Positions 1 through 64,000 of a DNA stretch of 64,000 nucleotides are shown one piece after another. Each line of letters begins with the position of its first letter. Position 1 is the first letter of the stretch. The stretch spans positions 1,488,001-1,552,000 of the forward strand of contig NZ_CP058316.1 of the NCBI RefSeq assembly GCF_013389665.1, written 5' to 3'. Below the pieces are notes generated by a model that ran no database searches, was not told the DNA's origin, and saw only the letters and a program-made list of their open reading frames with translations. A program made the position numbers and the translations under genes. This DNA comes from Microbacterium oleivorans (lineage in GTDB: Bacteria > Actinomycetota > Actinomycetes > Actinomycetales > Microbacteriaceae).

Positions 1-1278
1 GAAGATACCGCGTGGGTGGTCACCGCGACCCTCCTGGCCGCGGCCGTGTTCACGCCGATCGCCGGGCGCCTGGGCGACATGTACGGCAAGCGCCGCATCG
101 TGCTCGTACTCCTCGGTCTCCTCGTCCTCGGCTCGGTCGTGGCCGCCGTCTCGACCGGCATCGTCGGCGTGATCGTGGGACGCGCCCTGCAGGGCGCGGT
201 TACGGGCGTCGTTCCACTGGGCATCTCGATCCTGCGCGACGTGCTGCACGAGGACCGCGTGGATGCCGCGATCGCACTGATGTCGGCCACGCTCGGGGTC
301 GGCGGCGCGGTGGGCATGCCGGTGAGCGCCCTCATCACCGAGACGAGCGACTGGCACGTGCTGTTCTGGATGTCGGCGGGCCTGGGCGTCGTCGTCTTCG
401 TGCTGGTGGTTCTCATCGTGCCGCCGAGCGTGCTGCGCACCCCCGGCCGATTCGACGTCGTGGGGGCGGTGGGTCTGGCGATCGGTCTGACCGGCGCCCT
501 CCTGGCGGTCTCCCGCGGCAACGAGTGGGGCTGGACCTCACCCGCCACCCTCGCGTGCGGCGTGGGCGGCATCGCGGTCCTGCTGGTGTGGGGCTGGTTC
601 GAACTGCGCATCACCGACCCGCTGCTCGACCTCCGGGTCGCCGCACGACCGGCCGTCCTGCTGACGAACCTGGCATCCGTGGCGATCGGGTTCTCGCTGT
701 TCGCCTCGAACGTGTCGTACCCGCAGATGCTCGAGCTGCCGGTCTCGACCGGCGGGTTCGGGCTGACGTTGCTGCAGGCGAGCCTCATCATCATGCCCGC
801 GGGCCTGGTGATGATGGTGCTCTCGCCGTTCTCGGGCCGGCTGGCCCGCTCGGTCGGCCCGAGACTGCTGCTGGTCCTCGGCGCGATCGCGCTGATCCTC
901 GCCTACGGGTTCTCGCTGCTGTGGGCCTCGGAGGTCTGGCACCTGCTCGTGGCGAACCTGCTGATCGGGGTGGGCATCGGGTTCGGCTACGCCGGGATGC
1001 CCATGCTGATCATGCGGTCGGTCCCGCCCACCGAGACCGGAGCATCGAACGGGCTGAACGCGCTGTTCCGGTCGCTCGGAACGAGCACCGCGGCCGCACT
1101 CGTCGGTGCGGTCCTCGCGACGTTCTCGGTCGAGCGCGGCGGCGTCGCGGTGCCGACCCCGACCGCGTTCCAGGTGTCGTTCGGGCTCGGCCTCGGCGCC
1201 GCGGTCATCGCCCTCGCCGTCGCGGTGTGCATACCGGGGCGACGGGATCCGCACGAGATCCACCCGTCCTTGCCCTGA
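1..1278 (+). CDS. MFS transporter, DHA2-like drug exporter (5' partial)
   Basis: The reading frame is open from the first base, so the N-terminus lies outside the window; about 425 residues are visible. The protein is a chain of hydrophobic segments. The loop with GRLGDMYGKRR is the classic MFS motif A between TM2 and TM3, and the later helices fit a 14-TM DHA2 (EmrB/QacA) proton-driven exporter. It ends 20 nt before a POT transporter on the same strand. Substrate cannot be inferred from sequence. Family call is firm; drug export as the role is inference. Confidence 0.85.
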   Translation, partial: EDTAWVVTATLLAAAVFTPIAGRLGDMYGKRRIVLVLLGLLVLGSVVAAVSTGIVGVIVGRALQGAVTGVVPLGISILRDVLHEDRVDAAIALMSATLGVGGAVGMPVSALITETSDWHVLFWMSAGLGVVVFVLVVLIVPPSVLRTPGRFDVVGAVGLAIGLTGALLAVSRGNEWGWTSPATLACGVGGIAVLLVWGWFELRITDPLLDLRVAARPAVLLTNLASVAIGFSLFASNVSYPQMLELPVSTGGFGLTLLQASLIIMPAGLVMMVLSPFSGRLARSVGPRLLLVLGAIALILAYGFSLLWASEVWHLLVANLLIGVGIGFGYAGMPMLIMRSVPPTETGASNGLNALFRSLGTSTAAALVGAVLATFSVERGGVAVPTPTAFQVSFGLGLGAAVIALAVAVCIPGRRDPHEIHPSLP

Positions 1279-1298
1279 GCGGCGTAACGTCGGCGTCC

Positions 1299-2804
1299 AT
1301 GAGCCACGAGGACGCAGCCTCCACCGCATCCCACCCCGGTCCGGCCCGCGCCGCTGGGCCCGAGGCCCCGACCGACACCCGGTTCTTCGGGCAGCCCTGG
1401 GCCCTCACCCACATCTTCGGCGTCGAGCTGTGGGAGCGCTTCAGCTTCTACGGCATGCAGATCGTCCTGGTCTACTACCTGTACTTCTCCGTCTCCGACG
1501 GTGGAGCCGGGATGCCGCAGGCGACGGCCGTCGGGATCGTCGGCGCATACGGCGGCGCGGTCTACCTCTCGACGATCCTCGGCGCCTGGGTCGCCGACCG
1601 CCTGCTCGGCTCGGAGCGCGTGCTCTTCTTCAGCGCCATCGTCATCGTCGCGGGCCACGTCGCCCTCGCCGTGCTGCCGGGCCTGCTGTCGGTCGGCGTG
1701 GGCCTGGTGCTGGTGGCCCTCGGCTCGGGCGGTCTGAAGGCCAACGCCACCGCGGTCGTCGGCACGCTGTACTCCGAGCACGACCCGCGCCGCGACGCCG
1801 GCTTCTCGTTGTTCTACCTCGGCATCAACCTCGGCGCCTTCGCAGGCCCGCTGCTCACCGGGTTCCTGCGCACGAGCCTCGGGTTCCACTGGGCCTTCGG
1901 CGCGGCGGCCGTCGGCATGGCGCTCGGTCTGCTGCAGTACTCGCTCGGCCGGCGCTCGCTGCCCGACGCGGCCCGGCGGGTGCCCAACCCGCTGCCGCGA
2001 TCACGGTACCCGCTGATGATCGGCATCGGGCTGGGCGCGGTCGCCGCGGTCGCGCTCCTGGTCGCGATCGGGGTCATCCGGGCGGACAACCTCTCGCTCG
2101 TCGTGGTCGTGGTGGTCGTCGCCGCGGCGGTCGCCTACTTCGCCGTCATCCTGGCGAGCGGTCGCATCACCTCGACCGAGCGCTCACGCGTGCTCGGCTT
2201 CATCCCGCTGTTCATCGCGAGCGTGGCGTTCTGGTCGCTGTACCAGCAGCAGTTCACCGTCATCCCCATCTACGCCGAGAAGCGCCTCGACCTCGACATC
2301 TTCGGCTGGCAGATGCCGCCGGACTGGGTGCAGTCGATCAACCCCGTGTTCATCATCATCCTGTCGGGGGTGTTCGCTGCGGTGTGGACGCGTCTCGGGG
2401 CGCGGCAGCCGTCGACGCCGGTCAAGTTCGCCGCCGGCGTGGCGATCATGGGGCTGGCCTTCCTGCTGTTCCTGCCTTTCGCCGGCGGTGGGGCGATGTC
2501 GACGCCGCTGCTGGCGATCGTCGGCATCCTGTTCGTGTTCACCGTCGCCGAGCTGCTCATCTCGCCCGTGGGGCTGTCGGCGGCGACGAAGCTCGCCCCG
2601 GCGGTGTTCCAGACGCAGATGGTCGCGCTGTTCTTCCTCTCGGTGTCGCTCGGAACCGCGATCTCCGGGGTGCTGGCCCGTTTCTACGACCCCGAGAACG
2701 AGGTGCCCTACTTCTCGATCCTGGGCGCCATCGCTATCGTGCTCGGGATCGCGCTCGCGGTGGGACGGCGACCCGTGCTGGCGCTCATGCGCGACGTCCG
2801 CTGA
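1299..2804 (+). CDS. POT/PTR family proton-dependent peptide transporter
   Basis: This 501-residue membrane protein probably imports di- and tripeptides with protons. The N-terminal ELWERFSFYGM is the ExxERFxYYG signature of the POT family, and GSGGLKAN and the FSLFYLGINLGA segment match the second PTR2 motif. Start ATG 1299 gives a soluble lead of about 25 residues before the FFGQP segment typical of the family. It follows the DHA2 exporter by 20 nt, so the two may share a transcript. A TAACGT hexamer lies 8 nt before the start. Exact substrate is unknown. Confidence 0.9.
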   Translation: MSHEDAASTASHPGPARAAGPEAPTDTRFFGQPWALTHIFGVELWERFSFYGMQIVLVYYLYFSVSDGGAGMPQATAVGIVGAYGGAVYLSTILGAWVADRLLGSERVLFFSAIVIVAGHVALAVLPGLLSVGVGLVLVALGSGGLKANATAVVGTLYSEHDPRRDAGFSLFYLGINLGAFAGPLLTGFLRTSLGFHWAFGAAAVGMALGLLQYSLGRRSLPDAARRVPNPLPRSRYPLMIGIGLGAVAAVALLVAIGVIRADNLSLVVVVVVVAAAVAYFAVILASGRITSTERSRVLGFIPLFIASVAFWSLYQQQFTVIPIYAEKRLDLDIFGWQMPPDWVQSINPVFIIILSGVFAAVWTRLGARQPSTPVKFAAGVAIMGLAFLLFLPFAGGGAMSTPLLAIVGILFVFTVAELLISPVGLSAATKLAPAVFQTQMVALFFLSVSLGTAISGVLARFYDPENEVPYFSILGAIAIVLGIALAVGRRPVLALMRDVR

Positions 2805-2857
2805 GGGCGGAGCGCAACCCCTCGTCAGGGGCGGGACGCACACGAGAGGATGGAGGC

Positions 2858-3127
2858 ATGTCCTCCTCCGTCGCGCGCCGTTCCAACCCGACCGCCTGGG
2901 CCGCCTTCTGGGTCGCGCTCCTCGGGCTCGTCCTCATGCCGATCCCGCTGTTCATCGGCCTGATCCTCGGCGGCGGCCTCTCGCTGGTCGCCGCGGTCCT
3001 CGTGGTGATCGCCCTGCTGAAGGGCCTCGCGCGCAGCGGCGCGGGCATCGCCCCCGTCGTCTTCGCCGGCATCTTCGTGCTGCTCACGTGGGGCGGCATC
3101 TCGATCGGTGGCGGCACGATCTGGTGA
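2858..3127 (+). CDS. small membrane protein, function unknown
   Basis: An 89-residue protein with a short basic N-terminus (RRSNPT) and three hydrophobic segments, at about residues 12-30, 36-52 and 60-80. A GGAGG Shine-Dalgarno-like stretch lies just before ATG 2858. It resembles the DUF4190-like small membrane proteins of actinobacteria in size and layout, but I recognise no defining motif. No function can be assigned. It stands alone between a transporter and a MetE-like gene. Confidence 0.6.
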   Translation: MSSSVARRSNPTAWAAFWVALLGLVLMPIPLFIGLILGGGLSLVAAVLVVIALLKGLARSGAGIAPVVFAGIFVLLTWGGISIGGGTIW

Positions 3128-3254
3128 CGCGCTCGGGTGCCGTCACATGATGACGGACCGATGCCGCCCGCCGCACGTGCGGCGATAGAGTCGCCGGCGG
3201 ATCCGACGCCGGCCCCCGATGCCGCGCCGACCCCCCGACGAGGAAGCGACGAGC

Positions 3255-4448
3255 ATGACCGAGATCTCCACCACCACCGCCGGCAGCCTGCCCCGCACGC
3301 CGTCTCTCATCGAGGCCAACCGGGCACGATCCTTCGCCGACGACGGCTTCACCCTGCAGTCCGCACCCGAATTCGACGAGCTGACCGGGCAGGCGGTGAG
3401 CGACGTCGTCGCCCGTCAGCGCGAGGCGGGCATCACCCAGGTCGGGGACGGGGAGTTCGGCAAGGCGATGTCGAACCCCGTCGACTACGGCGCCTGGTGG
3501 TCCTACTCGTTCCAGCGCGCGGCGGGCCTGTCGCTGACCGAGGTGAACGCGTTCAACGAGCCGCCGGTGCGCTCCGAGCCCGGGAACGTCCGGCTCACCT
3601 CGTTCCTCGACCGACGCGACCGGCAGCGGTTCCCGGCCGTCTACGCCGACGCGGTCGAGGCGGGCGCGACCGCCACGGCGTTCCCCACCACGACCGGGCC
3701 GATCTCGTACCGCGGCCAGGAGGCCGTGGCATCCGACATCGCGCATCTGAAGGCCACCCTCCGCGAAGGCGAGCAGGGCTTCCTGACGGCGATCGCGCCC
3801 GGATCGGCGTCGCGGGTGCGCAACGAGTACTACGCCACCGACGAGGAGCATCTCTTCGCCTGGGCCGACGCGCTGCGCGAGGAGTACCGCGCGATCACCG
3901 ACGCCGGGCTCATCGTGCAGCTCGACGACCCCTCGCTGGCCGAGAACTTCGACCAGATCAACCCGGAGCCCTCGATCCCGGACTACCAGGCGTTCATCCG
4001 TCTGCGCGTCGAGGCCCTCAACCACGCGATCGCCGGCTTGCCGAAGGAGCTGGTGCGGCTGCACCTGTGCTGGGGCTCGTGGCACGGGCCGCACACGACC
4101 GACGTCGCCCTCGCCGACATCCTGCCGGTCGTCCTCGGCGCGAACGTGGGGTCGATCTCGTTCGAGGCAGGCAACGTCCGCCACGAGCACGAGTCGGGCG
4201 TCTGGGGGGACGCCGCCGTGCCGGACGACCTCGTCCTCGTGCCGGGCGTGGTCAGCCACGCGACCAACGTCGTCGAGCACCCCGAGCTCGTCGCCCAGCG
4301 CATCGAGCGGTTCGCCTCGATCGTCGGCACGGACCGGGTCGTCGCGTCGACCGATTGCGGCCTCGGCGGACGCATCCACCCGGACCTGGCGTGGGCGAAG
4401 CTCGCCACGCTCGGCCAGGGCGCACGCATCGCCGCCGCCCGCGCCTGA
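3255..4448 (+). CDS. cobalamin-independent methionine synthase-like (MetE C-terminal domain) methyltransferase
   Basis: This 397-residue protein matches the zinc-binding C-terminal barrel of MetE but lacks MetE's N-terminal half; full MetE is about 750 residues. Zinc ligands can be placed: His and Cys in RLHLCWGSWHGPH, Glu in SFEAGN, and the last Cys in ASTDCGLGGR. Core-only proteins of this kind transfer methyl groups to thiols, from simpler donors than polyglutamyl folate. Start ATG 3255 follows a GAGGAAG ribosome site. A TAGAGT hexamer at 3186-3191 could be its -10 box. I see no cobalamin or SAM riboswitch fold upstream. Native methyl donor is unknown. Confidence 0.8.
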   Translation: MTEISTTTAGSLPRTPSLIEANRARSFADDGFTLQSAPEFDELTGQAVSDVVARQREAGITQVGDGEFGKAMSNPVDYGAWWSYSFQRAAGLSLTEVNAFNEPPVRSEPGNVRLTSFLDRRDRQRFPAVYADAVEAGATATAFPTTTGPISYRGQEAVASDIAHLKATLREGEQGFLTAIAPGSASRVRNEYYATDEEHLFAWADALREEYRAITDAGLIVQLDDPSLAENFDQINPEPSIPDYQAFIRLRVEALNHAIAGLPKELVRLHLCWGSWHGPHTTDVALADILPVVLGANVGSISFEAGNVRHEHESGVWGDAAVPDDLVLVPGVVSHATNVVEHPELVAQRIERFASIVGTDRVVASTDCGLGGRIHPDLAWAKLATLGQGARIAAARA

Positions 4449-4503
4449 CGCGCAGGCGCTTTCGACTACCGTGAAAGGTCGCACGACAGCGCGAGAGGAA
4501 GCC

Positions 4504-5139
4504 ATGACCGAGACACAGCCGCAGATCTTCGAGCCCGAGGGCCGCGCCATCCCCTACGTGGAGGATGCCGGCAGCGAGCCCGTGCTGGTGCTGATCCCGG
4601 GTTACAGCAACGTCGCCGCGCTCGGCACGCTCGCGCACGTCCTGGCCGAGGAGGACTTCCGCATCCTGCGCGTCGGCTACCGGACGGCGCAGACCGACGG
4701 CGTCACGCTGCACGACCTGGCGCAGGATGTCGTCGACGTCATGGACCACGTCGGCCTCGGCGACGCCTGGGTCGGCGGCCACGCCTTCGGCGGCGCCGTG
4801 GCGCGCACCGTCTCGATCCACCACACCGACCGGGTCGACGGCGTGCTGCTGCTCGGCGCGGAGGGCGAGGAGCCCCGCGCCGACCTCGAGCCGCTGCAGG
4901 CCGCAGCCGCGGCATCCGTCTCGCCCGAGGAGTGGCGCGCGCTCGCCCCCACGGTTCCCGTGATGCTCATCCAGGGCGGCGCCGACGAGGTGCTCCCCCC
5001 GGCCAACGGCGAGCGGCTGCAGGCCGCGGCACCCGGGCTGGTCAGCCTCGTGACGCTCGAGGGCGGCGGGCACCTGTTCCCCGCGACGCACGCCGGCGAG
5101 GCGGCCTTCGTCATCGAGGACTACCTCGACGTCGACTGA
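4504..5139 (+). CDS. alpha/beta hydrolase fold protein with Ala in place of the nucleophile
   Basis: A 211-residue single-domain alpha/beta hydrolase fold. The oxyanion segment LIPGYS, an acid in GGADEV and the late His in GGGHLF are all present. The nucleophile elbow, usually GxSxG, reads GHAFGG, so the Ser position is Ala94 (codon GCC at 4783-4785). By family knowledge this should abolish Ser-type hydrolysis. The protein may be non-enzymatic or use another chemistry. Start ATG 4504 follows GAGAGGAAG. It lies 43 nt before purU on the same strand. Confidence 0.8.
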   Translation: MTETQPQIFEPEGRAIPYVEDAGSEPVLVLIPGYSNVAALGTLAHVLAEEDFRILRVGYRTAQTDGVTLHDLAQDVVDVMDHVGLGDAWVGGHAFGGAVARTVSIHHTDRVDGVLLLGAEGEEPRADLEPLQAAAAASVSPEEWRALAPTVPVMLIQGGADEVLPPANGERLQAAAPGLVSLVTLEGGGHLFPATHAGEAAFVIEDYLDVD

Positions 5140-5182
5140 CGCCCGTGCCGAGCACACCCGGCGGACAGGGCAGAATCGAGGG

Positions 5183-6061
<879 letters not shown>

Positions 6062-6103
6062 CCCCGCGCGGGAGGCCGCGCCTCGAGCATGCCGATGCGC
6101 ACC

Positions 6104-6188
6104 CCCACGAACCTCGGAGGATCGCGCCAACCGCGGACCCATCCGCGGGTTCACTCCGAGTTCGGCGATGATCTCCGAGGTTCGTGGG
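6104..6188. repeat. nested inverted repeat, possible bidirectional terminator
   Basis: Outer arms at 6104-6123 and 6170-6188 are reverse complements over about 19 bp with one extra base. Between them an inner stem at 6129-6151 is built on CCGCGG/CCGCGG-type arms. It lies between the convergent ends of purU and the gene at 6341, where a two-way terminator would be expected. There is no clear T-tract. The rest of 6062-6340 shows no credible gene. Confidence 0.5.
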
Positions 6189-6340
6189 CGCGGCCGGATG
6201 CCGCGCCCGCGGCCTCGATGCGATCGTTCACGCTCTGGAACACGACGCTGATCTCGGGGGCGAACTCTCCGATACTCAACATGGTGATTCCAGCCGACAG
6301 CCTGACACGGTGTGAGGGTCAAGCGCATGTCGGGATCGGA

Positions 6341-7264
6341 TCAGAAGACGTACTCCATGAGGTCGAGGCCGAAGGCGCGGAACGCCTCGTGGGCGCGCAG
6401 CCGGTCGGCGAGCGACAGGTCGTCGAATCCGACGACGAGGGCGTAGGCGACGCCGGCGCGCGGTCCGGCGAGCACCCCCGCCTCCGCTCGGATGCCGTCG
6501 GCTCGGCCCGTCTTGTTCACGAACAGCAGATCGTGCTTGTCGTCGTCGTGCGCGAACGGGTCGAGCCCCGTGACGGAACCGACGAGCGAGAGGTCGTGGT
6601 TCAGGCTCAGCCATTCCGAGACCTGCGCGCTCACCCCGGGCGAGACCACGTCGGTGTTGACCAGCGACGCGAACAGCGCCGCGAACTCGCGAGCCGTTCC
6701 GAGCGCGTAGTGCGGTGCGTCGTCCGGACCGCGGTCGTCGCGGAAGCGATCGAGCAGCGCGGTGCGGGGCATGCCGAGGCTTCCGAGCCGCGCGCGCACC
6801 GCCTCCAGGCCGACCCGGTCGAGCAGCGCGTTGGCGGCGCGCGCGTCGCCGATCGAGGCGGCGAGCACCGCGAGGTCACCGAGCGGCAGCGCCGGTGCGA
6901 GCAGATGCCGCCACACTCCGGCGACGGCGACGTCGTCGACCGCGCCCCGCTCGACGATCTCGAGCGGATCGAGCGCGCCGACCTCGAAACGCGCCGCGAC
7001 CTCGATGAGCAGCGGGACGATGCCCAGGCCGGCGACAGGCAGCGTCACGAAGTCGTCCCCCGCGAGCACCGGCGTGCCCCGATCGAGGTCGCTCACCCGT
7101 ACCGACACCCGGGCACCCGAGGCCGCCAGGGCGTCGAGGGCCTTCTCGGTGGAGCCGAAACCGCGGCGCGGCGCGGCCGAACGACGCCGGGGACGCGGCT
7201 GCGCGCGTCGCTCCGCCCGCGATCGGGCGGTCTCGGAGGAGGACTCGGATCCATCCACCGTCAT
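6341..7264 (-). CDS. class A beta-lactamase-like protein without catalytic motifs
   Basis: A 307-residue protein with the layout of the class A beta-lactamase/transpeptidase-like fold, but key residues are gone. Where SxxK should be it reads AGLGIVP, giving Gly79 and Ile82. The SDN position reads GDA (139-141). Only the KTG motif (251-253, KTGRADG) is kept. The N-terminal 35 residues are Arg-rich with no signal peptide, so it is probably cytoplasmic. It starts 46 nt downstream of the M13 peptidase stop on the same strand and may share its transcript. A non-enzymatic role is inferred. Confidence 0.7.
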   Translation of the reverse strand: MTVDGSESSSETARSRAERRAQPRPRRRSAAPRRGFGSTEKALDALAASGARVSVRVSDLDRGTPVLAGDDFVTLPVAGLGIVPLLIEVAARFEVGALDPLEIVERGAVDDVAVAGVWRHLLAPALPLGDLAVLAASIGDARAANALLDRVGLEAVRARLGSLGMPRTALLDRFRDDRGPDDAPHYALGTAREFAALFASLVNTDVVSPGVSAQVSEWLSLNHDLSLVGSVTGLDPFAHDDDKHDLLFVNKTGRADGIRAEAGVLAGPRAGVAYALVVGFDDLSLADRLRAHEAFRAFGLDLMEYVF

Positions 7265-7310
7265 CTTGTCGTCTCCGTCGGAGTCAGTTTCGCCGGTTCG
7301 CGTCGGACGG

Positions 7311-9308
7311 TCACCAGATGGTGACGCGGCGCTCGGGATCGAGCCACAGGGCGTCGCTCGGAGCGACGTCGAACGCCTCGTAGAACGCGTCGATATTACG
7401 GACGATCTGGTTACAGCGGAACTCGTTCGGCGCGTGCGGGTCGATCGTCAGCAGGCGGATCGTCTCGGCGTCCCGCCCCTTCTGCTGCCAGATCTGGCCC
7501 CAGCTGAGCAGGAGCCGCTGCACGCCCGTGAACCCGTCGATGACCGGGCCGTCGGGCGACTCCGCGAGGTCGGCCTCGGACATCGTCTCGGCGAGGTGGA
7601 GGCGGTACGCCTTGAGGGCGATGCCGAGCCCGCCGAGATCGCCGATGTTCTCGCCGATCGTGAGCGCGCCGTTGACGGTGTGCTCGGCGGCCAGGCCCTG
7701 CGGGACGAGCGCGTTGTACTGCTCGATGAGGGCACCCGTGCGCTGCTCGAAGGCCGCGCGGTCGTCGTCGGTCCACCAGTCGTTGAGGGCGCCGGTGCCG
7801 TCGTAGGCACTGCCCTGATCATCGAACCCGTGTCCGATCTCGTGCCCGATGACCGCGCCGATCCCGCCGTAGTTCGCCGCGGCGTCGCGGTCGGACGAGA
7901 AGAACGGCAGCTGCAGGATGGCCGCGGGGAACACGATCTCGTTCATGAGCGGGTTGTAGTAGGCGTTGACCGTCTGCGGCGTCATGAGCCACTCGTCGCG
8001 GTCGATCGGCTGCCCGAGCTTGGCGAGCTGCCGCTCGTACTCCCACTCGGTGGACCGCAGCACGTTCCCCAGGAGATCGGCGGGGTCGATCTCGAGCGCC
8101 GAGTAGTCCTTCCAGCGCTCGGGGTAGCCGATCTTGGGGGTGAAGGCGGCGAGCTTCTCGAGGGCACGCTCGCGCGTGGCCGGGGTCATCCACGCGAGCC
8201 CGGTGATGGACTGCCGGTACGCCTCGATGAGGTTCTGGACGAGGGCGTCCATCTCGGTCTTCGCCTGCGGCGGGAAGTGCCGCTCGACGTAGATGCGCCC
8301 CACCGCCTCGCCGAGGGCGGCCTGCACGATGCTCACGCCGCGCTTCCAGCGCTCGCGGTTCACCGGCACCCCGGTGAGCTGCGTGCCGTAGAAGGCGAAG
8401 TTCTCGGCGACGAAGGCAGCGGGCAGGAACGGCGCCGACGCGCGGACGACCTGCAGCCGCAGCCAGGCCTTCCAGTCGTCGAGTCGGTCCTGCACCAGCA
8501 GCGAGCCGAGCCCGCTGAGGAAGCTCGGCTGGTTGACGTTGATCTCGGCGAAGCCGCTGAGATGCCCCGGGGCGAGCGCCTCGAGCCACGGGTCGAGGTC
8601 GACGCCGGCCTGGGCCCGGACCTCGTCCCAGGTCTGCAGGTTGTAGGTGGCCACCGCGTCGCGATTGCGCACGTTGTCCCAGTGGTGCGTGGCGAGCTCG
8701 GTCTCGAGCCGGGCGATACGGTCGGCCTGCTCCTCGCCACCGTCGACGCCGGCGAGGTCGAGCATGCGCTGCGCGTAGCCGCGGAAAGCCGTGCGCGTCT
8801 CCTCGAAGTTCTCGAGACGGTAGTAGCTCTCGTCGGGCAGCGACAGCCCGCCCTGCACGAAGAAGACGACGTACCGTTCGGGGTTGCCCGGATCGGGCTC
8901 GATGAACGTGCCGATCATCCCGCCGATGCCCTCGCGCTCGAGCTCGCCGACGGTGCGCAGCAGCGCGGGGATCGAGTCGACGGCATCCACACGCGCCAGC
9001 TGCGGGCGCAGCGGATCGGCTCCCAGCTCGTCGATGCGGTCGGTGTCCATGAAGCTCGTGAACAGGTCGCCGATCTTGCGGCGGACGGTTCCCGGCTCGG
9101 CCGTCGTGGCCTCGTCGATGATGGCCCGCACGTCGCTCTCGGCCTGCTCGGCGATGAGGTGGAACGACCCCCAGCGGGCCTTGTCGTCGGGGATCTCGGT
9201 GCGCTCGAGCCAGCTGCCGTTGACGTGGCGGAACAGGTCGTCCTGGGGCCGGATCTCGGGGCTGAGCTCGGCGGTGTCGATGCCGGAGGGAAGAGCGGGG
9301 GTGGTCAT
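7311..9308 (-). CDS. M13 (neprilysin/PepO) family zinc metallopeptidase
   Basis: A 665-residue endopeptidase of the neprilysin family, which cleaves short peptides. The zinc site HEIGH is at 489-493 and the third ligand Glu at about 553 in ENIGDLGG. The substrate-binding motif NAYYNP and a long helical N-terminal domain are in place, and the length is typical. No signal peptide or TM is seen, so it is probably cytosolic. I chose ATG 9308; TAGCAT lies 7 nt before it, fitting a leaderless mRNA. An in-frame upstream start at 9341 is less likely. Confidence 0.92.
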   Translation of the reverse strand: MTTPALPSGIDTAELSPEIRPQDDLFRHVNGSWLERTEIPDDKARWGSFHLIAEQAESDVRAIIDEATTAEPGTVRRKIGDLFTSFMDTDRIDELGADPLRPQLARVDAVDSIPALLRTVGELEREGIGGMIGTFIEPDPGNPERYVVFFVQGGLSLPDESYYRLENFEETRTAFRGYAQRMLDLAGVDGGEEQADRIARLETELATHHWDNVRNRDAVATYNLQTWDEVRAQAGVDLDPWLEALAPGHLSGFAEINVNQPSFLSGLGSLLVQDRLDDWKAWLRLQVVRASAPFLPAAFVAENFAFYGTQLTGVPVNRERWKRGVSIVQAALGEAVGRIYVERHFPPQAKTEMDALVQNLIEAYRQSITGLAWMTPATRERALEKLAAFTPKIGYPERWKDYSALEIDPADLLGNVLRSTEWEYERQLAKLGQPIDRDEWLMTPQTVNAYYNPLMNEIVFPAAILQLPFFSSDRDAAANYGGIGAVIGHEIGHGFDDQGSAYDGTGALNDWWTDDDRAAFEQRTGALIEQYNALVPQGLAAEHTVNGALTIGENIGDLGGLGIALKAYRLHLAETMSEADLAESPDGPVIDGFTGVQRLLLSWGQIWQQKGRDAETIRLLTIDPHAPNEFRCNQIVRNIDAFYEAFDVAPSDALWLDPERRVTIW

Positions 9309-9315
9309 GTGACCC

Positions 9316-9321
9316 ATGCTA
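9316..9321 (-). promoter_or_regulatory. -10 box of the M13 peptidase (leaderless)
   Basis: TAGCAT on the minus strand, 7 nt before ATG 9308. Confidence 0.45.
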
Positions 9322-9354
9322 GGCCGACCCGGCGACGCCAACTTCGGAGCGCGT

Positions 9355-11151
9355 TCAGCGTTCCGTCGTGGTACACCCCTCGGCCACCGGGACGCCCGCG
9401 AAGCGGTCGGCCGTCCACGCGAAGAGCTCGTCGATCAGCGGCGAGGGCCGCTCGACGACACCGGCGTGCTCGAAGCCCGCGTACGTGCGGAAGTCGACGT
9501 CCTGGCCGGCTGCGCACATGCGGTCGACGAAGGCGGCCTGCGTGCCGACGGGGATGATGCTGTCGGCGCCCCCGTGCGCCAGGAGCAGCGGTGCGGTCGA
9601 ATGCAGCGGCGCGGTGTTCTCGCGCAGGTGCCGCCCGAGCGCGCCGGATGCCGGCGAGCGCGAGAACAGCGCCGGATCGCGGCTCATCCCCAGCGCGGCC
9701 GCCACCGACAGGACGATGGTGGGATCCGAGAGGCATCGCTCGGACATCTGCCGCAGCGCCGTCTCGGCGCCGGGTCTGACGTAGTCGCGGTACTCGATCT
9801 CGGGATAGATCTCCGAGAACGACGCGAACGCGTAGGAGGCGAAGATGCTGCCGCCGGTCACCCCCGAGATCCCCTGTACGAGCGCGGCGGGGTCGCTCGC
9901 GGGGGCGAGTGCCGCGACGCCCTGCACCCAGACGTCCGGGGCGTACTCGCGCGCGATCGCACCGGTCCACAGCGCCGCCGCTCCCCCCTGCGAGTGACCC
10001 CAGACGACGGTGCGCGCGCCGAGGTCCGCCTCGTCGAGCTCGCGCGCGGCGCGCACGGCATCCAGCGACGCGTGCGCGCTCGGCGGCCCGACGAGGTAGG
10101 GATGAGGACCCTCGGTCCCCAGTCCGATGTAGTCGGTGCCGACGACCGCCCAGCCCTGCTTGATCGCCCGCGGCAGCATGTAGAACGCACCCGCCCAGAG
10201 TCCGCGCGGCTGCAGCGACGGTGCGCAGTGCGCGGCGAACCCGGTGGTGCCGTGGTTCCAGTCGATCACCGGCCATCGACCCTCACCCTCGCGGGGCACC
10301 GCGACGATCGCGCTCGCCACGCGCACCTCGCCGTCGACACCGGTGGTCGTGTAGAGGATGCGCCAGCCCTCGGCGCTGGCCGGGATGCCGCCGGTGAACG
10401 GTTCGGCCCGCACGAGGCGCCCCGGTTCGTCGGGCAGGTCGCGGGGTGCGGCGTAGAAGTCGTCGACGACCGTGGATCCTTCGCGCAGCGGCGTCGTGAC
10501 GATCGTGGTGGTCACCGCGAGCGCGACCGACGCGATCGCGATCACCGTGCGACCCCAGCGGCGACGGGGCCGGCCGCTCTCGCCGCCGCGCTGCGCGGCG
10601 CGGTCGTCGTGGCGACGACGCAGCCGGGTCCACAGGTCGACCGTGCCGCTCATGATCAGGCGCGCCCCGAAGACGACGGCGACGACGAGGAGGGTGATGT
10701 CGGGCCAGAACAGGGCGAGCGCGCCGAAGATGACCCCCGAGACGCCGAACGCGACGTCGGCGATCCGGGCATCCCACGAGCGGCCGCGTCCGAACGCCGC
10801 CACGACGCCCAGGATGCCGCCGAGCAGCAGCAGCACGCCGACGACGATCGCGACCACACGCACCGTGAGCCCGGGGGCGAGGAGGACCACGGCGCCGCCG
10901 AGGAGCCACGCCACCCCGGTGGCCGTCCGCCACCGGGGCCGGTGCGTCTCGCCCTCGCGCCCGGTGAGCTCGAGCAGGCCGGTGAGCGCCATGCCGCCCC
11001 CGAGGAGCCAGGCGAGCACGTCGAGCGCGGTCGTCGGTCGGATGACGATCACCACGCCCAGCACCACCGCGACGACGGCGACGACGATGCGGACCCAGGC
11101 CGGGAGGCGCGCGTGCAGGCGCGCGATGGCCAAGCGCTCGAGCAGCCGCAT
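9355..11151 (-). CDS. DUF308 (HdeD-like) membrane domain fused to a lipase-type alpha/beta hydrolase
   Basis: A 598-residue fusion. Residues 1-175 hold about six hydrophobic helices in the pattern of HdeD/DUF308. After a basic linker (about 180-200) one more TM (201-220) leads into a secretory-lipase-like alpha/beta hydrolase (225-598). Its nucleophile lies in GHSQGG, Ser at about 387, with later acid GGADSI and His FEHAGV. The hydrolase may therefore be anchored and face outside. Start ATG 11151 is set by a strong GGAGGGAGGA ribosome site 5 nt before it. Substrate is unknown; an ester or lipid is likely. Confidence 0.82.
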   Translation of the reverse strand: MRLLERLAIARLHARLPAWVRIVVAVVAVVLGVVIVIRPTTALDVLAWLLGGGMALTGLLELTGREGETHRPRWRTATGVAWLLGGAVVLLAPGLTVRVVAIVVGVLLLLGGILGVVAAFGRGRSWDARIADVAFGVSGVIFGALALFWPDITLLVVAVVFGARLIMSGTVDLWTRLRRRHDDRAAQRGGESGRPRRRWGRTVIAIASVALAVTTTIVTTPLREGSTVVDDFYAAPRDLPDEPGRLVRAEPFTGGIPASAEGWRILYTTTGVDGEVRVASAIVAVPREGEGRWPVIDWNHGTTGFAAHCAPSLQPRGLWAGAFYMLPRAIKQGWAVVGTDYIGLGTEGPHPYLVGPPSAHASLDAVRAARELDEADLGARTVVWGHSQGGAAALWTGAIAREYAPDVWVQGVAALAPASDPAALVQGISGVTGGSIFASYAFASFSEIYPEIEYRDYVRPGAETALRQMSERCLSDPTIVLSVAAALGMSRDPALFSRSPASGALGRHLRENTAPLHSTAPLLLAHGGADSIIPVGTQAAFVDRMCAAGQDVDFRTYAGFEHAGVVERPSPLIDELFAWTADRFAGVPVAEGCTTTER

Positions 11152-11156
11152 CCGAG

Positions 11157-11166
11157 TCCTCCCTCC
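11157..11166 (-). promoter_or_regulatory. strong ribosome binding site deciding the start of the DUF308-lipase
   Basis: GGAGGGAGGA on the minus strand, 5 nt before ATG 11151. It rules against the in-frame ATG at 11178, which lies upstream of the site. Confidence 0.6.
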
Positions 11167-11256
11167 GCTCCGGAGCATCAACGGTAACCGGTCGCGAGCG
11201 CCTGCCCGGGCCGCTCGACACCGGGGACGCGGGCGTGCAAGGCAAGGTGACGGCCC

Positions 11257-11262
11257 TAGGCT
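11257..11262 (+). promoter_or_regulatory. -10 box of the MATE gene (leaderless)
   Basis: TAGGCT exactly 6 nt before ATG 11269; no Shine-Dalgarno is present. Confidence 0.5.
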
Positions 11263-11268
11263 CGTGGC

Positions 11269-12585
11269 ATGGCCCGCACGCTCAATCGCGAGATCCTGCG
11301 GCTGGCCGTTCCGGCGCTCGGCGCACTGATCGCCGAGCCCATGTTCCTCATCGTCGACGCCGCCCTCATCGGCCACCTCGGTGTCGTGCCCCTGGCGGCG
11401 CTGGGGATCGCCGGCGCCGTGCTGCAGACGATCGTCGGCCTCATGGTCTTCCTCGCCTACGCGACGACACCCGCCGTCGCGCGTCGCTTCGGCGCCGGAG
11501 ACTCGACGAGCGCGGTGAGCGCCGGCATCGACGGGCTCTGGCTCGCGCTGGGGCTCGGGGCGGTGCTCGCCGTGGCGGGTTCGGCGGCGACGCCGTTGCT
11601 GGTGGGCGCGTTCGGCGCCGGCGAGGCCGTCTCGGTCGACGCGGAGACCTACCTGCGACTGTCGATGTGGGGGCTGCCGGCGATGCTCATCGTGTTCGCC
11701 GCCACCGGCCTCCTGCGCGGAATGCAGGACACCGTCACTCCGCTCTGGATCGCCGGGCTCGGATTCGGCGCGAACGCGCTGCTCAACGTCCTGTTCGTCT
11801 ACGGGTTCGGCTGGGGCATCGGCGGCTCGGCACTCGGCACGGTCGTGGCCCAATGGGGCATGGTCGGGGCGTACGTCGTCGTGATCGGAAGGCTGGCGCG
11901 CCGCCACGCGGCATCCGTGCGTCCGCGGGCCGACGGGATGCGGGGCTCGGCGCGTTCGGGGGGCTGGCTCTTCCTGCGCACCGTGTCGCTGCGCGCGGCG
12001 CTGCTGGCCACCGTCGCGGTGGCCACCGGCCTCGGCACGAGCGAGCTCGCGGGCTGGCAGGTGGCCTTCACGATCTTCTCGACCGCGGCATTCGCCCTCG
12101 ACGCCCTCGCGATCGCCGCCCAGGCCCTCATCGGGCGCGGGCTCGGGGCCGGCGACGAGACGTTCGTGCGGCGCGTGCTCGGGCGCACCGTCGCCTGGGG
12201 TGCGTGGTTCGGCGTGATCGTCGGCATCGTCATCGCGGCGGCGTCGGGCGTCATCGGGCTGGTCTTCACCGGCGACCCCGTCGTCGCCGCCCTGATCCAG
12301 CCGGCTCTCCTGATACTCGCGATCACCCAACCCGTCTGCGGCGTCGTGTTCGTCCTCGACGGCGTGCTGATGGGGGCCGGTGACGTCCGCTACCTGGCCG
12401 TCGCCGGCGGCCTGAACCTCGTGCCCTTCGTCCCGGCGCTCGTGCTCATCGCCGCGCTCCGCCCGGCAGGGGCCGGCGGTCTGGCCTGGTTGGCCGTGGC
12501 GTTCTTCGGCGTCTACATGCTCGCCCGGCTGCTCACCCTCGGGTGGCGGGTGCGGCGGGGCACCTGGCTGTCGATCGCGGTCTGA
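11269..12585 (+). CDS. MATE family efflux transporter (DinF-like)
   Basis: A 438-residue membrane protein with the two six-helix halves of MATE exporters, which expel drugs or metabolites using a Na+ or H+ gradient. The N-terminal RLAVPALGALIAEPMFLIVD segment and the following LIGHLG match the DinF branch. Length is normal. The start is fixed by a -10 box 6 nt upstream. It is divergent from the DUF308-lipase and has no partner gene. Substrate is unknown. Confidence 0.92.
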   Translation: MARTLNREILRLAVPALGALIAEPMFLIVDAALIGHLGVVPLAALGIAGAVLQTIVGLMVFLAYATTPAVARRFGAGDSTSAVSAGIDGLWLALGLGAVLAVAGSAATPLLVGAFGAGEAVSVDAETYLRLSMWGLPAMLIVFAATGLLRGMQDTVTPLWIAGLGFGANALLNVLFVYGFGWGIGGSALGTVVAQWGMVGAYVVVIGRLARRHAASVRPRADGMRGSARSGGWLFLRTVSLRAALLATVAVATGLGTSELAGWQVAFTIFSTAAFALDALAIAAQALIGRGLGAGDETFVRRVLGRTVAWGAWFGVIVGIVIAAASGVIGLVFTGDPVVAALIQPALLILAITQPVCGVVFVLDGVLMGAGDVRYLAVAGGLNLVPFVPALVLIAALRPAGAGGLAWLAVAFFGVYMLARLLTLGWRVRRGTWLSIAV

Positions 12586-12667
12586 TCCCGAGCGCCGTCG
12601 CCCGCCCTGACGGGGGACTGTGATGAGGTCGAAACCGTATTCTCGCCCGAACCACAGGCTGCGCGCC

Positions 12668-12673
12668 TACGGT
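12668..12673 (+). promoter_or_regulatory. -10 box of the lipoprotein gene (leaderless)
   Basis: TACGGT 6 nt before ATG 12680. Confidence 0.4.
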
Positions 12674-12679
12674 GGCGCC

Positions 12680-13189
12680 ATGCCGAAGCCCACCCCCGCA
12701 GCCGCCGCGTGCATCGCGGTGCTCGCACTGGGGTTGCTCACTTCCGGCTGCAGCCAGCGGACCGCGCCCGTGGAGATCCCGACCCGGTCCGACGATCCGC
12801 AGTCCCTGCCCCGTCCCACCGCCGAGGATGCCGCGGCATGGGCCGACGGCGTCATCCCCGAGAACGCCCTCGGCGGCGCGTCGTGGACGCAACGCGCGTC
12901 GGGCGTGCTCGACCCGGGCCGCGAGCCGCTCATCTTCGTCGCCGCCGACGAGGCACCCGCGCTCGTGAGCATCGCCTGCGTGACCGGCGCAGACAGCACG
13001 CTCTCGTACACCGTGACCGTCGCGGGCGACGACATCGACCGCGGCGACATCCCCTGCGCCGCCGTCGACGAGATCGCGTCCGCGCACACCCTCCACGACG
13101 TCCCCGCCGAGGCGACGGTCGAGCTCGACGCCGGCGCCAGCGGCCTGTTCGTCTACGCCGTCAGCCCCGACGCCGACCCCGCGCGCTGA
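12680..13189 (+). CDS. putative lipoprotein, function unknown
   Basis: A 169-residue protein starting with a signal peptide (hydrophobic stretch AACIAVLALGLL) and the lipobox LTSGC, so it is probably lipid-anchored outside the cell membrane. The mature part is acidic with two Cys beyond the lipobox (in SIACVT and IPCAAV) that could form a disulfide. ATG 12680 was chosen over an in-frame ATG at 12620 because it sits directly before the signal peptide and 6 nt after a -10 box. I recognise no domain. Confidence 0.7.
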   Translation: MPKPTPAAAACIAVLALGLLTSGCSQRTAPVEIPTRSDDPQSLPRPTAEDAAAWADGVIPENALGGASWTQRASGVLDPGREPLIFVAADEAPALVSIACVTGADSTLSYTVTVAGDDIDRGDIPCAAVDEIASAHTLHDVPAEATVELDAGASGLFVYAVSPDADPAR

Positions 13190-13207
13190 CCGCGGGGGCC
13201 GGGCACC

Positions 13208-13852
13208 TCAGCGGGCCCACCGGCGGCACCACTCGTACATCACGACGGCACCCGCGGCGGAGGCGTTGATCGACCGCGTCGACCCGTACTGCGTGATCTC
13301 GACGACGACGGATGCCGCGGCCACCGCCTCGGGCGACAGGCCCGGTCCCTCTTGCCCGAACACGAGCACGCAGCGCTCGGGGAGGTCGGCGCGGTCGACC
13401 GGGACCGACCCCTCGACGTTGTCGACCGCGACGATCGGGAGGCCCTCGGCCGCCGCCCACGCCGCGAACGCCGCCACGTCCTCGTGATGACGTACGTGCT
13501 GATAGCGGTCGGTGACCATCGCGCCGCGCCGGTTCCAGCGTCGCCGACCGACGATGTGCACCTCGGCCGCACCGAAGGCGTTGGCACTGCGCACGATGGA
13601 GCCGATGTTCATGTCGTGCTGCCAGTTCTCGATCGCGACGTGGAACGCGTGCCGACGCTCGTCGAGGTCGGCCACGATCGCCTCGAGACGCCAGTACCGG
13701 TAGCCGTCGACGACGTTCCGGCGATCGCCCTCGGCGAGCAGCTGCGGGTCGAGCCGGGGGTCGTCGGGCCATGCGTCGGGACCGCCCGGCCAGGGGCCGA
13801 CCCCCACCGCCAGCTGCGCCTCCGGCTCGCCCGCCGGGTCTGTTCCATCCAC
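13208..13852 (-). CDS. TrmH/SpoU family RNA 2'-O-methyltransferase
   Basis: A 214-residue SPOUT-class enzyme that would methylate a ribose 2'-OH in tRNA or rRNA using SAM. The three SpoU motifs are visible: NIGSIVRSANAFGA (motif 1, catalytic Arg), FGQEGPGLS (motif 2) and QYGSTRSINASAAG (motif 3), which form the knot. Family members of this size act as dimers. RNA target cannot be told from sequence. It converges on the lipoprotein gene with an 18-nt gap. Confidence 0.9.
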   Translation of the reverse strand: MDGTDPAGEPEAQLAVGVGPWPGGPDAWPDDPRLDPQLLAEGDRRNVVDGYRYWRLEAIVADLDERRHAFHVAIENWQHDMNIGSIVRSANAFGAAEVHIVGRRRWNRRGAMVTDRYQHVRHHEDVAAFAAWAAAEGLPIVAVDNVEGSVPVDRADLPERCVLVFGQEGPGLSPEAVAAASVVVEITQYGSTRSINASAAGAVVMYEWCRRWAR

Positions 13853-13873
13853 CGAGCCAGGCTATCCGGCGCC

Positions 13874-13980
13874 CGAGTGCACGGCATCGGCGCGTCCGCA
13901 CGCCGAGTGCACGGCCGGGCTCCGAGTGCACGGCATCCAGACGTCCGCACGCCGTGCCTTCGACGGGATGCCGTGCACTC
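13874..13980. repeat. cluster of GAGTGCACGGCATC repeats, three direct and one inverted
   Basis: Copies of CGAGTGCACGGCATC lie at 13874-13888, 13904-13915 (short) and 13923-13937, and the reverse complement lies at 13967-13980. A second shared string, CGTCCGCACGCCG, sits between copies 1-2 and 3-4. The cluster fills the gap between the divergent TrmH and DtxR-type genes, so it could be an operator array or an extragenic palindromic element. Confidence 0.6.
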
Positions 13981-14019
13981 AGTGGGCCGGCAGGGGCTGG
14001 GTGGGGGTGGGGGGCTGGG

Positions 14020-14025
14020 TACTGT
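14020..14025 (+). promoter_or_regulatory. -10 box of the DtxR-family regulator (leaderless)
   Basis: TACTGT 5 nt before GTG 14031. Confidence 0.4.
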
Positions 14026-14030
14026 GGAGT

Positions 14031-14669
14031 GTGCCCTCCCCCGCCGTCGACGACTACCTGAAGACGATCTACCACCACACCGAATGGCAGCCGGCGCCGA
14101 TCACCCCGTCGCAGCTGGCCGCGACGCTCGGACTGGCGCCGTCGACGGTGACCGAGATGGTGCGCAAGCTCGCCGCCCAGGATCTGGTGTCGCACCGCCC
14201 CTACGGACCGGTCGCCCTGACCGAGGCCGGGCGGCTGCGCGCGGCATCCATCATCCGCCGGCACCGCCTCATCGAGACGTGGCTCGTGCGCGAGTTCGGC
14301 TACGCCTGGGACGAGGTCCACGACGAGGCCGAGGTGCTCGAGCACACCATCAGCGACCGGCTGCTCGCCGGCATCGCCGAGCGCCTCGGCGATCCCCGGT
14401 TCGATCCGCACGGCGACGCCATCCCCGATGCCGCCGGAGAGGTGCACCGCGAGCCGTTCGTCCTGCTCGCCGAGGCGGCGCCCGGGCACACCGGGCGCAT
14501 CCTGCGCGTGAGCGATCGCGATCCGACGCTGCTGCGAGCGCTGGAGGAGCGCGGCGTCGACGTGGGCCACACCCTGACCGTCGACACCCGCGACGGCGTC
14601 CAGCTCGACGGCGGCGGGTCGATCGCGCTGCCGCCCGGGGCGACCCGCGCGATCTGGATCACCGCCTGA
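14031..14669 (+). CDS. DtxR/MntR-family metal-dependent transcriptional repressor
   Basis: A 212-residue regulator with an N-terminal winged helix (recognition helix about 36-50, APSTVTEMVRKL), a metal-binding dimerisation domain and a C-terminal SH3-like FeoA domain (from about 140). Metal ligands align as Asp8, His78, Glu101, Glu104 and His105. The DtxR Cys102 position is Glu101, as in manganese-sensing MntR. That suggests Mn(II) rather than Fe(II), though MntR Glu11 is Lys here. GTG 14031 is chosen because it directly precedes the PSPAVDDYLK N-terminus. No metal transporter is adjacent. Confidence 0.85.
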   Translation: MPSPAVDDYLKTIYHHTEWQPAPITPSQLAATLGLAPSTVTEMVRKLAAQDLVSHRPYGPVALTEAGRLRAASIIRRHRLIETWLVREFGYAWDEVHDEAEVLEHTISDRLLAGIAERLGDPRFDPHGDAIPDAAGEVHREPFVLLAEAAPGHTGRILRVSDRDPTLLRALEERGVDVGHTLTVDTRDGVQLDGGGSIALPPGATRAIWITA

Positions 14670-14689
14670 CGCCGAGCTGACGCTCGGGG

Positions 14690-15652
14690 TCAGGCCCTGG
14701 CGCGGGTGCGGCTGGCCTTGAGGTACGGCCACGGGGCACGGGTGGCCTGCTCGCAGTGGGTCCACAGCCGTGCGGCGATCTCGGGGTCGCGGGTGATCGC
14801 GGCTGCCGTGCCGCGGCGCGGCTCTCCCCGCAGCACGCCCGACGGACCGTAGAACTCGCCGCCGGATGCCTCGGGGTCGGTCATGGCGCGCACGAGAGCC
14901 CAGGCGCCGTGCTCCTTGGACTGGGTGACGGCGACCTGCAGGTTGTCGGTGAAACGCGTGAGACGCGAGGGCTCGTTGATCCCGACGATGCCGCGCGTGC
15001 GGCCGCTCGTCGAGTAGCCCGGGTGGGCGACGAGGCTCGCCACGGGCACGTTCGCCGCCCGCAGCCGGTCATCGGCCTCGAGCCCGAGCGAGGTCGTGGC
15101 CACCTTGGACTGCACGTAGGCACGCCACGGGGAGTAGTCGTCCTCGAGCTCGATGTCGGTCGGGTCGTACTTCCAGATCGAGGTCGAGACCGACCCCACC
15201 CACACCATCCGGCCACGGCCCGCCGCGAGGGCGATGAGCAGCTCACCGGCCAGGGCGTAGTGGCCGAGCACGTTCGTGGCGAACACGACCTCGTGCCCGT
15301 CGTACGTCGTCTTGCGCTGCCGGGGCGGGTGCACGACGCCGGCGTTGAGCAACAGTCCGTGGAGCGGCTTGCGGCCGCGCGCGGTGGCGGCGGCGGCCCG
15401 CACCGAGCCGAGGTTGCTGGTGTCGAGCAGCAGCGTCTCGACGGATCCGACCCCCTCGGGCAGCTCCCGCTGCACCGCGGCGCGAGCGGTCGCGAGGCGC
15501 TGGGGACTGCGACCCGTCATGATGACGTGTCCCCCGGCCGACGCCAGCTGCAGCGAGGCGAAGTAGCCGAGCCCGGCGTTGGATCCCGTGACGAGGTACC
15601 GCTTGCCCGACAGGTCGGGGAGCTTGCGGGGATTCCAGTCGTCGCGGGCCAC
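14690..15652 (-). CDS. short-chain dehydrogenase/reductase (retinol/protochlorophyllide-type)
   Basis: A 320-residue NAD(P)-dependent oxidoreductase. The cofactor motif TGSNAGLG is at about 22-29, the NAG motif in LLLNAGV, the catalytic Ser in WVGSVS and the Tyr-Lys pair in YVQSK. The longer C-terminus resembles the retinol dehydrogenase/protochlorophyllide reductase branch, whose substrates in actinobacteria are mostly unknown. GTG 15652 is supported by TAGTCT 6 nt upstream. It is divergent from the HAD gene. Confidence 0.88.
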   Translation of the reverse strand: MARDDWNPRKLPDLSGKRYLVTGSNAGLGYFASLQLASAGGHVIMTGRSPQRLATARAAVQRELPEGVGSVETLLLDTSNLGSVRAAAATARGRKPLHGLLLNAGVVHPPRQRKTTYDGHEVVFATNVLGHYALAGELLIALAAGRGRMVWVGSVSTSIWKYDPTDIELEDDYSPWRAYVQSKVATTSLGLEADDRLRAANVPVASLVAHPGYSTSGRTRGIVGINEPSRLTRFTDNLQVAVTQSKEHGAWALVRAMTDPEASGGEFYGPSGVLRGEPRRGTAAAITRDPEIAARLWTHCEQATRAPWPYLKASRTRARA

Positions 15653-15658
15653 GAGTGA

Positions 15659-15664
15659 AGACTA
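15659..15664 (-). promoter_or_regulatory. -10 box of the SDR gene (leaderless)
   Basis: TAGTCT on the minus strand, 6 nt before GTG 15652. Confidence 0.45.
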
Positions 15665-15682
15665 CGGCCGGATCGCCACGGC

Positions 15683-15688
15683 TAGGCT
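15683..15688 (+). promoter_or_regulatory. -10 box of the HAD-IIA gene (leaderless)
   Basis: TAGGCT 6 nt before ATG 15695, back to back with the SDR promoter. Confidence 0.5.
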
Positions 15689-15694
15689 GGGGCC

Positions 15695-16504
15695 ATGCGG
15701 ACACGCGCCGATATCGAGTGCTGGCTCACCGACATGGACGGCGTTCTCGTCCACGAGAACCACCCCATCCCGGGAGCGGCCGAACTGCTCGCGCAATGGC
15801 GCGAGACGGGCACCCCCTTCCTGGTGCTGACGAACAACCCCTTCTTCACGCCCCGCGATCTCAGCGCGCGCCTCGCGCGTTCGGGCCTCGAGGTCCCCGA
15901 GGAACGCATCTGGACGTCCGCCCTGGCGACCGCGGACTTCCTGCGCTCGCAGCATCCCGGCGGCTCCGCCTTCGTCATCGGCGAGGCGGGGCTCACGACG
16001 GCGCTGCACGAGGCCGGCTACATCATGACCGAGACCGATCCCGACTACGTCGTGGTCGGCGAGACCCGCAACTACTCGTTCGACGCGATCACCAAGGCCA
16101 TCCGGTTCATCAACGCCGGTGCGCGCTTCATCATCACGAACCCGGATGCCACGGGGCCCACGCCCGAGGGTGTCGTACCGGCGACGGGGTCGTTCGCCGC
16201 GCTCATCTCGCACGCCACCGGCAAGACGCCCTACGTCGTGGGCAAGCCGAACCCGATGATGTTCCGATCGGCGATGAACCGCATCGGCGCCCACTCGGAG
16301 AACACCGGGATGATCGGCGACCGGATGGACACCGACGTCGTGGCCGGCATCGAAGCCGGACTGCACACCGTGCTCGTCCGCACGGGCATCGCCGACGACG
16401 CCGAGATCGAGCGCTACCCGTTCCGCCCCGACGAGATCCTCGACTCGGTCGCCGACCTCCTCGACGGCGAGCCGTACGAGACCGAAGACCCGGGGATCCT
16501 GTGA
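15695..16504 (+). CDS. HAD-IIA family phosphatase (NagD-like)
   Basis: A 269-residue haloacid-dehalogenase phosphatase. Motif I is DMDG (nucleophile and acid Asp), motif II LTNNP, the Lys of motif III in KPNP, and motif IV GDRMDTD. The C2-type cap lies between motifs II and III as in NagD, which dephosphorylates nucleoside monophosphates and sugar phosphates. Its stop overlaps a run of very short downstream ORFs. Substrate unknown. Confidence 0.9.
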   Translation: MRTRADIECWLTDMDGVLVHENHPIPGAAELLAQWRETGTPFLVLTNNPFFTPRDLSARLARSGLEVPEERIWTSALATADFLRSQHPGGSAFVIGEAGLTTALHEAGYIMTETDPDYVVVGETRNYSFDAITKAIRFINAGARFIITNPDATGPTPEGVVPATGSFAALISHATGKTPYVVGKPNPMMFRSAMNRIGAHSENTGMIGDRMDTDVVAGIEAGLHTVLVRTGIADDAEIERYPFRPDEILDSVADLLDGEPYETEDPGIL

Positions 16505-16547
16505 ACGACCGGGCGCGGCGCAACCGCCGCATCGACCGGATCGCGGC

Positions 16548-16661
16548 ATGAACGAGCTCGAGCAGAACCTGCTGCTCATCAGCGTCGCGCTCATGCTCAC
16601 GACGAGCCTGGTGATCGTCGTGGTCCAGCTGGTGCGGCGCCGGCGCGGAGGCGACGACTGA
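16548..16661 (+). CDS. 37-residue single-TM small protein
   Basis: A tiny ORF with an acidic N-terminus (MNELEQN), one hydrophobic helix (about 8-29) and a basic C-terminus ending RRRRGGDD, a plausible inner-membrane microprotein with the tail inside. Its TGA shares a base with the ATG of the next gene (TGATG), so the two are translationally coupled. No family is recognised. The coupling and typical membrane topology are the only support. Confidence 0.5.
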   Translation: MNELEQNLLLISVALMLTTSLVIVVVQLVRRRRGGDD

Positions 16662-16846
16662 TGGCCGCCGTCCTCGCCCTGACCGGCCTGGCCGTCCTCG
16701 TCGTCGCCCTGGTGATCTTCGTGCGCAATCAGCGCATCGGCGACGACGGGTCCAACCGCGGCTCGACGCGCCGGGGCATCATCCTGCTGATGTTCTTCGG
16801 GCTCGTCCTGGGCCTCGCCTCGCAGCTGCCGGTCTTCCAGGGCTGA
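16661..16846 (+). CDS. 61-residue two-TM small membrane protein
   Basis: A short protein with two hydrophobic helices (about 2-20 and 41-56) joined by a charged loop, RNQRIGDDGSNRGSTRRG. It starts inside the stop codon of the preceding 37-residue ORF. It may serve with that peptide in one small complex, but this is a guess from coupling. No domain is recognised. Confidence 0.55.
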   Translation: MAAVLALTGLAVLVVALVIFVRNQRIGDDGSNRGSTRRGIILLMFFGLVLGLASQLPVFQG

Positions 16847-16886
16847 GCGCGGCCGGAACCCGCGGCTCCGGCCGCGCCGCCGTCCG

Positions 16887-17975
16887 TCAGACTCCGGCGC
16901 GGACCTCGTCGAGGAACGGGTAGTCGACGTAGCCCTCGGCGGTCGAGCCGTAGAACAGCTCGGGGCGGGCATCGTTCAGCTCGGCGCGCTGCTCCCACCG
17001 CACCGCGAGGTCGGGGTTCGCGATGACGGGGCGCCCGACGGCGACGGCATCCGCCCAGTCGGCCGTCACGAGCGTCTCGGCCTCGTCGCGCGTCGTCGGC
17101 GACCCGAAGCCGGAGTTCAGGATGAAGGGCGCGCCGGCCGTGCGTCGAATGTGCTGCACGAGTTCGCCGGTCGGGTCGGCGCTCAGCACGTCGACGAAGG
17201 CGAGCTCCAGCGGAGCGAGTCCCTCGGCGACGGCGGTGTAGGTCGCTCGCGCGTCGGCGTCGTCGGTCTCGAGCACGCCCTGGATGTTGTGCTGGGGCGA
17301 CAACCGGATGCCGGTGCGGTCGGCGCCCACCGCTGCGGCGACGGCCCGCGTGACCTCGATCGCGAAGCGCGCCCGGTTCTCGGGCGATGCGCCGTATCCG
17401 TCGTCGCGGACGTTCGACTCGGGCGAGAGGAACTCGTGCACGAGGTAGCCGTTCGCGCCGTGCACCTCGACGCCGTCGAGGCCGGCGGCGATGGCGTTGC
17501 GTGCCGCCTGCGCGAACTGCAGGGCGACAACCGGGATCTCGTCTGCGGTCAGCGCGTGTGCCACGGGCAGATCGGCCTTGCCCTTCGGGGTGCGGGTCTG
17601 TCCGGGGGCGGCGAGCGCGCTCGGCCCGACGACGCGGTCCGCGCCGGTGATGTCGGGGTGCGAGACGCGCCCGCCGTGCATCAGCTGCATGACGATCGTG
17701 CCGCCGGCCTCGTGGACCGCGTCGGCGATGCGGCGCCAGCCCGCGATCTGCGCGTCGGTCTCGATGCCGGGCTGCCCCGGGTACGACTTGCCCTCGACCA
17801 CGGGCCACGTGCCCTCGGTGATGATGAGCCCCTGCCCCGCGCGCTGGCGGTAGTACTCGACCATGACGTCGGTGGGAACGCCGTCCTCTCCCGCACGGGT
17901 GCGGGTCAGCGGCGCCATGACGACGCGGTTCGAGAGGTTCAGGGTGCCGAAGACGGCGGGCTCGTACAGGCTCAT
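16887..17975 (-). CDS. old yellow enzyme family alkene reductase (NemA-like)
   Basis: A 362-residue FMN-dependent flavoenzyme that reduces activated C=C bonds or nitro groups with NAD(P)H. The FMN barrel start VVMAPLTRTRA, the substrate pair region HGANGYLVHEFLSP and the DGYGASPENRARF segment are all classic OYE signatures. LMHGGRVSHP is also present. The length is normal. Start ATG 17975; the 142-nt gap to pyrE holds no clear promoter. Physiological substrate is unknown, as for most of the family. Confidence 0.93.
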   Translation of the reverse strand: MSLYEPAVFGTLNLSNRVVMAPLTRTRAGEDGVPTDVMVEYYRQRAGQGLIITEGTWPVVEGKSYPGQPGIETDAQIAGWRRIADAVHEAGGTIVMQLMHGGRVSHPDITGADRVVGPSALAAPGQTRTPKGKADLPVAHALTADEIPVVALQFAQAARNAIAAGLDGVEVHGANGYLVHEFLSPESNVRDDGYGASPENRARFAIEVTRAVAAAVGADRTGIRLSPQHNIQGVLETDDADARATYTAVAEGLAPLELAFVDVLSADPTGELVQHIRRTAGAPFILNSGFGSPTTRDEAETLVTADWADAVAVGRPVIANPDLAVRWEQRAELNDARPELFYGSTAEGYVDYPFLDEVRAGV

Positions 17976-18117
17976 ACCTCAGCGCAACAGCCCGCGCACG
18001 ACGCACTATTCCTTGCGAGGCGGTTCGCCTGGCAGTTCATGCCCGTTCCCTCATGCGGATGCGGCGGATGCTGCCAACCCAGGCGCGGCGGGGCCGGCCC
18101 GCGCACGGCGGCGCGGA

Positions 18118-18696
18118 CTACTGCGGAGCGAGGCCGAGGTCGTCGAGGTCGATCGCGGCCAGCCACTGCAGGCCGGCCTCCTCGACCGCCGCCTGGGCGC
18201 CGGTCTTGCGGTCGACGATCACCGCGACGGCGACCGGCTCGGCGCCCTCGCGCCGCAGCGCTTCGACGGCCTTCAGAGCCGACTGGCCGGTGGTCGAGGT
18301 GTCTTCGACGACGACGACGCGCTTGCCCGCGAGATCCGCACCCTCGACCTGACGGCCACGACCGTGGTCCTTCGGCTCTTTGCGCACCACGAAGGCGTCG
18401 AGGGGCCGTCCGGCGTGCACCGACTCGTGCATCACGGCGTTGGCGATGGGGTCGGCGCCGAGGGTCAGACCGCCGACGGCCACGACGCCGTCGACATCCG
18501 CGATGAGGTCGAGCATGATGCGACCGATCGCGGGAGCCGCGCGGTGGTCGAGGGTCAGGCGCCGCATGTCGACGTAGTACGTCGCCTTCTTGCCGCTCGA
18601 GAGGGTGAAGTCCCCGTGGAACACCGCCTCGTCCTGGATGAGCCGGATGAGATCCTGGCGGTCGGCTTCGAGCTCGGGCGTGCCTGCGACGGTCAT
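18118..18696 (-). CDS. pyrE: orotate phosphoribosyltransferase
   Basis: PyrE joins orotate and PRPP to give OMP in pyrimidine synthesis. The 192-residue protein carries the PRPP-binding motif VVVVEDTSTTGQS, the FTLSSGKKATYYVDMR substrate segment near the N-terminus and the mobile-loop region KEPKDHGRG. Start ATG 18696 is fixed by a -10 box 6 nt upstream. It is separate from the usual pyr operon and lies just downstream of a phosphoesterase gene. Confidence 0.95.
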   Translation of the reverse strand: MTVAGTPELEADRQDLIRLIQDEAVFHGDFTLSSGKKATYYVDMRRLTLDHRAAPAIGRIMLDLIADVDGVVAVGGLTLGADPIANAVMHESVHAGRPLDAFVVRKEPKDHGRGRQVEGADLAGKRVVVVEDTSTTGQSALKAVEALRREGAEPVAVAVIVDRKTGAQAAVEEAGLQWLAAIDLDDLGLAPQ

Positions 18697-18702
18697 GCCC
18701 CG

Positions 18703-18708
18703 ATTCTA
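18703..18708 (-). promoter_or_regulatory. -10 box of pyrE (leaderless)
   Basis: TAGAAT on the minus strand, 6 nt before ATG 18696. It sits in the 40-nt gap after the phosphoesterase gene, so pyrE can be transcribed alone. Confidence 0.5.
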
Positions 18709-18736
18709 CGAGCGCCTCGGTGCCGGGCCGTGCCGC

Positions 18737-19231
18737 TCAGACCACGACGAGGTCGACGTCGCGCAGGTCGCCGGCGTCGATCGTGAGGGTCACGAAGGTC
18801 TTGTGCGGCTGGCGGCGCCGATCGGTCGGCGATCCGGGATTGAGCAGGCGCAGCCCGCGGGGCGTGGTGGTGTCCCACGGGATGTGGCTGTGACCGAACA
18901 CCAGGACGTCGTCGTCCGGGTAGGCGGCATCCATCCGCTTCTCGCGTCCGGTCGCCGGTCCGGTCTCGTGCACGACCGCCAGCCGCACGCCCTCGATGCT
19001 GCGGCGCGCCACCTCGGGCAGTCGCGCGCGGAGGTCGTCGCCGTCGTTGTTGCCCCAGACGCCCACCACCTCGCCGTGCTGCTCGAGCTCGTCGAGCACG
19101 CCCGTCGAGACCCAGTCGCCGGCGTGCACGATGAGGTCGGCGGCGTCGGCTGCCGCGAGCACGGCATCGGGCACGGCCCGCGCGCGCCCCGGGATGTGGG
19201 TGTCGGCGATGAGCAGCAGTCGCGTGGCCAT
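18737..19231 (-). CDS. YfcE/MJ0936-type metallophosphoesterase
   Basis: A 164-residue calcineurin-like phosphodiesterase. Metal-binding motifs appear in order: DTH near residue 10, GDW, GNND and GHSH. These define the small YfcE branch, which hydrolyses phosphodiester substrates with Mn2+ in vitro. The start is supported by TAGCGT 6 nt upstream. It is divergent from xth with back-to-back leaderless promoters. Natural substrate unknown. Confidence 0.88.
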   Translation of the reverse strand: MATRLLLIADTHIPGRARAVPDAVLAAADAADLIVHAGDWVSTGVLDELEQHGEVVGVWGNNDGDDLRARLPEVARRSIEGVRLAVVHETGPATGREKRMDAAYPDDDVLVFGHSHIPWDTTTPRGLRLLNPGSPTDRRRQPHKTFVTLTIDAGDLRDVDLVVV

Positions 19232-19237
19232 GCTCCG

Positions 19238-19243
19238 ACGCTA
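19238..19243 (-). promoter_or_regulatory. -10 box of the metallophosphoesterase (leaderless)
   Basis: TAGCGT on the minus strand, 6 nt before ATG 19231. Confidence 0.5.
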
Positions 19244-19314
19244 CCGATCACGGACGAGGCACGGACGGTCCCGGCCCGGACGGATGCCGCGACGGCGGCG
19301 TCCGCGGCCCGGAA

Positions 19315-19320
19315 TAGGCT
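19315..19320 (+). promoter_or_regulatory. -10 box of the exonuclease III gene (leaderless)
   Basis: TAGGCT 6 nt before ATG 19327. Confidence 0.5.
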
Positions 19321-19326
19321 TCCGGT

Positions 19327-20166
19327 ATGCGTCTTGCCACCTGGAACGTGAACTCCATCCGCGCTCGCGTGGACCGCATCGTCGGTTTCGCCGTCGACCA
19401 GGATGTCGACGTCCTCGCGATGCAGGAGATCAAGTGCAAGCCCGAGCAGTTCCCGATGGAGCAGTTCGAGGCCGCCGGCTACCATGTCGAGCTCCACGGG
19501 CTGAACCAGTGGAACGGCGTCGCGATCGCGAGCCGCGAGCCGATGACCGACGTGCAGATCGGCTTCCCCGGCATGCCCGGCTTCCTCAAGGGGCACGAGG
19601 GTCCCGACGCGCCGCTCGAAGCCCGCGCGATCGCCGCGACGGTCGGCGGCGTGCGGGTGTGGAGCCTGTACGTGCCCAACGGGCGGTCTCTCGATGACCC
19701 CCACTACGTCTACAAGCTGCACTGGCTGCAGGCGCTCGAGCAGTACACGCGTGACACGGTGGCCTCCGACCCCGCTCTTCCGCTCGCGCTCACCGGCGAC
19801 TTCAACATCTGCCCGACGCCCGAGGATGTGGGCGATCCCACCCTCGTCGAAGGCGTCACGACCCACGTGTCGCCGCCCGAACGGGCCGCGTTCCGGGCGC
19901 TCCTGGACGCGGGGCTGTCCGACACCGTGCGCCCGCTCGTGCCGACCGGCTACACCTACTGGGACTACAAGCAGCTCCGCTTCCCGCGCAACGAGGGGCT
20001 GCGGATCGACTTCATCCTGGGTTCGTCGGCCTTCGCCGACGCCGTCACGGGCGCCGCCATCCACCGCGACCAGCGCAAGGGCGAGGCGCCGAGCGATCAC
20101 GTCCCCGTCGTGGTCGACCTCGACCTCGACGCCGGGGAGGACGACGATCGCCCGATGATCTTCTGA
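19327..20166 (+). CDS. xth: exodeoxyribonuclease III / AP endonuclease
   Basis: A 279-residue base-excision repair nuclease that cuts 5' of abasic sites and trims 3' ends. Motifs run in the standard order: WNVNSIRARV, MQEIK (metal Glu), YVPNG, GDFNI, RIDFILGS and the catalytic SDHVPVVVDL. Full length. The start follows a -10 box by 6 nt. No repair neighbours. Confidence 0.95.
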   Translation: MRLATWNVNSIRARVDRIVGFAVDQDVDVLAMQEIKCKPEQFPMEQFEAAGYHVELHGLNQWNGVAIASREPMTDVQIGFPGMPGFLKGHEGPDAPLEARAIAATVGGVRVWSLYVPNGRSLDDPHYVYKLHWLQALEQYTRDTVASDPALPLALTGDFNICPTPEDVGDPTLVEGVTTHVSPPERAAFRALLDAGLSDTVRPLVPTGYTYWDYKQLRFPRNEGLRIDFILGSSAFADAVTGAAIHRDQRKGEAPSDHVPVVVDLDLDAGEDDDRPMIF

Positions 20167-20222
20167 CGCCGGATGCCGCTCGCGTCCCCCACACGGGGGA
20201 TGCCCGCCGGTGGACCCACCCG

Positions 20223-20228
20223 TAGCGT
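20223..20228 (+). promoter_or_regulatory. -10 box of the sensor kinase gene
   Basis: TAGCGT 7 nt before ATG 20236. A GGGAGG run also lies before the start, so either a leaderless or a short-leader mRNA is possible. Confidence 0.45.
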
Positions 20229-20235
20229 GGGAGGC

Positions 20236-21546
20236 ATGTCCGTGGCCTCCACCGTTCCCACCGAGCGCCGGGCGCCGACCCGCGAGCAGCTGCGCAACGA
20301 CCTCTGGCTCGCGGGAGCGATGCTGGTCAGCGCCATCCTCAGCACCTGGCTCGGTCACGTCGCCCAGGTGTGGGGCGCCGATCCGCCCCACCTGGGCTGG
20401 GGTCTGCTCTACTGCCTCGCGCTGACCGCCCCGCTCGCGTTGCGTCGCCGCGTGCCCGAGGCGGCGTTGATCGTCGTCGCGGCCGTCTACTTCGTCGGGA
20501 TGTCGGTGCACATCCCGGAGATGTACGTCGGCAGCATCGCGCTGTTCATCGCGATGTACTCCGTGGGGGCGTGGGTCATCGATCGCCGCCGCGCGATGAT
20601 CGTGCGGGTCGTCGTGATCGTCGGGATGTTCTTCTGGCTCATAGCGGCGATGTTCCAGGCGGCCAGTGATCCGGGCGGCGAGACGGCGGCGGAGTTCTCG
20701 CTCTTCTCTCCCGTCGCCGCGCTGATGATGCTGCAGTTCCTGTTCAACGTCGTCTTCTTCGCCGGCGCCTTCGCCTTCGGCGAGCGCGCCTATGCCGAGG
20801 CCCTCAGCCGCGAGACGCTCGAGCAGCGCACGCGCGAGCTCGAGCGCGAGCGCGAGATCACCGCGGCACAGGCCGTGGCCCTGGACCGGGTGCGCATCGC
20901 GCGCGAGCTGCACGACGTCGTCGCCCACCACGTCTCGGCGATGGGGGTCCAGGCGGGCGCCGCACGCACGGTGCTCGAGCACGACCCGGACGCCGCCCGT
21001 CGGGCGCTGACCGTCGTCGAGGAGTCGGCGCGCGCCTCGCTGGTGGAGTTGCGGCAGCTGCTGGAGACGCTGCGGACACCCGATGCGGTCTCGCCCGGTG
21101 ACTCGACGCTCCGGCTCGAGGCGATCGGCGAGCTCGTCCGTTACGCGACCGAGAACGGGATGCCCACGACGTTCAGTGTGGTCGGGGCTCCGGTGGCCGC
21201 ATCCGAGGTGGCGCAGGTGAACCTCTACCGGATCGCACAGGAGGCGCTCACCAACGCTCGGCGACACGGCGGCCCCGACGCGCGCGCCGACGTCCGGCTG
21301 CGCTTCGACGGCGACGAGATCGAACTCGACGTGGCCAACGACGGGCGGGTGCGTTACGGCGGCACGCCGGGGCTCGGGCTGGTCGGGATGCGCGAACGCG
21401 CGGCGGCATCGGGCGGATGGCTCGAGGCCGCGCCGCGGCCGCGCGGCGGCTTCCTCGTCCGTGCCCGCGTGCCCGCCGGGGCGAGCCGTGCCGCCGGGAC
21501 CGCCGAGACGGTCGCCGACGGCAGCGAACACGGAGTCCTCGCGTGA
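20236..21546 (+). CDS. NarL-type sensor histidine kinase
   Basis: A 436-residue kinase with about five N-terminal TM helices and almost no extracellular domain, so it may sense the membrane. A short coiled region follows (about 185-215, TRELEREREITAAQ). The HisKA_3 box has phospho-acceptor His226 in RELHDVVAHH. The ATPase shows the N box QEALTNARRHG and the G box GLGLVGMRERA. Its stop overlaps the regulator's GTG, so kinase and regulator are one coupled pair. Signal unknown. Confidence 0.92.
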   Translation: MSVASTVPTERRAPTREQLRNDLWLAGAMLVSAILSTWLGHVAQVWGADPPHLGWGLLYCLALTAPLALRRRVPEAALIVVAAVYFVGMSVHIPEMYVGSIALFIAMYSVGAWVIDRRRAMIVRVVVIVGMFFWLIAAMFQAASDPGGETAAEFSLFSPVAALMMLQFLFNVVFFAGAFAFGERAYAEALSRETLEQRTRELEREREITAAQAVALDRVRIARELHDVVAHHVSAMGVQAGAARTVLEHDPDAARRALTVVEESARASLVELRQLLETLRTPDAVSPGDSTLRLEAIGELVRYATENGMPTTFSVVGAPVAASEVAQVNLYRIAQEALTNARRHGGPDARADVRLRFDGDEIELDVANDGRVRYGGTPGLGLVGMRERAAASGGWLEAAPRPRGGFLVRARVPAGASRAAGTAETVADGSEHGVLA

Positions 21547-22259
21547 CCGGCACCGCGGCCGCCCCGGGCCCGTCGCCCACCACCGTCGTGCTGGTGGACG
21601 ACCACGCCGTGATGCGGGCGGGCTTCCGGATGATCCTCGAGGCGGCGGGCGACATCGCCGTGGTCGGCGAGGCCGGCGACGGCGCGCAGGCGATCGAGAC
21701 CGTCGCTCGGCTCCGCCCCGACGTGGTGTTCATGGACGTGCAGATGCCCGTGCTCGACGGTCTCGAGGCCACCCGGCGCATCGTCGCCGAGCCCGAGAAC
21801 ACCGCCGCCGTCGTCGTGGTGACGACGTTCGATCGCGACGACTACCTGTTCCAAGCCCTTCAGGCCGGGGCGAGCGGGTTCCTGCTGAAGAACGCCGGCC
21901 CCGAGGAGCTGACATCCGCCGTGCGCGTCGCTGCGGCCGGCGACGCGCTGCTCGCGCCGGAGGTGACCCGGCGGGTCATCGAGCGCTTCGCGACAGCGGG
22001 CGCGGAAGCCGTCGACTCACCGGCCCCATCGCCCGCGTCGGCGCCGCGCCCGGCGACGGCGGCCGATCACGGTCTCACCGACCGCGAGGCCGAGGTGCTG
22101 CGCCTGCTGGCGCGGGCGCTGAGCAACGCCGAGATCGCGCGCGAGCTCTTCATCGGCGACGCGACGGTGAAGACGCACGTGTCGAACATCCTCATCAAGC
22201 TGGGCGCACGTGACCGCGTTGCGGCCGTCGTGTTCGCTCACCGCAACGGTCTGGTCTGA
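21543..22259 (+). CDS. NarL/LuxR-family response regulator
   Basis: A 238-residue partner of the upstream kinase. The receiver domain has acidic DD at 19-20, phospho-acceptor Asp65 in FMDVQMP and the conserved Lys in FLLKNAG. After a Pro/Ala-rich linker, the C-terminal LuxR HTH shows LTDREAEVLRLLARALSN and VKTHVSNILIKL. GTG 21543 overlaps the kinase stop by 4 nt (GTGA). Target genes cannot be read here. The convergent GT87-type gene is not an obvious target. Confidence 0.93.
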   Translation: MTGTAAAPGPSPTTVVLVDDHAVMRAGFRMILEAAGDIAVVGEAGDGAQAIETVARLRPDVVFMDVQMPVLDGLEATRRIVAEPENTAAVVVVTTFDRDDYLFQALQAGASGFLLKNAGPEELTSAVRVAAAGDALLAPEVTRRVIERFATAGAEAVDSPAPSPASAPRPATAADHGLTDREAEVLRLLARALSNAEIARELFIGDATVKTHVSNILIKLGARDRVAAVVFAHRNGLV

Positions 22260-22287
22260 GCCGAGGCGCCGCCCCGGGCCGGGGGGG

Positions 22288-23625
22288 TCACGCGGGGTCG
22301 GACACCGGCGAGAGGGCGGGATGGGGCGCGGGACGCGCGAGGACCGCAGTCGCGGGCCGCGTCATCGCCACCCGCCACAGCGCCTGCACGCTCCAGACGA
22401 ACAGCGCCACGAGCAGCACGTTGCGTGCCAGCAGCAGGCTCGCCGCGAACGCGTCGCCGCCCACGAGCGGCATGTAGAAGATCGGGAAGACGAGGGTGGT
22501 CAGCAGGCTCGTCACCGCCATCCACCGGGCGGGGGTGCGCCAGCGCTCGGGCTCGACGAGGAGGCCCACCACGACGATCGGGGCGAGCCACAGCATGTAC
22601 TGCGGCGAGCCGACCTTGTTGAAGACGATGAGAGCGGCCGTCATCGCGAACGCGCCGAGCACGACGAGGCGGCTCTCGGCCAGATCGGTGCGCACCGCGC
22701 GCGCCACCCAGGTCGCGCGCGCCCGCAGGAGCAGCACGGCGATGGCGACGAACGCGGCGATCATCAACCATCCGACGACCTCGCCCGCTGCCGTCGCGCC
22801 GTGGCCGATGACCTCGCGCGTGGCGAGCTCGTAGTTCTGCCGGATGCGGGCTCCCGGCATGTTCCAGATGGTCGCCCACACCCACGGCGTGGCGATCGGC
22901 GCCTCGAGCTGCGGCGCGCGCTGGCCCTGGATCGTCAGGAAGCTGAGCAGGTTCGACGCGCCGCCCGCGGCGACGATCCCGGCCACGATCACGGCACTGG
23001 CGCCCAAGCCGCCGAGCGCGACCCGCCGGCGTCCACGGCACACCGCGACGACGGCGGCGGCGATCGCGGCGGGCCACACCTTGATCCAGGTGGCGAGCGC
23101 GATCAGCGCCCCCGCGACGACGGGTCGGCGCGCCACCCACACGAGCCCGGCGATCGCCAGCGGTGCCGCCACCCCCTCGAGACGCAGCATCGACACCGGC
23201 GCGAGCAGGAGCACGCTGAGCAGCCAGTACCAGGCCGCCGGATAGGCCGAGATGCGCTGCAGCCTGCCCCCCGCGATCGAGACGATCGCGAGCCAGTTCG
23301 CCGCGGTCAACATCAGCAGCCACACGAGCTGGTAGAGGTAGGGGCCGAACGCGATGGGGGCGACGACCGGCAGGAGCGCGCCGGCGGGATACACCCAGGT
23401 GAAGTCGATGATCGGCCACGTGCCCTGCACCGCATCCTGCGCCCACTGCCGGTACAGCGGCAGATCGCCCTCGGTGCCGCCGGCGATGATCAGCGGCGAC
23501 AGAGCCAGGATGTAAGCGATGTGGAAGGCGGCGAACCCCGTCACCAGGCCGCGTCGCGTGTGGCCGAATGCCACCAGACGTCGCCGGCGCGTGGCGGGGA
23601 AAGGGGCACCCGGGTGAGAGGTCAC
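22288..23625 (-). CDS. GT87-like polyprenyl-phosphate mannosyltransferase (DUF2029)
   Basis: A 445-residue multi-TM protein of the GT-C fold, like mycobacterial PimE and alpha-1,2-mannosyltransferases that use polyprenyl-phosphate-mannose outside the membrane. The first extracellular loop has the acidic GTEGDLPLYRQWA segment expected to hold the catalytic Asp, and WVYPAGALLP and KVGSPQYMLWL follow family patterns. I place the start at GTG 23625 because TATGAT lies exactly 6 nt upstream; an ATG at 23649 is the alternative. It may decorate lipoglycans. Sugar and acceptor are inferred. Confidence 0.78.
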   Translation of the reverse strand: MTSHPGAPFPATRRRRLVAFGHTRRGLVTGFAAFHIAYILALSPLIIAGGTEGDLPLYRQWAQDAVQGTWPIIDFTWVYPAGALLPVVAPIAFGPYLYQLVWLLMLTAANWLAIVSIAGGRLQRISAYPAAWYWLLSVLLLAPVSMLRLEGVAAPLAIAGLVWVARRPVVAGALIALATWIKVWPAAIAAAVVAVCRGRRRVALGGLGASAVIVAGIVAAGGASNLLSFLTIQGQRAPQLEAPIATPWVWATIWNMPGARIRQNYELATREVIGHGATAAGEVVGWLMIAAFVAIAVLLLRARATWVARAVRTDLAESRLVVLGAFAMTAALIVFNKVGSPQYMLWLAPIVVVGLLVEPERWRTPARWMAVTSLLTTLVFPIFYMPLVGGDAFAASLLLARNVLLVALFVWSVQALWRVAMTRPATAVLARPAPHPALSPVSDPA

Positions 23626-23631
23626 CCGCGC

Positions 23632-23637
23632 ATCATA
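23632..23637 (-). promoter_or_regulatory. -10 box deciding the GTG start of the GT87-like gene
   Basis: TATGAT on the minus strand, 6 nt before GTG 23625 and inside the longer ATG-initiated frame. Confidence 0.45.
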
Positions 23638-23681
23638 GGCCTCCGACATAGCGGCCCGATGAATCGCGATTCCGGCCGGTC

Positions 23682-25508
23682 TCAGTGGCGGTGTGCGGCA
23701 CGTCCGGCGTGACCGGCGAGGGCGTCGGCCGCCCCGACGAGTGCGAGGTGCGACAGCGCCTGCGGGGTGTTCCCCCGATGGCTCCCGGCCGTGACGTCGT
23801 ACTCCTCCGACAGCAGCCCGACGTCGTTCGCGATGGCGCAGAGGCGGTCCATGAGGTCGGTCGCGTCAGCGGTGCGGCCGGTCGCGGCGTACTGCTCGAC
23901 GAGCCAGAACGAGCAGGCCAGGAAGGGATGCTCGCCGCCGGGGAGTCCGTCCGCGCCCGCCTCGGTGCGGTATCGCAGCACGAGGCCGTCCCGGAGCAGC
24001 GTCTGCTCGATGCGCGCGACGGTCGCGAGCATGCGCGGGTCGTCGGCCCGGCAGAATCCCACGGCGGGCAGCAGCAGCAGCGAGGCGTCGACCTCGTCGG
24101 TGCCGGCGTACTGCGTGAAGTGGCCGCCGGCGGCATCCACCCCGTGCTCGTCGATCTCGGCCCGCACGCCCTCGCGGAGACGCCGCCACGTCTCGACGTC
24201 GCCGTCGAGCCCGTGCTCCTCGACCGCTCGGACCCCGCGATCGAGGGCCGCCCACACCATGACGCGCGAGTGCGTGAAGCGCTGCGGCTCGCCGCGCATC
24301 TCCCAGATGCCGTGGTCGGGCCGGTCGATCTCGGCGACCACCTGATCGAGGAGGGCGCGCTGCAACGCCCACGAGAAGCCGGTCTCGGCGACCCCGCCCA
24401 GGCGGGCCGCCTCGAGGGCGACCATGACCTCGCCGATCACGTCCGCCTGGTACTGGTCGACCGCGCCGTTGCCGATGCGCACCGGCGCCGATCCGGCATA
24501 CCCGGGAAGGTTCGCCAGCTCGCGTTCGGGCAGGTCGCGCTCGCCGGCGATCCCGTACATGATCTGCACGTCGGCCGGGTCTCCGGCGACGGCACGCAGC
24601 AGCCAGTCGCGCCAGCGAACGGCCGCCTCGAGATAGCCGTGCGCGATGTAGGCCTCGAGCGTGAGAGCTGCGTCGCGGAGCCAGACGTACCGGTAGTCCC
24701 AGTTGCGCGTGCCCCCCAGCTCCTCGGGAAGCGACGTCGTCGCGGCCGCGACGATGCCGCCGGTCTCGGCGTGGGTGAGCGCCCGCAGCACGAGCAGGGA
24801 GCGCAGCACGCGATCACCCCAACGACCCGCGCGATCGATGCGCCGCGCCCACGACGACCACCACGTCCGCGCACGCTCGATCGCGACGTCGACGTCGAAC
24901 GGCCGGGGGATGTCGCGGTACGACGGCTCCCACCGGAGCACCGAGTCCACGATGCGGCCCGCGGTCACGCTCCACTCGGCGCGATGCCGCGTGTCGGCGG
25001 CCGTCATCCGCGGGCCGCGGATGGTCACCGCGTCGGGACCGGCCACCGCCAGCAGCACGCCGGTCGGCAGCTCCCCGTCGGAGGCGGTCGCGAGCGGAGC
25101 GAGCTGGCGCACCCACGGCACCGCCCGCGCGTAGTCGAACCGCAGCCGGAGTTCGCTCGCGAACCCGACCTCTCCCGAGACCCCCACCACGCGGCGCACG
25201 ACCGCTTCGACGCCGTCGTCGACCGGCATGAACTCGTGCACCTCGGCGACGCCGGTCGCGCACTCCCACCGGGTGACGAGGACGAAGGTGTCGCCGTCGT
25301 ATCGCCGCGTGGCCGTCGCGGCCGGGTCGGTCGGTCGCAGGCTCCAGCGACCGTGCGTCCGGTCGCCGAGCAGGGCGGCGAAGATCGAACCCGAGTCGTA
25401 ACGCGGCAGGCAGAGCCAGTCGATACTGCCCTCGTCCGACACCAGGGCCGCGCTGCGGCAGTTGCTCAGCAGGGCGTAGCTCTCGATCGGCACGGGCACC
25501 GACGACAT
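23682..25508 (-). CDS. GH15 family glucoamylase/trehalase-like hydrolase
   Basis: A 608-residue inverting glycosidase with the N-terminal beta-sandwich (SYALLSNCRSAALVSDEGSI) and C-terminal (alpha/alpha)6 barrel of GH15. The NWDYRYVWLRDA segment and the late GLLSEEYD, which carries a catalytic Glu, are typical of the actinobacterial branch that includes mycobacterial trehalase. No signal peptide, so it acts in the cytoplasm on trehalose or short glucans. Start ATG 25508 is divergent from the G6PD gene with a 78-nt gap; the glucose released would suit that neighbour. Confidence 0.9.
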   Translation of the reverse strand: MSSVPVPIESYALLSNCRSAALVSDEGSIDWLCLPRYDSGSIFAALLGDRTHGRWSLRPTDPAATATRRYDGDTFVLVTRWECATGVAEVHEFMPVDDGVEAVVRRVVGVSGEVGFASELRLRFDYARAVPWVRQLAPLATASDGELPTGVLLAVAGPDAVTIRGPRMTAADTRHRAEWSVTAGRIVDSVLRWEPSYRDIPRPFDVDVAIERARTWWSSWARRIDRAGRWGDRVLRSLLVLRALTHAETGGIVAAATTSLPEELGGTRNWDYRYVWLRDAALTLEAYIAHGYLEAAVRWRDWLLRAVAGDPADVQIMYGIAGERDLPERELANLPGYAGSAPVRIGNGAVDQYQADVIGEVMVALEAARLGGVAETGFSWALQRALLDQVVAEIDRPDHGIWEMRGEPQRFTHSRVMVWAALDRGVRAVEEHGLDGDVETWRRLREGVRAEIDEHGVDAAGGHFTQYAGTDEVDASLLLLPAVGFCRADDPRMLATVARIEQTLLRDGLVLRYRTEAGADGLPGGEHPFLACSFWLVEQYAATGRTADATDLMDRLCAIANDVGLLSEEYDVTAGSHRGNTPQALSHLALVGAADALAGHAGRAAHRH

Positions 25509-25573
25509 TGTTGCTGTCGCGACGCGCGCGGGCAAGCGCGGGTCCGCGGCAGGCGCGCTGCGCCGACGCTCGG

Positions 25574-25579
25574 TAGCCT
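25574..25579 (+). promoter_or_regulatory. -10 box of the G6PD-like gene (leaderless)
   Basis: TAGCCT 7 nt before ATG 25587. Confidence 0.45.
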
Positions 25580-25586
25580 GACGGCC

Positions 25587-26951
25587 ATGACCGCCGAAAC
25601 GACGCTCATCATCCTCGGCGCCTCGGGAGATCTGACCTCGCGGCTCCTGCTGCCCGCGCTCGGGCAGCTGCTCGCCCGCGAGCCCGAGCGCCGCGTGCGG
25701 CTCCACGGCGCCGGCATGGACGACTGGTCCGACGATCAGTGGCGCGACACGGTGCGGGCGTCGTTCCGCGAGACCGACGCCGATGCGGCGTTCTCGTGCA
25801 TCGCAGACACCACCTACACGCAGGCCGACATCACCCGCGCCGACGAGCTGCAGGCGATCCTGGATGCCGCCGAGGGTCGCGCGGCACTGTACTTCGCCGT
25901 CCCGCCGGCGGTCGCCGCCGCGGCCTGCGCCGCCCTCGCCGACGTGCGCCTGCCCACAGGCACCGTGCTCGCCCTCGAGAAGCCGTTCGGTTCGGACGCC
26001 GATGGCGCACGCCGGCTCAACGACATCCTGGCGGGCCTCGTCCCCGAGGAGCAGATCTTCCGTGTGGACCACTTCCTGGGGCGCTCGACGGTGCTGAATC
26101 TGCTGGGCGTGCGCTTCGCGAACCGCATCATCGAGCCGGTCTGGTCGGCCGACGACATCGCCTCGATCGAGATCCGATACGACGAGTCCTTGGGCCTGGA
26201 GGGACGGGCGGGCTACTACGACCGCGCCGGCGCCCTCACCGACATGATCCAGAGCCACCTGCTGCAGGTCATGGCGTTCGTGACGATGGAGCCGCCGGCA
26301 TCCCTCGACGAGCGGGATCTGCGCGACGCCACCGGCGCGGTGCTGCGAGCCACGGCGATCTGGAACGACGACCCCGCGGGTTCCTCGCGCCGCGCCCGCT
26401 ACACCGCCGGCACCGTGGCGGGCCGGCACTATCCCTCGTACGCCGACGAGCCCGGCGTCGATCCCGCACGCGAAACCGAGACGCTCGCCGAGGTCGTCGT
26501 CGAGGTGCGCAACGCCCGGTGGCAAGGGGTGCCGATCACGCTGCGCTCGGGCAAGGCCCTCGGACACGTCGATGCCGAGGTCGTCGTGCGGTTCCACCCG
26601 GTGCGGCACCTGCCTGCGGGTTTCACCGGCGACCCGCACCCCTCGGTGCTGCGCTTCGCGCTCGGGCCCGACACGATGGCTCTCGAGCTCAACGTCAACA
26701 GCGGCGCCGACCCGCTCGAACTCGAGCGGGCCACGCTGCTGGCCGAGCTCGGCGAAGGGGCGCTGAAGGCGTACGCCGAGGTGCTCTCGGGCATCCTCGA
26801 CGGCGACGCCATGCTCTCTGTCCGCGGCGATGCCGCGGTCGACTGCTGGCGCATCGTGCAGCCCGTGCTCGACGCCTGGCACGCCGGCGCCGTCCCGATG
26901 GACGAGTACCCGGCCGGTGTCTCGTCACCGGCGGGGTGGCCGGCGCGCTGA
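25587..26951 (+). CDS. zwf: glucose-6-phosphate dehydrogenase family protein
   Basis: Oxidises glucose-6-phosphate to 6-phosphogluconolactone with NADP+. The 454 residues have the N-terminal dinucleotide fold (IILGASGDLTSR), LEKPFGSD and the active-site segment RVDHFLGRS (159-167). The canonical form is RIDHYLGKE, so the usual Lys is Arg here and the protein is shorter than the usual 490-510 residues. It lacks the common neighbours tal, opcA and pgl. It may be a second, divergent paralogue; zwf is used as the family name only. Confidence 0.82.
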   Translation: MTAETTLIILGASGDLTSRLLLPALGQLLAREPERRVRLHGAGMDDWSDDQWRDTVRASFRETDADAAFSCIADTTYTQADITRADELQAILDAAEGRAALYFAVPPAVAAAACAALADVRLPTGTVLALEKPFGSDADGARRLNDILAGLVPEEQIFRVDHFLGRSTVLNLLGVRFANRIIEPVWSADDIASIEIRYDESLGLEGRAGYYDRAGALTDMIQSHLLQVMAFVTMEPPASLDERDLRDATGAVLRATAIWNDDPAGSSRRARYTAGTVAGRHYPSYADEPGVDPARETETLAEVVVEVRNARWQGVPITLRSGKALGHVDAEVVVRFHPVRHLPAGFTGDPHPSVLRFALGPDTMALELNVNSGADPLELERATLLAELGEGALKAYAEVLSGILDGDAMLSVRGDAAVDCWRIVQPVLDAWHAGAVPMDEYPAGVSSPAGWPAR

Positions 26952-27058
26952 GCCCGCCCTCGGCGCCCCGCGCCTCTCCTGCGCAGCTCCGCCTCCCGGC
27001 GGGCGCCGCCGGCTCACGATCCGCCGTACGGGGGATCCGCGACCCCCGGTGCGCTCCC

Positions 27059-27064
27059 TAGCGT
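27059..27064 (+). promoter_or_regulatory. -10 box of the ABC exporter operon
   Basis: TAGCGT 24 nt before ATG 27089. An AAGGAGG ribosome site follows, so this transcript would have a short leader. Confidence 0.4.
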
Positions 27065-27088
27065 GGAGTCATCGGACAAGGAGGCGGA

Positions 27089-28000
27089 ATGCTCGAACTG
27101 AGCGGCATCACCAAGAGCTACGGCACGCACCGCGTGCTCGACGACGTGGGGTTCCGGGTTCCCGACGGACGCCTGACGGGCTTCGTCGGGGGCAACGGCG
27201 CGGGCAAGACCACGACCATGCGCATCATGCTGGGCGTGCTGTCGCGCGACCGGGGCGAGGTCACGATCGACGGCACGCCGCTGACGGCCGCCGACCGCCG
27301 CCGCTTCGGCTACATGCCTGAGGAGCGCGGCCTCTACCCGAAGATGAAGGTCCTCGAGCAGATCGTCTACCTCGCGCGGCTGCACGGCTTCTCGAAGGCC
27401 GACGCCGCGACGCGGGCGCAGTCGCTGCTCGAGGAGCTCGGACTCGGCGAGCGCCTGAACGACAACATCGAGACGCTCTCGCTCGGCAACCAGCAGCGCG
27501 CTCAGATCGCCGCAGCGCTCGTTCACGACCCCCAGGTGCTGATCCTCGACGAGCCGTTCTCCGGCCTCGACCCGCTCGCCGTCGACGTCGTCGCCGAGGT
27601 GCTGCAGTCCCGCGCGGCGCAGGGGGTGGGCGTGCTCTTCTCGTCGCACCAGCTCGACGTCGTCGAGCGCCTGTGCGACGACCTCGTGATCATCGCCGGA
27701 GGCACCATCCGCGCCGCCGGCACCCGCGAGGGACTGCGACGGCAGCACCAGGGCCACCGGTTCGAGCTCGTCTCCACGGGCGACGCCGGGTGGCTGCGCG
27801 CCGAGCCGGGCGTGGAGGTCGTCGAGTTCGACGGCGGCTACGCCCTCTTCGACGTCGACGCCGACGAGACCGCTCAGCGCGTCCTGCGTCGTGCCGTCGC
27901 CCAGGGCGATGTCGCGAGCTTCACGCCGCGGCATCCCTCGCTCGCCCAGATCTTCACCGAAGTCATCCAAGAAGAGCGCACCCCGGAGGTCGCACCGTGA
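27089..28000 (+). CDS. ABC transporter ATP-binding protein (NatA-like)
   Basis: A 303-residue ATPase. Walker A is GGNGAGKTTT, the signature reads LSLGNQQR (the NatA-type variant of LSGGQ), and Walker B with the catalytic Glu is VLILDEPFSGLDP. A C-terminal extension of about 90 residues resembles DUF4162. The gene has a strong AAGGAGG site and overlaps the permease start by 4 nt, so it is the energising subunit of an exporter with the next gene. Confidence 0.93.
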   Translation: MLELSGITKSYGTHRVLDDVGFRVPDGRLTGFVGGNGAGKTTTMRIMLGVLSRDRGEVTIDGTPLTAADRRRFGYMPEERGLYPKMKVLEQIVYLARLHGFSKADAATRAQSLLEELGLGERLNDNIETLSLGNQQRAQIAAALVHDPQVLILDEPFSGLDPLAVDVVAEVLQSRAAQGVGVLFSSHQLDVVERLCDDLVIIAGGTIRAAGTREGLRRQHQGHRFELVSTGDAGWLRAEPGVEVVEFDGGYALFDVDADETAQRVLRRAVAQGDVASFTPRHPSLAQIFTEVIQEERTPEVAP

Positions 28001-29085
28001 GCACCGCATCCCCTTCGTTCGCCCAGAGCACGTGGCTCGTCGCCGAGCGCGAGATCGGCTCGAAGCTGCGCAGCAAGTCGTTCGTCATCTCCTTCCTCAT
28101 CCTCTTCCTCGGGGCGCTCGCGCTCATCGTGTGGGGCGGCTTCTCGGCGGGTGACGACAGCGGATCCCCCGTCGCCGTCACCCCCGACGCCACCTCGTAC
28201 GTGCAGAACGCCGCCGGTCTCGAGGTGCGGGATGTGGCCGACCGCAGCGCTGCCGAGACGGCGGTCCGCGATGGCGACGTCGAGGCGGCGATCGTGGCCG
28301 ACACCACGTCGCCGACGGGCTTCGTCGTGATCGGCGACTCGTCGGTGTCGAACACCATCCTGATGGCGCTGGCCCAGCTGCCGAAGGTCGAGCTGCTCGA
28401 TCCGACCGGCGACGCCGGCTTCCTCGGCTACATCGTCGCGATCGGCTTCGGCGCGATCTTCTTCATCTCGGCCCAGACGTTCGGTGCGACGATCGCCCAG
28501 TCCGTCGTCGAGGAGAAGCAGACCCGCGTCGTCGAGCTGCTCATCTCCGCCGTGCCGGTGCGCGCGTTGCTGGCCGGCAAGGTGATCGGCAACACCGTGC
28601 TGGCGATGGGGCAGATCCTCATCCTGGCGGCGGTGGCGGTGATCGGGCTCACGGTCACCGACCAGACCGCGCTGCTGACGGGCATCGGCGCCCCGATCGC
28701 CTGGTTCGCGGTGTTCTTCCTCTTCGGGTTCATCCTGCTGGCGGCGCTGTTCGCCGCAGCGGCCGCGATGGTCTCGCGTCAGGAGGACATCGGCGCCACG
28801 ACGACGCCGCTCATCCTGCTCGTGATGGCGCCGTACTTCCTGGTCATCTTCGCGTGGAACAATCCGCTGATCCTCGCGATCATGTCGTACGTGCCGTTCT
28901 CGGCCCCGGTCGGGATGCCGATGCGCCTGTTCCTCGGCGATGCGATGTGGTGGGAGCCGTTGCTCTCGCTGGCGATCCTGCTCGTGACCTGCGTCGGCGC
29001 GATCCTGGTGGGCGCGAAGATCTACGAGAACTCGCTGCTGCGCATGGGCGCCAGAGTCAAGCTCGGCGAGGCGCTCAAGCGCTGA
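27997..29085 (+). CDS. ABC transporter permease (NatB/ABC-2 type)
   Basis: A 362-residue permease with one N-terminal TM (about 30-48), an extracytoplasmic domain of about 110 residues and five or six C-terminal TMs. The segment SVVEEKQTRVVELLISAVPV is the signature of NatB/ABC-2 exporters. GTG 27997 overlaps the ATPase stop (GTGA). Related systems export Na+ or unknown substrates; none can be assigned here. Confidence 0.92.
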   Translation: MSTASPSFAQSTWLVAEREIGSKLRSKSFVISFLILFLGALALIVWGGFSAGDDSGSPVAVTPDATSYVQNAAGLEVRDVADRSAAETAVRDGDVEAAIVADTTSPTGFVVIGDSSVSNTILMALAQLPKVELLDPTGDAGFLGYIVAIGFGAIFFISAQTFGATIAQSVVEEKQTRVVELLISAVPVRALLAGKVIGNTVLAMGQILILAAVAVIGLTVTDQTALLTGIGAPIAWFAVFFLFGFILLAALFAAAAAMVSRQEDIGATTTPLILLVMAPYFLVIFAWNNPLILAIMSYVPFSAPVGMPMRLFLGDAMWWEPLLSLAILLVTCVGAILVGAKIYENSLLRMGARVKLGEALKR

Positions 29086-29107
29086 GCGACACCGCCGCTG
29101 CAACGAC

Positions 29108-29151
29108 GGCGCCCGGTGCGGCATCCCTCGCGGATGACCTCGCCGGGCGCC
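29108..29151. terminator. bidirectional terminator-like hairpin
   Basis: GGCGCCCGG at 29108-29116 pairs with CCGGGCGCC at 29143-29151; the flanks extend the pairing with one mismatch. It lies between the convergent ABC permease and VOC genes. There is no long T-tract on either side. Confidence 0.55.
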
Positions 29152-29165
29152 GACGTCTGCGCGGA

Positions 29166-29555
29166 TCAGGCCTCGAGCACGGCGATGACGTTGCCGGCGG
29201 GATCGCGGAACCAGGCGATGTCGGGGCCGCGGCCCTCCCCGCGCACGATCCCGCGCTCGTCGGAGGGGAACTCGTCGTCGGAGTAGATCTTGGTCTCGAC
29301 GCCCCGCCCGCGAAGGTCGTCGACGGCGGCGTCGATGTCGTCGACGGGGAAGTTCAGGATCGTGAAACCGGCCGGAACGTGGTCGGGTTTGGCGTACACG
29401 AGGATGCCGCCTCCCGATGCGAGGCGGATCTCGAGGAAGCCCATGGCGTTGGTCTCGACGTCGAGACCGAGCGTGTCGGCGTAGAAGGCGCGGGCGGCGT
29501 CGATGTCGTCGACGCTGAACCCGCTGAAGGCCCCGTCGACTCCGAAAGCGGTCAT
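29166..29555 (-). CDS. VOC family protein (glyoxalase/bleomycin-resistance fold)
   Basis: A 129-residue single-module VOC protein with the paired beta-alpha-beta-beta-beta repeats. The first unit is FSVDDIDAARAFYADTLGLDV and the second ends RDPAGNVIAVLEA. Such proteins act as dimers that bind a metal and a small ligand. Members are dioxygenases, lyases or drug-binding proteins, and I cannot choose among these. Start ATG 29555 is the first residue of the domain. Divergent from the nitroreductase. Confidence 0.85.
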   Translation of the reverse strand: MTAFGVDGAFSGFSVDDIDAARAFYADTLGLDVETNAMGFLEIRLASGGGILVYAKPDHVPAGFTILNFPVDDIDAAVDDLRGRGVETKIYSDDEFPSDERGIVRGEGRGPDIAWFRDPAGNVIAVLEA

Positions 29556-29686
29556 TCCCCCAGGGTCGCCCCGCCGGACCGCGTGCGCAAGAGGAGCACG
29601 TGGGAATGACGGGGCGCTCGGCGCGGTTCGATGTTGTCGGGACGATGGAGTCCGTCGTTGTCCGTCCACCACCCCGGGAGAATCCC

Positions 29687-30268
29687 ATGTCCCTCATCGA
29701 AGACCGCGTCGCCGACACGGATGCCCCCGTCCTCGACGTCCTCGCCGCCCGCTGGAGCACGCGCCTGTACGACGATGTCGCCCCCATCGACGAGGCCGCC
29801 CTCGCCAGTGCCCTCGAGGCCGCCCGGTGGGCGCCGTCGGCGTTCAACCTCCAGCCCTGGCGCTTCGTCGTCGCCCGCCGCGGCTCCGCGACGCACGAGA
29901 AGGTCGTCTCGACGCTCGTCGACTTCAACAAGGCCTGGGCCGGTCCCGCCGGCGCCCTCATCGTGTTCGTCGCGCAGACCGAGAACGACGGCAAGCCCGT
30001 GCCCACCGCTCTGTACGACCTCGGCCAGGCCGCCGCGCACTTCACCGTGCAGGCTCACGCCGACGGCCTCTACACGCACCAGATGACAGGCTTCGACGCG
30101 TCGGCCCTCGCCGACGTGCTCGGCATCGAATCGCCGCTCGTGCCGCTGACCGTCATGGCCGTCGGCGACCTCGGCGACGTCGACGGCGCCCCCGCCGCCG
30201 TGCGCGAACGCGAGCTCTCGCCGCGCACCCGCCGCCCGGTGACCGAATCGGTCGTCGTCGACGACTGA
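29687..30268 (+). CDS. nitroreductase family oxidoreductase
   Basis: A 193-residue FMN-dependent reductase. The RWSTRLYDD start, AARWAPSAFNLQPWRFVV (FMN contacts) and the late GDLGD region are typical of the family, which reduces nitro groups or quinones with NAD(P)H. Start ATG 29687 follows GGGAG. A role in quinone redox for the PKS cluster that begins 141 nt downstream is possible but not supported beyond distance. Confidence 0.88.
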   Translation: MSLIEDRVADTDAPVLDVLAARWSTRLYDDVAPIDEAALASALEAARWAPSAFNLQPWRFVVARRGSATHEKVVSTLVDFNKAWAGPAGALIVFVAQTENDGKPVPTALYDLGQAAAHFTVQAHADGLYTHQMTGFDASALADVLGIESPLVPLTVMAVGDLGDVDGAPAAVRERELSPRTRRPVTESVVVDD

Positions 30269-30398
30269 CCGTCGCCGTCGCGTCCGACACGCAGCGCCTC
30301 GCCCCCGTGGCCGGGGCGCTGCGTCGTTTCGGCGAAGGGCACCATAGACGAGGCCCGCGTGGTGCGACACCCCCGCGCCGTCGACCTCCCGCGACGGT

Positions 30399-30404
30399 TA
30401 TCGT
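30399..30404 (+). promoter_or_regulatory. -10 box of the type III PKS operon (leaderless)
   Basis: TATCGT 5 nt before ATG 30410; the only promoter-like hexamer before the three overlapping genes. Confidence 0.4.
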
Positions 30405-30409
30405 CAAGC

Positions 30410-31666
30410 ATGACCGCTCGAATCCTGTCGATCGGCACCGCCGTGCCGCCGGCCGTGCTCCGCCAAGACGCCGTGCGCGATCTCTTCGGCTCACAGCCCG
30501 GGATCGGCCGCCTGTCGCAGCGCCTCGTCCGCGCGGTGTTCGACGCCTCGGCCATCGAGACACGCCACACCGTGCTGACGGAGCTGGCGGACGCTCTCGA
30601 CCGGCGCTCCCGCGACGCCGCCACGGCCGATGCGGCGACCGGCGATGCGGCGAACGGCGACGAGACCGCGCCCGAGTCGCTGCCGGTGCTCTCGGATGCG
30701 GGTGCGCTGCTGTCGCCCACGACCGGCGCCCGCAATGACGCCTACATCGCGCTGGCCCCGGACCTGTTCGCCCGGGCGGCGCGGGAAGCGCTCGCCGCAG
30801 CATCCGTCGCCCCGTCCCAGGTGACGCACGTCGTCACGGTCTCGTGCACGGGCATGTTCGCGCCGGGACCGGATTATCGACTCGTCCGCGACCTCGGCCT
30901 TTCCACCGGGGTGGAGCGCTACCACCTGGGCTTCATCGGGTGCGCCGCGGCCGTTCCGGCGCTGCGCGCCGCGGCGCGGATGTGTGCGGCCGATCCGGAT
31001 GCCGTCGTCCTCGTCGTCTGCGCCGAGCTGTGCACGCTCCACTTCCGGGTCGCCGACGACCCCGACCAGATCCTCGCGGCCTCGTTGTTCGCCGACGGCG
31101 CCGCGGCGGCCGTCGTGAGCGCCGACCCGGCACGACGCGGCGAGCGCTGGCTCGACCTCGACCGCTTCGCCACCGTCGTCACCGACGAGGGCGAGCGCGA
31201 CATGACCTGGACCGTCGGTGACGCCGGTTTCGAGATGGTGCTCTCGGCCGAGGTCCCCCGCATCATCGGACGCGAGATCCGCGACGCCGTCGACGGGTTC
31301 GTCGGTGACGCCTCGGTCGACACCTGGGCCGTCCATCCCGGCGGCCGCAGCGTCGTCGACCGTGTCGAGGCCGGGCTCGGGCTCGCCCCCGATGCCCTGT
31401 CCGCCTCGCGCGCGGTCCTGCGCGATCACGGCAACATGTCGAGCGCGACGATCCTGTTCATCCTGCGATCGCTGCTGGCCGGCGAGGGTCTGCGCGACGG
31501 TGAGACGATCGCGACCCTCGCGTTCGGTCCGGGCCTGACCCTGGAGGCGGCCCTGCTGACCGCCGGAGTCTCGACCGGCGTCACGCCCGGGGCCGGCTCC
31601 GCCGAGGAACAGGATGCCGCCGAGCCCGCCGCCCGCCTCGCCGAGCCCGTCGCCTCGTGGACCTGA
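30410..31666 (+). CDS. type III polyketide synthase (SrsA/AgqA-like alkylresorcinol synthase)
   Basis: A 418-residue chalcone-synthase fold enzyme that should condense a fatty acyl starter with malonyl-type extenders. The Cys-His-Asn triad is intact: Cys178 in GFIGCAAAV, His309 in AVHPGGRS and Asn342 in DHGNMSSAT. Residues 67-110 hold an Ala/Asp/Gly-rich insertion and the last 25 residues form a disordered Ala/Glu tail, both unusual. It overlaps the methyltransferase gene by 10 nt. This three-gene order matches srsABC of Streptomyces griseus and agqABC of Actinoplanes. Product chain length is unknown. Confidence 0.9.
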   Translation: MTARILSIGTAVPPAVLRQDAVRDLFGSQPGIGRLSQRLVRAVFDASAIETRHTVLTELADALDRRSRDAATADAATGDAANGDETAPESLPVLSDAGALLSPTTGARNDAYIALAPDLFARAAREALAAASVAPSQVTHVVTVSCTGMFAPGPDYRLVRDLGLSTGVERYHLGFIGCAAAVPALRAAARMCAADPDAVVLVVCAELCTLHFRVADDPDQILAASLFADGAAAAVVSADPARRGERWLDLDRFATVVTDEGERDMTWTVGDAGFEMVLSAEVPRIIGREIRDAVDGFVGDASVDTWAVHPGGRSVVDRVEAGLGLAPDALSASRAVLRDHGNMSSATILFILRSLLAGEGLRDGETIATLAFGPGLTLEAALLTAGVSTGVTPGAGSAEEQDAAEPAARLAEPVASWT

Positions 31667-32355
31667 GGCGCCGCGACACCGAGCTGCGGGAGCTGATGGA
31701 CGACCCCGACTGCGACGCGGAGGCCCTGGCCCGGACCCTGCGCCGCTTCGACGCCGTCAATCGGGTCGTGAGCGGCTGGGGCGCGGTGTGGCGGCGCCAC
31801 CTGCGTCCCGCGCTCGCGCGGCTCGACCGCCCCGCCCGCGTGCTCGACATCGGCTCCGGCGGCGGTGACGTGACGGCGCGGCTGGCGCGCGCGGCCGACC
31901 GCGACGGTCTCCGCGTGGACTGGGTCGGCATCGACCCCGACCCGCGGGCGCTGGCGGTCGCGAACGCGCGCAGCCGACCCGGTCTGGAGTTCCGCAGCGC
32001 CGACTCCACGACGCTGCGGGCGAGCGGAGAGCGCTTCGACGCCGTGATCTCCAACCACGTGCTCCACCACCTCGGCGATACCGAGCTGCCGAGCTTCCTC
32101 GACGACTCGCGGGCCCTCACCGACGGCATCGTGCTGCACGCCGACATCGAGCGGAGTCGGACGGCGTACGCGCTGTACGCGGCGGGCATCCTGCCCCTGC
32201 AACACGGGACGTTCCTCCGCACCGACGGACTGCGCTCGATCCGCCGCAGCTATCGGGCTCCCGAGCTGCGGGCTGAGCTGGCCTCCCAGGGCCCGTGGCA
32301 TGTGCTGCGTCCGGCACCGTTTCGCGTGCTCGCGGTGGGGTCGGGTCGTGCCTGA
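31657..32355 (+). CDS. class I SAM methyltransferase of the PKS operon (SrsB/AgqB-like)
   Basis: A 232-residue Rossmann methyltransferase. SAM motif I is VLDIGSGGGDV at about 62-72, and the acidic GIDPDPRAL and NHVLHHLGD segments follow. GTG 31657 overlaps the PKS end by 10 nt and the stop overlaps the monooxygenase start by 8 nt, so translation is coupled. By position and family it should methylate the resorcinol or hydroquinone product. O- versus C-methylation is not decided by sequence. Confidence 0.87.
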   Translation: MDLRRRDTELRELMDDPDCDAEALARTLRRFDAVNRVVSGWGAVWRRHLRPALARLDRPARVLDIGSGGGDVTARLARAADRDGLRVDWVGIDPDPRALAVANARSRPGLEFRSADSTTLRASGERFDAVISNHVLHHLGDTELPSFLDDSRALTDGIVLHADIERSRTAYALYAAGILPLQHGTFLRTDGLRSIRRSYRAPELRAELASQGPWHVLRPAPFRVLAVGSGRA

Positions 32356-33529
32356 GGTCATCGTCGTCGGAGCGGGACCCGTGGGAATGCTGCTGGCCGC
32401 CGAGCTGGCACGCCGCGACGTGGACGTGGAGGTGGTCGAGCGCCGCGCGCAGGGCGGCGGCGGATCGCGGGCGATCGGTCTTCACGCCCCCGTCCTCGCG
32501 GCGCTCGAGGAGGGCGGCGCGACCGACCGCATCCTCGCGCGGGCGGTGCGGGTGTCGCGCGGCGAGGCTCGCAGCGACGGCCGCCTGCTCGGCGTCGTGC
32601 GGTTCGACCGCCTGTCGGTGCGGCATCCCTACGTCGCGACGCTGCCGCAGGCGCTCACCGAGTCGGCTCTCGCCGTCGGAGCTCCCGAACCCCAGCGCGG
32701 CACGACGGTGAGTCGGGTGCGTGTGGGCATGGACGCGGTGCGCCTCGACGCGTCCGATCCCCGCGGCGAGCGCGAGCTCTCCGCCCCCATCGTGGTCGTC
32801 GCCGCAGGCGTCGGCGCGCGCGACCTGGTCTTCCGTCCGGACGCGCTCGGACGCACGAGCTACCCCGACCGCTACCTGATGAGCGACACCGACGTCGCGC
32901 CTCGCGAGGACGCCGAGACCGCCGTGGTGCACCTGGCCGCGGGGGGCGTGCTGGAGTCGTTCCCGCTGCCGGGCGGACGCCGGAGGTTCGTGGCCTGGGA
33001 CGCCGGCGACCCGCGCACCACCGCCGCCGGCGGCGCGGGCGGCGCGACGGGGATCGACGAGCCCGCGGCGCGGCTCGAGCGCCTGCGTGCGGCGCTCCGG
33101 GAACGGGGCGAAGCCGCGGCGGCCGACACGGTGACGGCGGCGACCGGCTTCCGCGTCCGGCGGGTGCTGGCGCCCGCGATGCGGCGGGGCCGGCTCGCCG
33201 TCATCGGCGACAGCGCCCACGAGATCAGCCCGATCGGCGGGCAGGGCATGAACCTGGGCCTCCTGGATGCCGCGACGCTCGCTCCCCTGCTCGCCGCCTG
33301 GGTCCGGACGGGGCGGGAGCCCGCGGCGGCCCTCGCGCGGTGGGAGCGCGACCGCCTCCGCTCGGCCCGCATCGCCGGTCGCATGGCGGCGGTCAACATG
33401 CGGCTCGGACGACCGGTGAGCGCCGCGACACACGCGCTGCGAACGCGCACGCTGGGCGCGGCTCTCGCAGCCACCGGCTCGCTCGTCCCCCGCGCCTACG
33501 CCATGGGGCTCGACACCGCCGCGCGCTGA
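32348..33529 (+). CDS. FAD-dependent aromatic monooxygenase of the PKS operon (SrsC/AgqC-like)
   Basis: A 393-residue flavoprotein hydroxylase of the PHBH class. The FAD dinucleotide motif is VVGAGPVGM near the N-terminus and the ribityl-binding GD motif is GDSAHEISPIGGQGMNLGL. It would hydroxylate the phenolic lipid to a hydroquinone that can oxidise to a quinone. GTG 32348 overlaps the methyltransferase stop. The gene ends 27 nt from the convergent UbiA gene. Confidence 0.88.
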   Translation: MPEVIVVGAGPVGMLLAAELARRDVDVEVVERRAQGGGGSRAIGLHAPVLAALEEGGATDRILARAVRVSRGEARSDGRLLGVVRFDRLSVRHPYVATLPQALTESALAVGAPEPQRGTTVSRVRVGMDAVRLDASDPRGERELSAPIVVVAAGVGARDLVFRPDALGRTSYPDRYLMSDTDVAPREDAETAVVHLAAGGVLESFPLPGGRRRFVAWDAGDPRTTAAGGAGGATGIDEPAARLERLRAALRERGEAAAADTVTAATGFRVRRVLAPAMRRGRLAVIGDSAHEISPIGGQGMNLGLLDAATLAPLLAAWVRTGREPAAALARWERDRLRSARIAGRMAAVNMRLGRPVSAATHALRTRTLGAALAATGSLVPRAYAMGLDTAAR

Positions 33530-33556
33530 CCCCGCCGCCGGGTGTCCGCGCGCGGG

Positions 33557-34384
33557 CTACGCGGCGAGGGCTCCCGCGGTTGCGACCAGTTGCGCGGCCA
33601 GCAGCAGGGCCGAGGCCATGACGAGGCGGAATCCCGTCCGATCGGGCCCGCGCCGCCGCATCCGCACGATCACCGCCGCGGCCAGCAGCAGCACCGCGAC
33701 GAAGAAGATCCAGGCCAGCGGGCCTCCGGCACCACCGCCGACCATGACGGAGACGGCTGCGACGACGATCCCGGCGACGGCGGCGAAGACCGAGGCGGTG
33801 GCGCCGAGGCGGTGCGGCAGGCCGCGGACGCCGGTGCGGCGGTCGTCGTCGAGATCGGGCAGCACGTTCGTGAGGTGCACGGCGGCGCCGAGGGCGGCAC
33901 CGGCGACCGCCGCGAACGGCGCGGCGAGCACGGGCTCCGGAGCCGACAGCGTGGCGAGCGAGGGGAAGAGTCCGAAGCTGACGAGGAACGGGACCACCGA
34001 CACCGCGGTCGCCTTGAGACCGAGGTTGTACGCCCACGCCGACACGATGGTGACGGCGTGGGCGAGCAGCATCCCCCAGCCGAGCACCGACGACAGCGCC
34101 AGAGCGATCACGACGGAGCCGATCGCAGCGAACCACGCCGTGCGATTCGACACCTCGCCTCGCACGAGCGGCTTGTCGCGACGCCCGACCGCCCGGTCGC
34201 GCTCGCGGTCGATGGTGTCGTTGGAGATGCCGATGGAGAGCTGCCCGAAGAAGACGGATGCCACGAGCACGGCGACCCGCCAGAACTCGAGCCCCGCGGC
34301 GAGGCCGAGCGCGAGCGACAGCGCCGTGACGACGAGGGCGGGCCCGGGATGGGAGGCGCCCCACAGGGCCCGCACGGTACGCAT
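33557..34384 (-). CDS. UbiA-family prenyltransferase
   Basis: A 275-residue integral membrane enzyme with about eight TM helices. Both Asp-rich motifs for Mg-prenyl diphosphate are present: NDTIDRERD (55-63) and PDLDDD (176-181). It transfers a prenyl chain to an aromatic or quinol acceptor. Its convergent position next to the PKS operon matches agqD, which prenylates alkylhydroquinones. A housekeeping role, as in MenA, is possible, but no menaquinone genes are near. The start lies 6 nt after GAGCAT, a weak -10. Confidence 0.88.
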   Translation of the reverse strand: MRTVRALWGASHPGPALVVTALSLALGLAAGLEFWRVAVLVASVFFGQLSIGISNDTIDRERDRAVGRRDKPLVRGEVSNRTAWFAAIGSVVIALALSSVLGWGMLLAHAVTIVSAWAYNLGLKATAVSVVPFLVSFGLFPSLATLSAPEPVLAAPFAAVAGAALGAAVHLTNVLPDLDDDRRTGVRGLPHRLGATASVFAAVAGIVVAAVSVMVGGGAGGPLAWIFFVAVLLLAAAVIVRMRRRGPDRTGFRLVMASALLLAAQLVATAGALAA

Positions 34385-34456
34385 GCCCCGATGCTCTCAC
34401 GCCGTGCGCAAGCAGCCCGCGGGGCTTGCGCCCGTACCCGCCCGGTGACCGACGGG

Positions 34457-36679
34457 TCAGTCGTCGAGCAGCTCGGCCTCGATCACATCGTCGTCGGGGT
34501 CGTCGCCGCGGCTCCCGCCGGCGGGCGCGCCCGCACTCGTCAGCACGAGCGACGAGCCGTCGGCCGCGACATCCACCCGCACGACGTCGCCGTCGTGCAC
34601 ACCACCCGAGAGGATCGCCATGGCGAGGCGATCCTGGATCTCGGACTGGATGAGCCGGCGCAGCGGGCGGGCCCCGTACACCGGGTCGTAGCCCCGCTCG
34701 GCGAGCCAGGCACGAGCGTCGGGGGTCACCGCCAACGCGAGACGGCGGTCCTTGAGGCGGCGCTGGAGGACATCGACCGAGAGCTCGACGATCTGCGCGA
34801 GGTCGTCCTGGCTGAGCGCCTCGAACATGACGGTGTCGTCGAGCCGGTTGAGGAACTCCGGCCGGAACGCCTGGCGCAGCAGGATCTGCACCTGTTCCCG
34901 CTTCTGCTCCAGGCTCAGCGTCGGGTCGATGAGGATCGGCGATCCGAGGTTGGAGGTGAGAATCAGGATGACGTTGCGGAAGTCGACCGTCCGGCCCTGG
35001 CCATCGGTGAGCCGGCCGTCGTCCATGACCTGCAGCAGCACGTCGAAGACCTCGGGATGGGCCTTCTCGACCTCGTCGAGCAGCACGACCGAGTACGGGC
35101 GTCGCCGGACCGCCTCGGTCAGCTGACCGCCCTGCTCGTACCCGATGTACCCGGGAGGGGCGCCGACGAGCCGCGACACGGAGTGCTTCTCGCCGTACTC
35201 CGACATGTCGATCCGGATCATCGCGTGCTCGTCGTCGAACAGGAACTCCGCCAGCGCCTTGGCCAGTTCGGTCTTGCCGACGCCGGTGGGGCCCAGGAAC
35301 AGGAACGATCCGGTCGGCCGGTTCGGGTCGCTGATCCCCGCGCGCGAGCGCCGCACGGCGTCCGCGACGGCCTTCACGGCGACCTTCTGCCCGATGAGGC
35401 GCTTGCCGAGCTCCGACTCCAGCCGCACGAGCTTCTCGGTCTCGCCCTGCAGCAACCGGCCGACGGGGATGCCCGTCCACGCCGCGATGACCGAGGCGAT
35501 GTCCTCATCGGTGACCTGGTCGTTCACCATCCGCTCCGGACCGTCGACGGCCGTCTCGGCACGTTCGGCCTCGACCACCTCGCGCTCGAGCGCCGGGATC
35601 TCGGCGTACAGCAGCCGCGAGGCCATCTCGAGGTTCCCCTCGCGCTGCGCGCGCTCGGCCTCGACGCGTGCGGCATCCAGGCGGGTCTTCAGATCGCCGA
35701 CGCGGTTGAGCGACGCACGCTCGCGCTCCCATCGCGCCTGCAGGTCGTCGAGCTTGTGCTGTTCGTCCTTCAGCGACGCACGCAGGGTCTCCAGACGCTC
35801 GCGCGACGCGGCATCCTTCTCCTTCTTCAGCGCGAGCTCCTCGAGCTTCAGCCGATCGACGTGACGGCGCAGCTCATCGATCTCGAGTGGCGCCGAGTCG
35901 ATCTCCATGCGCAGCCGCGACGCGGCCTCGTCGATGAGGTCGATCGCCTTGTCGGGCAGCTGCCGGGCCGGGATGTACCGGTTCGAGAGGGATGCCGCGG
36001 CCACGAGCGCGCCGTCGGCGATCGCCACCTTGTGGTGCGCCTCGTAGCGCTCCTTGAGCCCGCGGAGGATCGCGATCGTGTCCTCGACGCTCGGTTCGCC
36101 GACGTAGACCTGCTGGAAGCGCCGCTCGAGAGCGGCATCCTTCTCGATGAACTCGCGGTACTCGTCGAGGGTCGTCGCGCCGATGAGGCGCAGCTCGCCG
36201 CGGGCGAGCATGGGCTTGAGCATGTTCGACGCCGCGACGGACCCCTCACCGCCCCCGGCACCCATGAGCACGTGCAGCTCGTCGATGAAGGTGATGATCC
36301 GGCCGTCCGACTCGGTGATCTCCTTGAGCACGCTCTTCAGGCGCTCCTCGAACTGGCCGCGGTACATGGCACCGGCGACGAGGGCGGAGATGTCGAGCGA
36401 GACGAGCTCCTTGTTCTTCAGGCTCTCGGCGACGTCGCCGGCGACGATGCGCTGGGCGAGGCCCTCGACGACGGCGGTCTTGCCGACGCCGGGCTCGCCG
36501 ATGAGGACGGGGTTGTTCTTGGTTCGGCGGGTGAGCACCTGGCTGACCCGGCGGATCTCGCCGTCGCGCCCGATGACGGGGTCGAGCTTGCCCTGGCGGG
36601 CACGGTCGGTGAGGTTGATGCCGAACTGCTCGAGGGCGCTGCGCGCGTCCTCCTGCCCCGGCTGCTGCGTCGCGTTCAT
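34457..36679 (-). CDS. clpB: ATP-dependent disaggregase ClpB, form lacking the N-terminal domain
   Basis: A 740-residue AAA+ hexamer that extracts proteins from aggregates with DnaK. NBD1 has Walker [10 protein letters not shown], then comes the coiled M-domain (about 250-375), then NBD2 with GPTGVGKTE. The start ATG 36679 follows CAGGAGACTC, and the protein begins where the short E. coli ClpB isoform begins, so the Clp N domain of about 140 residues is absent. The C-terminus is acidic ([15 protein letters not shown]). The M-domain rules out ClpC. A HAIR operator sits 25-51 nt before the start. Confidence 0.95.
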
Positions 36680-36703
36680 GAGTCTCCTGAATTCTCTCGG
36701 CTC

Positions 36704-36730
36704 AAACTTGAGCCTGAATGACTCAAGTTT
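36704..36730 (-). promoter_or_regulatory. HAIR (HspR) operator of clpB
   Basis: AAACTTGAG and CTCAAGTTT arms. The core CTTGAGC-N7-ACTCAAG matches the HAIR consensus CTTGAGT-N7-ACTCAAG in 13 of 14 positions. A minus-strand TAAACT (36726-36731) overlapping it is a likely -10 box, so HspR binding would block RNA polymerase. Confidence 0.88.
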
Positions 36731-36743
36731 AGCATCGCGCGGA

Positions 36744-37766
36744 TCAGGATGCCACGGGTGCCGCGTGCAGCTCGGCCAGACGATGGTCTCCGCCGCCGGA
36801 CGCCGCGACCGCCTCGTCGGTGCAGGCGAATCGCGCCCGATACGCCGACGGGCTGAGACCCAGGGCTCGGGCGAAGTTCTGGCGCAGCACCGATGCCGAA
36901 CCGAAGCCGCTGTCGGCGGCGACCTGGTCGAGCGCGAGATCGGTCTGCTCGAGCAGACGCTGAGCCCGGAGGATGCGCTGACGCCCGAGCCAGGCCGCGG
37001 GCGTCGTTCCGTAGTCCGCCTTGAACCGCCGCGCGAACGTGCGCGGCGACATGTGCGCCCGGGCGGCGAGCAGGTCGACGGAGAGGTCGAGGTCGAGGTT
37101 CTCCACCATCCAGTCGGCGATCGGGGTGAGCGAGAGCGAGGACGCGTCGGGCAGCGGCTTGGCGATGAACTGGGCCTGCCCACCGTCGCGCTGCGGTGCG
37201 ACGACCATGCGCCGCGCGATCGTGTTGGCAGCCTCGGCGCCGAGTTCGATGCGCAGCAGGTGCAGGCACGCGTCGAGGCCCGCAGCCGTGCCGGCACTCG
37301 TGATGATGCGATCCGATTGGACATAGAGGACCGCCGGGTCGACTTCGATCTGCGGATACATCTGCGCCATCGTCTCGGCGTAGCGCCAGTGGGTCGTCGC
37401 GCGCTTGCCGTCGAGCACGCCCGCGGCCGCGACGACGAACGATCCGCTGCAGACCGTCAGCACCCAGGCGCCGCGCTCGACCGCACGGCGGACGACCGCG
37501 CTCACCCGTTCGTCGACGTGGTTCCACGCACTCCGCGGGATCGGGGTGATCACGACGAGATCGGCCTCGTCGGCGAACCCGAGATCGCTCTCGACGTTGA
37601 TCGAGAAGCCCATGTTGGCCGGCACAACCCCCGGGTCCGGAGCGACGATGCGGAAGTCGAAGTTCGGGATGCCGTCGTCGGATCGGTCGAGACCGAAGGC
37701 CTCGCACGCGAGTCCGAACTCGAACGGGGCGAAACCCGGCTGGACGATGCAGGCGACGGAGTGCAT
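36744..37766 (-). CDS. GlxA-type AraC-family regulator with DJ-1/PfpI domain
   Basis: A 340-residue regulator. The N-terminal DJ-1/PfpI-like domain (about 1-190) keeps a Cys at 106 in TVCSGS. The C-terminal AraC DNA-binding domain (about 215-312) has both HTH motifs, ending in the typical [12 protein letters not shown]. Such proteins sense small molecules with the DJ-1 pocket, but the ligand is unknown. ATG 37766 is backed by an AGGA site. It lies upstream of clpB on the same strand, but clpB has its own promoter. Confidence 0.9.
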
Positions 37767-37824
37767 GGCAGTTTTCCTCCGAGTAGTGACTGTCCTGCCA
37801 TCGCGGGCAGGAATGCTCTCATCG

Positions 37825-37830
37825 TAGCGT
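37825..37830 (+). promoter_or_regulatory. -10 box of the small ORF at 37838
   Basis: TAGCGT 7 nt before ATG 37838; this supports the ORF being real. Confidence 0.4.
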
Positions 37831-37837
37831 TTCTGCC

Positions 37838-38125
37838 ATGGGTACGACACTGCTCTTTCTGCTCCTCTCGGCACTGGCCGTCACCGGCATCCTGGGGACG
37901 CTCGTGCTGGTCTCGCGCGACGGCTATCGCGCCGTCCCCACGCGCCCGCACCCGGGGCGGGGCGACGGCGGCGCAGGCGGCGGGAAGGCCGACGCGATAC
38001 CCGGCGCACGCACCACTCGGGTGGCCGGCGTGCCGGGCTCGCCCGGTGCGGCGGTCAGCGAGCGCGCTGCGCGACGACGCGACGGGATGCCGCCAGCAGG
38101 CGCGCCGCGGACTCGGGCCACGTGA
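37838..38125 (+). CDS. small membrane protein with a disordered tail, function unknown
   Basis: A 95-residue ORF. The first 30 residues form one TM helix followed by [12 protein letters not shown], a pattern I associate with short actinobacterial membrane proteins. The remainder is Gly/Ala/Arg-rich and overlaps the end of the convergent glycosyltransferase by 71 nt. Real relatives may end earlier, so a frameshift or read-through after about residue 40 is possible. The promoter-like hexamer supports the start; the C-terminal half is doubtful. Confidence 0.45.
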
Positions 38126-39167
38126 AGCGGGCGATGTGCTCGCGCCCCGCGGCGACCAGCGCCGCGCGGGCGCCCTCGTCGTCGAGGCCGATCACCGCGT
38201 CCGCGAAGGCCCGGGCGTCGCGAGCCGGTACGTAACGGGCGCCGGGCCCACCGACCTCGTGGAAGATCTCCATGTCGCTCACGACGGCGGGAACGCCGAG
38301 CTCGAGCGCTTCGGCGATCGGGAGGCCGTAGCCCTCGTCGAGGCTGAGGGTCGCCAGCAGCGCAGCGTCCGAGAGGAGCGCTGCGTACTCGGTGTCGGTG
38401 ACCCCGCCGTGGAACACGATGCGGGCATCGGCGGGAGCGAGCTTCTCGAGCTCCTCCTGGCGGGCGGGCGAGATGCGGCTGAGGAGGTGCAGGGTGCGCC
38501 CGGGCAGGTGGGCCATCGCGCGCACGAGGGTCTCGACGTTCTTGTAGGGCATGAACGAGCCCATGTAGACGATGTTCAGCGCAGCGGCAGCCCCCGGCAT
38601 CGCGCCCGCCGGAGCGAGCTCCGCCAACCGCTGCGGCGCGTTGGGCAGCACGACGACCTCGCGCTTGGTCAGCCGCACCGCGGCGAACTGACGCTTGCTG
38701 GTCTCGCTCACCGTGGCCACGGCGTCGGCGGCGTTCAAGGTGGCCCGCTGCGGCGCGTAGGTCAGGTGGAACAGCCGCCATCCCAGCCGCACGAACCACG
38801 GCAGATCGCGCGGCGGCGTGCGGTGGCGGTAGTAGATGGTGTCGTGCAGCGTGAGGATGAGTCCGAAGCGGCGTCCGAGCGCGCCGATGGTCTGCATCGG
38901 CGAGTACACGACATCCGGCCGGTACCGGTTCAACCGCAACGCGGCGAGCGGCTCGAGCACGGAGGTCGGCGCGTGCAGCGACACGGTCGGGGCGCCCGCG
39001 GGCAGCAGCGCGACCTGACCGGGGTCGTGCACGATGAAGGTCACCTCGACACCGGCATCGGGCGCTGCGGCGAACACCGCGTGGGCGAGCTCGTGCGAGA
39101 ACCGACTGATGCCGTCGTGGAAGTCCGTCCGGATGTACCGGGCATCGAAGAAGAGGCGCATCGTCAC
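38055..39167 (-). CDS. GT-B fold glycosyltransferase (GT4-like)
   Basis: A 370-residue retaining glycosyltransferase. The donor-binding half has [17 protein letters not shown] and the nucleotide-sugar Glu motif [15 protein letters not shown] (E-x7-E). GTG 39167 overlaps the upstream gene's stop (GTGA), and an ATG six bases later (39161) is an equally good start. It forms a pair with the next GT, probably in cell-surface glycan or glycolipid synthesis. Sugars are unknown. Confidence 0.88.
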
Positions 39168-40378
39168 GCGCCGAGCGGCTCGCCGCGGTAGAGCTTCTCG
39201 AAGGTGTCGAGCGTGCGCTCGATGTCGTGGATCTCGACGCCGTCGAGCGAGGCCTGCTGCATCCTCAGGTACTCCTCGGGCGAGGCCGTCAGCACCCGGC
39301 GCAGCTTGTCGGCGAGGTCGTCGACGTCACCCGGCTCGAAGAGGTAGCCGTTGACACCGGACTGCACCAGGTGCGGCAGCGCGACCGCGTTCGCGGCCAC
39401 GACCGGCAACCCCGAGGCCATGGCCTCCATCGTCGCGATCGACTGCAGCTCGGCGATCGAGGCGATCGCGAACACGTCGGCGCGCGTGTAGGCAGCACGC
39501 AGCTGCGCCTCGTCGGTGCGGCCGTAGAAGGTCACCCGGTCGATGATGCCGAGCTGCTGCGCGGCCTGCTCGAGGTTGCGGCGCTGGTCGCCGCCGCCCA
39601 CGATGTCGAAGTGCACGTCGAGCTCGGGAGCGAGCTTGGCGACGGCGCCGAGGGTGACCTCGACGTGCTTCTCGGTCGTCAGGCGCCCCACGAACAGGAT
39701 GCGGCGGTGCTCGCGCGGGGTCAGGTCGGGGGTGTAGTTGCGCTTGTCGATGCCGCAGCTGATCGGGATGACACCCGAGATGTCGATGGTGTCCTGCAGG
39801 AACTCGGCGGCCTTGCGCGTCGGTGTCGTGACCGCGCGCGACATGTCGAACGTGCGCTTGGCGTCGTCCCAGCAGAGCTTGATGATGATCTTGTCGAGGA
39901 ACGGCGGCAGGGTGGTGAAGTCGATGACGTTCTCGGCCATCACGTGATTGGTCGCGATGACCGGGATCCCGCGCTTCCTCGCCTCGCGGGTCAGTCCGCG
40001 CCCGATGACGATGTGCGACTGGCTGTGCACCACGTCGGGCTTGACCGAGTCGAGCACCCGCCGCGCGTAGTGCTTCGACCGCCAGGGCAGCACGAACCGC
40101 AGCCAGTCGTGCGGGTACCACCGCCATCCGGGAAGGCGGTGCACGGTGAGGTCGGCGCCTTCGATGTTCTCGGTGAAGACGCCCGCCCGAGAGTGCTTGA
40201 CGCTGGGGGTGACGACGTGGACGTCGTGCCCTCGGGCGGCGAGGCCGGCCGACAGCCGCTCGGCGAAGCGGGCGGCCCCGTTGACGTCGGGCGCGAACGT
40301 GTCGGCACCCATCACGATGGTCAGGGGTGCGCGCGAGCTGGCGGCGGGAACACCCTCGGTCGTCGTGGATTCGGTCAC
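39164..40378 (-). CDS. GT4 family glycosyltransferase (PimB/MgtA-like)
   Basis: A 404-residue GT-B enzyme. The N-terminal [15 protein letters not shown] loop and HDVHVVTP are typical of GDP-mannose or UDP-glycosyl GT4 enzymes such as PimB and MgtA. The C-terminal [16 protein letters not shown] and [18 protein letters not shown] carry the donor-site residues. Translation is coupled to the following GT by a 4-nt overlap. A role in mannolipid or lipoglycan assembly is plausible, which would fit the GT87-type gene at 22.3 kb, but is not shown. Confidence 0.9.
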
Positions 40379-40507
40379 GGGTCAGGCCCAATCTGTACGG
40401 CGGTGCGCCGCCGGCTGGCGCCGACGCGGCGGCCCCGAGCTTACCCGAGCGGTCCATCCCGTTCCTGGAGGCGCCGCGAGGTTGGGGAAACCGGCCTCCG
40501 GCATCCC

Positions 40508-40513
40508 TAGGCT
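40508..40513 (+). promoter_or_regulatory. -10 box of the unknown gene at 40520 (leaderless)
   Basis: TAGGCT 6 nt before ATG 40520. Confidence 0.5.
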
Positions 40514-40519
40514 GGGGTC

Positions 40520-41113
40520 ATGGCCCGACTCGATGCCGATGCCGATCCCGCCCGCTGGGTGGCTGTGACCGAATCCTTCGGGTTCTCGGGACGACGCGCC
40601 CGCAAGCGCGCCATCGGGATGCTGCTGGGTCAGGCGAACTCCGCCCTGGGCGGGGCGCCCCGTCCCGGCGGCCGGTTCGCCGCCTGGGCGGCGAGTCAGG
40701 CGGTCCCGGCGCTCATGCGCCGCGCGGGCGGTCGGGTGCGCGCGTGGATGTGGCGTGCCGACCCCGAACTGCTGGTGGTCCTGGCGCAGCTGCAGGAGGC
40801 GACGGCGCAGCTGCGCACCGCGCGGGCGATGATGCCGATGGAGTACGACGACACCGAGGACTTCCGTTCGCCGTACCTGGGCATGGGCGAGAAGCTCGTG
40901 ATGACGCTGCCGCCCGACCCGCGCACTCCGCCCTTCGTCTCGTACACGTGGGACACCGGCAGCCACATCGTGACCCTCTCGGCCGTCTGCAGCGACCGCG
41001 AACGTGTGGGCACCGTGCTCGACGAGCTCGATCACCTCGCCCGGTCGCTCCGCATCGTCGATGACCTCACCGTCGGCGAGGCGGCCACCACGCTCCGCCT
41101 CCCGCCGGCCTGA
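40520..41113 (+). CDS. conserved-looking protein of unknown function
   Basis: A 197-residue soluble protein. The first half is Arg/Ala-rich and helical (SGRRARKRAIGMLLGQAN), and the second half is a mixed alpha/beta stretch with PPFVSYTWDTGSHIVTLSAVC. No TM, signal peptide or known motif is seen. Coding is supported by a -10 box and by convergent packing against hspR with a 41-nt gap. No function can be offered. Confidence 0.65.
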   Translation: MARLDADADPARWVAVTESFGFSGRRARKRAIGMLLGQANSALGGAPRPGGRFAAWAASQAVPALMRRAGGRVRAWMWRADPELLVVLAQLQEATAQLRTARAMMPMEYDDTEDFRSPYLGMGEKLVMTLPPDPRTPPFVSYTWDTGSHIVTLSAVCSDRERVGTVLDELDHLARSLRIVDDLTVGEAATTLRLPPA

Positions 41114-41154
41114 TCCGGAGCACACGTCGCTCACGCGCGCCCCGCAGCGCGGGG

Positions 41155-41589
41155 TCAGGCAGTGGGGGGACGGGTGTAGAGCACGATCTCGGTGGCGCGG
41201 CGGACGCGGGCGCCGTGTCGCAGCGTGACGACCGCGCCGGTCGCCCCCGCCGCGAAGACCCGCGCTCCGGGGCGCTGCTGCCGCTCGTCCCGCAACCGCT
41301 GATCGAGCTCGCGCACCTCGCGCCGCAGCGACGCGACCTCGTTCTCGAGCTCGAGGATGCGGGTGATGGCCGGCAGGCTGATGCCGTCGGCAGACATCCG
41401 AGCGACTTCGCGCAGCTGTCGGATGTGTCGCAGCGAATACCGTCGCGAACCGCCCTGCGTGCGGCCGGGGACCACGAGCCCGAGCCGGTCGTACTGGCGC
41501 AGGGTCTGCGCGTGCATGCCGGCGAGTTCGGCGGCAGCGGCGATCGCGAAGATCGGCGCCTCCTCGTCGATGTCGTCGTCGTCGGACAT
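41155..41589 (-). CDS. hspR: MerR-family heat-shock repressor HspR
   Basis: A 144-residue repressor that binds HAIR sites with DnaK as co-repressor. The MerR-type HTH spans about 12-60 (FAIAAAAELAGMHAQTLRQY and RRYSLRHIRQLR). A coiled coil (75-105) for dimerisation and a variable tail follow. It is the last gene of the dnaK operon, 85 nt after dnaJ, so the operon is autoregulated. Likely targets in the window are the HAIR sites before dnaK and clpB. Confidence 0.93.
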   Translation of the reverse strand: MSDDDDIDEEAPIFAIAAAAELAGMHAQTLRQYDRLGLVVPGRTQGGSRRYSLRHIRQLREVARMSADGISLPAITRILELENEVASLRREVRELDQRLRDERQQRPGARVFAAGATGAVVTLRHGARVRRATEIVLYTRPPTA

Positions 41590-41674
41590 CTGGGCTCACC
41601 TCCGGGTGGGTCGATCCTGCCGGCCGGCGGGCGGGGCTCCGTGGACCGGATGCCGCCTGCCGGCCGGTGGGGGG

Positions 41675-42679
41675 TCAGCTTCGCGCCTTGCCCATGAGGT
41701 CGGCGCGGGGGTTCTCCTTGGGCTCGAGCTCGGCGAAGCGCTCGAGCGCGGCCCGGGCGTCTTCGTCGAGGTGTGCGGGGACGGCGACCTGGACCTCGGC
41801 GAGCAGGTCGCCGGTGCCCTTGGCGGTGCTGACGCCTCGCCCCTTGACGCGGAGCACCCGGCCCGACGGGGTGCCGGGGGCGACGCGCAGCTTGACGGGG
41901 TCGCCACCCAGGGTGGGCACCTCGATCGTCGCGCCGAGGGCCGCCTCGGTGAACGTGATCGGAACCACGACGCGCAGGTTGAGCCCCTCGCGGGTGAACA
42001 CCGGGTGCGGACGAACCGTCACCGAGACCACGATGTCGCCCGATTCGCCACCGTCGGGCGAGGGACGCCCGCGGCCGCGCAGCCGGATCTTCTGACCGTC
42101 CGCCACGCCCGCCGGCACCTTGACCTTGAATGGCTTGCCGTCCTCGCCCTGCAGCGTGACGGTGTCGCCGCGCACGGCGGTGGCGAAGTCGAGCGTCGTG
42201 CGCGCGGTCACATCTGCCCCGCGCTGCGGGCCGCCGAAGCCCTGGAACCCCCCGGTCGAGCGACCGAAGCCGCCCGTTCCGAAGCGTCCCGAGCGACCGC
42301 TCTGCTGGTTGAACATCGCGAAGATGTCGTCGAAGTCGGCGCCGCGGGCACCGGCGCCGCCACGGGCTCCCTGGTTGAACGCGCTGAACACGTCCTCGAA
42401 GCCGCCGGCGCCCTGGCCACCCGCGGTGAAGCGGGCGTTGCCCGCTCCCATCGCCCGGATCTGGTCGTACTCGGCGCGCTGCTCCTTGTCGGAGAGCACG
42501 GAGTACGCCTCGCTGATCTCCTTGAACTTCGATTCGGCGACAGGGTCACCCTGCGTCGAGTCGGGGTGGTACGTGCGCGCCAGCTTCCGGTAGGTCTTCT
42601 TCAGGTCGCTGTCGGAGACGTCCTTCGTGACGCCCAGCACCTGGTAGAAGTCCTTGTCGAACCAGTCCTGACTGGCCAT
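41675..42679 (-). CDS. dnaJ: DnaJ-type co-chaperone without zinc fingers (class B J protein)
   Basis: A 334-residue co-chaperone that delivers clients to DnaK and triggers its ATPase. The J domain (1-75) has HPD at 38-40, followed by a Gly/Phe-rich linker (about 80-145) and the two C-terminal beta domains. The four CxxCxGxG zinc repeats of class A DnaJ are absent, making it the CbpA/DnaJ1-like form usual in actinobacterial dnaK operons. It starts 9 nt after grpE. Confidence 0.93.
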   Translation of the reverse strand: MASQDWFDKDFYQVLGVTKDVSDSDLKKTYRKLARTYHPDSTQGDPVAESKFKEISEAYSVLSDKEQRAEYDQIRAMGAGNARFTAGGQGAGGFEDVFSAFNQGARGGAGARGADFDDIFAMFNQQSGRSGRFGTGGFGRSTGGFQGFGGPQRGADVTARTTLDFATAVRGDTVTLQGEDGKPFKVKVPAGVADGQKIRLRGRGRPSPDGGESGDIVVSVTVRPHPVFTREGLNLRVVVPITFTEAALGATIEVPTLGGDPVKLRVAPGTPSGRVLRVKGRGVSTAKGTGDLLAEVQVAVPAHLDEDARAALERFAELEPKENPRADLMGKARS

Positions 42680-42688
42680 GGCTGCCTC

Positions 42689-43324
42689 CTATTCGGCCGG
42701 CACGGCGACGACGACCTTCGCCGGACGCAGCTCGATGCTCCCGAGGCGATAGCCGACCTCGACGACCTCGAGGATCGTCGGCTCGGCCGTGCCCGGGGTG
42801 GGCGCCTGGAAGATCGCCTCGTGCTGCTGCGGGTCGAACGCGTCGCCCGCGGCGCCGTAGGTCTCGACGCCCAGGCGCGAGACGACGGCGCGCAGCTTGT
42901 CGGCGATCGCCGCGAGGGGCGAGCCTTCGGTGAGGTCGCCGTGCTTGTCGGCGCGGTCTAGGTCGTCGAGCACGGGAAGCAGCCCCTTGGCTACCGAGCC
43001 CTTGGCGCGCTCGATCTCGACCTCGCGCTGCTCCTCGGTGCGCCGCCGGTAGTTGGCGTACTCGGCCTGCACCCGCTTCAGGTCGAGCACGAGGTCGTGC
43101 TCGTCGGCCGGCGCCTCGGCGACGGCGGCCTCGTCGGACTGCGCCGCACCGAGGATGTCGTCGATCGTGAGCTCGTCGTCGGCTCCGGCGCCATCCCGGG
43201 CACCGGCGTCGTCGGCCGACACCGTGTCCTCCTGCGCGTCAGGGTCGGAGACCTGAGCCTCCGACCCCTCCTCGCCGAGGACCTCGTCGTTGCCGTTGGG
43301 CTCTTCGAAGTCCTTGTTCGTCAT
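42689..43324 (-). CDS. grpE: nucleotide exchange factor GrpE
   Basis: A 211-residue DnaK exchange factor. A long acidic disordered N-terminus (1-75) is followed by the dimerising helix (VQAEYANYRRRTEEQREVE), the conserved LPVLDDLDRA, and a C-terminal beta wing ending VVEVGYRLGSIELRPAKVVV. It starts 2 nt after the dnaK stop and is followed by dnaJ 9 nt later. Confidence 0.95.
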   Translation of the reverse strand: MTNKDFEEPNGNDEVLGEEGSEAQVSDPDAQEDTVSADDAGARDGAGADDELTIDDILGAAQSDEAAVAEAPADEHDLVLDLKRVQAEYANYRRRTEEQREVEIERAKGSVAKGLLPVLDDLDRADKHGDLTEGSPLAAIADKLRAVVSRLGVETYGAAGDAFDPQQHEAIFQAPTPGTAEPTILEVVEVGYRLGSIELRPAKVVVAVPAE

Positions 43325-43326
43325 GG

Positions 43327-45298
<1,972 letters not shown>

Positions 45299-45303
45299 AC
45301 GAA

Positions 45304-45324
45304 GTTGAGTCGAGCCGTGTCAAG
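45304..45324 (-). promoter_or_regulatory. HAIR site 2 upstream of the dnaK -35 box
   Basis: GTTGAGT-N7-TGTCAAG matches HAIR in 11 of 14 arm positions. Its minus strand also contains a second TTGACA. From 45325 to 45520 I see no gene or clear site; it is the leader region of the next gene. Confidence 0.6.
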
Positions 45325-45520
45325 TTTTTCGACGTGACAAGAGTGACCCCGTACTGAGTGAATGCTGAGCAATCGCGCCTCCCGGAGAGGTGATACTCCC
45401 AGGCTCGGAAAATATGCTGAGTCCACCGATGTCAAGAAGCGTGCACCCGAACTCGCCTCTCGACGATCTCGTGCCTCCGGTGGCTGGTCGTCGAGCGTTC
45501 TCGCACGCCGGAATGCGGTC

Positions 45521-46243
45521 ATGACCCGCACCGTGGTCGTCATCGAGGACGACGACGACCTGCGCCGACTCCTGACCCAGACGCTGGAACAGCACGGCTT
45601 CGCCGTACACGCCTTCCGCGACGGCCCCTCCGGCGTGGATGCCGTCCGCCTCCTGCGCCCCGATCTGACCACCGTCGACGTGAGGCTCGACGGCATCGAC
45701 GGATTCGAGGCGGTGCGCCGCATCCGCGCCTTCCACGACGGCTACATCCTCATCATCAGCGCGATTGAAGACGAGACGGCCACCGTCGAAGGCTTCCGCA
45801 GCGGTGCCGACGACTACGTCGTGAAGCCGTGGCGGCCCTACGAGCTGCGCGCTCGGATCGACGCCCTGATGCGGCGGCCCCGCAGCATCCAGGCGACCGA
45901 CCCCGCGGGCTCCGCCTGGCTCGACGCAGGCGCTCTGCGGCTGAACCCGGGATCCCGTCGAGCCGAGCTCGACGGCGAGGGAATCGAGCTCACCCGCTCG
46001 GAGTTCGATGTGCTGCAGGCGCTCATGCAGCGGCCCGGCGACGTGATCGAGAAGTCGTGGATCGCCCTCATGCTGCGTCGCCAGAGCGGGACCCACGGCG
46101 ACCACGTCAGCGCGCACGACCTGCATGCCGTCGAGGTGCACATGATGAACCTGCGGCGCAAGCTCGGCGACGACGGCCGCTCGGGCCGATGGATCGAGAC
46201 CGTGCGAGGCATCGGCTACCGCTTCGCGCGACCCTCCGACTGA
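45521..46243 (+). CDS. orphan OmpR/PhoB-family response regulator
   Basis: A 240-residue regulator with no kinase nearby. The receiver has acidic residues at 10-13 (DDDD), phospho-acceptor Asp53 in TTVDVRLDG, Ser80 at the switch position and Lys102 in VVKPW. The C-terminal winged helix ends TVRGIGYRFARP. Its segment SGTHGDHVSAHDLHAVEVHM is longer than in typical PhoB-type domains. ATG 45521 begins the domain, although the frame is open back to 45362. It is divergent from dnaK. Confidence 0.87.
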   Translation: MTRTVVVIEDDDDLRRLLTQTLEQHGFAVHAFRDGPSGVDAVRLLRPDLTTVDVRLDGIDGFEAVRRIRAFHDGYILIISAIEDETATVEGFRSGADDYVVKPWRPYELRARIDALMRRPRSIQATDPAGSAWLDAGALRLNPGSRRAELDGEGIELTRSEFDVLQALMQRPGDVIEKSWIALMLRRQSGTHGDHVSAHDLHAVEVHMMNLRRKLGDDGRSGRWIETVRGIGYRFARPSD

Positions 46244-46360
46244 CACTCCGCGCGCCGATCCGCGAAAACCCGCCGGCGCTCGCATCGACGGATACGCTGA
46301 CCCCGTCGCGACGACGCGAAACCGCCGCTCGGGCGGCACCGAGTGTTCACGGAGAGGTCC

Positions 46361-46366
46361 TAGCGT
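46361..46366 (+). promoter_or_regulatory. -10 box deciding the start of the UMF1 MFS gene
   Basis: TAGCGT 7 nt before ATG 46374. A GGAGAGG run 7 nt before GTG 46365 argues for that alternative start, which overlaps this hexamer. Confidence 0.4.
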
Positions 46367-46373
46367 GCCCCGC

Positions 46374-47819
46374 ATGTCACCCGACACGAATCCCGCCGGT
46401 CACGGGCCCACCCCCGCACCCGGCGTGCCCGTTCCTCCCACCGCCGCCCGCACGCAGGCGCTCGGCCGCATCCCCGACGTGCGCGAGCACGGCGACGACC
46501 GACCGGTCCCCCGACGCACGGTCATCTCGTGGGCGCTGTGGGATTGGGCGACGCAGCCGTTCAACTCGGTCATCCTGACCTTCGTCTTCGCCTCGCTGTT
46601 CCTCGTCTCCGACTCCTTCCTGCCCGCCGACATCGCCGCCCTCGCCGACTCCGATCCGGTCAAGGAGGCCGCGATCGCCGAGCTGGCGAGCGGGTACGGC
46701 ATCGCCTCGACGGCAGCGGGCATCCTGATCCTGCTGCTCGCGCCGGTGCTCGGGCAGACCGCCGACCGCTCCGGCCGCAAGAAGCGATGGCTCGGCGTGT
46801 TCACCGTGCTGCTCGCCCTCGTGCAGTTCTCACTGTTCTTCACCTTCGCCGACCCGGCGTACTTCTGGTACGGCGCGATCGTGTTGTCCCTGGGCGCCGT
46901 CGTGTCGGAGATCGCCGGCGTGAACTACAACGCGATGCTCGTCGAGGTCTCGACCCCGCGCACCATCGGACGGGTGAGCGGCCTCGGGTGGGGCCTGGGC
47001 TACATCGGCGGCATCATCGCGCTCGCCATCGTCGTCGGCCTCACGTTCGCCGACTGGTTCGGCCTGGACACCAGCAACGGCCTGGCCTACCGCCTCATCG
47101 CCGTCGGCTGCGGCGTATGGACCCTGGTCTTCGCCATCCCGCTCCTGGTCAACGTTCCCGAGAGCCCCGCTCCCGCGGGCGCGAAGCGCGTCGGGTTCTT
47201 CGCGGGCTACGTCCACCTGGTCAAGGACATCGCGCGACTGTGGCGCACCGAGCGCCCCACGTTCTGGTTCCTGCTCGCCAGCGCGGTCTACCGCGACGGG
47301 CTCGCGGGCGTGTTCGCCTTCGGCGGTGTGCTGGCGGCCCGGGCCTTCGGCTTCACGACGACCGAGGTCATGGTCTTCGGCATCGCTGCGAACCTCGTCG
47401 CCGGCGCCTCGACCATCGTCGCCGGACGCTTCGACGACCGCTTCGGCGCGCGCGCCGTCATCATCGCGACCCTCTCGGGCCTCATCGGCGTCGCGGTGCT
47501 GCTGCTCGTGCTGCAGGACGCCGGATCGATCGTGTTCTGGGTGGCGGGGCTCGTGCTATCGGCGTGCGTCGGGCCCGCCCAGGCGGCGAGCCGGTCGCTG
47601 CTGGCACGCGTGACGCCGCCGGGGATGCAGGGCGAGATCTTCGGCCTCTACGCCACGACCGGACGGGTCGCGAGCTTCCTGTCGCCCGCGATGTGGGCGC
47701 TGTTCATCAGCCTGTTCGGAGCGATCATCTGGGGTGTCCTCGGTATCGCCGTCGTGCTGCTGCTGGGCCTCGTACTGCTGCTGTTCGTGCGGCTCCCGCC
47801 GCAGGGCCGCGAGCGCTGA
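46374..47819 (+). CDS. UMF1 (Atg22-like) family MFS transporter
   Basis: A 481-residue 12-TM transporter. The entry segment VISWALWDWATQPFNSVIL is the hallmark of the UMF1 family, and ADRSGRKKRWLG is MFS motif A. Atg22 relatives export amino acids from the yeast vacuole; bacterial substrates are unknown. The N-terminal 45 residues are Pro-rich and cytoplasmic. GTG 46365, three codons longer, is an alternative start. Confidence 0.9.
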   Translation: MSPDTNPAGHGPTPAPGVPVPPTAARTQALGRIPDVREHGDDRPVPRRTVISWALWDWATQPFNSVILTFVFASLFLVSDSFLPADIAALADSDPVKEAAIAELASGYGIASTAAGILILLLAPVLGQTADRSGRKKRWLGVFTVLLALVQFSLFFTFADPAYFWYGAIVLSLGAVVSEIAGVNYNAMLVEVSTPRTIGRVSGLGWGLGYIGGIIALAIVVGLTFADWFGLDTSNGLAYRLIAVGCGVWTLVFAIPLLVNVPESPAPAGAKRVGFFAGYVHLVKDIARLWRTERPTFWFLLASAVYRDGLAGVFAFGGVLAARAFGFTTTEVMVFGIAANLVAGASTIVAGRFDDRFGARAVIIATLSGLIGVAVLLLVLQDAGSIVFWVAGLVLSACVGPAQAASRSLLARVTPPGMQGEIFGLYATTGRVASFLSPAMWALFISLFGAIIWGVLGIAVVLLLGLVLLLFVRLPPQGRER

Positions 47820-47846
47820 CCGGACGGCGCAGCGCGACAGCGCCTG

Positions 47847-48296
47847 TCAGCGACCCGTGCGTCGCATCGGGACGTGCGGGATGTCGTCCTCCGCGAACTC
47901 GGGTCCGCTGACCTCGAACCCGAAGCGCCCGTACCAGCCGGCGAGGTGCTTCTGCGCGTCGAGGTCGATCGGCGCGCCGGGCCGGCGCTCACCGGAACGC
48001 GCCACCGCGGCGCGCATGAGGTCGGCCGACAACCCGCGCCCGCGAGCGTGGGCTACCGTCGCGACGCGTCCGATGCGCGACACCCCGCCCGCGTCCTCCA
48101 GCAGGCGCAGCGTCGCCACGACCCTGCCCTCGTCCTCGATCCAGAACAGCTCGGTGCCCGGCTCGAGATCGCGTCCGTCGAGCTCGGGGTAGGCGGCCCG
48201 CTGCTCGACGACGAAGACGCTCACGCGCAGCCACAGGATGCGGTAGAGGGTCTCAGCCGGGACGTCGGGCAGGCGGGCGGAAGACACCGTGGGCAT
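47847..48296 (-). CDS. GNAT N-acetyltransferase (ElaA-like)
   Basis: A 149-residue acetyl-CoA-dependent transferase. The ElaA-type N-terminus LYRILWLRVSVFVVEQ and PELDGRDLEPGT are visible. The CoA pyrophosphate loop is VATVAHARGRGLS (the RxxGxG/A motif), and QKHLAGWYGRFGFEV is the C-terminal fold. The start follows TAGGCT by 6 nt. Acceptor substrate unknown. Confidence 0.9.
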   Translation of the reverse strand: MPTVSSARLPDVPAETLYRILWLRVSVFVVEQRAAYPELDGRDLEPGTELFWIEDEGRVVATLRLLEDAGGVSRIGRVATVAHARGRGLSADLMRAAVARSGERRPGAPIDLDAQKHLAGWYGRFGFEVSGPEFAEDDIPHVPMRRTGR

Positions 48297-48302
48297 CCTG
48301 CC

Positions 48303-48308
48303 AGCCTA
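48303..48308 (-). promoter_or_regulatory. -10 box of the GNAT gene (leaderless)
   Basis: TAGGCT on the minus strand, 6 nt before ATG 48296. It lies between BCCT and GNAT, giving GNAT its own transcript. Confidence 0.5.
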
Positions 48309-48349
48309 CGGCCGACGGTCCGGTGCCCGGCTCCGCGGCTTCGGGTGGA

Positions 48350-50014
48350 TCAGCCGCGTCGCCCGAGCCACGGGAAGCGCACACCGCGCTCGTTGGGCTC
48401 CTCGACATCGAGACCGTAGTGGTCGCCGATCCGCTCGATGAACTGCGCCCGTTCGGCGCGCGCGTAGGCGCGTCGTTCCCGTTGGAACGCGAGCACGGTG
48501 GCCCAGCACATCAGCAGCATCACGATCGAGAACGGCAGCGCGATGAGGATCGCGGCCGTCTGCAGCGCCTCCAGCCCGCCCGCGAGCAGAAGTGCACTCG
48601 CGAGAGCCGCGGTGGTCAGCACGAAGAAGACGCGAACCCAGCGGGGCGGTTCGGGGTTGCCGCCGGTGGCGATCATGCCCATGACGAGCGCTCCCGAGTC
48701 GGCCGACGTCACGAAGAACACGGCGATCAGCACGATGGCACCGATCGTCAGCGCACCGCCGGCGGGGAGCCCGTCGAGCAGCTGGAAGAGCGCGCCCTGC
48801 AGATTCACCGTGCCGTCGGCCGCGAGCATGGACCCCGGGTTCGCGAGCTCCTGGAACAGTGCCGAACCGCCGAGAACGGCGAACCAGAGGATGCCGATCA
48901 TCGTGGGCACGAGCAGCACACCGGCGACGAACTGCCGCACGGTTCGCCCCTTGCTGACACGCGCGATGAAGATCCCCACGAAGGGCGCCCACGAGATCCA
49001 CCAGCCCCAGTAGAACGAGGTCCAGGATGCCTGCCATTCTTCGCCCGCCGCGCCCTGGAACGCGCTGACGGTGAAGGAGAGCCCGACGAAGTTCTGGATG
49101 TACGCGCCGATCGACTGCACCCATTCACGCAAGAGGTACTGCGTCGGGCCGACGACCAGAAGGAAGACCAAGAGCAGGCCGGCGACGATGAGGTTGAAGT
49201 TCGACAACCATTTCATGCCCTTGGTCACTCCCGAGAGCACCGAAAGGAGGACGAACACCGTGACGATGGCGATCAGGCCGATGAGCATGGGATCGCTCAT
49301 CTCGGGCAACCCGACGAACTCCAGCCCCGATCCCATCTGCAGCACGCCCAGCCCGAGCGAGGTCGCCACACCGAACAGCGTGCCGACGAGCGCCACGACG
49401 TCGATGATGTTGCCCGCCGCACCACGGACCCGGTTACCCAGCAGCGGCTCGAGCGCCCAGCGGATCGAGATCGGGCGGCGGCGGCGGTGGATGGCATAGG
49501 CGAGCGCAAGACCGACCACGACGTACATCGCCCAGGCATGGACCCCCCAATGCAGATAGGTCTGCGTGAGAGCTCCCTGCGCCAGCTGCTCGGGCGTTCC
49601 GGTCACACCGGGGCGCGGGTCGACGAAGTGGCTGAGCGGCTCGCTGACGCCGTAGAAGACGAGACCGATCCCCATGCCGGCCGCGAACAGCAACGAGAAC
49701 CAGGAGCCCGTCGAGAACTCCGGCTCGTCGTCGTCGCGTCCGAGCTTGATGTCGCCGAAACGGCTGAAGCCCACGAAGAGCGCGAAGCCGACGAAGAAGG
49801 CCGCGATCAGCACGTAGTACCAGTTGAACGAGTCGACGATCGAGGTCTGGATCGCGCCGAAGAACGACTCCGCGGTCGCGGGGAAGATGATCGCGAAGGC
49901 GCTGAACCCCACGATGACGACCGCGGCGGGCCAGAACACCCAGCGGGCGATCGTGCCCGGGGTGGACACCGCGGCGATACGTACGGCGGGAGAGGGTTGG
50001 TTCTCGGTGCTCAC
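48350..50014 (-). CDS. BCCT family betaine/carnitine/choline transporter
   Basis: A 554-residue 12-TM symporter for compatible solutes. The glycine-rich stretch FAAGMGIGLVFYGVSEPLSHF is the BetP-type TM3 region, and WGVHAWAMYVVVGLALAY and the SWTSFYWGWWISWAPF box in TM8 (substrate Trp cage) are diagnostic. The short C-terminal tail (about 35 residues) has some charge but is not the long regulatory tail of BetP. GTG 50014 is the start. An osmoprotectant role is inferred from family. Confidence 0.93.
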   Translation of the reverse strand: MSTENQPSPAVRIAAVSTPGTIARWVFWPAAVVIVGFSAFAIIFPATAESFFGAIQTSIVDSFNWYYVLIAAFFVGFALFVGFSRFGDIKLGRDDDEPEFSTGSWFSLLFAAGMGIGLVFYGVSEPLSHFVDPRPGVTGTPEQLAQGALTQTYLHWGVHAWAMYVVVGLALAYAIHRRRRPISIRWALEPLLGNRVRGAAGNIIDVVALVGTLFGVATSLGLGVLQMGSGLEFVGLPEMSDPMLIGLIAIVTVFVLLSVLSGVTKGMKWLSNFNLIVAGLLLVFLLVVGPTQYLLREWVQSIGAYIQNFVGLSFTVSAFQGAAGEEWQASWTSFYWGWWISWAPFVGIFIARVSKGRTVRQFVAGVLLVPTMIGILWFAVLGGSALFQELANPGSMLAADGTVNLQGALFQLLDGLPAGGALTIGAIVLIAVFFVTSADSGALVMGMIATGGNPEPPRWVRVFFVLTTAALASALLLAGGLEALQTAAILIALPFSIVMLLMCWATVLAFQRERRAYARAERAQFIERIGDHYGLDVEEPNERGVRFPWLGRRG

Positions 50015-50092
50015 CGAACCAGGGTGGCAGGCTCGCCCCGCAGGACCAAGCGCTCGCCGACGCTTGCCCCCGACGGGGGGAACGGGTAACGG

Positions 50093-50671
50093 TCAGCGGC
50101 GCGGCCAGGCGTCGGCGAGCTTGCCGAGCAGTCGAGCGAGCTCGGCGCGCTCGACGTCGGAGAAGTCCGCGAGGGCGCCGCCGAGCGCGGCGCGACGCTC
50201 GCCGCGCACTCCCTGAGCGAGACGGCGGCCCGCGTCGGTCAGCGCGATGCGGGTGCGCCGCGCGTCGTCGGGGTCGGCCTCGCGGCGGACGAGATCGAGC
50301 TCGACGGCCTGCTGCACGAGGCGCGACGCGCGTGGCTGGTCGACGCCGATGGCCTCGCCGATGGCGCTGACGCTCAGCGGATCGGGCGCCGCGGCCAGCG
50401 CCTCGAGCATGCGCAGTCGGGCGAGCCCCGCCATCCGCCCGCGCCCCTCTCCCGGCGCGCCGCCCGAACCGAAGGGGCCGCGTCCACCGTGCGCGCCGAA
50501 GGGTCCGCCGAAGCCCGCGTGATGGTGCCGCGGCCCGTCGTGTGGTCCGCGATGGGCCTGCCCGTCCGGGCCCCGGCCCTCGCCGGCCCCGGGGCCGAAG
50601 CGGCGCAGGCCGCGCAGCCGCGAGAGCGCCTCGGCGATCGCATCGATCTGGGAATCGTCGGGGTCGGCCAT
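50093..50671 (-). CDS. MarR-family regulator with a Gly/His-rich insertion
   Basis: A 192-residue winged-helix protein. After a short helix, residues 28-76 form a low-complexity Gly/His/Phe stretch (PHDGPRHHHAGFGGPFG). The winged helix follows, with DNA helix VDQPRASRLVQQAV and the wing READPDDARRTRIALT, which is the MarR DxRxxR pattern. The His cluster could bind metal. TATTCT lies 6 nt before ATG 50671. It is divergent from another winged-helix gene with a shared operator, so each may control both. Confidence 0.85.
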   Translation of the reverse strand: MADPDDSQIDAIAEALSRLRGLRRFGPGAGEGRGPDGQAHRGPHDGPRHHHAGFGGPFGAHGGRGPFGSGGAPGEGRGRMAGLARLRMLEALAAAPDPLSVSAIGEAIGVDQPRASRLVQQAVELDLVRREADPDDARRTRIALTDAGRRLAQGVRGERRAALGGALADFSDVERAELARLLGKLADAWPRR

Positions 50672-50677
50672 GCTCCG

Positions 50678-50683
50678 AGAATA
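50678..50683 (-). promoter_or_regulatory. -10 box of the MarR gene (leaderless)
   Basis: TATTCT on the minus strand, 6 nt before ATG 50671. Confidence 0.45.
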
Positions 50684-50691
50684 CATGCGAG

Positions 50692-50747
50692 TTGACATGC
50701 ATCCTCGTCCCATGTCATAGTGCATGCACATGCAAAATGACATACAT
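50692..50747. promoter_or_regulatory. shared promoter/operator of the divergent regulator pair
   Basis: TTGACA (50692-50697) with CATAGT 18 nt later forms a promoter for the plus-strand gene. ATGTCAT (50712-50718) and ATGACAT (50737-50743) are inverted arms around TGCATGCACATGCA, so a palindrome covers the -10 and start. TGACATGCAT and TGACATACAT also repeat directly at 50693 and 50738. This is a typical MarR autoregulatory site. Confidence 0.65.
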
Positions 50748-50783
50748 CCGGTGCCGGATCGACCGGCCCACGAGAGGAACACC

Positions 50784-51443
50784 ATGACCACCCACGACAC
50801 GACCACACAGAACACGACCCCCGACCGCTCGCTGCGCTTCTGGATGCGCGCGGCACACTCCGCCTTCGCGGCCGAGCTCGCCCGAGTGCTCGCCGACGAA
50901 GGGCTCGATCGACGCGACTGGGCGGTGCTCGGCGCCCTGACGGGCGAACACGCCTTCCCCGGTCTCGACGAGCGGGTGCAGCGGGGCGGCAAGCGCGTCC
51001 GGGCCCTCGCCGCGCGCGGCTGGGCGATCGAGGCCGACGGCCGCTGGGTCGCCACCGACGAGGGACGCCGCGAACGCGACCGCATCCACGTTCTCGTCAG
51101 CGAGGTGCGCGGCCGCGCGAGCGGTGCGGTCTCGGACGACGAGTTCGCCACGACGGTCGCCTCGCTCGAGAAGATCGCACGGTCCCTCGGCTGGGACGAG
51201 AGCACGCCGCGCGACTGCGGACCCCGCGGACGCCACGGCTTCGGACACGGGCGCGGCTTCGGTCCGCGCCTGGGCGGGTTCGGCGGCTTCCGCTCCGGCT
51301 TCGGCCCGGAGCGCGGTGAACACCCGCACGGTGAGCACCCGCACGGTGAGCACCCGCACGGTGAGCACCCGCGTCTCCGCGGCGAGCGCGCGTTCGAGCG
51401 CGGCTTCACCGCCGGCTTCCGCGCGGGTCGCGACGCCGCCTGA
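50784..51443 (+). CDS. MarR-like winged-helix protein with a His-rich repeat tail
   Basis: A 219-residue protein. Residues 15-125 look like a MarR-type winged helix (LRFWMRAAHSAFAAELARVL, DWAVLGALTG, RVRALAARGWAIEADGRW) with a weak recognition helix. Residues 135-205 are Gly/Phe/Arg-rich and include four tandem GEHPH-type units. The His array could bind Ni, Zn or Cu. ATG 50784 follows GAGAGGAAC. The promoter is covered by the operator shared with the divergent MarR gene. Role as regulator or metal buffer is open. Confidence 0.7.
   Translation: MTTHDTTTQNTTPDRSLRFWMRAAHSAFAAELARVLADEGLDRRDWAVLGALTGEHAFPGLDERVQRGGKRVRALAARGWAIEADGRWVATDEGRRERDRIHVLVSEVRGRASGAVSDDEFATTVASLEKIARSLGWDESTPRDCGPRGRHGFGHGRGFGPRLGGFGGFRSGFGPERGEHPHGEHPHGEHPHGEHPRLRGERAFERGFTAGFRAGRDAA
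51315..51374 (+). repeat. four 15-bp tandem repeats encoding GEHPH
   Basis: GGTGAGCACCCGCAC is repeated at 51315, 51330, 51345 and 51360. The first copy has A at position 6 and the last ends CGT. The near identity at DNA level indicates recent slippage or expansion inside the His-rich tail. Confidence 0.9.
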
Positions 51444-51455
51444 CGCGACGCCTGC

Positions 51456-51496
51456 ACGCGTGCGACCCCGGGGCCTCGCCTCGGGATCGCACGCGT
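51456..51496. terminator. bidirectional terminator hairpin
   Basis: ACGCGTGCGACCCCG (from 51456) pairs with CGGGATCGCACGCGT (to 51496) with one mismatch and a small loop, between the convergent ends of the His-rich gene and dcd. Confidence 0.7.
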
Positions 51497-51510
51497 TCCC
51501 GGGCTCGGCC

Positions 51511-52116
51511 TCAGGCCCCGCGCGAACCGGCGTCGATCGTGCCGACGTCGGTGCGGTGGAAGTTCTGGAACGATCGCGAGGCCGTCGGCCCGCGCTGCCC
51601 CTGGTAGCGGTTGCCGTAGGGGCCCGAGCCGTACGGGTTCTCGCTGGCCGACGTGAGCTGGAAGAAGCACAGCTGCCCGATCTTCATCCCGGGCCAGAGC
51701 TTGATGGGCAGCGTCGCCACGTTGGCGAGCTCGAGCGTGACGTGCCCGGAGAAGCCCGGATCGATGAAGCCCGCCGTCGAGTGCGTGATGAGGCCGAGGC
51801 GCCCGAGCGAGGACTTTCCCTCGAGCCGCGCCGCGACGTCGTCGGCGAGCGAGACCTGCTCGAAGGTCGACCCGAGCGCGAACTCCCCCGGATGCAGGAT
51901 GAACGGCTCGCCGGGATCGACCTCGATGAGCCGGGTGAGCTCGGGCTGATCCTGCGCCGGGTCGATGAAGGGGTACTTGTGATTGTCGAAGAGCCGGAAG
52001 TAGCGATCCAACCGCACATCGACGCTCGAGGGCTGCACCATCGCCGCATCCCACGGGTCGAGGCCGATGCGGCCCTGGTCGATACCGGCACGGATGTCGC
52101 GATCACTCAGCAGCAC
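51511..52116 (-). CDS. dcd: dCTP deaminase, probably dUMP-forming
   Basis: A 201-residue trimeric enzyme of the dUTPase fold. [31 protein letters not shown] and [11 protein letters not shown] match actinobacterial Dcd, including the M. tuberculosis enzyme that converts dCTP to dUMP directly. The C-terminal [15 protein letters not shown] is the lid. GTG 52116 is chosen because TAGGCT lies 6 nt upstream and the protein then begins MLLSDRD as in relatives; GTG 52122 would leave no gap after the hexamer. Confidence 0.93.
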
Positions 52117-52122
52117 GCTCAC

Positions 52123-52128
52123 AGCCTA
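52123..52128 (-). promoter_or_regulatory. -10 box deciding the dcd start (leaderless)
   Basis: TAGGCT on the minus strand, 6 nt before GTG 52116 and directly abutting GTG 52122. Confidence 0.5.
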
Positions 52129-52272
52129 GGGCCGCGGCCCCGGGCGGCCTACGCCTGCCGCCACCGACGCTTCGGGAGACGTGACATTCGAGACGGTTCC
52201 TCCCGCGATGAACCCGACGAGCAGCTCTCAACATCCGTTGAAATGAACGATGGTCATGTCGCAACCCCTTGC

Positions 52273-52278
52273 CAGAAT
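52273..52278 (+). promoter_or_regulatory. -10 box of the DUF222/HNH gene
   Basis: CAGAAT 6 nt before ATG 52285. Confidence 0.35.
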
Positions 52279-52284
52279 GGGAAC

Positions 52285-53642
52285 ATGCAGGCGAACGACG
52301 CGACGAGCGCGACGGGGCGCGACGACTCGCCCCACGACGCCGCGCTCGCGAGCTACGACGCCGCTCTACGTCTCGCACACGCAGGGCAGATCGCTTCGAT
52401 ACGCGCTCTCGCCGAGCTGGGCCGGTCGGCGTTGCGGGAAGCCCGACGCGAGAGCATCCGCGGAATGGCCTCCGACATGGAGCTGCGGTCGGTCGCTGCA
52501 GAAGCGGCCGGGATGGCCCGCAGCTCGGACCGGCGATTGCAGTCCGAGATCGACCACGCCATGACTGTGGTGGACGACTACCCCACCGTCTTCACGGCGT
52601 GGGAGGAACGACGGATCACCCGCGAACACGTCGATGTCGTCGTGAAAGTCGGGACCGTCGTACCCGAGGACCTACGGCCGGAGTTCGAGGTCGCGGCGGT
52701 CGCCGTGTGCGAGCGGGACATTGCGACCCGGGTGCGGGAGCCGTTGCGGGCGTTGGCGGAGAAGCTCCACCATCGCCCGTTCACCGAGCGTCACCGTGAG
52801 GCTGCCGCGCAGCGATGCGTGCGAGTCGTTCACGATGCGGACGGCATGTCGACGGTGACGGCGACCGTCCCGACGGTGCTCGCCACGGGGATGATCGACC
52901 GCCTCACCCAGATCGCACAGACCGTCAAGGATGCGCGCGGTGGGGATTCGGGCGCGGCCTTCGGGATCGACTCCGCACCTCAGCTCGACGCGCGGACGAT
53001 GGATCAACTCCGCGCTGACGCGCTCACCGACCTGGTTCTCGGCGGAGCACCCGTCGTCGATCCCGCCTCCGGGAGCGACGGCGCCGGGCCGCTGGGTGCG
53101 ATCCGGGCGCGCGTGCAGGTCGTCATCACCGCCGACACCCTCGCCGGCAAGGACGAGCACCCTGCCGAAGCCGTCGGGGCGGCGCTCGTCGACGCGCAGA
53201 CGGTGCGGGAACTCGCCGCGCAGACCACCACGTGGGACCGTCTCTTCATCGGCCCGGTCAGCCGCACCCCGGTGGAGATCGACACGTACCGGCCCACCGC
53301 CGCCATGTCCCGGCTCCTGAAGGCCCGGGACCAGCACTGCCGATTCCCGGGATGCCGGCGGGCCGCCATCCGGTCGAGATCGACCACACCGTCGACTACG
53401 CCCACGGCGGCCACACCCACATCTTCAACCTCGCCCACCTGTGCCAGAGACACCACTCGATGAAGCAATTCACCACCTGGCACGTCCGACAAGTCGGCGG
53501 CGGAGTCCTCGAGTGGACCTCGCCTTCGGGGCGGGTTTACCGCGAAGACGTGCCGATACCGGCGGTCTGCTTCACCACCGACATCGCCGATTCACCACCG
53601 AGAGCCGGCACCGGCGGACCGCCCGACCCGCCGCCCTTCTGA
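52285..53642 (+). pseudogene. DUF222/13E12-type HNH endonuclease, broken by a one-base frameshift
   Basis: The first frame encodes DUF222 (about 360 residues) up to HCRFPGCRRAAIR. It then reads out of frame and stops at 53463. The HNH half continues in another frame as EIDHTVDYAHGGHTH, NLAHLCQRHHSMKQF and on to 53642. At 53371-53381 the DNA reads CGGTCGAGATC where CGGTGCGAGATC would restore the family Cys and frame, so one G is missing after 53374. The repaired protein would be about 452 residues. Either a recent pseudogene or a sequencing error; the actinobacterial family is common and often multicopy. Confidence 0.85.
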
Positions 53643-53751
53643 CCTCCCACGATTCATCCGGCTCATCGCGCGTCGGGACCGCCACTGCGGCGCGCCCTTC
53701 CGAGTCAGCGAGCGACAAGCCGCAAGCCGCCGACCACATGCCAGGTGTCGC

Positions 53752-54750
53752 TCACGCGGGCGGCGCAGTGGTCTGCCGGGCGATGAGCTTCGTGGGAAGG
53801 CGCAGGTGCGTCGCCGAGGGTTCGTCACCGCGCATCAAGGCGAGCAGCAACTGCGCGGCCGCCGCCCCCAGACGCCCCATCGGCTGGCGCACGGTCGTGA
53901 GGGGGGTCGACAGGCGCGTCGCCTCGGGGATGTCGTCGAACCCGACGATCGACAGATCGCGCGGCACGTCGAGACCGAGCTCGGCGGCGACCTGCAGGAT
54001 CGCGATCGCCGACACGTCGTTCGCGGCGAACACCGCCGTGGGCCGCCGCGGCGACGACAACATGTCGATCGCGACCTCGCGCACGGTCGCCTCGCGGTAC
54101 CGCCCCGAACCGACGAACGACGGGTCGAAGGCGATGCCGGCGTCGGCGAGGGCGCGCCGATAGCCGGCATCTCGCGCGATGGACGAGCGCAGGTCGGCAC
54201 GACCGGCGATGTAGCCGATCCGGGTGTGACCGAGCTCGATCAGATACGACGTGGCCTCGCGCGCGCCGCCGAAGCTGTCGCTCTCGACCGTCGGCACGTC
54301 GGCGGGACCGGTGTGCGGATCGATGGCGACCAGCGGCACATCGGTGCTCGCGTTGACCACCGTGGGCGTGACCATGATGGCTCCGTCGATCAGCGTGCCG
54401 CTCAGCCGCGACAGGGACCTCCGCTCCCACCCCTCCTCATCGCCGCGAGAGCCCGAGTAGGCGAGGAGGTCGTAGCTGGTGTCGCGGAGCGCCTCGCCCA
54501 CACCCTTGAGGATCTCCGCACTGAACGGCTCGAAGTCCGCGACGAGCACGCCGATGACCCCCGTCGAACGGGACCGCATGCTGCTGGCGATGAGGCTCGA
54601 CTCGTAGCCGAGATCGGCGACGGCGGTCATGACCGCGTCGACGGTCCTCTTCGCCACGCCGTACCTCCCGTTGACGGCCTTCGAGACCGTCGAGACCGAC
54701 ACCCCCGCACGCGCGGCGACATCGTGGATCGTCGGACGGCGGCGGGTCAT
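53752..54750 (-). CDS. LacI-family transcriptional repressor
   Basis: A 332-residue sugar-responsive repressor. The N-terminal HTH with hinge is TIHDVAARAGVSVSTVSKAV, and the rest is a periplasmic-binding-protein-like sensor (for example GVIGVLVADFEP, SIVGFDDIPEATRLSTPLTT). It is divergent from an SBP-permease-GH3 operon and the gap contains a LacI-type operator, so it probably represses that operon and itself. The inducer is likely a product of the GH3 enzyme. The start follows TAGCAT by 6 nt. Confidence 0.93.
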   Translation of the reverse strand: MTRRRPTIHDVAARAGVSVSTVSKAVNGRYGVAKRTVDAVMTAVADLGYESSLIASSMRSRSTGVIGVLVADFEPFSAEILKGVGEALRDTSYDLLAYSGSRGDEEGWERRSLSRLSGTLIDGAIMVTPTVVNASTDVPLVAIDPHTGPADVPTVESDSFGGAREATSYLIELGHTRIGYIAGRADLRSSIARDAGYRRALADAGIAFDPSFVGSGRYREATVREVAIDMLSSPRRPTAVFAANDVSAIAILQVAAELGLDVPRDLSIVGFDDIPEATRLSTPLTTVRQPMGRLGAAAAQLLLALMRGDEPSATHLRLPTKLIARQTTAPPA

Positions 54751-54756
54751 GCTCGC

Positions 54757-54762
54757 ATGCTA
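54757..54762 (-). promoter_or_regulatory. -10 box of the LacI gene (leaderless)
   Basis: TAGCAT on the minus strand, 6 nt before ATG 54750. The operator begins 9 bp upstream. Confidence 0.5.
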
Positions 54763-54770
54763 GCCGGATG

Positions 54771-54792
54771 GAAACCGTTTTCGAAAACGTTT
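54771..54792. promoter_or_regulatory. LacI-family operator between the repressor and the sugar operon
   Basis: A 21-bp near-perfect palindrome (54772-54792) with one mismatch around TTTTCGAAAA. It also reads as two LacI cores, AACCGTTT and AAACGTTT, whose central CG steps are 12 bp apart. TTGACA at 54791-54796, a likely -35 for the operon with CAAACT 17 nt later, overlaps its edge. Confidence 0.8.
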
Positions 54793-54935
54793 GACACCGC
54801 TTTGTTGCCCGCGCAAACTTTCGGTGTCCGACAGCACCAGCGATGTCCGACGACAGTGAGCATCGTCGCTCCGTGATCCGTCACCGCGACCGTGCTCCCG
54901 GCAGATATCCGCTCGATGAAGAGAGAAGGAATCAC

Positions 54936-56240
54936 ATGGCACGCACGAGAACGACGCGGCGCACGGCCGCCGCAGCCGCCGCGGTCTTCGCGGTGAGCGC
55001 CCTGGCGCTCACCGCCTGCAGCGGCACCGCCGAGGGCGGCAGCGGCGACGGCACCGTGGAGATGACGCTCTGGCAGAACTCCACCACCGGTGACGGGCAG
55101 CAGTTCTGGGAGGACGCGATCGCGGCCTTCGAGGCCGAGAACGACAACGTCACGATCACGATGCAGTCCGTCCAGAACGAGGACCTCGACGGCAAGCTCC
55201 AGACCGCGCTGAACGCGGGCGACGCTCCCGACATCTTCCTGCAGCGCGGCGGCGGCAAGATGGCGGCGATGGTGCAGGCCGGGCAGCTGATGGACCTGAC
55301 CGACCGCATCGGCGATACCGCACGCGAGGAGATCTCGGAGGGCTCGTTCAAGGCCGAGACCTATCAGGACAAGGTCTGGGCGATGCCGCTCGCCGTGCTC
55401 CCGAGCGGTTTCTGGTACAGCTCGGACCTGTTCGCACAGGCCGGCGTGACACAGCCCCCGACCACGATCACCGAGCTCGAGGGCGTCGTCGGTCAGCTCG
55501 AGGATGCCGGCATCGCTCCGGTGGCCCTCGGGGGCAAGGACGCCTGGCCCGCCGCGCACTGGTTCTACAACTTCGCGCTGCGCGAATGCAGCCCCGCCAC
55601 GATCGAGGAGACCGGCGACTCGAAGGACTTCAGCGACGCGTGCTGGCTGAAGTCCGCCGAGAACCTCGCCGATTTCGCGGCCCTCGAGCCGTTCAACGAG
55701 GGGTTCCTGACCACCTCGGCCCAGCAGGGCGCCGGAAGCAGCGCGGGCCTCATCGCCAACCACCAGGCGGGCATGGAGCTCATGGGCGCCTGGAACCCGG
55801 GCGTCATCGCCTCGCTCACCCCCGATGAGCAGCCGCTCCGCGACCTGGCCTGGTTCCCGTTCCCCGAGCTGTCGGGCGGCGAAGGAGAGCCGGGATCGAT
55901 CATGGGTGGTGTCGACGGATACTCGTGCTCGGCCGATGCCCCCGCCGAGTGCGCCGACTTCCTCAACTTCCTCGCCACGGCCGACCAGCAGGAGGCGTAC
56001 TACCGCGCCTTCAGCGCACCGCCCGTCAACACCGTCGCGCAGAGCGCGGTCGAGGAGGAGTACCTGCAGGATGTGCTCGCCGCGTACAACGAGGCCCCGT
56101 TCGTGTCGCAGTGGCTCGACACCGTCCTCGGGCAGAACGTCGGCAACGCGCTGAACGTGGCCGTGGTCGATCTGCTGGCCGGCAAGAGCTCGCCCGAGCA
56201 GATGATCCAGTCGGTCTCCGACGCCGCGAAGAAGGGCTGA
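54936..56240 (+). CDS. sugar ABC transporter substrate-binding lipoprotein
   Basis: A 434-residue family 1 solute-binding protein. The signal peptide (VFAVSALALTAC) ends in the lipobox LTAC, so the mature protein is lipid-anchored. MTLWQNSTTGDGQQFWEDAI, LNAGDAPDIF and the Trp/Tyr-rich clefts fit oligosaccharide binding. A GAGAGAAGGA site precedes ATG 54936. It is the first gene of the SBP-permease-permease-GH3 operon, so a beta-glucoside or xyloside is the likely ligand. The ATPase is not here and is presumably a shared MsiK-type protein. Confidence 0.92.
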   Translation: MARTRTTRRTAAAAAAVFAVSALALTACSGTAEGGSGDGTVEMTLWQNSTTGDGQQFWEDAIAAFEAENDNVTITMQSVQNEDLDGKLQTALNAGDAPDIFLQRGGGKMAAMVQAGQLMDLTDRIGDTAREEISEGSFKAETYQDKVWAMPLAVLPSGFWYSSDLFAQAGVTQPPTTITELEGVVGQLEDAGIAPVALGGKDAWPAAHWFYNFALRECSPATIEETGDSKDFSDACWLKSAENLADFAALEPFNEGFLTTSAQQGAGSSAGLIANHQAGMELMGAWNPGVIASLTPDEQPLRDLAWFPFPELSGGEGEPGSIMGGVDGYSCSADAPAECADFLNFLATADQQEAYYRAFSAPPVNTVAQSAVEEEYLQDVLAAYNEAPFVSQWLDTVLGQNVGNALNVAVVDLLAGKSSPEQMIQSVSDAAKKG

Positions 56241-56248
56241 CCCGGATC

Positions 56249-57265
56249 ATGTCGATCAGCGAGACGGCCGTGGCGGACGCCGCCACCGGCACGGGACTCG
56301 CGGCGCGGGGCGGGGGCGTCACCACGACGCCCCCGCCTTCGCGGCGCCGCCGCGGCATCGGCTGGTCGGGGCGCCTCGAGATCGCGGTGCTCGTCGGGCC
56401 CGCGCTGGCGATGTTCGTCGGGTTCGTCATCTTCCCCGTGGTGATGGCCGCCTACTACGGCTTCTTCCGCTGGCAGGGCTACGGCGCCCCCAGCGAGTTC
56501 GTCGGGCTGCAGAACTACCTCACGATCCTCACCGACCCCACGTTCGTCGAGGCGCTGAGCCACAACGCGGTGATCGTCGTCGCCTCGCTCGTGCTGCAGG
56601 GGCCCGTCGCGGTCCTCCTCGCGCTCTTGCTGAACCGTCGGATGCGAGGGCAGTCGCTCATCCGCGTGCTCATCTTCGTGCCCTACGTCATCGCCGAGGT
56701 GGTCGTGGGCACGGGGTTCGGCCTCATGCTGCAGACGCAGGGCGCGCTCAACGGCGCGCTGGAGCAGCTGGGCCTCGGGGCGCTCACCCGCGATTGGATC
56801 GCCGACCCCTCGATCGCGATCTGGACCCTCATGGGCATCCTGACGTGGAAGTACGTCGGCTTCGCCGTCATCCTCTTCCTTGCCGGCCTGCAGGGGATCC
56901 CCGACGAGCTCTACGAGGCGGCCGCGCTGGACGGCGCGGGCTACTGGCAGATGCATTGGCGCATCACCCTGCCGCTGCTCGCCCCGACGCTGCGCATCTG
57001 GGCGTTCCTGTCGATCATCGGCGCCCTGCAGCTGTTCGACCTCGTCTACATCATCTGGGGCCAGTACGTCGCCTCGACCGCGGGGACCTCGACGATGGCG
57101 ACCTACATGGTCGTCAACGGTCGGAACGCCGGCAGCTACGGATTCGGCAACGCCGTCGCCGTCGTGATCTTCCTCATCTCCCTCGTCGTCGCGATCGTGT
57201 ACCAGCGGTACGTGCTGCGCCGCGACACGGCGGGGGCCGTCACCGAAGGGAAGAAGGAGCGATGA
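56249..57265 (+). CDS. sugar ABC transporter permease (MalF-like)
   Basis: A 338-residue permease with six TM helices after a 45-residue Arg/Pro-rich cytoplasmic lead. The EAA loop for the ATPase is ELYEAAALDGAGYWQMHWRI, followed by TLPLLAPTLRI. The start lies 8 nt after the SBP stop and the end overlaps the second permease (ATGA), so the two form a heterodimer. Confidence 0.93.
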   Translation: MSISETAVADAATGTGLAARGGGVTTTPPPSRRRRGIGWSGRLEIAVLVGPALAMFVGFVIFPVVMAAYYGFFRWQGYGAPSEFVGLQNYLTILTDPTFVEALSHNAVIVVASLVLQGPVAVLLALLLNRRMRGQSLIRVLIFVPYVIAEVVVGTGFGLMLQTQGALNGALEQLGLGALTRDWIADPSIAIWTLMGILTWKYVGFAVILFLAGLQGIPDELYEAAALDGAGYWQMHWRITLPLLAPTLRIWAFLSIIGALQLFDLVYIIWGQYVASTAGTSTMATYMVVNGRNAGSYGFGNAVAVVIFLISLVVAIVYQRYVLRRDTAGAVTEGKKER

Positions 57266-58158
57266 CCGCCCTGACCTCTCCCACCACCCGCGCGATCGTC
57301 GCGGCGCCGGCATCCGGTCGTCGCCGTCGCTCCGGCGAACGGCTGCCGTGGGGCAGCCCGCTGGTCTACTTCGTCGCGCTCGTGGTGATCGCGCTCATGC
57401 TCGCCCCGGTGCTCTACATCATCATCGGCGGGTTCCGCAGCAACGCCCAGATCACGGTCGACCCGGCCGGGTGGCCCGATCCGTGGAACGTCGAGAACTA
57501 CCTCACGGTGCTCACCGGCTCGCAGTTCTGGCGTCAGGTGCTCAACTCCACCATCGCGGCCGCCACGACCACGGCCGGTGCCGTCGCCCTCGGCCTCATG
57601 GCCAGCTACGTCATCGCGCGCTATCGGTTCCGTGGCCGGGGCGTGCTGTACGCCGTCTTCGCCTCGGGCCTGATGTTCCCCATCACCGTGGCGATCACGC
57701 CGCTCTACATCGTCATCCGCGACCTGGGCCTGATGAACTCCCTCGCCGGGATCGTCCTGCCGCAGATCGCGTTCGCCCTCCCGATGACCATCATCATCCT
57801 GGTGCCCTTCCTCCGCGCCATCCCCGACGAGATCCAGGAGGCGGCGTTCATCGACGGATGCGGCCGCCTGTCGTTCTTCTGGCGGATGGTGCTGCCGCTG
57901 TCGGTGCCGGGCGTGATCACCGTGGGCATCCTCGCCTTCATCGCCAGCTGGAACAGCTACCTGCTGCCGCTGTTCATCCTCAACAACGAGGCCGCCTACA
58001 CGCTGCCCCTCGGGGTGCAGGCGTTCTCGTCGCAGTACTCCGTCGACACCGCGAAGGTCCTCGCCTTCACCTCCCTTTCGATGCTCCCCGCCCTGGCGTT
58101 CTTCAGCCTGTTCGAGCGCCGTATCGTCGGCGGGCTCACCGGCGCCGTCAAGGGCTGA
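57262..58158 (+). CDS. sugar ABC transporter permease (MalG-like)
   Basis: A 298-residue permease with six TM helices. The EAA motif is EIQEAAFIDGCGRLSFFWRM, then VLPLSVPGVITV. MalG-type C-terminus RIVGGLTGAVKG. Overlaps the first permease by 4 nt and precedes the GH3 gene by 27 nt. Confidence 0.93.
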   Translation: MTALTSPTTRAIVAAPASGRRRRSGERLPWGSPLVYFVALVVIALMLAPVLYIIIGGFRSNAQITVDPAGWPDPWNVENYLTVLTGSQFWRQVLNSTIAAATTTAGAVALGLMASYVIARYRFRGRGVLYAVFASGLMFPITVAITPLYIVIRDLGLMNSLAGIVLPQIAFALPMTIIILVPFLRAIPDEIQEAAFIDGCGRLSFFWRMVLPLSVPGVITVGILAFIASWNSYLLPLFILNNEAAYTLPLGVQAFSSQYSVDTAKVLAFTSLSMLPALAFFSLFERRIVGGLTGAVKG

Positions 58159-58185
58159 TCCCCCCACCACAGAAAGCACGGGACC

Positions 58186-60465
58186 GTGACTCTGACCGAT
58201 ATCTCCGTCTCCACGCGCGTCGCCGACCTGGTCGCGCGCATGACCCTCGACGAGAAGCTCGCCCAGCTGGTGGGCTTCTGGGTCGATCAGGGCGACGAGG
58301 TCGTCGCGCCCATGGCCGGCGAGATGGCCTCGTCGACCGCGTACGCCGAAGCCACCGTCCACGGCCTCGGGCAGCTCACCCGCGTCTACGGCACGCGCCC
58401 GGTCGACCCGATCGAACGAGCCGACTGGCTGTGGCGGGAGCAGCGCCGCCTGGTGGGCGAGACCCGCCTCGGGATCCCCGCTCTCGTGCACGAGGAGTGC
58501 CTCACCGGCCTCGCGGCCTGGCAGGCGGCGACCTTCCCGACGCCGCTCGCCTGGGGCGCGGCGTTCGACCCCGACCTCGTCGAGGAGATGGGCGCCCTCA
58601 TCGGGGCTTCGATGCGGGAACTCGGCATCCATCAGGGCCTGGCGCCGGTGCTCGATGTCATCCGCGACCCGCGCTGGGGACGCGTCGACGAGTGCATCGC
58701 CGAGGACCCCTACGTCGTGGGCGTCATCGGCAGCGCCTACGTCCGCGGGATGCAGGGCGCCGGGGTGCACGCGACCCTGAAGCACTTCGTCGGCTACTCC
58801 GGCTCGCAGGCCGGTCGCAACCACGCGCCCGTGCACGCCGGCCCGCGCGAGATCGCCGATGTGTTCCTGCCGCCGTTCGAGATGGCGGTGCGCGACGGAG
58901 GCGTACGGTCGGTCATGAACTCGTACGCCGAGATCGACGGGATGCCGGTGGCGGCGACCCCGGCCTACCTCACCGGGGTGCTGCGCGATGAGTGGGGCTT
59001 CGACGGCACCGTCGTGTCCGACTACTTCTCGGTGGCGTTCCTGCAGACCATGCACGCGGTGGCGCGCGACCGGGGCGAGGCGGCCCAGCTGGCCCTCGAG
59101 GCGGGGATCGACGTCGAACTGCCCACCGGCGACGCATTCACCGCGCCGCTGGCCGCGCGGGTGCGCGACGGGCAGGTCGACGAGGCGATCGTCGACCGCG
59201 CCGTGCGCCGCGTGCTCACGCAGAAAGAGGATCTCGGCCTGCTCGACGAGACCTTCGAGACCCCGCCGGCCGAGATCGACCTCGACTCCCCCGCCCATCG
59301 TGCGGTCGCCCGGCGCCTGGCGGAGGAGTCGGTGGTGCTGCTGCGCAACGACGGCGTCCTGCCGCTCGACGCTCCCCGGCGCGTGGCCGTCGTGGGGCCC
59401 AACGCCGACAGCGCCGAGGCGCTCATGGGCTGCTACTCGTTCGCGAACCACGTGCTGGCGCATCATCCGGGAGTGCCGCTGGGTTTCGAGATCCCCACGC
59501 TCGCGGCATCCCTCACCGCGGCACTGCCGGGTGCCGAGATCGCCGTGACCCGCGGGTGCGATGCCGAAGGAGACGACCGTGCCGGGTTCGCCGAGGCCGA
59601 GGCCGCGGCCCGGGCCGCCGACGTCGCGATCGTCGCCGTCGGCGATCGAGCCGGACTCTTCGGGCGCGGGACGGTCGGCGAGGGCAACGACGTCGAGTCG
59701 CTCGAGCTTCCCGGGGTGCAGCGCGAGCTGGTCGAGCGCATCATCGCGACCGGGACCCCGGTCGTTCTCGTCGTCCTCTCGGGGCGCCCCTACGCGATCG
59801 ACTGGGCCCTCGCCGGCGAGGGCGCAGCAGCCGCGGCGCTGCAGGCGTTCTTCCCCGGCGAAGAGGGCGGCCCCGCCATCGCGGGCATCCTGTCGGGCGA
59901 GGTCTCGCCGTCGGGCCACCTCCCGGTGTCGCTGCCGCGCTCGGCCGGTGCTCAGCCCTATAGCTACCTGCACCCCGTCCTGGGCGGGATGACCGACATC
60001 ACCAGCGCCGACAGCACGCCCGCCCTGCCGTTCGGGCACGGCCTGAGCTACACCTCGTTCGCCCGCGACGGCCTGAGCGTCCCGGTCTCGGTCGAGGCCG
60101 GGGGAACGTTCACCGCCACCGTGCGCGTTCGCAACACCGGCGACCGCCCGGGCGCCGACCTCGTGCAGCTCTACGCCCGCGACGTCCACGCGAGCGTGAC
60201 CCGGCCGGTCGCGCAGCTGCTGGGCTTCGCCCGCGTCGAGCTGGAGCCCGGCGCCGGGGCGACCGTCTCGCTCACGGTGCCGACCTCGCGGCTGGCGTTC
60301 ACGGGACGAGAGGGCGTGCGGATCGTCGAGCCCGGCGCCGTCGAGCTGTGGGTGGGGCCCTCGTGCGCCGAGCGGGAGACCGAGACCGAGATCCAGATCG
60401 TCGGCGAGGTGCACCGGGTGGCGTCCGCGGATGCACGCCTGGTGACCGTCGCCGTCGAGCGGTGA
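58186..60465 (+). CDS. GH3 family beta-glycosidase (beta-glucosidase/xylosidase)
   Basis: A 759-residue exo-glycosidase that would hydrolyse the imported oligosaccharide in the cytoplasm, since it has no signal peptide. The TIM barrel has the nucleophile Asp279 in TVVSDYFSVAF and the KHFVGYSGSQAGRNHAP loop. The alpha/beta sandwich (from about 390) and a C-terminal FnIII-like domain (from about 620, TVRVRNTGDRPGADLVQLY) complete the three-domain form. GTG 58186 is the start, 27 nt after the permease. Substrate, glucoside or xyloside, is not decided. Confidence 0.93.
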   Translation: MTLTDISVSTRVADLVARMTLDEKLAQLVGFWVDQGDEVVAPMAGEMASSTAYAEATVHGLGQLTRVYGTRPVDPIERADWLWREQRRLVGETRLGIPALVHEECLTGLAAWQAATFPTPLAWGAAFDPDLVEEMGALIGASMRELGIHQGLAPVLDVIRDPRWGRVDECIAEDPYVVGVIGSAYVRGMQGAGVHATLKHFVGYSGSQAGRNHAPVHAGPREIADVFLPPFEMAVRDGGVRSVMNSYAEIDGMPVAATPAYLTGVLRDEWGFDGTVVSDYFSVAFLQTMHAVARDRGEAAQLALEAGIDVELPTGDAFTAPLAARVRDGQVDEAIVDRAVRRVLTQKEDLGLLDETFETPPAEIDLDSPAHRAVARRLAEESVVLLRNDGVLPLDAPRRVAVVGPNADSAEALMGCYSFANHVLAHHPGVPLGFEIPTLAASLTAALPGAEIAVTRGCDAEGDDRAGFAEAEAAARAADVAIVAVGDRAGLFGRGTVGEGNDVESLELPGVQRELVERIIATGTPVVLVVLSGRPYAIDWALAGEGAAAAALQAFFPGEEGGPAIAGILSGEVSPSGHLPVSLPRSAGAQPYSYLHPVLGGMTDITSADSTPALPFGHGLSYTSFARDGLSVPVSVEAGGTFTATVRVRNTGDRPGADLVQLYARDVHASVTRPVAQLLGFARVELEPGAGATVSLTVPTSRLAFTGREGVRIVEPGAVELWVGPSCAERETETEIQIVGEVHRVASADARLVTVAVER

Positions 60466-60506
60466 CCGGGGCCGGGCTGCGTTCCCGGTCGGCACGGCAT
60501 CCTCGC

Positions 60507-60512
60507 TAGGGT
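60507..60512 (+). promoter_or_regulatory. -10 box of the small gene at 60519 (leaderless)
   Basis: TAGGGT 6 nt before GTG 60519. Confidence 0.45.
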
Positions 60513-60518
60513 TCGGGG

Positions 60519-60773
60519 GTGAACAACGACTATTCCAGCGTGGCCGCGAGCCTCGGCATCGGATTCCTCATCATCGGCCTGGTGATCTACCTCGCGATCC
60601 TCGCGCTCGTGCTCTGGGTGAGCTATCTCATCATGCGCACCGCCGTGAAGAACGGCGTCATCCTGGCCATGCGCGAGACGGGGCAGCAGTTCGCCCCCGT
60701 CCAACGCCCCGGGTATCCGCCGGCTGCGCCGCCCTACCCGGGGGCATCGGGACCGGCCACCCCCTCGTCCTGA
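60519..60773 (+). CDS. single-TM small protein, function unknown
   Basis: An 84-residue protein with one long hydrophobic helix (about 11-38), a basic stretch (MRTAVKNG) and a Pro/Gly-rich tail (RPGYPPAAPPYPGASG). GTG 60519 is fixed by a -10 box exactly 6 nt upstream. It resembles small actinobacterial membrane proteins near tRNA genes, but I recognise no family. Confidence 0.65.
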   Translation: MNNDYSSVAASLGIGFLIIGLVIYLAILALVLWVSYLIMRTAVKNGVILAMRETGQQFAPVQRPGYPPAAPPYPGASGPATPSS

Positions 60774-60833
60774 CGGTGAGGTTGGGCGCCGTCGCCCTCT
60801 CGGGCTAAGCTGGCCGAGCACCTCCGGGTGCAC

Positions 60834-60904
60834 GGGGCTGTAGTTCAATGGCAGAACATCTGCTTCCCAAGCAGATAGCGCGGGTTCGATTCCCGTCAGC
60901 CCCT
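60834..60904 (+). tRNA. tRNA-Gly (anticodon CCC)
   Basis: A complete 71-nt cloverleaf. The acceptor GGGGCTG pairs with CAGCCCC, the D arm is GTTC/GAAC, and the anticodon stem TCTGC/GCAGA holds the loop TTCCCAA. The T arm is GCGGG/CCCGT with loop TTCGATT. The discriminator is T and CCA is not encoded. It reads GGG codons. Confidence 0.96.
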
Positions 60905-60911
60905 CCGATGT

Positions 60912-60944
60912 GAAAGGGACGCGACCGACGGTCGCGTCCCTTTC
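60912..60944 (+). terminator. hairpin terminator after tRNA-Gly
   Basis: A perfect 15-bp stem, GAAAGGGACGCGACC (60912-60926) and its complement (60930-60944), with a 3-nt loop, 7 nt after the tRNA. No T-tract follows, which is common for actinobacterial terminators. It also faces the end of the convergent GH32 gene. Confidence 0.85.
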
Positions 60945-60984
60945 GGATTCGTGGGGTCGCCGACGGGACCGCGCCGCCCTCTCC

Positions 60985-62361
60985 TCAGCGACCCTCGTCG
61001 ATGTGCAACCGGTCGAGGGCCGCCGACGGGAACACCTGCTGGGTGATCGTGACCGATCCATCGCCGACGAACACCTCGACGACGGTGCCGTCCGCGATGA
61101 CGAGGATCTCGAGCTCGCCGTGATCCGTCACGGGGAACGGCGCCCGGTCCACCGATGGGAAGGCGTCGTGGAAGGCCGTCTCACCGCTCGCGGTGCGATC
61201 ACAGGAGATGGTTCTCTCGGTACCGTCGACGGTGATCAGCAGCCGGTCGCCCGCCGCGTTCGAAAGCACCATCCGCGTCTGTTCGCCCTCGCCCGCCGGA
61301 ACCCTGGTCCGGAACACCGCGAGCCCCGACTCATCCTCGGGGAGAACGGGGAGCTGGCGGACGCGGAGCCGCCCGTCGGCGCCGCGGATGAGCGAGATCT
61401 CGCGCACCAGCGACATCGCCGACCGCCACGGGTGGGTGGGCGTCTGATTCGCGTAGTCCCAGTTGCTCGCCCAGCCGATCATGAGCCGCCGGCCGTCGGG
61501 GACGTTGTTGAACGAGACCGCGGCGTAGTAGTCGCGACCGTAGTCGAGCCAGTCGAAGTCGGTCGGGTCATCGTCGTCGCTCAGCCGGTCGGGGGTGAAC
61601 GTGGACCCGTCGAAATCGCCCACGAAGTACTGCGTTCCGGATCCGCCGGCGATACCGCCCGGGTTCATGCTCACGACGAGCACCCAGCGGCTCTCCGTCG
61701 TCCCTTCGACGACGAGCGGAAACAGGTCCGGGCACTCCCACACACCGCCGACGGCATGGGCGGGCCCGAACGACGAGCGGCGTGTCCACGTGATCAGGTC
61801 GGGCGAGCTGTAGAAGGCCACCTTCCGCGCCACGGCCTCCACCACGACCATCACCCAATGCCCGTCCTCGCCTCCGTACCAGAACACCTTCGGGTCTCGG
61901 AAGTCGGTCGAACCGATGTCGAGCACCGGGTTCCCGTTGTACCGCGTCCATGTCTCGCCCGCATCGACGCTGTACGCCAGCGCCTGCGATTGGTGTGACG
62001 CGACGCCTTCCTCGGCGGCACCCGCACTCGTGTAGATCGCGACCAGCGCGGTTTCACCCGCCCGCGCGAATCCGGCGGTGTTCCGCTCGTCCACCACCGC
62101 GCTGCCCGAGAAGGCCATCTCGGTGGGCGTGAACCGGATCGCCACGTCACGCTCGTGCCAGGTCACCAGATCCGTCGAGGTCGCGTGCCCCCACGAGATG
62201 TTGCCCCACGTGCTTCCGCACGGGTTGGTCTGGAAGAAGAGGTGATACGTCCCCTCGTGGTAGAGCAGTCCGTTCGGGTCGTTGAGCCAGGAGTCGTTCG
62301 CGGTGAAGTGCGCGACCGGGCGGAGGTCGACGGCGGATGCTGCGGTCGGGAGGGTATGCAA
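60985..62361 (-). CDS. GH32 family beta-fructosidase (levanase/invertase-like)
   Basis: A 458-residue retaining glycosidase for fructans or sucrose. The five-blade propeller has nucleophile Asp28 in WLNDPNG, Asp156 in FRDPKVF and the acid/base Glu209 in WECPDLF. A C-terminal beta sandwich starts at about 330. No signal peptide, so it is cytoplasmic and fits an uptake system. It follows an SBP gene by 87 nt with a hairpin between, and AGGAGA precedes ATG 62361. Confidence 0.93.
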   Translation of the reverse strand: MHTLPTAASAVDLRPVAHFTANDSWLNDPNGLLYHEGTYHLFFQTNPCGSTWGNISWGHATSTDLVTWHERDVAIRFTPTEMAFSGSAVVDERNTAGFARAGETALVAIYTSAGAAEEGVASHQSQALAYSVDAGETWTRYNGNPVLDIGSTDFRDPKVFWYGGEDGHWVMVVVEAVARKVAFYSSPDLITWTRRSSFGPAHAVGGVWECPDLFPLVVEGTTESRWVLVVSMNPGGIAGGSGTQYFVGDFDGSTFTPDRLSDDDDPTDFDWLDYGRDYYAAVSFNNVPDGRRLMIGWASNWDYANQTPTHPWRSAMSLVREISLIRGADGRLRVRQLPVLPEDESGLAVFRTRVPAGEGEQTRMVLSNAAGDRLLITVDGTERTISCDRTASGETAFHDAFPSVDRAPFPVTDHGELEILVIADGTVVEVFVGDGSVTITQQVFPSAALDRLHIDEGR

Positions 62362-62405
62362 AGGGTCTCCTGAGGGGATGGTGGCTCACAGTGGCCGGAC
62401 GGGAT

Positions 62406-62442
62406 GAGAGGGCGGGCGGCGGTCGACGCTCCCCGCCCTCTC
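62406..62442 (-). terminator. intercistronic stem-loop between the SBP and GH32 genes
   Basis: Perfect 11-bp arms GAGAGGGCGGG (62406-62416) and CCCGCCCTCTC (62432-62442) with a 15-nt loop, just after the SBP stop. It may act as a partial terminator or an RNA-stabilising stem that raises SBP levels over GH32. Confidence 0.55.
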
Positions 62443-62448
62443 GGGTGG

Positions 62449-64000
62449 TCAGTCGCTCGTTTCGAGGAAGCGGTCGTATGCCTGCTGATAGGTGGCGACG
62501 ACGTCGTCGATGCCCAGATCCCTCAGCTGTGCGACGTACGCGTCCCACTCGTCGTCGACGTTCGCGTTCACGACCCACGACGCGAACTTCTCCTTGACGA
62601 GCGTGTTGATGTCGGTGTTGGCGAATGACACGACGTCGAGCTCCTCGTTCGAGAGGAGAACCGGGGGGTAGGCGTCGTTGGCCTGGAACGGTTCGTAGTA
62701 CTCGGCCACGAGGTCCTGGCGCTCCTTCGCGCGCGGCTCCGGAGCCACGACGTTCTCGAAGTCCTCGGCCGTGATGATCCGCGGGCCGTTGGGGGCGACG
62801 CTCTGGCGGCGCTCACCCTCCGACTCGCCGGGCCCGACCGGGATCTGAACGAGAACACCGTTCGCGTCCTCCTCGAGAGTGGTGCCGATGGGCCCCCAGC
62901 TCGACTGCGCCGACATGACGGGATCGAGCAGACGATCAGCCCACCGCATGGTCGCGGCCGGGTACTCGTTCGCGCGGGTGATGGCCATCGCGCCGCGGCT
63001 CACGTCGGGGTAGTTCGAGGCGCTTGCGCGCTTCTCGCCGTCGCTTCCCTCCAGGATGCCCACGAGGGCGTAGTCGTCGACCCGGTCGGCGCCCACCATC
63101 TCCTTCAGCTCCCACCAGAAGAACGAGCCGAGGATCGGGGTCTCGGACTTGCCCTTGGACAGGTAGGCGACGTCGTCCTGCGAGAACGACTCCGGGTCGA
63201 TCAGTCCGTCCGCGTACCATTCGCCCAGTGCCGCCACGCCGGCCTTGTACTCCTCGGTGTCGGCGGTGAACTCCACCTCGCCGTCACGCACGATGCGGTG
63301 ATCGTTGTTCTCGGGCTGCCCCCCGAGCGCGGCGATGAGGTCGTGCGGGTTGGCGCAGAACGAGTCGGTGCGGAAGGACAGCGGGATCTCGTCTGCGACC
63401 CCGTTCCCGTTCGGGTCTTCGGTCTTGAAGGCCTGCAGCGCCGCGTGGTACTCCTCCACGGTGGTGGGGATCGGCAGTCCGACGGCATCCAGCCAGGACG
63501 TGTTGATGTACAGGAAGTTCGGATACGTCACGATGCCCAGCTCCTCGACGGAGGGCAGTGTGTAGATGTGCCCGTCGGAGGCGGTCAGGGCCGCCCGGAT
63601 GTCGGGCCGCTGCTCGAGGATCGCGCTCAGGGTCGGCGCGTGTTCCTCGATCAGGTCCTCCAGGGGAAGCAGGGTCCCGTTCTCACCGTTCTCGATGATC
63701 TCCGCATCCGTCAGCCCGGTGTTGAACAGCACGTCCGGAAGGTCCCCGCTGGCGAGCATGAGGTTCTTCTTCTCGGCGTACACCTGATCGGGCAGGTTCT
63801 CCCACGTGATCGCGATGTTGGTGTCGGCCTCCCACTGCTGCACCAGCTCCATCGTGGAGTAGTCCGGGGCCAGCGGCGCCTTGACTCCGCCGAAGGTGAG
63901 GGTCAGCTTGTCGTCGACGATGGGCAGCCCTTCGGCGTTGAATCCGAAATCGGCTGACTTGTCGGTCAGCTCGGTGTCACCGGCGCCGCCGGTGCAGCCG
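62449..64000 (-). CDS. sugar ABC transporter substrate-binding lipoprotein (5' partial)
   Basis: The frame runs off the right edge; 517 residues are visible. The first codons read GC-TGGAGDTELTDKS, so the lipobox Cys is at the window border and only the signal peptide is missing. LMLASGDLPDVLFNTG and WEADTNIAIT are typical of the large LipO/YtcQ-like binding proteins. Being directly upstream of GH32 suggests a fructan or sucrose-type ligand. Its permeases are probably just outside the window. Confidence 0.9.
   Translation of the reverse strand, partial: GCTGGAGDTELTDKSADFGFNAEGLPIVDDKLTLTFGGVKAPLAPDYSTMELVQQWEADTNIAITWENLPDQVYAEKKNLMLASGDLPDVLFNTGLTDAEIIENGENGTLLPLEDLIEEHAPTLSAILEQRPDIRAALTASDGHIYTLPSVEELGIVTYPNFLYINTSWLDAVGLPIPTTVEEYHAALQAFKTEDPNGNGVADEIPLSFRTDSFCANPHDLIAALGGQPENNDHRIVRDGEVEFTADTEEYKAGVAALGEWYADGLIDPESFSQDDVAYLSKGKSETPILGSFFWWELKEMVGADRVDDYALVGILEGSDGEKRASASNYPDVSRGAMAITRANEYPAATMRWADRLLDPVMSAQSSWGPIGTTLEEDANGVLVQIPVGPGESEGERRQSVAPNGPRIITAEDFENVVAPEPRAKERQDLVAEYYEPFQANDAYPPVLLSNEELDVVSFANTDINTLVKEKFASWVVNANVDDEWDAYVAQLRDLGIDDVVATYQQAYDRFLETSD

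Follow-up and report, generated by a model that had tools for sequence, protein, structure and literature searches.

The window analyzed here, a stretch of 64,000 nucleotides from the genome of Microbacterium oleivorans, carries side by side the genes for a type III polyketide synthase (PKS), a methyltransferase, a FAD-dependent monooxygenase and a UbiA-family prenyltransferase, and the question that this locus raises is whether the four proteins act in a single pathway and, if so, which of the known phenolic-lipid systems it resembles. A sequence-only reading had matched the first three genes to srsABC and the whole set to agqABCD. Our analysis supports it in part, in such a way that an alkylresorcinol-type PKS and a UbiA linked to type III PKSs stand, whereas the match with srsABC and, beyond function, that with agqABCD do not.

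Organization and conservation of the locus

As shown in Table 1, the four genes proposed from the sequence are real, but the position given for the PKS start, 30399, is out of frame, and the true start lies at 30410. The coordinates confirm the overlaps described earlier as of 8-10 nt, which are of 10 nt between the PKS and methyltransferase genes and of 8 nt between the methyltransferase and monooxygenase genes, and also the 27 nt gap before the UbiA gene of the opposite strand. The catalytic residues of the PKS were found at exactly the positions that had been predicted, and both Asp-rich motifs of UbiA are present. Pfam domains above the curated cut-offs were detected in all four proteins: the chalcone/stilbene synthase N and C domains in the PKS, Methyltransf_25 and others in the methyltransferase, FAD_binding_3 in the monooxygenase and UbiA (PF01040) in the prenyltransferase. 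The three overlapping genes are probably transcribed as one unit, with UbiA read from the opposite strand. A bidirectional terminator shared by the convergent genes was considered and dropped, as the hairpin around the gap was no stronger than those of shuffled sequences (z of -0.15 and -0.27).

Table 1. Coordinates of the four genes within the window.
Feature	Position	Strand	Characteristics
Type III polyketide synthase	30410..31666	+	418 aa, ATG start; C178-H309-N342 triad, W267
Class I SAM methyltransferase	31657..32355	+	232 aa, GTG start; NCBIfam NF004851 (PRK06202) above cut-off
PHBH-type FAD-dependent monooxygenase	32348..33529	+	393 aa, GTG start; FAD_binding_3
Gap between convergent stop codons	33530..33556		27 nt
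UbiA-family prenyltransferase	33557..34384	-	275 aa; NDxxDxxxD and second Asp-rich motif

The locus was compared with those of 23 relatives, a non-random set picked by hand for carrying the full stretch. All four genes were present in the 24 loci so chosen, and the PKS triad, the SAM motif, GxGPxG and both UbiA motifs were kept in every one of them, supporting that the gene set is not due to chance; a GD[AS]AH pattern of the monooxygenase, which we defined ourselves, was found in only 12 of the 24. The synteny check proposed for Microbacterium also gave a positive result, with UbiA near and convergent with the PKS in 83 of the 91 genomes whose UbiA was placed. The placement rests on 126 PKS rows, the best among those given for 161 genomes; it leaves a single UbiA genome (G090) without a position, hence the number of 91. 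A single fixed genomic location was not established, as a nitroreductase and ClpB both flank the locus only in L105 and L106 among 11 loci checked on stretches of 8-12 kb; in L097, on stretches of this same length, a ClpB match has its edge around 3 kb past the operon. No description of the four-gene locus in Microbacterium was found among the full-text literature matches listed (including 20 of 185, 30 of 67 and 25 of 33), which come mostly from outside subscription papers.

The polyketide synthase is probably of alkylresorcinol type

Type III PKSs share one fold, and the enzyme of the window has the Cys-His-Asn triad and both chalcone/stilbene synthase domains that define them. Among the NCBIfam type III PKS models only DpgA was matched, with 168 bits against a curated cut-off of 425, and an identity as 3,5-dihydroxyphenylacetyl-CoA synthase was consequently rejected. 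A tryptophan, W267, is present in all the aligned PKSs of the window type, and by alignment to W230 of PKS11 it was equated with the position where a Trp is reported to mark resorcinol formers (PMC5916927). The same Trp is found in PKS11 and Steely1, while the position is occupied by Tyr in tetrahydroxynaphthalene (THN) synthase, by Leu in PKS18 and 2-pyrone synthase, and by Gly in chalcone synthase.

In a midpoint-rooted tree of 70 rows, from loci picked by hand, the window-type PKSs form a separate clade beside the agq/los type, and are split from the srs/PKS11-type clade with a support of 100/100; this tree was built with proxies, SrsA, AgqA, HidC and the PKS of the loseolamycin producer being absent from its rows. 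The adjoining agq/los-type clade includes the locus of Phytohabitans flavus, which has been published as an agqA ortholog (PMC7692728). Together, W267 and the position beside the agq/los type support that the window PKS is of alkylresorcinol type. Of the groupings that would speak against it, with THN or phloroglucinol synthases, the one with THN synthase finds indirect counter-evidence in the Tyr of this enzyme and in its absence from the best 60 of the 108 PDB matches of the window PKS, a comparison that covered THN synthase by alignment and PDB matches. It is also conceivable that the PKS makes alkylpyrones, which would then be methylated and oxidized: PKS11 carries the same Trp and is named alpha-pyrone synthase in the PDB, so W267 leaves room for pyrones. 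Nevertheless, the Leu of PKS18 and 2-pyrone synthase at this position, the P. flavus locus in the neighboring clade (with the loseolamycin producer missing from the tree) and the presence of a PHBH-type hydroxylase, which fits a phenol as substrate, make alkylpyrones quite improbable.

UbiA belongs to a lineage linked to type III PKSs

The UbiA of the window falls below every NCBIfam cut-off shown, including those of the MenA and haem O synthase equivalogs. In the same genome MenA and haem O synthase are encoded elsewhere, above their curated cut-offs, and two further prenyltransferases, PRK13105 and PRK13595, are also separate genes. In our trees the window UbiA groups with UbiAs linked to type III PKSs, although the four paralogs of the genome are on very long branches in one of them. 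A grouping with MenA or haem enzymes had been named as an outcome that would overturn the assignment, and it was not observed. Thus, despite the name 1,4-dihydroxy-2-naphthoate prenyltransferase given to some database members, it is hardly credible that this UbiA serves housekeeping menaquinone or haem synthesis and came to lie beside the operon by chance, and we rejected this identity on the basis of the separate genes and the cut-offs.

UbiA and type III PKSs co-occur

In Microbacterium, a PKS match was detected in all 92 genomes with a UbiA ortholog, compared with 161 of 198 genomes overall (Fisher test, 1.2e-12, with 160 counted). In 199 genomes of Microbacteriaceae, 100 of the 143 that carry a type III PKS also have UbiA, compared with 6 of the 56 that lack one (1.4e-14), and when one genome per genus was taken the figures were 47 of 63 and 2 of 22 (7e-8); these tests ignore kinship, an effect that sampling by genus only lessens. 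Here, a genome is taken to lack a PKS when no match exceeds 80 bits, and to have UbiA when a match reaches 80 bits, which holds for 106 of the 122 genomes that give any UbiA match; as 152 of the 199 genomes have some PKS match at E <= 0.001, 9 of the 56 hold a weak one.

These data bear on an alternative in which the three-gene operon alone would produce a methylated, hydroxylated alkylresorcinol or quinone, with UbiA prenylating another substrate and being a neighbor by history. UbiA is missing in 35 of the 126 Microbacterium PKS genomes compared and in 39 of the 71 family genomes whose type III PKS is not of srs type (present in 32), and it is also found away from any PKS and in the 6 genomes counted as PKS-free, 5 of which are 66-90% complete. 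Against this, the co-occurrence is strong even without visible adjacency, as UbiA is present in 68 of the 72 genomes with an srs-type PKS, where it was seen adjacent in 3, and in 34 of 34 srs-type genera (one genome per genus), and its convergent adjacency is conserved in Microbacterium. We consider an independent UbiA unlikely, though the least so of the alternatives.

A single UbiA lineage is common to window-type, srs-type and agq-type loci, and in the tree the convergent UbiAs form one clade nested among the srs-associated ones, suggesting that an inherited prenyltransferase changed its PKS partner. Of the 21 near-convergent genomes of the family, one of which is that of the window, 15 were used to represent the convergent group, together with 7 further Microbacterium and the window, in a tree of hand-picked loci with midpoint roots that left out the fragmentary L242. 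We propose tentatively, at somewhat short of even odds, that a UbiA inherited in Microbacteriaceae, usually not seen beside its srs-type PKS, switched once to a tail-to-tail position with a non-orthologous PKS-methyltransferase-monooxygenase operon. Such a swap would imply as prenyl acceptor the resorcinol-derived core common to both PKS types, and prenylated phenolic lipids would have belonged to the envelope of this family for a long time, produced by interchangeable modules.

Proposed pathway

From gene content, motifs, conserved arrangement, co-occurrence and trees, from which all the chemistry is inferred, we assign a probability of around 60% to the four genes forming a phenolic-lipid pathway, its product being a membrane phenol with methyl, hydroxyl and prenyl groups added. 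The PKS, judging from its family, clade and W267, would join a fatty acyl-CoA with three malonyl-CoA and close the ring as an alkylresorcinol, which the FAD monooxygenase would hydroxylate, as expected from its family, in the direction of a hydroquinone or quinone. The methyltransferase may act on O or C, both being reported for related operons, and UbiA, according to its lineage, motifs and co-occurrence, would move a prenyl group onto the ring or a phenolic oxygen.

If this is right, an uncharacterized prenylated phenolic lipid is common in a large genus, and loci to which a single general label could be applied comprise three distinct tailoring sets that share one lineage of prenyltransferase. 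The locus offers a way to examine if a membrane prenyltransferase can retain its substrate when the PKS supplying it is exchanged for another, and it cautions against naming products from gene-cluster similarity alone.

Comparison with known systems

The srsABC cluster of Streptomyces griseus, judged through srs-type loci such as that of S. fildesensis (L207) and published papers, resembles the window by function in its PKS, methyltransferase and monooxygenase, and many of the srs-type loci compared also have a nearby UbiA. By contrast, the window PKS is in a different clade, and its methyltransferase is of class I, while that of the srs type belongs to the isoprenylcysteine carboxyl methyltransferase (ICMT) family, as given for srsB in a published srs cluster (PMC6669644). 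An ICMT was found beside the PKS in 15 of the 15 srs-type loci checked, 2 of these being one gene, and no ICMT-family match was found anywhere in the genome of the window. The proposed match of the first three genes with srsABC thus fails, and membership in the srs type was rejected because both the PKS clade and the methyltransferase family differ.

The agqABCD genes of Actinoplanes missouriensis produce alkyl-O-dihydrogeranyl-methoxyhydroquinones. They were compared through the P. flavus locus (L161), which fits published orthologs, AgqA itself not being in the tree. L161 and the window each have a type III PKS, a methyltransferase of class I and a flavoenzyme, and their UbiAs come from one lineage, so that the claimed match holds by function; the PKS clade there adjoins that of the window, yet the two are separate. 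Moreover, the flavoenzyme of L161 has Acyl-CoA_dh domains in place of the PHBH-type FAD_binding_3 of the window, its UbiA is divergent instead of convergent and lies at the end of the locus away from the PKS, and the methyltransferases are distant, with 31% identity over 101 aa between that of the window and the L161-type relative in L083 (against the PDB the window methyltransferase gave only weak matches). Membership in the agq type was rejected on the PKS clade and the flavoenzyme family.

The loseolamycin cluster of Micromonospora endolithica also brings together UbiA, a methyltransferase and a type III PKS, but with an acyl-CoA dehydrogenase instead of the monooxygenase, as in L161 (PMC7587189). 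Cyanobacterial hidABC and a planctomycete methyltransferase-oxidoreductase-PKS operon, compared by description only, are likewise three-gene PKS, methyltransferase and oxidoreductase sets for modified alkylresorcinols; unlike in the window, a prenyltransferase is reported there in just one cyanobacterial cluster, and the PKS-methyltransferase-oxidoreductase order of the window is one of the two reported in cyanobacteria, the commoner one being different (PMC10896814, PMC8086630). The kind of pathway is known, and the set in the window appears to be a third variant of it beside srs and agq, one that was put together separately.

The Four-Gene Locus and Its Conservation in Microbacterium

The four genes proposed by the sequence-only reading, coding for a type III polyketide synthase (PKS), a SAM methyltransferase, a PHBH-type FAD monooxygenase and a convergent UbiA prenyltransferase, were all located as open reading frames with the overlaps and the gap that it had described, and the Pfam assignments agree with the four identities. 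The stated PKS start at 30399 is out of frame and was moved to the ATG; the proposed triad was found exactly at C178, H309 and N342. At 418 aa the PKS exceeds most of its 23 compared relatives in length (367-410 aa, with one at 444), and it carries an Ala-rich stretch at residues about 57-97.

Genes of the locus and a neighboring reading frame (positions in the window)
Feature	Position	Strand	Remarks
Type III PKS	30410-31666	+	ATG start
Methyltransferase	31657-32355	+	10-nt overlap with PKS
Monooxygenase	32348-33529	+	8-nt overlap with methyltransferase
UbiA	34384-33557	-	27 nt from monooxygenase stop
ClpB-like ORF	34457-37324	-	ClpB model matched only from position 143 of 853; N-terminal part unmatched

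Synteny across Microbacterium was examined in 198 genomes. A PKS match was detected in 161 of them (one, G010, at just 9.4e-5) and a UbiA ortholog (> 200 bits) in 92, all of which also have a PKS match (Fisher 1.2e-12, with 160 PKS genomes counted). UbiA lies near (< 5 kb) and convergent with the PKS in 83 of the 91 genomes placed, the rest being convergent at 9-20 kb (4), near on the same strand (2) or on separate contigs (2), and it is absent from 35 of the 126 PKS genomes compared (the best 126 of 161). In 24 loci selected for having all four genes, none has lost the triad residues, the SAM motif or the UbiA motifs, and 21 keep the 8-nt methyltransferase-monooxygenase overlap. Across them the stop-to-stop gap between monooxygenase and UbiA varies between -24 and 256 nt; it is thus the convergent order that is kept and not the spacing.

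UbiA in the Microbacteriaceae

The M. oleivorans genome, a single contig of 3.35 Mb, encodes five UbiA-family proteins. The other four pass the cut-offs of MenA, haem O synthase, PRK13105 and PRK13595 prenyltransferases, and the window UbiA falls under every UbiA-family model cut-off among the matches listed.

UbiAs associated with the three kinds of PKS gene set (window-type, srs-type after srsABC, and agq/los-type after agqABCD and loseolamycin) align over their full length, and 39 columns are invariant among the six sequences compared. In a 56-row tree the Microbacteriaceae UbiAs form a single group (100/99), and the 23 convergent ones are a single clade (100/98) within those associated with srs-type PKSs (enclosing group 96/90). 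An earlier tree with long-branched paralogs, whose root is unreliable, grouped window-type and unlinked Microbacteriaceae UbiAs at just 88/92.

The co-occurrence of UbiA and PKS was surveyed in 199 Microbacteriaceae genomes. UbiA was found in 68 of 72 genomes with an srs-type PKS, in 32 of the 71 whose type III PKS is of another kind (a class assigned from scores against an srs-type query rather than from a tree) and in 6 of 56 without a PKS above 80 bits (Fisher 1.4e-14); with one genome per genus the figures were 34/34, 13/29 and 2/22 (7e-8). With srs-type PKSs, UbiA is on a different contig (36), more than 6 kb apart (29) or near on the same strand (3); with the other PKSs it is near and convergent in 21 (the window among them), near and divergent in 3 and non-adjacent in 8. 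For each of three retrieved Microbacteriaceae UbiAs without a nearby PKS, the genome has an srs-type PKS at another site. The same holds for two of three UbiA-only loci of other families, the third, from Streptomyces, having just a 33% match.

Two further arrangements were observed. Three genomes of one genus (G728, G795, G847) have UbiA and a non-srs type III PKS in divergent orientation, with about 310-315 bases between matches, in contrast with the convergent majority. Three small genomes (G709, G771, G780; 1.3-1.8 Mb) have srs-type PKS and UbiA close together on one strand, which suggests that the lipid is important even to bacteria with reduced genomes.

PKS Type and Tailoring Enzymes

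In a 70-row tree rooted at midpoint, window-type PKSs form one clade, beside the agq/los-type and far from the srs-type, with the UbiA-bearing ones as a subclade (99/96). A type III PKS from another actinobacterial family (L067, genome G314) sits on a long branch beside this clade; tailoring-gene and UbiA matches were looked for in its retrieved stretch and none were found. Among PDB sequences the window PKS is closest to Steely1, with plant chalcone synthases next (best 60 of 108 matches), and the sole type III PKS model matched in NCBIfam is DpgA, far under its cut-off.

Residue 267 of the window PKS is a Trp aligning with W230 of PKS11, a position reported as essential in ArsB for resorcinol formation and kept in FtpA, SrsA, PKS10 and PKS11 (PMC5916927). 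It is W in every window-type row (overlapping sets of 11, 11, 24 and 54), in 24/24 agq/los-type, 19/20 srs-type and 3/4 other aligned rows. Among reference enzymes it is W in PKS11 and Steely1, Y in THN synthase, L in PKS18 and 2-pyrone synthase, and G in chalcone synthase. The Trp supports the window PKS as a resorcinol former, although not decisively, because PKS11, with the same Trp, carries the PDB name alpha-pyrone synthase.

The window methyltransferase, which is of class I, scores above the cut-off of NF004851, a model described merely as hypothetical protein, and the nearest PDB matches of the monooxygenase, at low similarity, are aromatic polyketide oxygenases and PHBH-like enzymes. 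SrsB is reportedly, by the title of a study, a decarboxylative O-methyltransferase. HidA is reported to O-methylate, and the Gimesia maris enzyme probably C-methylates (PMC10896814), so the window enzyme may place its methyl group on either O or C.

Comparison with Known Clusters

Tailoring sets beside type III PKSs vary among the actinobacterial loci retrieved in this analysis. In srs-type loci the PKS is followed by a methyltransferase of the isoprenylcysteine carboxyl methyltransferase (ICMT) family (PF04140 in two annotated loci; adjoining the PKS in 15/15 further loci, two of them one gene), and in many cases a UbiA stands in divergent orientation to the PKS. A published Microbacteriaceae srs cluster likewise has an ICMT as srsB (PMC6669644), and S. 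fildesensis, the species of retrieved locus L207, is reported with a complete alkylresorcinol cluster (PMC6522549).

The agq/los-type combines PKS, class I methyltransferase and UbiA. The one such locus fully annotated, L161 of P. flavus, contains a PKS, an acyl-CoA-dehydrogenase-family flavoenzyme, a methyltransferase and an opposite-strand UbiA; by position and gene content we infer that it corresponds to published agq orthologs (PMC7692728), and these four kinds of genes recur in the loseolamycin cluster (PMC7587189). In Catellatospora tritici (L196) a UbiA lies near radA- and carD-like genes (judged by eye), as in agq/los loci; the retrieved stretch gave no match to type III PKS or methyltransferase, and an srs-type PKS is located elsewhere in that genome. 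Geranyl is the agq prenyl donor, and nothing here supports the same donor for the window UbiA. For the cyanobacterial hid operon, a possible fourth relative, two gene orders have been reported, and the order PKS, methyltransferase, oxidoreductase is also that of the window (PMC8086630).

The simplest account of these data is a putative phenolic-lipid pathway whose last step would be prenylation by UbiA, in which the prenyltransferase is inherited within the family and the PKS module was replaced once; an srs-first direction of this partner swap depends on the root. The acceptor seen by UbiA should be a common resorcinol-derived core, since the replacement operon is non-orthologous. Genome-mining papers have already recorded type III PKS clusters in Microbacterium (PMC9998209, PMC11842320), and among the matches listed in a full-text literature search none described the four-gene locus or linked UbiA with type III PKSs across the family. 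Pathways of this kind are known, and what looks new is the gene architecture together with the proposed partner swap.
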